Positions 1 through 25,929 of a stretch of DNA of 25,929 bases are shown here, one piece after another. The notes beneath the pieces are model-generated. The model had not been told where the DNA came from. It searched no databases and was given only the letters and a program-made list of their open reading frames with translations. This DNA is from a virus. Every line of letters begins with the position of its first letter. Within the stretch, counting starts at the first letter, position 1. The stretch covers positions 1-25,929 of the IMG/VR virus record IMGVR_UViG_3300021357_000011; one strand, written 5' to 3'. A program made the position numbers and the translations under genes.

Positions 1-2033
1 GTATTATTTGTACCGCCATTGGCTACGGCAAGCGTGCCACTCATTGTTAGAGTGCCTGAAGTTGTTATGGGCCCTCCTGTGAAAGACATCCCACTGGCTC
101 CACCTCCCACATCGACTGAAGTAACTGTCCCCGTACCTCCCACACAAGTGCCATTTCTTGCAAAACAGCCGCCCGTAAGATTGAAACCATTTGAGCCTGT
201 TGATGTAGCGGTGGTCGAAGTTACATTTAATGTTGCCATCGAAACACCTCCAGTATAGCTAGTTGTGGCGGCAGTGGTCTGTGTGATTGTACCGCCACTA
301 ACAGTGATCCCATCGTCACTAAAATATACAGAGTTAGTGCCAGTTCTTAATGTTCCTTTTACCCAGAGATTGCTTGCTATGGTGCTAGTAGCATTGGTGC
401 CGGTGCCGTTGACATCAAGAAAGCCCTGAATGGTTGAAGTGGCAGTGGTGGAAGTAGCGTTGAATTGCCTAAATGTTGTTGCTCCTGCGATTACACCATC
501 GCCTGCTACAGAAAGCATTGTACCGGGTGAGGTAGTACCGATGCCAAACCCCGTAGAATTAAGCCGCACTAGTTCCGTATATGTCGAAAGACTATCATTG
601 AGAGTGCCGAGGGCTAAAGCGCTTCCAGTGGAAGAAGCATAAAAATGTTTTGCGTTGGCACCCCCAGAACCATACGTAAGAAGAAGTTGGGGAGAAGTAT
701 TACCCAAAATTTGGAGAGGATTATTGGGCGTGCTAGTCCCAATCCCTAGGTTTCCATTGTCAAAATATGAAGGTTGAATTACATTGTTAGTCGTATCACC
801 AATAGTTAGATGGGTGGTTAAATTGTTATTATCAACACCAGTTCTAAAACCCATATTACGATTAGCCATTGCCGAAAATTCCATCCCTCCTGTTCCTGTA
901 AACCACTGGCCCCCGAGCGTGTCAGTTCCGTTATTAAAAAATTGAAGTCTGGAATCAAGATCAGCCCTCACTCTAAAATATGTGCGGGTTGAACCTGAAT
1001 TACCGCCATAGAAGTTAATATCTTGCCCACTTCCCTTTACGTTACCAAAATTTATAGTGCCTATGGTTCCGAGAGTGGCCGAAGGTGCTGCAGTACCGAT
1101 ACCCACTCTACCAGTAGAATCAATCCGCATCCGTTCGCTTCCTGCTGTAGAAAAGTTTAGCGTGTCTGCCGCCGATGACCACATTCCAGTATTAGTATCT
1201 CCGACAAAAGAAATCGAGGGAGTCCCAACTAAACCAAGAGGATGTAGCGCAAGACCAGATGAGTTTATCTGAAATAAATCTCCGTTTCCCACAGTAAGTA
1301 AACTTGCAGGAGTCTCATCTCCAATTCCAACTAATCCGTCTTTATCTATAATAAAAGCAGTGCTTGTAGCCGAAGCCGTAGAAGTAGAAACAGCAAACAC
1401 AGGCACAGTCTGTCCACTAATTCCTGCCACAGACAATGAGGCAAAAGGTGTCGCCGTGGCTACTCCCAGTCTTTGATTGGTTATATCCGTTGTCAGATAA
1501 TTAGCCGAGTCTAAAGTAGTCGCTCCTGAATAGTAAGCATATCGGTTTATGGTGCCTGAATTGATTGTGCCTGAACCGCCTCCGCCTCCACCTACGCAGG
1601 TTCCATTGATTGCAAAACAGCCACTTGTTGCATTTATTCCGCCTGCATAAGTAGATGTAGCCGTAGTAGTCGCATTGATTGAACCCACCGTAAGAGGTTG
1701 AGAAGAAGTGGCTCCTATGGCGGTTGTTCCAGTCCACACTACTAAAGTATTGTTTACTCCGCTTCCAGTTATTGTGCCTGCGCCACCGCCTACGCAGGTG
1801 CTATTTATGGAGAAACAGCCGGCGGTTATATTCCAACCATTATCCGCAGTAGATGTTGCAGAACCAAATAATGCTCCTCGCCATTTTGCCGTAGTGGTGC
1901 CTACAAAATATCTATTATCTGTTTCTGGTACAACACTTCTAAGGAGATTTGAGAGAGGCGCGGCAAGGACATATCTGCCGAACATGAAACTAGCTAAGAC
2001 TATTAAGGTGATTTTAAATATAGTTTTCATCAT
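1..2033 (-). CDS. Tail-fibre-like surface protein with signal peptide, 3' end beyond window
   Basis: An open frame of about 677 codons runs without a stop from the start to base 1, so the C-terminus lies outside the window. The start is the ATG at 2033, which overlaps the upstream TGA (ATGA); the next codon is also ATG. The first ~24 residues (MKTIFKITLIVLASFMFG...) look like a signal peptide or membrane anchor. The rest is Gly/Thr/Ser/Asn-rich, with repeated GCFxxNxTCVGG cysteine pairs (about residues 72/79, 138/145 and 622/629), LSVAG blocks and GIGTxTP blocks, ending in-window with a VANGGTNN motif common in tail fibres. It is last of the structural genes seen, as expected for a receptor-binding fibre. 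An N-terminal secretion signal is odd for a virion protein. The exact function is inferred; the fibre-like repeats are directly visible. Confidence 0.8.
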   Translation of the reverse strand, partial: MMKTIFKITLIVLASFMFGRYVLAAPLSNLLRSVVPETDNRYFVGTTTAKWRGALFGSATSTADNGWNITAGCFSINSTCVGGGAGTITGSGVNNTLVVWTGTTAIGATSSQPLTVGSINATTTATSTYAGGINATSGCFAINGTCVGGGGGGSGTINSGTINRYAYYSGATTLDSANYLTTDITNQRLGVATATPFASLSVAGISGQTVPVFAVSTSTASATSTAFIIDKDGLVGIGDETPASLLTVGNGDLFQINSSGLALHPLGLVGTPSISFVGDTNTGMWSSAADTLNFSTAGSERMRIDSTGRVGIGTAAPSATLGTIGTINFGNVKGSGQDINFYGGNSGSTRTYFRVRADLDSRLQFFNNGTDTLGGQWFTGTGGMEFSAMANRNMGFRTGVDNNNLTTHLTIGDTTNNVIQPSYFDNGNLGIGTSTPNNPLQILGNTSPQLLLTYGSGGANAKHFYASSTGSALALGTLNDSLSTYTELVRLNSTGFGIGTTSPGTMLSVAGDGVIAGATTFRQFNATSTTATSTIQGFLDVNGTGTNATSTIASNLWVKGTLRTGTNSVYFSDDGITVSGGTITQTTAATTSYTGGVSMATLNVTSTTATSTGSNGFNLTGGCFARNGTCVGGTGTVTSVDVGGGASGMSFTGGPITTSGTLTMSGTLAVANGGTNN

Positions 2034-2815
2034 TTTATATAAAGAAATATCCCCGTTTGTCCTGCGGTCGGGGCAGAGACTTCGGCTGTTAAATTTAAGG
2101 CAACATTTGCGGTTGTGAAATCTGTTGTTGGGCGAAAAATTATAGGAAATTGACTAGAAATAAGCATTAACGCAACTCTATGTCGCGGTATCTGGAAAAC
2201 CTTGAGAACACCGTCAAATTGGCTTGAAATATCAAAACTCTGTACTGCGTTCGCATTAGGGCCTCCACCGCCCCTGCTAGTGCCGACTTTTACAATCAAT
2301 TCTTTAAGACTAGCCATTTCTTCTTGTAAGCCTTTGATTGAGTCTTTATCTAAACGATCTCCGCCTTCTAAGGATTCGAGCTTATCCCTAAGCTGTTCCG
2401 GTGTGTCTAAGACAGTTTCCTTATATTCAGGAAGTTTTATTTGAGTTAAAACATCTTGGACGATTTTTACTTCGTCTGCATCCTTTCCATTTACTACTGA
2501 TGCAATCTTTGCGTCCATTGCCTCCATCTTTTCTGTGTGCGCCGTCATCATATTTTCCATTTCTTTCATGCAGTAAGACATAACTTGCTCTTTCACTTCT
2601 GCAATATCAGTTCTGTTTTTGTCTTTTAAAGAAACAACTGTGGTTTCGTAAAGATTTTGTAATTCAGTAATTTCTTCTTGATTCTTTATTTGCATTTTTT
2701 GGATGAGTTGTACCACGCTTTCAAAGGACTTTATAAACTCCTCTTTGCCGAGGTGGTCATCCTCCATAGCGGAGAGAAGTATTTTTAAGTTTTTAAGATT
2801 TTTATCTAAAGCCAT
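2030..2815 (-). CDS. Coiled-coil virion protein with C-terminal beta domain
   Basis: A 261-residue protein beginning MALDKNLKNLK. I chose this start, rather than the in-frame ATG at 2878, because a TGGTATAAT box lies exactly 6 nt upstream and because it avoids overlap with the previous gene. Residues ~1-180 are charged and helical with coiled-coil character (EEITELQNLYE, MKEMENMMTAHTEKMEAM). A GGGG linker follows, then a ~60-residue hydrophobic beta-like C-terminal domain (FDGVLKVFQIPRHRV ... TGIFLYIK). It lies between a large internal virion-type protein and the tail fibre and overlaps the fibre start by 4 nt, so it could be a tail-associated connector or fibre chaperone. I do not recognise a named family. 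Confidence 0.8.
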   Translation of the reverse strand: MALDKNLKNLKILLSAMEDDHLGKEEFIKSFESVVQLIQKMQIKNQEEITELQNLYETTVVSLKDKNRTDIAEVKEQVMSYCMKEMENMMTAHTEKMEAMDAKIASVVNGKDADEVKIVQDVLTQIKLPEYKETVLDTPEQLRDKLESLEGGDRLDKDSIKGLQEEMASLKELIVKVGTSRGGGGPNANAVQSFDISSQFDGVLKVFQIPRHRVALMLISSQFPIIFRPTTDFTTANVALNLTAEVSAPTAGQTGIFLYIK

Positions 2816-2821
2816 TTGTTC

Positions 2822-2830
2822 ATTATACCA
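2822..2830 (-). promoter_or_regulatory. Extended -10 promoter TGGTATAAT, 6 nt before ATG
   Basis: Reading the minus strand, TGGTATAAT is followed by GAACAA and then the ATG at 2815. With a usual 6-7 nt spacing the transcript would start at the A of the ATG, giving a leaderless mRNA. No convincing -35 is seen. The same arrangement occurs at 6238, 16462 and 19414. Confidence 0.5.
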
Positions 2831-2843
2831 TTTTATAGGTGGT

Positions 2844-4493
2844 TTATTTATTTTGAATTTTAGGTACACTATTGACAACCTTACCTTGTTCTTGTAGAGT
2901 TGGTGATAATGTATTTTCTACTGCCGATATTGGTGTATTTGATAATCCTTTGGTGGGAGAACCGCTAGACTGATACTTTTCGGCTGTTTCAAACAGTTTC
3001 TTTATCGCTGTGTTAGGGTCATTTAGGTATTTAAAATACTCTTTTATCCCCTTCATGAATCCAGCGCGGGCTATTTCCGCTGGATTCATTGTAAGTATTC
3101 CCTTAATAGCATCTGCTCCAGAAACGATATCTGTAAAATCAAGTAATCCCTTGTTATTTTTCCTTGCATCTACTATCGAACGATGAATAACATCTTTTTC
3201 GATTGTTTTAAGTGCTCCATATTTGTTTTTTAATTCTTGATAACCAGCACCTTCAGTTAATTCAATAACTGAATCTAACCCAGATCGTAGGCGATTAACT
3301 ATCATTGCATCAACTGTTGCTTTAGTTGCAGTATCATAACTAGGATTTTTATAAAAAGCATTTAAACTCTGATTGTATAGTTCGATTGCTTTTTGAGTTT
3401 GTTCCGTATTATAAGAACCTCTTTTTGATAAACTTTCAGCTCTTTTTTGAACATAATCCACAATCTCTGGTACGTTGTCTTGCAAAACAATATCTTCTGA
3501 AATTGTTTTTAATTCAGTTGCAATTGATTTAAGTTCGACAACAGCTCCTTTTTGTCCAGCAGATTTTTGTAAACTATCGTACTGGGAAAAGATTTGCTTT
3601 CTTGTTTGTTCAATTCCCTGAGCAAATTCATTAAGTGTTTGAGGAAGATTCCCTGTCGCATCACCAAATTCATCTAATATTTTGAGATTAGGTTTGTTTT
3701 CTACGATTGTTTTTACTCCAGATAATGCTCTTTCTTGATATGCTTCTTGTTGACCAAGTGTCTTTTTCCCCACAACAGAAGGCCTGACACCCTTAGTAAA
3801 TTGTTTTGTTAAATAGGCATCCACTTGTTCAGGACTTTTTTCCGTAATTGCCTTATAAAGATCAGAAGTCCCAGTAGTTATTATTTCTTTTCCTATCTTA
3901 ACTCCCTTAGTAATATCTTCCCCTAGACCCCTAGGCCCCTTAGGTGCGTACAATCCAAGATATGGCAATATGTTCCCTACGGGATGTTCTTCAATATCCC
4001 TTCGAGCTTCATCTAGAAATTGAGCTGGGTCTTCGCCTCTTAAGCTAGCGTCCATTGCTTTTATAATGTTTTGAGTTGCTCCAGGCACAAGTCCCCAAAG
4101 AGCAGCCAAAGGATCAAAAGCTTTTAGCGTTTCTTTTACGCCAGCTTCTTTTAACGATCCTTTTACTGCAGATGGAAGTTGTAAAAGAGTTTCAAAAGTC
4201 TGCCCAGGTGCTTTCAATAAACCTGTCGCCAATCCTGCAATATCCGTTGGAATATTAGCTAATACTCTCCCAGCTGTTTTTAAAATACCGGTGGGTTCTA
4301 ATGCAGTTGGTTCTTCTGCTGAAACTAAAGGTTCGCCAGATAATTTATTAACTAATCCAGTCCATATATTATCCACTAATGATGTTCGTTCTGGGATTTC
4401 GGGAGTAACAGAAGTAACGGGTTTAACCTTATCCTGAAACGATAAAGTTGATGTCGGCACAGGTCTTATTTTATCTTGAAAAGATAGTGCCAT
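2844..4493 (-). CDS. Large helical internal virion protein
   Basis: A 549-residue mostly helical protein. The first ~25 residues contain two copies of LSFQDK(I/V)(R/K)PV. A moderately hydrophobic, Gly/Ala/Leu-rich segment follows around residues 75-130 (TAGRVLANIPTDIAGLATGL), then long helices rich in Gln, Lys and Glu. The hydrophobic stretch plus helical body resembles ejected or internal core proteins of podoviruses, although no catalytic motif is visible. It starts one base after the stop of the 578-residue gene upstream, with a purine-rich GGATGG about 8 nt before the ATG. The role is inferred from position and composition only. Confidence 0.8.
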   Translation of the reverse strand: MALSFQDKIRPVPTSTLSFQDKVKPVTSVTPEIPERTSLVDNIWTGLVNKLSGEPLVSAEEPTALEPTGILKTAGRVLANIPTDIAGLATGLLKAPGQTFETLLQLPSAVKGSLKEAGVKETLKAFDPLAALWGLVPGATQNIIKAMDASLRGEDPAQFLDEARRDIEEHPVGNILPYLGLYAPKGPRGLGEDITKGVKIGKEIITTGTSDLYKAITEKSPEQVDAYLTKQFTKGVRPSVVGKKTLGQQEAYQERALSGVKTIVENKPNLKILDEFGDATGNLPQTLNEFAQGIEQTRKQIFSQYDSLQKSAGQKGAVVELKSIATELKTISEDIVLQDNVPEIVDYVQKRAESLSKRGSYNTEQTQKAIELYNQSLNAFYKNPSYDTATKATVDAMIVNRLRSGLDSVIELTEGAGYQELKNKYGALKTIEKDVIHRSIVDARKNNKGLLDFTDIVSGADAIKGILTMNPAEIARAGFMKGIKEYFKYLNDPNTAIKKLFETAEKYQSSGSPTKGLSNTPISAVENTLSPTLQEQGKVVNSVPKIQNK

Positions 4494-4494
4494 A

Positions 4495-6231
4495 TTATTT
4501 CCATCCAGCTTTTTTAGCTTCTTCGATTTGAATAGGTGTCAAATCTACCAAACTAACTTCTTGTGTTCCATCAGCACTTCGTAACATTCCAGTGGACTTC
4601 TCTATTCCAGGTGCTACAAAATATGGTATAAACTTTTTACCCTCTAATCCCGCCTCATTTAATTGATTTACAAAGAAGTTATAAGAAGCATCATAAGCTT
4701 CTTTTCTTTGAGAATAAATATCATTAGCTTGATCTAAAAGTTGTTCTCGACCAAATTGAGTTAATCTATCTCCAGCATACATCTTTTTAGTAAGAGCTAT
4801 GCCATAGGTTGCAAGAGTTGATTGTGCTCCCTCAAAGGTTCTAAATTCTTCCTCTCGCACACCTGTTGTCGGATCGGTTATTTTAGCAATCATCCTCATA
4901 AGTACAATATCTCCTGCTCCATTTTTTCTACCGGCAGCAGAAAGGGCTGTTTGATAAGAGGCTCTAACAGATGAAAAGGTCTTTATATTTTCATCTTGTC
5001 TTGCATTATCTTGAACAGTATTCACATAAGCTCTTTCTTCTTTGACAAGACCACCGAGAATAGTTTTTTGTACTACTCCATCAACACTAGGTGCTCTCCC
5101 CGCGGCACTTCTCGTTTGAGTAAATTTATTCAATTCCGCAGTATCTTTTGGTAATCTTCCATTAACTGCTTTAAATTCTTCTATGCTACCTATTACTGCA
5201 GTTACATCTGGGGTTTTAGCGAGATATTTCTGAGCAATTCCAAGAGCTTTAAATACATCCGATTGAGTTAAATTCAATCCCTTATCTCCTTCGGTTAATG
5301 CGCTTAATTGTTGTAAAACCACAGCATTTCCAACATCTTGAACGGAACTAGCGGCCACAATGTTAGCTAATTTTAGAATATCTGAGACGGCTGTCTTGGC
5401 CGCTTCTTTTTTAGCCGAGTCTGCAGCTATCTTAGCTGCTGCTGTGGCGGCTCTTTGTTTTTGGGCTTCAGAATATTCAGGAGAACTTTGCACCATTTGG
5501 AGATTCTTCAACTTTGCATCTCTTTCAGCTTCAAAAGGAGCGAATTTATCATTCACTGCTTGAGTTAGCTGTCTCTCGGCATTAGCAAGATCATTCCTAG
5601 CGGCACTATATTGAGCATTTAAGATATTAGCTTGGATACCGGCTTTTCTTAATCTCCCGATTTCTATAGGTTCAATGCCTCCAGCAGTTCTACCTCTTCC
5701 AATTGATTCTGCTTGGAGTATTGAGGGGATATTTTCTGTCTGGGCCTTTAATCCTAAAAGCTGATTATACAAACTTGCTTCTGTGGCTTCTCTACCTTGA
5801 ATACCTCGGGCCGCTCTCTGTTCAGTTTCATAAGCAGGTCTACCAGCGATAATTTCGTTTAAATCTTGGATTCTTTTATTAAAATCACTTTCTTGTCGTT
5901 GAGGAGCTGAAAGTTCATTAGCCGCTACAGTCGGTACAGTAACAGATGAATAATTTGTTTGATCTGGAGTTGTATAGTTAGGAGTTACACTTGGAACTAG
6001 ATTAGCGCCTGTGATAGTACCACTATATCTCTGTCCTGTAATAGTTGGAGTTCCATACGGACTTATACTACCTAATTCTTGACCGGAACTTATGTCAATC
6101 ACTTTTCCCAACGAAGATAAACCTGTACTGGGTGAATCAGGAAGTGCTACAACACCAAATTCTGGTAGCTTTACTTGACCAGATTGTAATAATCTTCCTA
6201 TTTCATCTAAACGACCTTGTGTGATTACCAT
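4495..6231 (-). CDS. Large virion protein with DPxxxVREEEF-type helical module
   Basis: A 578-residue protein. The N-terminal ~120 residues are Ser/Thr/Pro/Gly-rich and probably flexible. Residues ~125-310 are Ala/Gln/Lys/Glu helices (coiled-coil-like). Near residues 440-540 there is a module GDIVLMRMIAKITDPTTGVR-EEEF followed by GDRLTQFGREQLLDQA and a Tyr-rich helix. This arrangement recurs in many phage structural or tail-lysin proteins next to tail genes (from family knowledge; no database search made). The ATG lies 6 nt after a TGTTATAAT box, suggesting its own leaderless transcript. It is probably an internal or ejected virion protein paired with the 549-residue product downstream. Confidence 0.85.
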   Translation of the reverse strand: MVITQGRLDEIGRLLQSGQVKLPEFGVVALPDSPSTGLSSLGKVIDISSGQELGSISPYGTPTITGQRYSGTITGANLVPSVTPNYTTPDQTNYSSVTVPTVAANELSAPQRQESDFNKRIQDLNEIIAGRPAYETEQRAARGIQGREATEASLYNQLLGLKAQTENIPSILQAESIGRGRTAGGIEPIEIGRLRKAGIQANILNAQYSAARNDLANAERQLTQAVNDKFAPFEAERDAKLKNLQMVQSSPEYSEAQKQRAATAAAKIAADSAKKEAAKTAVSDILKLANIVAASSVQDVGNAVVLQQLSALTEGDKGLNLTQSDVFKALGIAQKYLAKTPDVTAVIGSIEEFKAVNGRLPKDTAELNKFTQTRSAAGRAPSVDGVVQKTILGGLVKEERAYVNTVQDNARQDENIKTFSSVRASYQTALSAAGRKNGAGDIVLMRMIAKITDPTTGVREEEFRTFEGAQSTLATYGIALTKKMYAGDRLTQFGREQLLDQANDIYSQRKEAYDASYNFFVNQLNEAGLEGKKFIPYFVAPGIEKSTGMLRSADGTQEVSLVDLTPIQIEEAKKAGWK

Positions 6232-6237
6232 ATATAT

Positions 6238-6246
6238 ATTATAACA
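6238..6246 (-). promoter_or_regulatory. Extended -10 promoter TGTTATAAT, 6 nt before ATG
   Basis: On the minus strand TGTTATAAT is followed by ATATAT and the ATG at 6231. It lies in the 18-bp gap after the preceding gene's stop. No -35 match is evident. The spacing predicts transcription starting at the start codon. Confidence 0.55.
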
Positions 6247-6249
6247 TTT

Positions 6250-6699
6250 TTAACTTAAAAACCCGTATGTTCTAAGAGCATCCCCAATAATTTTTAACTT
6301 CCTAGCCAGTTGATGTATGTCATTTCTAATGGCGGCCGCATCGTTAGAATAAGTAGATAAGTCTGTATAATTGGCGATAGTATCATTTACTCCTCCCGCA
6401 GCGACATTGTTTGTTAATCCAGCACCATCGGTTTGTCTAACAACAGGTGAAGAGTTAAAAAAACCAAGTTTCTGTGTGGTGGCAGTTCCAATCTTCGTAC
6501 CAGTTGTAGCTCCAACTATAATATTACGGCTATCAAGTAACTGAAGATTACCTTCTAGGGTAGTTACGCTTTGAGCTAACTGTATTGGAAACTCCTCTCT
6601 GAAGATTTCTCTTACCTGTTCAGTAGTTACACTAGATTTATCAATATCTGTAATACTTTGTAACTCTTCTCGTATGATTTGTCTTATTTTTTCTTCCAT
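6250..6699 (-). CDS. Small virion (fibre/tail-associated) protein
   Basis: A 149-residue protein starting MEEKIRQIIREELQ; this ATG is separated from the upstream stop by one base, so the longer frame starting at 6780 is not needed. The N-terminal ~50 residues form a charged helix. A segment follows with TKIGTATTQKLGFFNSSPVV, a motif seen in many phage structural proteins, where it forms a trimer-like beta cap with the form GTKIGTAT.QKLGF. The C-terminal ~35 residues form a helix (NDAAAIRNDIHQLARKLK). It is likely a trimeric head- or tail-decorating fibre protein. The motif is recognised from family knowledge; its precise location in the virion is unknown. Confidence 0.8.
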   Translation of the reverse strand: MEEKIRQIIREELQSITDIDKSSVTTEQVREIFREEFPIQLAQSVTTLEGNLQLLDSRNIIVGATTGTKIGTATTQKLGFFNSSPVVRQTDGAGLTNNVAAGGVNDTIANYTDLSTYSNDAAAIRNDIHQLARKLKIIGDALRTYGFLS

Positions 6700-6700
6700 G

Positions 6701-8299
6701 TTAATCAAACTTATCATCTGCGATAACTTCAGACACCCATTTAATACCTGTTGGTACACCAATATCGCCAGTTGTACCACCTACTGCGGCTGTTGATTCC
6801 ACCCTAAAAGTAATCTCTTTGTATTGAGGTAAAGTGGCTCCACTACTTTCGATGTTTATGGCAGTCTTTCGCAAAGAGTTTAAAGTTGTGTTTGTAAGAA
6901 TCGTCGTAAAAGTTGTTTCCTCATCTTTCTTATACTTGACCACGATCTGACCATTAGCGGGTAGAGCTTCGTGTATAGCCGTTACTCCGAGTAATTTCTT
7001 AGTCACAGAGGAGTCTCCGTCGTTTATGATTACAGTCTCCCAAATAGCAGTAACGGCATTTAAGTTAGTGTCGTTCGTCTTTGATACAGCATGCACACCG
7101 CCGTCCGCGTAAGCGATAAACATAAAATCTCCAACTAAAAAGAAGGCAAAGACCTCATCCGCCGCTACCGGAACGGTATCATTGTCCCACGGTCGATCCA
7201 TAACCACCGAGAATGTACCACTCTTTGTTCTCCCTATCTTCCAAACACCATGTTGAATTACTCCGTTTAGAGTAATCTTCATTGAAAAATATAGATAGTT
7301 ATTGACTTTTTGTTTAACGATAGGGATATCGTTAGGACTATCATCAAAGGTTGTATCGTTCACTAGCTCCAGAAAAGTAATGGGCTTGGAACCAGCGTAA
7401 TATTTAAAGACAGCTTTCTGTTTGAAATTGATGGCAGATGTTCCTACATACGAAACGCCAACCAAATAACCTTCAATCTCCTCTAATATCGTTAAACTCC
7501 CTTCTCCCCAAGGAATACTCTGGGATAAAACAGTCGTTGTCTCGTCCCTGTTCCACAAAAAGACTACGGATTCACCAACACCTGAAGCCGGTTTACACCC
7601 GATAGCAAGAGCGTTGCCATATTCAGCGACAGAGACGGGGATAAGATGGTCGGGAAGAGTTAATGCGGTGGCCGTCCAAGAGCCATTATCGTTTTTAGCT
7701 ATAAAAGACTTCGCTCCTGCTGCGCCGGCGTTGTTGTAGTAAGGGATGTAAAGGTTGTCATCCTTAGAGTGAACCAAACCTTGTCCTATGTGGGTAAAGG
7801 TCACAGTTAAATTTGACTCGGAGAAAGCCGTACCAGTTGGACTAAAGGCCCAAATAGCTGTTCCTGCTGTTGCAGAAGTGCCTCTGGCCCCATAGATCAA
7901 TCCAGTCTGTCTGTAGAAAACAAATAGCTCAAACCAAGAAAAAGTGTTTGCTGATTGATTAGCCGCAGGAGATATCCAAGTATTATCATTTAATCCACTG
8001 GCTGCAGTGGTTAAATTTTTTCGAAGTATCTCCGCTCTGGTTGTTCCGCTAACTACCCCTAAGGCGTATAAGCTATAAGTTGAGCCAGTTTCTAAAGCAA
8101 CAACAAAATTCTTTTTCTTGCTTGTAGTCGGTGCATCGTCTCCACTCTCTGAACTTCTAAAAGGAACTAATTTATTCTTGAATGTATGCGCATCATAGTT
8201 TTTAAGAAGTTGGGAAAAACGAGTATCACTTTCTCTAGGTTCATTGGTCATTCCTAGACTGAAATCTCGTATGATTTGTGGTGGTGTTTTTAGTCCCAT
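6701..8299 (-). CDS. Beta-rich tail protein (possible propeller, tubular B/P22 gp10-like)
   Basis: A 532-residue protein starting MGLKTPPQIIRDFSLGMTN; the ATG lies one base after the upstream stop, and an in-frame ATG six codons earlier (8317) is less well placed. The sequence is dominated by short beta segments with repeated W/F/Y-G and Asp-rich turns (IWAFSPTG, VFLWNRDE, YLYFSMKI, GVWKIGRTK), as in propeller-type tail-hub proteins. The start motif 'DFSLGMTNEPRESD' is typical of phage proteins placed after the head-tail adaptor. I infer a podovirus tail-tube or nozzle component. No sequence-level match to T7 gp12 is claimed. Confidence 0.75.
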   Translation of the reverse strand: MGLKTPPQIIRDFSLGMTNEPRESDTRFSQLLKNYDAHTFKNKLVPFRSSESGDDAPTTSKKKNFVVALETGSTYSLYALGVVSGTTRAEILRKNLTTAASGLNDNTWISPAANQSANTFSWFELFVFYRQTGLIYGARGTSATAGTAIWAFSPTGTAFSESNLTVTFTHIGQGLVHSKDDNLYIPYYNNAGAAGAKSFIAKNDNGSWTATALTLPDHLIPVSVAEYGNALAIGCKPASGVGESVVFLWNRDETTTVLSQSIPWGEGSLTILEEIEGYLVGVSYVGTSAINFKQKAVFKYYAGSKPITFLELVNDTTFDDSPNDIPIVKQKVNNYLYFSMKITLNGVIQHGVWKIGRTKSGTFSVVMDRPWDNDTVPVAADEVFAFFLVGDFMFIAYADGGVHAVSKTNDTNLNAVTAIWETVIINDGDSSVTKKLLGVTAIHEALPANGQIVVKYKKDEETTFTTILTNTTLNSLRKTAINIESSGATLPQYKEITFRVESTAAVGGTTGDIGVPTGIKWVSEVIADDKFD

Positions 8300-8300
8300 T

Positions 8301-9512
8301 TTATTCTCTTGATCCATAAACCGTTATTTTGGTCGTTTCAGTATCTTGATTATTGCTTCCAGTTTTAAGACTAATGGCGTTTATTTGTGCAGTGGTGTTA
8401 TTCCAAACACCTACACCCTCAACGGAAGTCGGGGCGTTAGCTCCCGTAGAATTTACTACCCCCTGAAAACTAACTTGTTTTCGCCTGTTTTCCGTATTTT
8501 GGATTGATATATCCCAAAACGCGTCTGTATCAAACGCAGTACTATTCAAATTTAAACTAGGATTAGCATTACTAGCACCTGAAACACCGCCATTTTCACT
8601 AATTCTTACTCCATATGTCCCAGTTCCATCAAGGTTAAATCTAAGCGCCCAATCATCGTTGCCAGCCGACCCAGTAGTTTCTATAAAAACTTTTAAGAAT
8701 TTTCTTGGAGGTATATTAGAGACAGTAGTTGTCGCTGAAGCAGAAGTAAGTGTTGTAGATGCTATAAATTGCCAATCGGGGTAAGTAAATCCTAAATCCC
8801 CTTTTCCATTATTAAACATAAACAATGGAGTGTTCGTTGAATAAGGGGTAAGAGTTGAACTTATCGAAAGAGGATTAGTAAATTGTGATGTAGGCCAAGC
8901 ATAAGGCAAAGAATTGAATCTTACAGGCACAGTTGATGTTCCTGAAGCGGCTATTGTTGTTGTCGCATTTAAAGTAGTTGTAGCTGTGTTGAAAGTATGC
9001 GCCCCAGTCCATGTATAATTTATCGCCTGATCCACTGCCGATGTTTGCCAAGTAGGGGCAGCCACACCTCCATTTGATGTTAAAAATTGTCCAGTAGTAC
9101 CGTAGCCTACAACTGTTTTTATCGCAGTTGTGCCATTACCTAATAAGACTTGATTAGAAGATAATGTGGTTGATCCAGTTCCACCGAAACCTACTGTCAA
9201 TGTCGTTCCATTCCATACACCAGTTGTAATGGTTCCAATAGAGACAAGATTGGAAAGAGTAGTGATCGCGGCCACGGAGGTAGTAGAATTCTCAATCTTG
9301 GTATTGTTTAAATTTGTAAAGTTAGTATTTATGGTTGCCCTAGAGTCCTTGATCAAGTCCGTTGCGTTGATAGTGGTGATAGTTGAACCTAGTCTTGTCT
9401 CCGATCTGTTATACTCTAAATAATCAATAGGAAGATAGTTATAAATACCTATTGCACTTAATAAAGTAATTACAGCCGATGTTAAAGTAGTAGTTAAAAA
9501 ATTAAACATCAT
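8301..9512 (-). CDS. Membrane-anchored, Thr-rich fibre-like protein
   Basis: A 403-residue protein. I take the ATG at 9512 (MMFNFLTTTLTS) because it begins 2 nt after the previous stop; the long upstream extension overlaps the previous gene. Residues ~2-28 form a hydrophobic segment (TSAVITLLSAIGIYNYLP). Next come helical Asn/Thr-rich repeats (INTNFTNLNNTKIEN), then ITTGVWNGTTL-VGFGGTGST and QFLTSNGGVAAPTW, motifs characteristic of tail fibres and of Patescibacteria-type surface proteins. The last ~130 residues look like a jelly-roll (WALRFNLDGTGTYG ... FWDISIQN ... ITVYGSRE), suggesting a carbohydrate-binding or beta-sandwich head. The role in adsorption is inferred. Confidence 0.8.
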   Translation of the reverse strand: MMFNFLTTTLTSAVITLLSAIGIYNYLPIDYLEYNRSETRLGSTITTINATDLIKDSRATINTNFTNLNNTKIENSTTSVAAITTLSNLVSIGTITTGVWNGTTLTVGFGGTGSTTLSSNQVLLGNGTTAIKTVVGYGTTGQFLTSNGGVAAPTWQTSAVDQAINYTWTGAHTFNTATTTLNATTTIAASGTSTVPVRFNSLPYAWPTSQFTNPLSISSTLTPYSTNTPLFMFNNGKGDLGFTYPDWQFIASTTLTSASATTTVSNIPPRKFLKVFIETTGSAGNDDWALRFNLDGTGTYGVRISENGGVSGASNANPSLNLNSTAFDTDAFWDISIQNTENRRKQVSFQGVVNSTGANAPTSVEGVGVWNNTTAQINAISLKTGSNNQDTETTKITVYGSRE

Positions 9513-9514
9513 AT

Positions 9515-9709
9515 TTATTTGCTTTCTAAACTTAACGAAACCTTTGTCTTTGCCTCCCTCGCAAGTGAACTTAACGCCGTCTCCCATGTGCCGCTTGCTT
9601 CATCCCATGTACCCACAATCGTATCCCAAGTAAGACCTGGGTCTTTGGTCTCAAGACTTAAACTCGCATTTGTCTTTGCCTCCCCTAATGTTAATGACAC
9701 AACTGACAT
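9515..9709 (-). CDS. Small protein with two EAKTxxSLSLExK repeats
   Basis: A 64-residue protein whose ATG shares one base with the upstream stop (TAATG). It contains two copies of a 15-residue unit, LGEAKTNASLSLETK near the N-terminus and AREAKTKVSLSLESK at the C-terminus, separated by a Trp-rich linker (TWDTIVGTWDEASGTWE). Small Trp/Asp/Thr repeat proteins of this type occur beside tail genes in other phages. It may be a minor virion or linker protein; the function is unknown. Confidence 0.7.
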   Translation of the reverse strand: MSVVSLTLGEAKTNASLSLETKDPGLTWDTIVGTWDEASGTWETALSSLAREAKTKVSLSLESK

Positions 9710-10419
9710 TAAATATATTTTATCTTACGCGGTGTCATTATATTACGCACATCTTTTTGCCTAAGGCCGTAATGTTTTAATAAATCCGTCTTCATCTCCT
9801 GTATCGTTGCCTTTATTGACGCAACCCTGTCCTTTTTATATGAACTTGCATAAGGCAAAGCAGCCATATTGGCAAGAATCATATGCGCAGTTGCAAAGCC
9901 AGGCACTTTGGTCCCAGTTGTTACTTGCGCCGAAGTATAGAGATCGGCTGTTCGCTTAAATTTAATCTTAAGCCCGGCCGCAAGAGTGACGCTCACGCCA
10001 TTATCAGGAGCAGGTAAAAGCCTAATCGTGTCATCGCTTATTTTATCGTAAAATTCCGGCAATCCATCAGTGGCATAGGCTTCTGTTAAGGGTACAAGGT
10101 CGCTGTACTCACTCTGATCAACAGGAGTTATTATTCGATATTTACCCGCCTTATCCATTATCTGAACTTCCTCTATCTGTAGAAAACGATCATTAAAACT
10201 ATATTTCTCTTGACCATTAACTAGCGTAAAGGTACCAATAGGAAAATCACTGTAGTTGGTATCATCAAACTGCCAAGTTCCATCTGCGTTAATAATCCAG
10301 CCAACTACTTTCTCATAAGCCTCGTTTATCCTCCGAAGAAGTGTCGCCGCCGGATACGAGGTTGTATCTGCGTCTACTAAATCTCTCGCTTCTTGGTTTA
10401 TGTCTGCTATGGTTGCCAT
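9709..10419 (-). CDS. Head-tail adaptor-like protein
   Basis: A 236-residue protein with an N-terminal helix pair (IADINQEARDLVDADTTSYP-ATLLRRINEAYEKVVGWI), a central beta region (PEFYDKISDDTIRLLPAPDN) and a C-terminal helical part (TGTKVPGFATAHMILANMAA, then a basic tail). This is the usual pattern of adaptor/tail-tubular A-type proteins that sit directly after the capsid gene and dock onto the portal ring. It lies 64 bp after the major capsid gene. The assignment rests on position and recognised pattern; T7 gp11 and P22 gp4 are functional analogues rather than demonstrated homologues. Confidence 0.8.
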   Translation of the reverse strand: MATIADINQEARDLVDADTTSYPAATLLRRINEAYEKVVGWIINADGTWQFDDTNYSDFPIGTFTLVNGQEKYSFNDRFLQIEEVQIMDKAGKYRIITPVDQSEYSDLVPLTEAYATDGLPEFYDKISDDTIRLLPAPDNGVSVTLAAGLKIKFKRTADLYTSAQVTTGTKVPGFATAHMILANMAALPYASSYKKDRVASIKATIQEMKTDLLKHYGLRQKDVRNIMTPRKIKYI

Positions 10420-10483
10420 TTATTTATTATTATCTTCACATCTCTACCCTTTCACAAGAAGGGCAGAAGGTTAAGACAACTAC

Positions 10484-11338
10484 TTAGGCTACATTAACAT
10501 CGTACACAATCGAAACGACTGTATTTGGTGTTAAGTGTCCAATATCTACTCGAGAGTAGTAACTTCGCCCAGAAAGATAAGTGTTGGTATCTCCAGCAGG
10601 AAAATCAATAGTGTGAGCCTTACCATAAGTGCCTCGAAGAATACCTAGTCTTTGCTGTTTCTTTACGCCAGCGAAGACATGGTTGGCAGCGTGTTCGTTT
10701 GAGAACCAATGATCAACTCCTAGATAACGCACACCCTCTACTGTACCCGCCTTGAGTGCCATATCAGCAGTAGTGAAGCCGTTAGCTTGCATATATGCTT
10801 CTAATAGTTCAAAGTCGGCTACTCTCCAGATAAAGCCAACGCCATTTGCATTCATCTGCGCCTGTCCATTTGCTTCTCTGATCTCCCTCTTAACTCCTCG
10901 GATAATATCATCAATATTGGTCGAGGAAACTGTAATATTTCCTGCGGCACCACCGATTGAAGCATTATCAAAGTCTGTCCAAGAGGCGTGCTGTGCCAGC
11001 ACGTTTGTCTCAATAAACTCATTCAAGAGCGCACCTATTCTATCGAATAGTTCTGCAGGTTTTGTCCAAGGCGACTGCGCTAAGTCTGCCCAATCTACGA
11101 AGAGACCCAAGTCTCGACCGGTTGAAATGGTCAAGGTGTCGGCTGTCTCTGCGAATGTCTGCATCGAGTGGCCTGTGCCACGTGTTACTGTCTGAACGGA
11201 TGGTGTTGTAGACCAGTAGGAACTCGAAATAACTCGGGTGTCAGTGATGAGCACATCGCACATCTCTTTCCAAGTCGTTGGGTGATCCAAACGGTCTTGC
11301 AACACATCCTCAAACAGTGTTTCGTAAGTTATGGTATT
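10484..11338 (-). CDS. Major capsid protein, exon 2
   Basis: This frame encodes a 284-residue main part of an HK97-type capsid protein (NTITYETLFEDVLQDRLD... PTTWKEMCDVL). It lies directly after a scaffold-like gene and before the adaptor. The coding pattern clearly extends upstream of the first possible start (GTG at 11305) through ITYETLFED, yet no ATG, GTG or TTG precedes it before a stop at 11399. I therefore read it as the second exon of a split gene, joined to exon 1 at 12137-12148. The spliced product would be 288 residues beginning MSVA-NTITYETLFED. An alternative is translation from the GTG, which would lose conserved-looking N-terminal residues. Capsid identity is inferred from size, position and abundance of beta/alpha pattern. 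Confidence 0.8.
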   Translation of the reverse strand, partial: NTITYETLFEDVLQDRLDHPTTWKEMCDVLITDTRVISSSYWSTTPSVQTVTRGTGHSMQTFAETADTLTISTGRDLGLFVDWADLAQSPWTKPAELFDRIGALLNEFIETNVLAQHASWTDFDNASIGGAAGNITVSSTNIDDIIRGVKREIREANGQAQMNANGVGFIWRVADFELLEAYMQANGFTTADMALKAGTVEGVRYLGVDHWFSNEHAANHVFAGVKKQQRLGILRGTYGKAHTIDFPAGDTNTYLSGRSYYSRVDIGHLTPNTVVSIVYDVNVA

Positions 11339-12136
11339 CCTTCTTGTTACTCCGCTTTCGCGGGAGGAGACCTCTTCGGATCTCCTTCTGCAATTTCTTT
11401 ATGATTATCTTTGCAGAGCAGACTATCGCATAACTTCATTTTACTGAAGTTTCTTCTCGCTTAGTCGTTTAGCGTGAAAGTTCCTACCCCAATTAAAAGT
11501 ACCTCTGTGGCATTTGATACAAAGAGTGCGACCATTTTGGAGATTCCAAAGTGCATCACAGCCTTGTGCCCTTTCAATAGTGTCAATTTTATTTTCAGTA
11601 ATTATATCTATAAACATTTTTGGGAAGTGATCGGCTTGAATGTCTCCGCCTCTTTTTCCACATAATATGCAAATATAATTATCTCTCTCAAAGATACTAT
11701 CTCGCCATTTTCTGTACTCATATAATTCACGAATTGATCCATACAAGGGACGTTTCTTTTCGTCCTTCCAACAGGGGTGATCCTTGCCTGTTTTGCCTTT
11801 ATTTAAATTTGCGACATGCTTCAATACATTTTCGGATACGCGTCTATTTTTTAGACCCTCTATTATCCGTTGGCGACCTTCAGCAGAAAGTGTGTAATAC
11901 TTCCGGCTTTTGCCTTGCCAATATTTTAGCGGATGAGCCTTCATGTATTCAATCCTTTTTAGTCGCAATTCTTCAGGCATTTTTTGACCTTTCCTCATAA
12001 GATATGTATATGAAAATCGGTCTCGTATGTCAACCTATGAATTACTTGGGGGTTTCAATGAACTATCTTCGCCCATGTTGCCCATCTCTGGGTTTCCATG
12101 TCAATCAGAGAAGATTTATAGTAGCCCATGTTATTA
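11339..12136 (-). ncRNA. Group I intron in the capsid gene (798 nt)
   Basis: Pairings visible on the minus strand: P1, exon end AGUAGCU with intron GGCUACU (12120-12126), giving a U-G wobble at the 5' splice site; P3, UCUUCUC (12108-12114) with GAGAAGA (11452-11458); P7, GACUA (11462-11466, in an ACGACUA R-like element) with UAGUC (11421-11425, S-like GAUAGUCU); P8, AACUUCA/UGAAGUU (11445-11451/11432-11438); a 6-nt J8/7 (AUGCGA); a P9 hairpin CUGCAA/UUGCAG (11388-11416); and a further hairpin with a GAAA tetraloop (about 11350-11366). The intron ends in G (11339) and removal keeps the frame. The order P1-P3-P7-P3'-P8-P7'-P9 is that of group I ribozymes. P4-P6 and P10 were not resolved by eye. 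Confidence 0.8.
11441..11980 (-). CDS. HNH homing endonuclease inside the group I intron
   Basis: A 179-residue protein. I prefer the ATG at 11980 over 11998 because AGGAAAGGT lies about 6 nt upstream of it. The N-terminal ~70 residues contain NUMOD3-like basic helices (LSAEGRQRIIEGLKNR, NKGKTGKDHPCWK), typical DNA-binding parts of intron endonucleases. The HNH nuclease occupies ~90-165: RDNYICILCG, the ADHF catalytic His, then NLQNGRTLCIKCH, with CxxC pairs binding zinc. The last codons overlap the intron's P7/P3/P8 core (KRLSE is coded by the R-like element). It would cut an intronless capsid gene and promote intron homing. Confidence 0.85.
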   Translation of the reverse strand: MPEELRLKRIEYMKAHPLKYWQGKSRKYYTLSAEGRQRIIEGLKNRRVSENVLKHVANLNKGKTGKDHPCWKDEKKRPLYGSIRELYEYRKWRDSIFERDNYICILCGKRGGDIQADHFPKMFIDIITENKIDTIERAQGCDALWNLQNGRTLCIKCHRGTFNWGRNFHAKRLSEKKLQ

Positions 12137-12148
12137 AGCTACTGACAT
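12137..12148 (-). CDS. Major capsid protein, exon 1 (MSVA)
   Basis: ATGTCAGTAGCT, read on the minus strand, codes for MSVA and is followed at once by TAA, so unspliced it would make a 4-residue peptide. Its last seven bases pair with the intron guide GGCUACU. Splicing to AAT at 11338 restores one frame. It lies 48 bp after the scaffold gene, the place where the capsid gene would be expected to begin. No strong ribosome site precedes it, only an A-rich leader. Confidence 0.7.
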
Positions 12149-12196
12149 TTTTTGTGGATATTAAACTAATAATGCCCCACAAAATTGTTTTTACTT

Positions 12197-12796
12197 TTAG
12201 TCGTTATAGAACTTCTTGCCCCCAGTAGTTGCATTTTTCATCATCGCTCTGGCAATAGTAACTCGGGTCTTTTTATCAGGAACTTGCTCGGAAGATGGTG
12301 GTACACCTTTTGCTATCCAATATTCAGGAGTATTTTTGGCTTCTGATTTACCTCCACCCCCTCTTAGATTAGATGTAGCCACAGCATTAGACTTGTCAGT
12401 ACGCAGTTTTTCAATCTTTATCTTGAAATCCTCGTCATCAACAAGTTTATCTAGCTGATCGTAAGGTATGCCCCACTTTTTAGCAGTGCTCCTAACTAGC
12501 TCTACTTCGTCCGGAGTTATAATGCCCGCGGTACGAAGAAACGACTTTTGTAAAAGACCAAATTCATCGGGCTGTGTTCCATTTTTAGAGGTTGGAACTT
12601 CTGATTTGGAGCTTTTATAAGATTCTATTTCCGATTGTAAAAGTTTATAATCCTCACGAAGCTTTTTGTTTCGCTCTCGATTCTTTATTGCTTTTTCAAT
12701 CAGTTTCTTATGTTCCCCTTGCCAGTCTGTAGACTCGTCACCTTCAATCTCCTTGACATCGGCTAACTCATCTACCACCTCATGTTCATTAGTCAT
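12197..12796 (-). CDS. Capsid scaffold-like protein
   Basis: A 199-residue, highly charged helical protein. Residues ~1-20 are acidic, ~25-65 form a coiled coil (HKKLIEKAIKNRERNKKLRE), then a linker and a helix region (TPDEVELVRSTAKKWGIPYD), with a Gly-rich turn (LRGGGGK) and a basic C-terminus (TRVTIARAMMKNATTGGKKF). Charged helices with a basic C-terminal capsid-binding end, immediately before the major capsid gene, are the classic scaffold pattern. No protease motif is seen, so capsid maturation is presumably done without a gene in this stretch. Confidence 0.8.
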   Translation of the reverse strand: MTNEHEVVDELADVKEIEGDESTDWQGEHKKLIEKAIKNRERNKKLREDYKLLQSEIESYKSSKSEVPTSKNGTQPDEFGLLQKSFLRTAGIITPDEVELVRSTAKKWGIPYDQLDKLVDDEDFKIKIEKLRTDKSNAVATSNLRGGGGKSEAKNTPEYWIAKGVPPSSEQVPDKKTRVTIARAMMKNATTGGKKFYND

Positions 12797-12823
12797 AATG
12801 ATATGTTATTGATTTTGTAAGGA

Positions 12824-12871
12824 ATCATAACCTGTTACGAATAAATTCAATTTAAAGGTTTGAGAACCTTT
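12824..12871 (-). promoter_or_regulatory. Small hairpin and possible promoter before the scaffold gene
   Basis: The 125-bp gap holds a 7-bp stem AAAGGTT/AACCTTT (12854-12871, loop TGAG). Just downstream on the minus strand is a weak promoter candidate, TTGAAT (12845-12850), 15 nt, TATGAT (12824-12829). No U-run follows the hairpin, so it is not a clear terminator. It could set a capsid-module transcript. Confidence 0.25.
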
Positions 12872-12921
12872 CACTTTTGATAGCGGGAGTGACAACCCAG
12901 CAAGTTAAATTACAAAGAGTT

Positions 12922-13488
12922 TTAATCGGCATTGGCCAATTCATCTACGATACAGACAATGTTTTCATTATCAGCGGCACGATAAGGGATTTGAGAACAA
13001 GTCAATCGAGTGTATTCCCCAGGATCAATTACATCATCATTAGTTGTAACTGCTACTAAATCCATTCCAGCACCAGCCACCAAAGTTAATGTAATACTAG
13101 TTGAACTTGTTGCATTATGGATTAACCATTCTCTATTAGCTCCTGTTCCTTTAAGCAATTGCATCATTGTTGATGTTGCAGGTAACGTAAAGCTCGCGGC
13201 GGCAGTATTTTCCATCAAGTCTATCAAAGAATAATTTTCTAAATCTTTCTGCACAAATGTATATGTACTCGCAGTGGTAGAAGTCGCAATCGCTGTTCCA
13301 TCACCAGAAGTAAAAGTTCCATGCACATTTACATTGGCAAAGACATCTGGGCCTGGAAAAGCTCCAAAACTAGTATCTGATGGTACAGAAGTCGCATAAC
13401 CTCCAGTCAATGCTCCTACTAAAACTCCTAGAATAGACAGTATTCCTAAAAGGATTGGTTTTAAATTTTCTATTAACATTTTTTTCAT
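12922..13488 (-). CDS. Membrane-anchored Thr-rich protein between portal and scaffold
   Basis: A 188-residue protein. Residues ~10-32 form one hydrophobic segment (ILLGILSILGVLVGALTGGY). The rest is Thr/Ser/Ala-rich beta-type sequence (HGTFTSGDGTAIATSTTAST) with a C-terminal region containing two Cys (LTCSQIPYR, ENIVCIVDE). The pattern, a signal anchor followed by ATST-like repeats, matches surface proteins of Patescibacteria and the fibre-like proteins of this genome. It sits where head decoration or minor head proteins are usually found. The function is unknown. Confidence 0.75.
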   Translation of the reverse strand: MKKMLIENLKPILLGILSILGVLVGALTGGYATSVPSDTSFGAFPGPDVFANVNVHGTFTSGDGTAIATSTTASTYTFVQKDLENYSLIDLMENTAAASFTLPATSTMMQLLKGTGANREWLIHNATSSTSITLTLVAGAGMDLVAVTTNDDVIDPGEYTRLTCSQIPYRAADNENIVCIVDELANAD

Positions 13489-13503
13489 TTTACAATTTAA
13501 TTT

Positions 13504-13581
13504 TTAATATCCGACTTTTGTTTTTTTGCTCTTCTTCCGACCCACCTTCTTATTTTTTTTTACACTATTTTTACCTTTCAT
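13504..13581 (-). CDS. Possible 25-residue Lys-rich peptide
   Basis: In the 120-bp space between two membrane-anchored genes an ATG-initiated frame encodes MKGKNSVKKNKKVGRKKSKK followed by TKVGY. About half the residues are Lys or Arg. It is in the same orientation as its neighbours, and a TATAAT lies 15 nt upstream. It could be a DNA-condensing or packaging-associated peptide, or a chance frame in an A-rich stretch. Confidence 0.4.
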   Translation of the reverse strand: MKGKNSVKKNKKVGRKKSKKTKVGY

Positions 13582-13608
13582 CTTTTTATATTTTTAATTA
13601 TAATTATT

Positions 13609-14001
13609 TTACCTAAGCTCTGTGACTGTAATATTACTTTTAGCGTCAAATCCGAATACTTTATACAATCCACAACCATAAATCCCCGCATCATAACTAA
13701 CAGTTGTTGATGCCGACTGCAGATGTCCAAAAACACCTGTCGGAGTTTGATTCAAACGATCACTAAAAGTAAGCATAATCGCCCTATCGGTAGTAGAAAT
13801 AACCCTTGTTGCACAAGTAGAAGTAGCAAAAACAGATATTGCTGTAGTACCGACCGAGAGTTGAGAGGTAGTTGCGACCGTCAACACAATTCCATTCTGA
13901 AAACCACCAAGCGGAACTTCCCGAGAGGAGTAATTAAAAACCACCAGCAAAAGAATTACTAATCCAACTACTCCTAATACTTTTTTTGTTTTTGTTTCCA
14001 T
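13609..14001 (-). CDS. Small membrane-anchored virion-region protein
   Basis: A 130-residue protein. After the basic METKTKK there is one hydrophobic helix (VLGVVGLVILLLVVFNY, residues 8-24), then a beta-rich domain of ~100 residues with Thr/Ser-rich strands and two or three Cys (STCATRVIST, GIYGCGLYKVFG). The small outward-facing domain (TDRAIMLTFSD) looks like a beta sandwich. It lies between the portal-side 78-residue gene and the scaffold. Its start is 21 nt from a TGGTATAAT box, so it may open its own transcript. The function is unknown. Confidence 0.75.
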   Translation of the reverse strand: METKTKKVLGVVGLVILLLVVFNYSSREVPLGGFQNGIVLTVATTSQLSVGTTAISVFATSTCATRVISTTDRAIMLTFSDRLNQTPTGVFGHLQSASTTVSYDAGIYGCGLYKVFGFDAKSNITVTELR

Positions 14002-14022
14002 TTTTATATTTAATTACACTTA

Positions 14023-14031
14023 ATTATACCA
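14023..14031 (-). promoter_or_regulatory. Extended -10 promoter TGGTATAAT
   Basis: On the minus strand TGGTATAAT precedes the ATG at 14001 by 21 nt. Unlike the copies at 2822, 6238, 16462 and 19414 it would leave a short leader. No -35 is evident. Confidence 0.45.
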
Positions 14032-14048
14032 TATTTTATTTTGCAAAA

Positions 14049-14285
14049 CTATAATCCTCTTTGTAATCTATCTTCTTGTTTAGTTTTCTGCTCACTCTTG
14101 AACTTAGATAGCTCTTTCCACGCTTCGTCCAATCTCTCTATCGCGATCATGGATGCGGCTAGATTTTCTACATTTCGATCTTTTGTGGCCTTCAAAAAAG
14201 ACTTCAATAAAACATCATAAATCGCATTAGACATTGTTTGATCATTTAAGAAGCGAATAACTTTTGCTTTCTGGTCTTCGGTCAT
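14049..14285 (-). CDS. Small helical protein after portal
   Basis: A 78-residue all-helical protein (MTEDQKAKVIRFLNDQTMSN ... LAASMIAIERLDEAWKELSKF). Its ATG overlaps the portal stop (ATGA), so it is translated with portal. Similar small helical proteins often follow portal genes; the role is unknown. The C-terminus is charged (KSEQKTKQEDRLQRGL). Confidence 0.75.
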   Translation of the reverse strand: MTEDQKAKVIRFLNDQTMSNAIYDVLLKSFLKATKDRNVENLAASMIAIERLDEAWKELSKFKSEQKTKQEDRLQRGL

Positions 14286-16078
14286 GCTGTAGGTGTTAAA
14301 GATAATTCAGCAGGAGTACCGACAGGTGATTGCACAGGAGAAGGCATAGAAGTAATCATGGAAAAATCAGTATTGTTTATTCCACTAAATTCTAAAATAT
14401 CACTGAAAGCCTTACTCATCCCTGGAATCTGCATAGCCTGTTGAAAAGCTGGTGGATTAGCAAATATAAACTGGAAGATAGAAAGTATCTTATCTGACAT
14501 AGCCGCCAAGTCTTTCTGTTTATTTGCCACGTTTATGCCGATCTTCATTTCTACACCGTCAAACTCATCCTCAAGTATCTCTATGAGATGTTGGTTGCCG
14601 GTTTTTCTAAAACTTGTTAAGAAATCTTGCCTTAATGTTTCTTTATCTCGTGGTATTTCCCCGTTTAACACATCCTCGTTTCTTTCTCTATTGGCGTGAT
14701 TTTCTGCCAACTGTTCCGACACCCATGACATTTCATCAGAAGTCAGCGTTGCTAAAAACTTCTTGCCACCAATTATTGCCTTCTTAATATCCGGTATGAT
14801 AGAGTCACGATAAACTTCTTCTATAAACTTAGCTCTCTGTCCTTTTCTGCGATCATGCAAACCTGCCCCTTGAGAAACGAGCCTCTCTTGTCCTCTGAAG
14901 GTAGTACCTGATACTGATTGCTTACCAATAACAGGATCAAACGCTGAACCTGTAAGTTGAGCGTGGTCATACCACTCGTTTATACTATTTGCAAACAGCT
15001 GAATATTAGCTGGAGCGACTGTTGGAACTTGCTTTATAGACTTACCATCATCAATAACAGTAACCTCCAACGTCTCCATGTCCCGAATCTTATTTCGGTT
15101 ACTATAATTTGGATCATCCGTAACTAAAGGAACTTTTGAGCCAGCCTCCAACATGTCGTGCTTCCAGATCGTCAAACAATTAGTCCAAACTTGTGGATGA
15201 ATTAACGCCTCTCCCTCGCCACGGCCTAGTGCTCTGTTCGTTACTTTCTTAGATGTGTGGAACTTTAGTGTCCCTTCTTTTTCAGGTTTACGATAAAGAG
15301 TTACACCCTGCTTCTCCTTATTCTTATTGGCATAAAAACCCACAATATGGATCTGGTCATAATAATCATCCATATTGTCATTGTCCTTCATGTACGCCTC
15401 TGGTAAACAGCCATGCACAACATAAAGCTCAATACTTTTACCAGATGTTTTATTCTTGTTAGAGCTATAATCACCCATTATCTCCTTCTCTGGCTCTGCT
15501 AATGTTATCAGTTCTGATATAGATATATTGGCTCCATTTTCTGATTTACCCCACCCTCTTTTTTCCATAGAGCGTAGTTTAGCTGGAGACATAGACAATT
15601 TTATACCTATTGGCCCCCCAAGCATGTCAGTTTGATCACAAAAGGCTATGGTGTTTAGGTCAATAACTTCTGGTGTCTCTTTAACTGTCTTTTGCACCAA
15701 TACGCCCCCATAATCCAGATCGCTCTCGGTCAACTCATCAAAAAAAGTATCTAGATTGTGTTCTTTGACATAAACCTCATCGTGATACTTCTTAATAAGA
15801 AAAGACAAGACTCTGCCTCCTTCTTCCTCAATATAAAATACAACGTCTTTTACCTCTATATCTTCTGTCCAGTAAGCCAAGTTTAATATTGGCTCCATTA
15901 TATTTTTGAAAGCACGAAGGTAGTCATTACTACCTGTAAAAAAGACGCCATTTTTTAAATGGAAGATCATTTGAACGTGTGTCCGAAAGCTCCAATTCCA
16001 ATTACTCCCAACTGAAACTTCCTCTGTCTCGAATTGCGACTCCTGCTCTTTTATATATTCATAAATCGAAGGAGACAT
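14282..16078 (-). CDS. Portal protein
   Basis: A 598-residue protein placed between the terminase/SET block and scaffold/capsid genes. It has the mixed alpha/beta N-terminal part typical of portals (YLRAFKNIMEPILNLAYW), a central part with PxNIQLFANSINEWYDHAQLTG, SGTTFRGQERL and a long basic helix (GLHDRRKGQRAKFIEEVYRD), then a C-terminal Pro/Ser tail (SMPSPVQSPVGTPAELS). Length and position fit a podovirus-type portal, the dodecameric channel for DNA. The residue-level match is by pattern, not by alignment. Confidence 0.85.
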   Translation of the reverse strand: MSPSIYEYIKEQESQFETEEVSVGSNWNWSFRTHVQMIFHLKNGVFFTGSNDYLRAFKNIMEPILNLAYWTEDIEVKDVVFYIEEEGGRVLSFLIKKYHDEVYVKEHNLDTFFDELTESDLDYGGVLVQKTVKETPEVIDLNTIAFCDQTDMLGGPIGIKLSMSPAKLRSMEKRGWGKSENGANISISELITLAEPEKEIMGDYSSNKNKTSGKSIELYVVHGCLPEAYMKDNDNMDDYYDQIHIVGFYANKNKEKQGVTLYRKPEKEGTLKFHTSKKVTNRALGRGEGEALIHPQVWTNCLTIWKHDMLEAGSKVPLVTDDPNYSNRNKIRDMETLEVTVIDDGKSIKQVPTVAPANIQLFANSINEWYDHAQLTGSAFDPVIGKQSVSGTTFRGQERLVSQGAGLHDRRKGQRAKFIEEVYRDSIIPDIKKAIIGGKKFLATLTSDEMSWVSEQLAENHANRERNEDVLNGEIPRDKETLRQDFLTSFRKTGNQHLIEILEDEFDGVEMKIGINVANKQKDLAAMSDKILSIFQFIFANPPAFQQAMQIPGMSKAFSDILEFSGINNTDFSMITSMPSPVQSPVGTPAELSLTPTA

Positions 16079-16086
16079 TTATATTT

Positions 16087-16455
16087 TTATAGAATTCCTC
16101 TAAAGATGTTTTTAAGCAGTGCTACATTCTTATTTTCAAAGATAGCCCTCGCTTTTAGGGCCGTAATAGACCTCAAGAGTTCAGTTGAACCCTTAATCAC
16201 TGTTAATTTAACATTGACATTGATCCCTTTTGGCAAAGTAATTTGACTAATGGCTTCTTCCACCGTTTCTGCTTCTCCCTCAAATTTTAATACAGTCTTG
16301 TTACCGTCAATATCTACACTTGAAAGTTGCGCAACTAATTTAATCAATTCTTTCTCCTTTACAACCTCTTCCTTTTCTCTAACTTCTTCTACTACCTCTT
16401 CTTGGACTTCTTCTACAACTTCTCCTACCACCTCTTTAATTTTATTTTTTTTCAT
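16087..16455 (-). CDS. Small protein with acidic coiled N-terminus
   Basis: A 122-residue protein. Residues ~5-40 are an extreme Glu/Val/Lys heptad-like segment (EVVEEVQEEVVEEVREKEEV), then a compact alpha/beta domain (VDIDGNKTVLKFEGEAETVE, NVNVKLTVIKGS). It begins 6 nt after a TGTTATAAT box and ends 8 nt before the portal start, so it may be the first gene of a portal transcript. No known family is recognised. Confidence 0.75.
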   Translation of the reverse strand: MKKNKIKEVVGEVVEEVQEEVVEEVREKEEVVKEKELIKLVAQLSSVDIDGNKTVLKFEGEAETVEEAISQITLPKGINVNVKLTVIKGSTELLRSITALKARAIFENKNVALLKNIFRGIL

Positions 16456-16461
16456 ATCTTT

Positions 16462-16470
16462 ATTATAACA
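16462..16470 (-). promoter_or_regulatory. Extended -10 promoter TGTTATAAT, 6 nt before ATG
   Basis: On the minus strand TGTTATAAT-AAAGAT-ATG (start 16455). It is placed in the 20-bp gap before the portal module and predicts a leaderless transcript. Confidence 0.55.
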
Positions 16471-16475
16471 TATTT

Positions 16476-16709
16476 TTATAAACTAATACCTATATCTTGC
16501 ATCGAAGGGAATCTACCACCTTTCTGTCGTAACAGACGATCATACTGTTTTAAAGCACCCTCCACTGGTTCACTGATCCTTCCTGCAAACTTCGTGTCTA
16601 CTTCCATTGCAATACGCGCTTTTTCGACCATGCAGGTTTCGCAAAAGTATGGATCGGGATCGGAGTCTTCATACGAAACAGTGCACTTTATACATTGATG
16701 CTGATACAT
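16476..16709 (-). CDS. Small zinc-finger protein
   Basis: A 77-residue protein with two CxxC pairs (QHQCIKCTVSY and YFCETCMVEKAR) that would bind one zinc, followed by helical sequence (AMEVDTKFAGRISEPVEGAL). The start is 3 nt after the SET-domain gene's stop. Small zinc-knuckle proteins of this kind sit between terminase and portal in several phages. The function is unknown. Confidence 0.75.
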   Translation of the reverse strand: MYQHQCIKCTVSYEDSDPDPYFCETCMVEKARIAMEVDTKFAGRISEPVEGALKQYDRLLRQKGGRFPSMQDIGISL

Positions 16710-16712
16710 GTT

Positions 16713-17117
16713 TTATTTAAGCCACGGAAATACCTCCTCGTGGCCTGGTATTAACTTATAATTCTCCGTGATTTCTTCATTTTTAACAATATCTCTTAAA
16801 GCATAGTCCAAATTAGCGTCATAATTCGGATCATCGGAGTGATTCATATAAGCTTGAGCATGACAATCAGGCCACATGAAGGGTGTACCGTTTACCATCT
16901 GACAATTTCTCTCAAGCAAAAGCTCTTTTACCTCTGGGAATAGTTTCGATAAACTCCCGGGGCTTATCTTATAAGCCTGTGGAAATTCAGTCGCCCATAG
17001 TTTTTGTCCCTTGAAAATGTCCGAAATGGCAAAGACACCGACACCATGTATTTTCGAAGGTGCTATCCGAAACTTAACAACGGAATTGAGTTTATTGATT
17101 TGATCGTCTATGCTCAT
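16713..17117 (-). CDS. SET-domain protein (putative protein-lysine methyltransferase)
   Basis: A 134-residue protein from the ATG at 17117, which overlaps the upstream stop (ATGA); the start at 17129 is less likely. Family motifs are visible: IHGVGVFAISDIFKGQ (SET start, residues 23-38), YMNHSDDPNYD (cofactor/pseudoknot NHS, 90-100) and RDIVKNEEITENY (108-120, with the conserved Tyr). SET enzymes transfer a methyl group from S-adenosylmethionine to lysine. Bacterial and phage members exist, but their targets are mostly unknown. The gene lies between terminase and portal, so a virion or host-factor substrate is possible. Domain recognition is strong; activity is inferred. Confidence 0.85.
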   Translation of the reverse strand: MSIDDQINKLNSVVKFRIAPSKIHGVGVFAISDIFKGQKLWATEFPQAYKISPGSLSKLFPEVKELLLERNCQMVNGTPFMWPDCHAQAYMNHSDDPNYDANLDYALRDIVKNEEITENYKLIPGHEEVFPWLK

Positions 17118-17428
17118 TTGTCTTTCCAATCCAATAATGGCATACGTCGCTTAATCTCCTCGTGTGTCTTTTTCCACAATATATACTGTGTGCCATTCTT
17201 AAATCCTAATCTCAAAATTGTCTCCTTCCTGTTCCATTCCTTCCCCTGACAATATTTACACTTACCCCATTCACCAATTTCGCCATGAGAATGTTTTGTT
17301 GATCCAGCTTCTAGTATTGCTTTTTGTATCTTATAATAATTAGCAGGGTCTTTCAAGTGATCGGGAAGCGAAGCAAGAACTGGATGTGGTTTTACTTTTT
17401 GAAATGTATCTGGTTTTATGTCGCTCAT
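17114..17428 (-). CDS. Small conserved phage-type protein with CxxC
   Basis: A 104-residue protein. The N-terminal half contains HPVLASLPDHLKDPANYYKI and the central part has AGSTKHSHGEIGEWGKCKYC with a single CxxC and two nearby His, plausibly binding zinc. The C-terminal half is a basic helix-rich region with hydrophobic patches. Both ends overlap neighbours by ATGA, so it is coupled to the 43-residue gene and the SET gene. The function is unknown. Confidence 0.8.
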   Translation of the reverse strand: MSDIKPDTFQKVKPHPVLASLPDHLKDPANYYKIQKAILEAGSTKHSHGEIGEWGKCKYCQGKEWNRKETILRLGFKNGTQYILWKKTHEEIKRRMPLLDWKDK

Positions 17429-17556
17429 AAGCCTTTATTAACACGCCTTTTTTGTTGTCGCTTCACGACGTGGGGACAACTCTCCCATCCCTCCCTACAA
17501 CACTCCGGAATATTCCACACAAAAGGGTCTATCTCAATTACTTCTGGTTCTTCCAT
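17425..17556 (-). CDS. 43-residue Cys-rich protein after terminase
   Basis: A short frame of 43 residues (MEEPEVIEIDPFVWNIPECC...). It has C-C-x7-C-P-H (CCREGWESCPHVVKRQ) followed by a basic tail, a probable zinc-binding site. Its ATG shares one base with the terminase stop (TAATG) and its TGA overlaps the next ATG (ATGA), so it is very likely translated. Similar Cys-rich peptides follow terminase genes in related phages (from general recollection, not a search). Confidence 0.75.
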   Translation of the reverse strand: MEEPEVIEIDPFVWNIPECCREGWESCPHVVKRQQKRRVNKGL

Positions 17557-18749
17557 TATAGTCCTTTATTACTTCTTGCAATAGAGGCGAATCGGGGAAT
17601 ATTCGACAGCATCTCTTTGCGCTTAATAATCGGGACAAGAGAAGTTATCGCATATCTAACCGCATCGAGTCCATGATCTAAACCCCCCTCTGGCTCTTGA
17701 AGTACCCGACCATCTCTATCAACCTGCCATAAATAATTTCTATATTCCTTAATCAAGTTAATAGATTTATTAGTAACACTTATATTTTGTCCTTGAACCG
17801 TATTTATCCCATAACGTACCGAGTCTCTACCTTTCACTGTTGGTAGTATATTTATCTGATAACTCTTGATATCGTCAATACTCTTTGGCTCCGCACTATC
17901 AGCTATAATTAAGGCTTTTTTTAAATTAAGTAATATATCAGCTATTTGCTTATTAGAAAGTCCTTTAGCATAGGTTATTTCATCCAAAATATACCCACCA
18001 TTGTAATAATACAAGGCTATTATCGCTGTAGGATCATTTGTGTACCCAAAATCTAAACCATACCGCTCTAATCGTGCTTCATGAGGGATTTCATCTATGA
18101 TTTTCCAATCTTTATATATCTTGCCTTCTACTTCACCTAATTGACCTAAACCATATACTTTCCACCACTCTTTACGATTCATTCTTTGCTCTAATGATTG
18201 AACGATTGCTTTATCTAAAGCCTCATTATCTTTATAAGTTAAAATTATATGATCTACATCTGATCGTTTACCTAAAATTTCCTGATTAAACCAAAATTCA
18301 TTAGTAGGATTCCAGTCTAAAAAAACAAACTCTTTAGTTCTAATTTCCAACTGTTCAAAAGATTCAAAAGGAGTATTATTTGCTTCATTTATAAAAAGTC
18401 TATCTCTCCTTGGCCCTCTAACCTTACGAGCTTCGGCGATGGAAAAAAACTCTATTTTAGAGCCTGTTTCAAAAGTATAAGTAGCTGGATGAGATTTATA
18501 CCATCTTGAATCCACAAAAAGATTATGGGATTGTATTATATTCAAAAAATCTAATTGCGCACCTTGTTTTAAATGTGGCAAAGACTCGGAGACAATACTT
18601 GTAAGAGTAGGGAATTTATCTGATTGAGCCTTGTCTATCAAATATAATATTATAGAAACTGTCTTAGAAGCAGAACTACCTCCTTGAACTGCCCTAATCC
18701 TCTTCTTTAATTTCTGTATCTTTTGTGTTGCTGTCGTTATCCCGAACAT
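17556..18749 (-). CDS. terL: Terminase large subunit
   Basis: A 397-residue packaging ATPase/nuclease. I take the ATG at 18749 (MFGITTATQKIQKLKKRIRA), nine codons inside the longer frame. Visible motifs: Walker A-like GGSSASKT (residues 23-30), Walker B-like RLFINEAN (117-124), a coupling region LDWNPTN (144-150), and nuclease acidic residues in LDFGYTNDP (232-240), IADSAEP (282-288) and LDHGLDAVRY (357-366). It binds the portal and cuts and pumps concatemeric DNA into heads. It overlaps the small subunit gene by 56 bp. At 397 residues it is a short but complete terminase. Confidence 0.92.
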   Translation of the reverse strand: MFGITTATQKIQKLKKRIRAVQGGSSASKTVSIILYLIDKAQSDKFPTLTSIVSESLPHLKQGAQLDFLNIIQSHNLFVDSRWYKSHPATYTFETGSKIEFFSIAEARKVRGPRRDRLFINEANNTPFESFEQLEIRTKEFVFLDWNPTNEFWFNQEILGKRSDVDHIILTYKDNEALDKAIVQSLEQRMNRKEWWKVYGLGQLGEVEGKIYKDWKIIDEIPHEARLERYGLDFGYTNDPTAIIALYYYNGGYILDEITYAKGLSNKQIADILLNLKKALIIADSAEPKSIDDIKSYQINILPTVKGRDSVRYGINTVQGQNISVTNKSINLIKEYRNYLWQVDRDGRVLQEPEGGLDHGLDAVRYAITSLVPIIKRKEMLSNIPRFASIARSNKGL

Positions 18750-19170
18750 AATTAAGCAAAGGAATTGGTTTGCCACCAGATGTTAAATCCATCTTGTCTC
18801 CATATTTCTTAGGTAGGACTTTCGATAAATACCATTTTCGGGTATCTACTCTTAATCGAGAACGACCAAAATGTTCAGTATTTAATGTTATATATGAACT
18901 GCCATCTTTGTACTCGCGTTCCATCCAATCGTTCTGTCCATCATCAGCAATATCCAAGATTTCTTCAAACATCATTTCGGCTTGAATGTTCCTAGCTTTT
19001 TCGTAATGCTCCCAGAATTCTTTTTTATCCTCATCTAGCAACCATCTAAAAATAGAGGAAGACGAAGGCATTTCTTCATCTTTTACAATGGAACGCAGGC
19101 TTTCTCCGCTTGAAATTCTTTGGCAAATTTTCTGCCCTAATTCTTCTGTAAATATCGAAGGTCTTGCCAT
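18694..19170 (-). CDS. terS: Terminase small subunit
   Basis: A 158-residue DNA-recognition subunit. The N-terminus has a helix-turn-helix-type segment (TEELGQKICQRISSGESLRS, then SSSIFRWLLDED). It is followed by the helical ARNIQAEMMFEEILDIADDG, then RSRLRVDTRKWYLSKVLPKK and YGDK, a signature I associate with Sf6/gp1-type small terminases. It lies directly before and overlapping the large subunit. Confidence 0.88.
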   Translation of the reverse strand: MARPSIFTEELGQKICQRISSGESLRSIVKDEEMPSSSSIFRWLLDEDKKEFWEHYEKARNIQAEMMFEEILDIADDGQNDWMEREYKDGSSYITLNTEHFGRSRLRVDTRKWYLSKVLPKKYGDKMDLTSGGKPIPLLNYVRDNDSNTKDTEIKEED

Positions 19171-19200
19171 ATTATCTAAATATCGTAAAAAGCGGCATAA

Positions 19201-19407
19201 TTACAACTTATCACTCGCAGACGGATTTCCATAATCCTCATAATCTTCATACTCCATCTTTTCCGTCTCGACAACTGGTACGACCTTTGTTTCAAATTCA
19301 GTATAAACTGGAGGATCAACCATTACGCTATTTTCTCTATATCGCAACTTAATCCAAAAAAAACTAATTAGCAGAGCTAACACCACTAATACAAAAAAAG
19401 TTTTCAT
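19201..19407 (-). CDS. Small single-pass membrane protein with acidic tail
   Basis: A 68-residue protein from MKTFFVLVVLALLISFFW. It has an N-terminal hydrophobic helix (~residues 3-18), a short basic part (KLRYRENS) and a strongly acidic, Tyr-rich C-terminal tail (EKMEYEDYEDYGNPSASDKL). The ATG at 19407 lies 6 nt after TGTTATAAT; another ATG at 19413 overlaps the stop of a possible upstream frame. Candidates include a lysis-accessory or host-membrane-interacting protein. No spanin lipobox is seen. Confidence 0.7.
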   Translation of the reverse strand: MKTFFVLVVLALLISFFWIKLRYRENSVMVDPPVYTEFETKVVPVVETEKMEYEDYEDYGNPSASDKL

Positions 19408-19409
19408 AT

Positions 19410-19526
19410 TCATATTATAACACAAAAGCAGGAAGGTTCATTTTTATAAAAATATATTTTTGTCCTCCTGCTTTGCGTACACACCTCGGGCCCGAGACAT
19501 CCAGACCTCTCCAAAAGTCCGGTCAT
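19410..19526 (-). CDS. Possible 38-residue Cys-containing peptide
   Basis: A short frame begins with an ATG overlapping the stop of the 49-residue gene and ends with a TGA overlapping an ATG of the next gene, which would be normal in this operon. Product: MTGLLERSGCLGPEVCTQSR followed by a C-terminal RTKIYFYKNEPSCFCVII. The same bases hold a palindrome CTCGGGCCCGAG and the arms of an inverted repeat (19433-19475), so this could equally be a structured RNA or leader. Confidence 0.35.
   Translation of the reverse strand: MTGLLERSGCLGPEVCTQSRRTKIYFYKNEPSCFCVII
19414..19422 (-). promoter_or_regulatory. Extended -10 promoter TGTTATAAT, 6 nt before ATG
   Basis: TGTTATAAT-ATGAAT-ATG on the minus strand; the expected transcription start is the A of the ATG at 19407. 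It follows an imperfect long inverted repeat (GCAGGAGG ... CCTTCCTGC, about 19425-19475). Confidence 0.5.
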
Positions 19527-19672
19527 TTAATTATAACATGTTCTTTAGAAAAATGAAAACTAACCTTTTGCGCTCCATTTTTCCATTCCGACCTACACCA
19601 TTGATTTGCCTTCTTATGCCATTTTATTAAGACCATATCAGCTATCTTGATTCGTTTATCATTTGGTGTCAT
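19523..19672 (-). CDS. 49-residue basic protein
   Basis: A short frame (MTPNDKRIKIADMVLIKWHK, ending SKEHVIIK). It has a mixed alpha/beta look with Trp and Lys (HKKANQWCRSEWKNGAQKV). Its ATG overlaps the stop of the 47-residue membrane protein gene (ATGA). The bases of its last codons also form a TGTTATAAT box (19530-19538). The function is unknown. Confidence 0.65.
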   Translation of the reverse strand: MTPNDKRIKIADMVLIKWHKKANQWCRSEWKNGAQKVSFHFSKEHVIIK

Positions 19673-19812
19673 CTAAATATGCCCCACAATGTGCCAATTA
19701 GTATCCCCCCAATAAGAGGAAAAATACCTAACCACCCATCACTATAAAAAAGTATAGCAGAAGCTCCTAGGCTTAGAGATAATATTACTATTAGAAATTC
19801 TTGGCCTTTCAT
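19669..19812 (-). CDS. 47-residue two-segment membrane protein (holin-like size)
   Basis: A short frame, MKGQEFLIVILSLSLGASAI then LFYSDGWLGIFPLIGGILIG TLWGIF. It has two hydrophobic segments separated by YSDGW, so both ends would face the same side. Size and topology fit a minimal holin or a small membrane effector, but there is no endolysin gene nearby to support lysis. It is coupled by ATGA to the next gene. Confidence 0.65.
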   Translation of the reverse strand: MKGQEFLIVILSLSLGASAILFYSDGWLGIFPLIGGILIGTLWGIFR

Positions 19813-19829
19813 GGAAGTGTTGCGATACT

Positions 19830-19994
19830 TCATTCACTAAGAAGAGAGTCCGTGGGCAATTTTTTACCTAGAATAATCCACAGATGCGCCGTGTAAGTAA
19901 ATTGATTCATGTTATCGGCACTTGCCAAGATTACTCGTCCCTCCGGACTTTCTTCTTGCACTTTTTCCCGCTTACAACAGGAATATTCAGTCAA
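19830..19994 (-). CDS. Possible 54-residue protein, TTG start
   Basis: An open frame starts with TTG at 19994, just after AAGAGGAGAG (a strong but very close Shine-Dalgarno), and ends 17 bp before the 47-residue gene. The product reads (M)TEYSCCKREKVQEESPEGRV then ILASADNMNQFTYTAHLWII LGKKLPTDSLLSE, which looks protein-like. If only ATG is allowed, a 26-residue form starts at 19910. A TGTTATAAT box at 20021 would serve it. The inverted repeat AAGAAGAAAGTCCG/CGGACTCTCTTCTT lies within the frame, so an RNA role was considered. Confidence 0.5.
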   Translation of the reverse strand: MTEYSCCKREKVQEESPEGRVILASADNMNQFTYTAHLWIILGKKLPTDSLLSE

Positions 19995-20020
19995 CTCTCC
20001 TCTTAAAGAACGATGATATT

Positions 20021-20029
20021 ATTATAACA
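20021..20029 (-). promoter_or_regulatory. Extended -10 promoter TGTTATAAT
   Basis: The box is formed by the last codons of the 56-residue gene (GTG TTA TAA). It would start a transcript near 20014, leaving a ~20-nt leader before the TTG frame at 19994. Confidence 0.45.
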
Positions 20030-20192
20030 CCTTTTCATTCTCCCATTCAAGAGAGATCACCACTTCGGGTGCAAACATACGGATAATAACTTCTATATCT
20101 TCCAAAGCTTCATATATGCCTATTTGTTGCACTCTGCCATCTCCTCCTTCGGTAGTCGCATACATGATTATTTTTCTATCAATATCACTCAT
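20022..20192 (-). CDS. 56-residue acidic protein
   Basis: A short frame (MSDIDRKIIMYATTEGGDGR ... EALEDIEVIIRMFAPEVV). It overlaps the upstream 64-residue gene by 8 nt. A predicted beta hairpin is followed by an acidic helix. No family is recognised. Confidence 0.65.
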   Translation of the reverse strand: MSDIDRKIIMYATTEGGDGRVQQIGIYEALEDIEVIIRMFAPEVVISLEWENEKVL

Positions 20193-20379
20193 GTTTTTTT
20201 GCTAGTCTTTTTTCTAGTATTTTAATCAACGCTTCGTATTCGTTGATCTCCCTTTTTGCCCATGCAATGATCTCTTTAGGATTATCTTTTAGCGTATCAA
20301 CGAAGTCTTGAACTTTTTTGTTTTTGTTCTTTGTTAGAACATTTATATCTTGATCTTCGTTTTCCTTCTCTTTTTTCAT
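20185..20379 (-). CDS. 64-residue coiled-coil protein
   Basis: A highly charged, helical protein (MKKEKENEDQDINVLTKNKN ... EINEYEALIKILEKRLAKKH). The C-terminal ~30 residues show heptad hydrophobics (I, Y, L, I, L), suggesting dimerisation. It lies 4 bp after the 151-residue gene and overlaps the next gene by 8 bp. The function is unknown. Confidence 0.7.
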   Translation of the reverse strand: MKKEKENEDQDINVLTKNKNKKVQDFVDTLKDNPKEIIAWAKREINEYEALIKILEKRLAKKHE

Positions 20380-20383
20380 AAAT

Positions 20384-20839
20384 TTACTTAATTAATTCCT
20401 TCTCGACTGAATTAAGGACATCTCGTATATTATTGCGGATAAACTTGTAGTTTTTCCACTGCTCTGTGCTGGTATCGAGATCAGCATTTTCAAGGGAGTC
20501 AAAGTGTTGCATGAGCTTCTTTTCCATCTCCTTCACCCATTGCTTTTTACAGGAGACGAGGAGTTCTATTAACTTTTCCTCAAAGTACCTTGTAAAGTCC
20601 CAACCATTAATGTCTACTGGCACAAAAACTATCACCTGCTCTTTGGTAGGAAAGTTTTGCTCAAAAGCATCTATTATATTCTCCCAGTCTTGTAGTTCTG
20701 TCGTAGTCATTTCATTTAATAATCTTAAAGATTTGTTCTTTTTGCCCTCCAACTTCTCAATCGTTGATTTTAAAAGTCCGCAAAAGTCGCACTCATCACC
20801 GATTGGTCCTGCTATGTATTTGTGTTCGTGTTCTTTCAT
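20384..20839 (-). CDS. 151-residue helical protein with N-terminal His/Cys cluster
   Basis: The N-terminus MKEHEHKYIAGPIGDECDFC contains HxHx..CxxC, a possible zinc site. The rest is helical and charged (ENIIDAFEQNFPTKEQ, WDFTRYFEEKLIELLVSCKK, VLNSVEKELIK). A good ribosome site (AAGGGA) lies 4 nt before the ATG. It belongs to the early gene cluster; no known function. Confidence 0.75.
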   Translation of the reverse strand: MKEHEHKYIAGPIGDECDFCGLLKSTIEKLEGKKNKSLRLLNEMTTTELQDWENIIDAFEQNFPTKEQVIVFVPVDINGWDFTRYFEEKLIELLVSCKKQWVKEMEKKLMQHFDSLENADLDTSTEQWKNYKFIRNNIRDVLNSVEKELIK

Positions 20840-20888
20840 AATTCCCTTAAATTATCCTTCTCCTCGTTAGTGTGTTACTGGTAAAGTT

Positions 20889-21053
20889 CTATCTCCCCTT
20901 GCGGATTTTTCGACAGCCATAACATATTTGGGTCAGGGTATCGTGGTAGCTACTAAATGCGACTTGCTGAAAATGGTTGCCCTCACATTCTTGGATATTT
21001 TTCCTCACTTCATCGTGGGTAGAGTGTTCAAGTTCAAATAGTTCTTTTTCCAT
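20889..21053 (-). CDS. 54-residue small zinc-type protein
   Basis: A short frame (MEKELFELEHSTHDEVRKNI ... THLTQICYGCRKIRKGR region). It has Cys at residue 23 (QECEGNH) and a C-terminal CYGC followed by a basic tail, probably one zinc site. The ATG lies one base after the previous stop, which supports it as a real gene. Confidence 0.65.
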   Translation of the reverse strand: MEKELFELEHSTHDEVRKNIQECEGNHFQQVAFSSYHDTLTQICYGCRKIRKGR

Positions 21054-21054
21054 A

Positions 21055-21864
21055 TTACGCTTCATTAAACTTACCCTCTACTAATTGATAAAACACATTT
21101 TCCTTAATCTCGTCCCCATCTATCTTTTTGGTCTGGACATCAATGCGGTGCCACTGGTTATCAATATTCTTCCACTCGGCAAGCGTTAGCCAACAGCCTT
21201 TATCCCCTTTTGCTTTTCCGCTTCTGCCAAAAGAACAAGCACAACCCTCTGCTAATTCCTTTCCTTTGGATATTGTTGCCGAACTCTCATCTCCGACTGC
21301 CGTTGCCACTGCCCAATCTCCCGTGGCCTGCACGCCTGCTTGGTAGCCCGTGGCCTGCGCGCCTGCTTGGTCTCCCGTGGCCTGCGCTCCTGCTCGGTCT
21401 CCCGTGGCCTGCGCCCCTGCTCGGTCTCCCGTGGCCTGCGCTCTTGCTCGGTCTCCCGTGGCCTGCGCTCCTGCTTGGTAGCCTGTGGCACTATTATCTT
21501 TCGTCCATTTAACTTTATCGAAAAGCAACTTAATACCAAGTCCTATCAATTCCCCTAACCCCAATTCTGCTTTTATTTTCAATCTTTTAGCCACTCGTTT
21601 GGAGTCCGGATCGATTTTTTTGTCCACGCCTGTCGCTTCAACTTTTTCGTCCACGCCTGTCGCTTCAACTTCCGCAAAATGGCTATCTGGTATTGAGTAA
21701 TAATCAAATAAATCCAATGGATTTTCACAGAAATGCAGTCCCTCTTTGCACAATTCTATATTACCTTCGTGAGTATATTCCTTCCCCACTTCATACTGCA
21801 TACCACGGCATTTCCAGTCTTTGTCAAATCCTTTATAACCTATAATTTTGTCTGTTTTTTCCAT
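21055..21864 (-). CDS. Repeat protein with KGFDKDxxCRG domain (DUF7666-like)
   Basis: A 269-residue protein from MEKTDKIIGYKGFDKDWKCR. The N-terminal ~80 residues contain GYKGFDKDWKCRGMQYEVGK, LCKEGLHFCENPLDLFDYY and FAEVEATG. Next comes a helix (KIKAELGLGELIGLGIKLLF), then a run of ~9-residue repeats of the type ATGDRAGAQ (about eight units), and a C-terminal domain (KGDKGCWLTLAEW ... GDEIKENVFYQLVEGKF). This layout matches a family of phage/prophage proteins (DUF7666-type, from memory). The repeats would stack into a beta-helix-like rod. The function is unknown. The repeat DNA is far richer in G+C than the genes around it. Confidence 0.8.
   Translation of the reverse strand: MEKTDKIIGYKGFDKDWKCRGMQYEVGKEYTHEGNIELCKEGLHFCENPLDLFDYYSIPDSHFAEVEATGVDEKVEATGVDKKIDPDSKRVAKRLKIKAELGLGELIGLGIKLLFDKVKWTKDNSATGYQAGAQATGDRARAQATGDRAGAQATGDRAGAQATGDQAGAQATGYQAGVQATGDWAVATAVGDESSATISKGKELAEGCACSFGRSGKAKGDKGCWLTLAEWKNIDNQWHRIDVQTKKIDGDEIKENVFYQLVEGKFNEA
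21316..21490. repeat. 27-bp tandem coding repeats, about 6.5 units
   Basis: Units of the form CTCCCGTGGCCTGCGCTCCT-GCTCGGT recur with few differences on the plus strand, encoding the ATGDRAGAQ repeats of the protein above on the minus strand. Copy-number change by slippage is likely. High G+C in an AT-rich genome. Confidence 0.85.
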
Positions 21865-21877
21865 ATTTAACAATAAA

Positions 21878-22027
21878 TTATTCCTCCTCTTGGCAATTTA
21901 CGCATTTTAATCTTATACCATCTGGACTGTCCTGTATGGGTAATATGTTTTTATGTTCACATTTCCCTAAAATCGAATCAGTAACAAAATCCATAGTATG
22001 TTTATGATAATCGAATAGATATTGCAT
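21878..22027 (-). CDS. Small zinc-ribbon-like protein
   Basis: About 49 residues from MQYLFDYHKHTMDFVTD; in-frame ATGs at 22048 and 22081 give longer forms, but 22027 lies 4 nt after the stop of the upstream 54-residue gene. Near the C-terminus CEHKNILPIQDSPDGIRLKC followed by VNC gives three Cys and a His in a ribbon-like spacing, typical of small phage zinc proteins. The role is unknown. Confidence 0.65.
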   Translation of the reverse strand: MQYLFDYHKHTMDFVTDSILGKCEHKNILPIQDSPDGIRLKCVNCQEEE

Positions 22028-22031
22028 TTTA

Positions 22032-22196
22032 TCAGTTGCTGATCTCATTGATTTCAAAATTATTAAATAAACGATGCGCAAACTTAACTAATTCCTCATG
22101 GGTCATCTGTAATTCACCTTTGGCCGTATCATCGAGATAAACCTCAAACTTGGTATAAATATCTGTCTTGCCGGTTGTTTCAAGTCTAATTTTCAT
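22032..22196 (-). CDS. 54-residue acidic alpha/beta protein
   Basis: A short frame (MKIRLETTGKTDIYTKFEVY LDDTAKGELQMTHEELVKFA, ending NNFEINEISN). Two beta strands followed by a helix are suggested. Its start overlaps the end of the 30-residue frame by 11 bp and it precedes the zinc-ribbon gene. No family is recognised. Confidence 0.65.
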   Translation of the reverse strand: MKIRLETTGKTDIYTKFEVYLDDTAKGELQMTHEELVKFAHRLFNNFEINEISN

Positions 22197-22278
22197 GTCT
22201 TTGATACTCCTCGGCCTCTTTGTCTGCTTCTCGACCTTTCTCCTCGTTTTCCACTATGTCCTGTTGTGTTTCCTCCAT
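22186..22278 (-). CDS. Possible 30-residue acidic peptide
   Basis: MEETQQDIVENEEKGREADK EAEEYQRHEN. About 40% Glu/Asp, no hydrophobic core, probably disordered or helical. It is the first frame after the long hairpin at 22312-22391 and overlaps the next start by 11 nt. It may be a genuine short gene or a leader frame. Confidence 0.45.
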   Translation of the reverse strand: MEETQQDIVENEEKGREADKEAEEYQRHEN

Positions 22279-22311
22279 ATATTTACTTATTTTGTATATT
22301 ATCTTATAAAA

Positions 22312-22391
22312 TTCGACATTCTAAGGTAAGGGTATGATTATTGCCCCCTTGAATGGAAGAGATGTTTCATACCCTTGCCTCAAATGTCGAA
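22312..22391. repeat. Long inverted repeat (25-bp stem, 29-nt loop)
   Basis: TTCGACATTCTAAGGTAAGG-GTATGA (22312-22337) pairs with TCATACCCTTGCCTCAAATG-TCGAA (22367-22391) with only a few wobbles or bulges. It lies in the ~200-bp non-coding space 22279-22479, in the presumed leader of the small-gene cluster. The rest of that space (22392-22479) holds short inverted repeats around AGATTA but no supported gene. Confidence 0.7.
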
Positions 22392-22479
22392 CACTTGAGT
22401 ACCAAACCTTCGCTTAGATTAAACCGGTAGAGTAATCTCGTAAGATCACTTTAAAGCCTAATCTGCCCGATAAGTCTCG

Positions 22480-22638
22480 TTAATCTACTAAAAGAACATT
22501 TTTATCTTTTTTCCATGGGAGAAATTTATGGCACTTCGGACAAACCTTGGGCATTATGACCCTTGCTACCCACTCCCATGAGCAATAAACGCATTTTAAC
22601 CCTATTGGCTCTACCGGCTCTATTTCTTTAATCTCCAT
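22480..22638 (-). CDS. 52-residue zinc-ribbon protein
   Basis: A short frame starting MEIKEIEPVEPIGLKCVYCS then WEWVARVIMPKVCPKCHKFL, ending KDKNVLLVD. Two CxxC pairs (residues 16-19 and 33-36) form a standard zinc ribbon. A near-consensus promoter precedes it by 8 nt. It could be a regulator or nucleic-acid-binding protein of the early genes. Confidence 0.75.
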   Translation of the reverse strand: MEIKEIEPVEPIGLKCVYCSWEWVARVIMPKVCPKCHKFLPWKKDKNVLLVD

Positions 22639-22646
22639 ATATTTTT

Positions 22647-22674
22647 ATTATAATCATATTGAAAGTGCTGTCAA
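22647..22674 (-). promoter_or_regulatory. Consensus promoter TTGACA-16-TATAAT
   Basis: On the minus strand, TTGACA (22669-22674) and TATAAT (22647-22652) are separated by 16 nt. The box TTATCCACA (22686-22694) lies 11 nt upstream of the -35. The ATG at 22638 follows 8 nt after the -10, so the leader is nearly absent. Confidence 0.75.
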
Positions 22675-22685
22675 CCCTATACTTT

Positions 22686-22694
22686 TGTGGATAA
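22686..22694 (-). promoter_or_regulatory. DnaA-box-like TTATCCACA
   Basis: A perfect match to the DnaA consensus, read on the minus strand, in the gap between the methylase stop and the promoter above. The same box stands at the same distance from the promoter at 25213. It could be an operator for DnaA or for a phage regulator. Confidence 0.5.
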
Positions 22695-22698
22695 GTAA

Positions 22699-24924
22699 TC
22701 AAAGTGGATCATCTAAAATATCAAATAATGTTCTTTTTTGACTTTCTATAACTGCTATTTCCAAATTTTTCATAGCTTGGTCAAAATACGATTTTTTCAG
22801 TTCTATCCCAATAAATCTTCGCCCAAGTTTCAATGAAACATAGCCCTCACTACCAATCCCCATAAAAGGAGATAATACTAAATCGTTAGGATTACTCCAT
22901 AACCACAAGGCTCTTTCGATCACTCCTAATTGCAAAGGGCAAATATGCTTTTCATCTTTATCTTCACGAGCGCTCTGTCTTTGCAAAGTATCACCTTGTC
23001 GGATATCTATCCAAATAGGACTAGCTATCTTTTGCCATTCATTTACAGGAAAATCCTCTGCATTGTGGATTATAGGATTATTATTTATTCCGGGTTTTCT
23101 CATGGTTACTAAATAATCAGCTATTCCTTGCCGACACATAGAACTATCCTTTTTAATTTGTTTATGCAAAAGACCTAATGCTTTAGTGCGTTGCATGGCA
23201 ACAACTGGGTCTTTCCAAATACATACTTCACTATGATAAATAAAACCCTCATTCATAAACATTCTGATTAAATCACCACGAAAGTCAGTTAAACCTATAT
23301 ATCCGTCTCTCATCTTGCTTGTCGGTAAATTCATACAATGAAACGATACCAATCTCCCGGGTTTCAATACTCGATATAATTCTTTTATTAAATATGAAAA
23401 ATGGTCAAAAAATTCTGATTTATTTTTACAATTTCCCATATCTCTTTCACTCGCAGAATATGTATAGAGAGAAGCAAAAGGAGGAGAAAAAATGGAAAAA
23501 TCAATGGAATTGTCATCAATTTGTAAAATCTTTTCGACACAATCTCCTAATATTATTCTAAATTTTTTCTGTATTATTTCATGTTCCATATATATATTAA
23601 TTAATTTCTTATCATAAAATCTACTGGATATATTTCTAGTCATTTGAATAAACATTCTCGAATGGTTTTTCTGTTTTTCTTTAATATTATTTAAAACTAC
23701 AATCTCTCTTTCTGAAATAATCACATGAACAGTCACAGGTTTAGTTTGTCCGAATCGCCAACACCTTCTTATAGCTTGATAAAATTTCTCATAAGAATCA
23801 GATAAACCGCAAAAAATTATTTCATTGCAATTCTGCCAATTCATGCCAAATCCAGCTATTGATGGCTTGCTTATTAAAATCTGAACATCTCCATTTGAAA
23901 AACCTATAAGAGAACTTTCTTTATATTCTGATGTATCGGCTCCTTTTACTTCTGCAACATTATTTCTATCTGAAAATATCTCTTTTAATTTGGCAGATTC
24001 ATCATTAAGATCACACCATATTAAATAACTTTTATCCTCTTTTACTATTTCTCTGGCAAGATTGACTCTATCTAACAAAGATGACTTTCTCGCTCCGCGC
24101 CTTTCACTCAATGTTGTTACTGGCATTGAACACAATAATCCGTCTTGTATTTCACTCGGAATGATATGCTCTTTTATGATAAGTGGAGGAATATCATAAC
24201 CCTCATCGCTAAATCCAATATCAGAAGGCTTTTGTATCATTACAGCCCATGAACCCACAAATTGCCAAAACTCATCTTCGGCATGGCCTTTAATCCTCCA
24301 TGTGCCAGTATCACTAGCATCATTGATAAAATATGTAGCGAGCATCTCCACCCGAGACAATATATCCAAAAATTCAGCATGATTGCCTAATTCCATAAAA
24401 TCATTTGGAGAAGGTGTAGCAGTACAAGCAAGTTTATAAGGAACCTCAGAAAATTCTGAAATGATATATTCTTTAGTTTTTCCATCAAAACTCTTTAAAA
24501 TACTACTTTCATCTAATACAATTCCAGATAATTCAGAAGGATCAAATTTATGCACAATTTCATAATTAGATATATACACTCCCGGTTGTCCTATTTCTAA
24601 CTGACTTCTGATTATTTTTACATCAATGCCGAATTTATCACCTTCTCTCTTTGTTTGACGAGATACCGCTAATGGTGCAAGGATCAAAACAGACTTATTT
24701 GTTTTTTTACTAACTATCTCTGCCCATGACAATTGCATAAGTGTTTTACCAAGGCCACAATCAGCAAATATGGCATATTTTCCTTTTATTAACGCTTTAG
24801 ATACGATCTCCTTTTGAAAAGGAAACATATATTTATTAAGTAAATGTCCAAAATCCGATATTCCCATAGAACTGCTGATTTTCTTTTTCTGCAATAGAAA
24901 TTTTTTATAATTATCACTTCTCAT
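22699..24924 (-). CDS. Fused SNF2-type helicase and beta-class DNA methyltransferase
   Basis: A 741-residue two-domain enzyme. N-terminal helicase, ~20-440: Walker A DCGLGKT (55-61), Walker B LDESS (137-141), motif III ACTATPSPND (166-174) and motif VI QAIRRCWRFGQ (383-393). C-terminal methyltransferase, ~450-730: catalytic SPPF (480-483) before the cofactor loop SPFMGIGSEG (685-694), the IV-then-I order of beta-class N4-cytosine/N6-adenine enzymes. The segment KDPVVAMQRTKALGLLHKQ between them is familiar from phage methylases usually found next to a separate helicase gene. No nuclease domain is seen, so it is not a complete restriction enzyme. Likely role: modify phage DNA, possibly with remodelling. 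The ATG overlaps the upstream gene by 11 bp. Confidence 0.9.
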   Translation of the reverse strand: MRSDNYKKFLLQKKKISSSMGISDFGHLLNKYMFPFQKEIVSKALIKGKYAIFADCGLGKTLMQLSWAEIVSKKTNKSVLILAPLAVSRQTKREGDKFGIDVKIIRSQLEIGQPGVYISNYEIVHKFDPSELSGIVLDESSILKSFDGKTKEYIISEFSEVPYKLACTATPSPNDFMELGNHAEFLDILSRVEMLATYFINDASDTGTWRIKGHAEDEFWQFVGSWAVMIQKPSDIGFSDEGYDIPPLIIKEHIIPSEIQDGLLCSMPVTTLSERRGARKSSLLDRVNLAREIVKEDKSYLIWCDLNDESAKLKEIFSDRNNVAEVKGADTSEYKESSLIGFSNGDVQILISKPSIAGFGMNWQNCNEIIFCGLSDSYEKFYQAIRRCWRFGQTKPVTVHVIISEREIVVLNNIKEKQKNHSRMFIQMTRNISSRFYDKKLINIYMEHEIIQKKFRIILGDCVEKILQIDDNSIDFSIFSPPFASLYTYSASERDMGNCKNKSEFFDHFSYLIKELYRVLKPGRLVSFHCMNLPTSKMRDGYIGLTDFRGDLIRMFMNEGFIYHSEVCIWKDPVVAMQRTKALGLLHKQIKKDSSMCRQGIADYLVTMRKPGINNNPIIHNAEDFPVNEWQKIASPIWIDIRQGDTLQRQSAREDKDEKHICPLQLGVIERALWLWSNPNDLVLSPFMGIGSEGYVSLKLGRRFIGIELKKSYFDQAMKNLEIAVIESQKRTLFDILDDPL

Positions 24925-25153
24925 AAATAAAATGCTTTTTATCTTTTAGATTTTGTCGAAAGAATCTTAAATGAGGCATATTTCTCAGTAAAACAGCACT
25001 ACTTGCTACAATTTTGCCTCGATGATTACTTGACAATAAATTGTTCATTGTCCTATATGCTTCACCTTCAGCCCGATTGATAATGTGGTTTGATAGTCCT
25101 TGTTTCAGAAATCCAATAGTACAAATAGGACATTTGATCAATTTAATATTCAT
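24914..25153 (-). CDS. Small zinc-finger protein before helicase-methylase
   Basis: A 79-residue protein. MNIKLIKCPICTIGFLKQGL has a CPIC pair followed by SNHIINRAEGEAYR, a His-containing helix, giving a short zinc-finger of the kind seen in small phage regulators. The C-terminal ~40 residues are basic and helical (LRFFRQNLKDKK). It is first in the minus-strand transcription unit, translated with the helicase-methylase by an 11-bp overlap. It could be a regulator or DNA-binding partner of the enzyme. Confidence 0.75.
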   Translation of the reverse strand: MNIKLIKCPICTIGFLKQGLSNHIINRAEGEAYRTMNNLLSSNHRGKIVASSAVLLRNMPHLRFFRQNLKDKKHFIYEK

Positions 25154-25212
25154 TTTTTTATTAATTCTCTAATTTGCTATTTGATTTTCTCTATTTTAAT
25201 CTCCACCTGCTC

Positions 25213-25240
25213 ATTATCATTATAATTAAATTATTGTCAA
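25213..25240 (-). promoter_or_regulatory. Promoter TTGACA-16-GATAAT
   Basis: On the minus strand, TTGACA (25235-25240) and GATAAT (25213-25218) have 16 nt between them, and TTATCCACA (25252-25260) lies 11 nt upstream. Six nt after the -10 a GTG opens a nine-codon frame, MEIKIEKIK. It resembles the start of the 52-residue zinc-ribbon gene at 22638. This would drive the zinc-finger and helicase-methylase genes. Confidence 0.7.
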
Positions 25241-25251
25241 GCATACCCATC

Positions 25252-25608
25252 TGTGGATAAGTTTTTGCAAAAATATAATCCTCCCCAAAAAACTTATCAA
25301 AAACATAATAAACCTAAAAGCGATTTTGTTATTCTTAGCCATATTTCTGCTTGGTGCTTGGTATTTTGATACAATTACCAAGCAGAAAGCAGAAATTTTG
25401 CAGTGAAAGGGGTTTTGCTTAGTTTTTATCCCCTTTAAAGGGATAAAAACAAGCAAGTTCACTTGTGATGATTATTCACAATCATTTAAAAAGAGTATTC
25501 TGCTTGGTGCATGGTATTTATATATACAGGCAGGCAGAATTACCATGCAGAATTACCATGCAGAATTATTTACAATCTAAATAATTTGTGTTATGTTGCT
25601 TATCCACA
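25252..25608. other. Replication-origin-like control region
   Basis: No gene is supported here. It contains DnaA consensus boxes at 25252-25260 (minus), 25472-25480 (TTATTCACA, plus) and 25600-25608 (plus). Also present: an inverted repeat GATAAGTTTTTG/CAAAAAACTTATC (25256-25298); two homologous hairpins around 25344-25395 and 25497-25566; a 17-bp dyad (25415-25456); and 13-bp direct repeats GCAGAATTACCAT (25534, 25547, partial 25560). It lies between divergent transcription units. The combination of DnaA boxes, iterons and AT-rich dyads is typical of plasmid and phage origins; the origin function is inferred. Confidence 0.6.
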
Positions 25609-25612
25609 TTCG

Positions 25613-25640
25613 TTGTTTTTAAACACTAAGCTATTATAAA
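25613..25640 (+). promoter_or_regulatory. Rightward promoter TTGTTT-16-TATAAA
   Basis: TTGTTT (25613-25618), 16 nt, TATAAA (25635-25640), starting 4 nt after a DnaA-type box. It would transcribe the structured leader 25645-25745 and the gene at 25747. The -35 is weak but the spacing is the same as in the two leftward promoters. Confidence 0.5.
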
Positions 25641-25644
25641 AAAC

Positions 25645-25745
25645 ATGCGGATCACTTTTCAAGAGTTTTTTATAACTAAAAAGCTGTATAGGCCCGAATT
25701 TCTCTTGGAAGTTCCGCATACCTATACAGCTTTTTGGTTATAAAA
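25645..25745 (+). promoter_or_regulatory. Interleaved double inverted repeat in 5' leader
   Basis: Segment A (25645-25665, ATGCGGA ... CAAGAG) is complementary to A' (25702-25719, CTCTTGGAAGTTCCGCAT), and B (25668-25692) to B' (25721-25745, CCTATACAGCTTTTTGGTTA-TAAAA) over 25 positions with one wobble. The order is A-B-A'-B'. B' ends one base before the ATG at 25747. The linkers (2, 9 and 1 nt) look too short for both helices to form fully, so a switch between two structures is possible. Confidence 0.7.
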
Positions 25746-25746
25746 C

Positions 25747-25929
25747 ATGATTGAGCAAGACATAGAACAGTTTATTAGTGAATATGGCCTTATTTACCCG
25801 ACCCATGAATGGGAGATGACAGTATGGCCAATGGCTATAAAGTACAATACCCTACTTAATCCAGCCGTTTCAGAGGATAAACTTCGTTTTATATACGACA
25901 CCATTCTTGGAAAAAGCATGGGATATGCG
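25747..25929 (+). CDS. Rightward gene of unknown function, partial
   Basis: An open frame of 61 codons from ATG to the window edge (MIEQDIEQFISEYGLIYPTH, then EWEMTVWPMAIKYNTLLNPA ... ILGKSMGYA). It is the only plus-strand gene supported in the window. The sequence is a globular helix/strand mix rich in aromatic residues; no family is recognised from this fragment. No Shine-Dalgarno is seen, since the bases before the ATG form the arm of a long hairpin, suggesting structural control of translation. It may belong to a divergent replication or regulation module. Confidence 0.7.
   Translation, partial: MIEQDIEQFISEYGLIYPTHEWEMTVWPMAIKYNTLLNPAVSEDKLRFIYDTILGKSMGYA

Follow-up and report, generated by a model that had tools for sequence, protein, structure and literature searches.

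Group I introns in capsid genes and endonuclease reading frames that overlap a ribozyme core have both been published. The mycobacteriophage LittleE (Cluster J) has a capsid-gene intron whose splicing was demonstrated by RT-PCR and N-terminal sequencing (PMC3706429), and a capsid-gene intron of the lactococcal phage Tuc2009 is cited in that paper. Core overlap is described for the T4 td intron, where the 3' end of the I-TevI ORF, an insertion in L6, contributes strands to P6a and P7, and for the LSU rDNA intron of Synechococcus lividus, in which the overlap runs through P6/P7/P3/P8/P9 (Table 1 of PMC3073962). The same source describes a Synechocystis tRNA-fMet intron with its ORF in P1, and presents the extension of ORFs into the ribozyme core as 'core creep'. 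In collaborative homing, a free-standing endonuclease is found beside an ORF-less intron, as in the cyanophage psbA gene (PMC3984707). No report of group I introns in phages of Patescibacteria was found in the open-access literature.

The window analysed here is a stretch of 25,929 nt from an uncultivated virus record (IMGVR_UViG_3300021357_000011) with a phage-type gene order on its minus strand: terminase, probable portal, scaffold-like protein (12796-12197), an intron element, capsid and an SU10-type adaptor. We consider, with a probability of about 0.95, that a mobile group I intron splits the major capsid gene after codon 4, splices out, and homes by means of an HNH gene in L6 that has extended into the ribozyme core (features in Table 1). 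As in LittleE (intron of ~820 bp), the major capsid gene is interrupted, exon 1 ends in U, the intron ends in G and an endonuclease gene lies inside. In LittleE, however, that gene is on the opposite strand and was compared with a LAGLIDADG enzyme, the intron class was left open, no core overlap was worked out, and the insertion is farther from the start of the gene, close to the site of capsid maturation. The td intron resembles the window in its L6 ORF and differs in its GIY-YIG enzyme, its host gene and the length of the overlap (20 nt versus ~30 nt through P6, P7, P3 and P8 in the window). The S. lividus overlap covers similar elements, but the enzyme is of the LAGLIDADG type, the host is an rRNA gene and the ORF is listed as a P8 insertion.

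Table 1. Features of the split capsid gene (window positions; all on the minus strand).
Feature	Position	Strand	Basis
Possible hairpin GUGG...CCAC just upstream of capsid start	12154..12182	-	read by eye
Exon 1 of capsid gene, ATG TCA GTA GCT (MSVA)	12137..12148	-	first four codons identical or similar in intronless relatives
Group I intron, 798 nt	11339..12136	-	covariation, hold-out HMM, CM halves, intronless relatives
Internal guide GGCUAC (P1 3' strand)	12121..12126	-	P1 pairing table
P3 5' strand UCUUCUC	12108..12114	-	partner strand 11458-11452; compensated variation in 3 of 7 pairs
P4 (12100-12097/12077-12074) and P5 (12092-12090/12083-12081)	12074..12100	-	compensatory changes
P6 5' strand GGCG	12070..12073	-	pairs with CGCU 11474-11471
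HNH homing endonuclease gene in L6, 179 aa from ATG 11980	11441..11980	-	PHROG 589, E 8e-12
P6 3' strand, within HNH coding region	11471..11474	-	covariation
P7 5' strand, bulged C at 11467, within HNH coding region	11462..11468	-	comparison with L007
P3 3' strand, within HNH coding region	11452..11458	-	covariation
P8 (11451-11445/11438-11432), 5' strand HNH coding	11432..11451	-	covariation
J8/7, 6 nt, AUGCGA	11431-11426	-	
P7 3' strand, after J8/7	11420..11425	-	covariation
P9 (11417-11411/11393-11387) and P9.1 (11385-11379/11372-11366)	11366..11417	-	covariation
P9.2 with GAAA loop	11363-11352	-	read by eye
Exon 2, major capsid protein gene, HK97 fold	10484..11338	-	AlphaFold and Foldseek

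The frame 11338-10484 shows weak similarity to a head protein family (PHROG 267, E 0.0016). No relative of the protein or of this DNA region was found in 50,697 phage records, and a PDB sequence search with the capsid profile returned nothing relevant. An AlphaFold model built from 43 diverse relatives reached a pLDDT of 83.9 (18 close sequences gave 36), and a search of this model against the PDB (Foldseek) matched phage Che8 (chain 8e16_A, 1.1e-11); alignment with HK97 (1ohg_A) gave Z 16.6 and rmsd 4.6 over 245 residues. The predicted structure thus confirms the exon 2 product, read as a capsid protein from the letters alone, as a capsid protein of the HK97 fold, and with its position between the scaffold-like and adaptor genes the frame was taken to encode the major capsid protein. 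Two relatives of the capsid occur in MAGs of small genome size, one of them Parcubacteria group bacterium GW2011_GWB1_40_14, and the binning of these two contigs makes Patescibacteria the likely host; a search of 380 genomes of that phylum found the capsid in one, the seed genome itself, and in no others. Elsewhere the window encodes a small SET-domain protein between the terminase and portal genes (17129-16713; PF00856, E 6e-7), a DUF7666 protein in which a 27-nt repeat present six times gives AQATGDRAG repeats (21479-21317), and a single protein that fuses an SNF2-type helicase with an N6/N4 DNA methylase (24924-22699).

The ribozyme elements are all present in the expected order. The sequence-only reading had named P3, P7, P8 and a 6-nt J8/7, to which P4, P5 and P6 can be added; the GAAA hairpin that it called P9 exists but is P9.2, and a separate P9 and P9.1 precede it. 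The pairing of the guide with the exon end also held: P1 is GUAGCU/GGCUAC with U.G at the splice site, and exon end and guide pair likewise in all 15 capsid-gene introns checked. Compensated changes in the P4/P5 region include CAUG/CAUG in the window and GCUG/CAGC in the nearest relative (L007; related loci carry the prefix L). Across the class, all three counted pairs of P6 and all four of P8 change on both sides. In eight capsid introns, covariation extends to P9 and P9.1, with 97.1% of cells paired.

A short core-region pattern retrieved more than 120 stretches from IMG/VR, most of which, among those read, share the same core. In an alignment of 28 cores, 98.5% of the cells of P3/P4/P5/P6/P7/P8 are standard pairs and 20 of 29 pairs have changed on both sides; none of 500 shuffles reached this covariation, and slid controls were 40-52% paired. 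A hidden Markov model built without the window and without L007 recovered both halves of the core, correctly ordered and on the correct strand (E 1.7e-9 at 12118-12064 and 1.4e-6 at 11480-11416), with 32.2 and 22.8 bits against a best of 10.9 among 100 shuffled windows. This hold-out model is the only fully independent one for the window and L007, since both rows were in alignment A2, in which the ORF had been cut out by hand. The class model R1 matches the window as two halves with the HNH gene between them, and scores 84 to 115 bits on uninterrupted-core capsid-gene introns outside its training set (L011, L156, L158, L161, L162, L261, L265 and L267).

The search with group I models proposed earlier had a divided outcome: R1 and the hold-out HMM each found the two halves, but Rfam gave no group I match in the window at its gathering threshold or up to E 10, an outcome that had been named beforehand as refuting. 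We attribute this to a limit of the Rfam model, because RF00028 also misses L011 and L023, two members of the class whose core holds no ORF, while scoring 64 bits on a group I intron of a different class in the L019 capsid gene. The class core was found in just 5 of the 50,697 named phage records, although the class itself is large (L030-L149). Sequence comparison supports the window intron as a member of a widespread phage group I class that the Rfam model tends to miss, and other split phage genes are therefore probably misannotated. P1 pairing, a covarying core, the intron-terminal G and an exon join to an uninterrupted homologous protein uphold the original assignment to group I.

The HNH gene, also recognised beforehand, matches PHROG 589 and keeps its active-site residues. 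Its ORF (540 nt; stop at 11443-11441) has a second in-frame ATG at 11998. Among the predicted active-site and zinc residues, D117 and H118 are invariant, and an N149/H158 motif and CxxC pairs are present; 17 positions are invariant across 16 relatives. Between the window and L007, dN is 0.28 and dS 2.1 (near saturation), which points to purifying selection. A PDB sequence search with the protein returned nothing relevant, and its matches among the 50,697 phage records are distant. A promoter upstream of the gene is absent from the consensus-scan list and is not claimed; a TTTGAAAA leader ahead of HNH cassettes was dropped as a common feature, being present at some loci only.

Because of the position of its stop codon, the ORF runs through P6 3', P7 5', P3 3' and P8 5', which are the codons for HAKRLSEKKLQ; the overlap noted earlier for P7, P3 and P8 thus extends to P6 3'. 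The P7 5' codons are AAA CGA CTA in the window and AAG AGA CTG in L007. All three changes are silent for the HNH protein; two of them fall in pairs, and there the opposite P7 strand, which lies beyond the gene, carries the matching change. Overlap of this sort is common in the class: of its ORF-bearing L6 introns, 15 of the 23 examined reach into P7. The C-terminus of several class L6 ORFs (among L030-L149) is L(S/N)EK.., a translation of the P7/P3 core.

An intron that has degenerated and lost splicing, leaving the capsid gene broken, would accord with the 540-nt ORF that interrupts the core and codes through it, and splicing is here deduced by comparison. Yet every core pair is intact, and in P7 the changes relative to L007 leave the HNH protein unaltered and are compensated. 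Exon 2 is an open frame of full length and the head genes of the contig are intact, so we regard such decay as very unlikely.

The exon join was examined in homologues that lack the intron. Exon 1 reads ATGTCAGTAGCT, its last six nucleotides (12142-12137) being the P1 5' strand; the intron begins with UAAUAA, a stop codon directly after the splice site, and exon 2 begins with the codon AAT, so that the join reads MSVANTITYETLFEDVLQDRLDHP. Intronless IMG/VR relatives have a start codon, 0-4 more codons and then NTITYET.FEDVLQ or a variant. Two of them (L017 and L241) read ATGTCAGTAGCA followed directly by AATACAATTACC, where the window has ATGTCAGTAGCT, the intron and AATACCATAACT. The predicted joining of MSVA to NTITYETLFED on removal of 798 nt is thus matched by relatives that begin MSVAN-TITYETxFEDVLQ or close variants, and the alignment recommended with that prediction places the capsid starts at the predicted site. 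Insertion at codon 4 is early, as had been remarked, but not unique, since some relatives are split after codon 2. The capsid family has at least six insertion points (marked by a slash): codon 2/3 or 4/5 (A/N), within the isoleucine codon of NTI (L265), T/Y, within DRL/D, LEA/F, and VQA/N.

Marginally less probable than a decayed intron is a capsid gene that starts at the internal GTG (11305), preceded by a free-standing HNH gene and no intron. This GTG opens a 273-aa frame, and L029 and L163 do have HNH genes upstream without a detectable core. However, none of the intronless relatives examined begins at the GTG; they keep ~12-16 residues upstream of it, starting M..N-T-I, and a complete covarying core in the intervening stretch argues further against such a start. 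That the element is an intein, or another insertion removed at another level, is scarcely credible: an element with an HNH domain does interrupt one gene, but it contains a group I core, and protein splicing is excluded by the in-frame stop UAA (12136-12134) that follows exon 1 directly.

For the spliced, mobile intron, comparison among relatives supports the exon join, the fold, the HNH family and the dual constraint on the overlapping strands, and we infer splicing, homing and a cleavage site as follows. The guide GGCUAC would pair with the exon end GUAGCU, a guanosine bound in P7 would attack after the U of the U.G pair, and exon 1 would then attack after the terminal G at 11339. The joined mRNA would encode MSVANTITYETLFED..., and MSVANTITYETL is predicted at the capsid N-terminus, unlike the product of an internal GTG start. 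The HNH protein would nick or cut intronless capsid alleles near MSVA/N, and repair of the cut allele would copy the intron in. The 3' end of the HNH gene presumably grew into the core, where P6 3', P7 5', P3 3' and P8 5' would serve as both code and ribozyme.

Taken alone, the window is one more capsid-gene group I intron, and the main interest lies in the series of arrangements around it. A search of the HNH family located its closest relatives around capsid gene starts, where five arrangements occur. The HNH gene lies directly upstream of the capsid gene in L029 and L163, with no intron and no core match even with filters off. At L158-L160, L162 and L261 it lies upstream of an exon 1 that reads ATGGCT and is separated from AAYAC by an ORF-less intron. 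At L156, L157 and L161 it occupies the P1 loop, after the 5' splice site and ahead of the guide; these genes belong to a second capsid family, in which intronless members start with MS or MA followed by NTIGTS. The window and L007 carry it inside L6. In L019-L021, L168 and L267 it is near the 3' splice site of an intron of a different group I class, inserted at ACCU/AC about five codons further on. The class assignment of these last introns is based on RF00028 matches in L019 and, below threshold, L267; their first P1 pair varies with full compensation (AACCU/GGGUU, CACCU/GGGUG, UACCU/GGGUA). L265 has an ORF-less intron alone, at a further site, and L011, L023, L027 and L267 have introns whose L9 holds a different HNH gene or a related endonuclease gene. 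L158, L162 and L261 resemble the psbA case in that an HNH gene adjoins an ORF-less intron in the same gene; the enzyme target was measured for psbA, whereas these loci are known from gene order.

Non-intronic HNH relatives stop a few residues past the last conserved motif, CHxKTxTWG, and L158, L162, L163 and L261 have such short ends without a tail. The L6 copies add NFHAKRLSEK.. (L6 tail NFHAKRLSEKKLQ), and in L156 the P1-loop copy has an additional QKVIKNLL, a translation of the guide and the P3 5' strand. As these extra C-terminal tails equal the translation of the adjoining ribozyme strands, core creep is seen twice in one HNH lineage; judged from the sequences, the tails arose independently and enter separate parts of the core. 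The same lineage in the same gene, with several arrangements and two tails, provides a natural series for two open ideas on the assembly of these parasites: that free-standing endonucleases already adapted to the site enter introns later (collaborative homing), and that ORFs reach the core through later extension (core creep). Both become directly testable with matched constructs.

In five relatives (L156, L158, L161, L162 and L261) exon 1 is just AUGGCU, which places the start codon within P1, where it would be paired until splicing; by hiding it, P1 would make capsid translation wait for splicing. We tentatively propose, at slightly less than even odds, that one HNH lineage targeting the first codons of capsid genes has been caught at several stages of joining a ribozyme, that the copies inside the ribozyme independently grew core-coded tails, and that P1 hides the AUGGCU start. 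The HNH protein tree has weak inner support, and the order of the five arrangements does not emerge from it.

The region upstream of the capsid start may itself be structured. Across 43 intronless loci among L214-L301, the ~45 nt upstream of the start have a mean fold z of -2.6 (37 below -1). In most, the hairpin ends a few nucleotides before the start; stem sequences differ and there is no obvious Shine-Dalgarno, nor was one seen by the hairpin in the window. This hairpin is a candidate translational control element. The codon aligned with the capsid ATG of relatives is ATT in L019-L021 (near 3160) and L236 (2486), ATC in L240 (2486) and L294 (833), and ATA in L163 (3013), with no nearby in-frame ATG, GTG or TTG at these starts. 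The HNH gene of L029 (2217-2650) has an apparent 1-nt frameshift near its end and is in the same frame as the following capsid gene, which is without a normal start codon. L267 (530-3370) has two group I introns of different classes in one capsid gene, one of them with two HNH genes.
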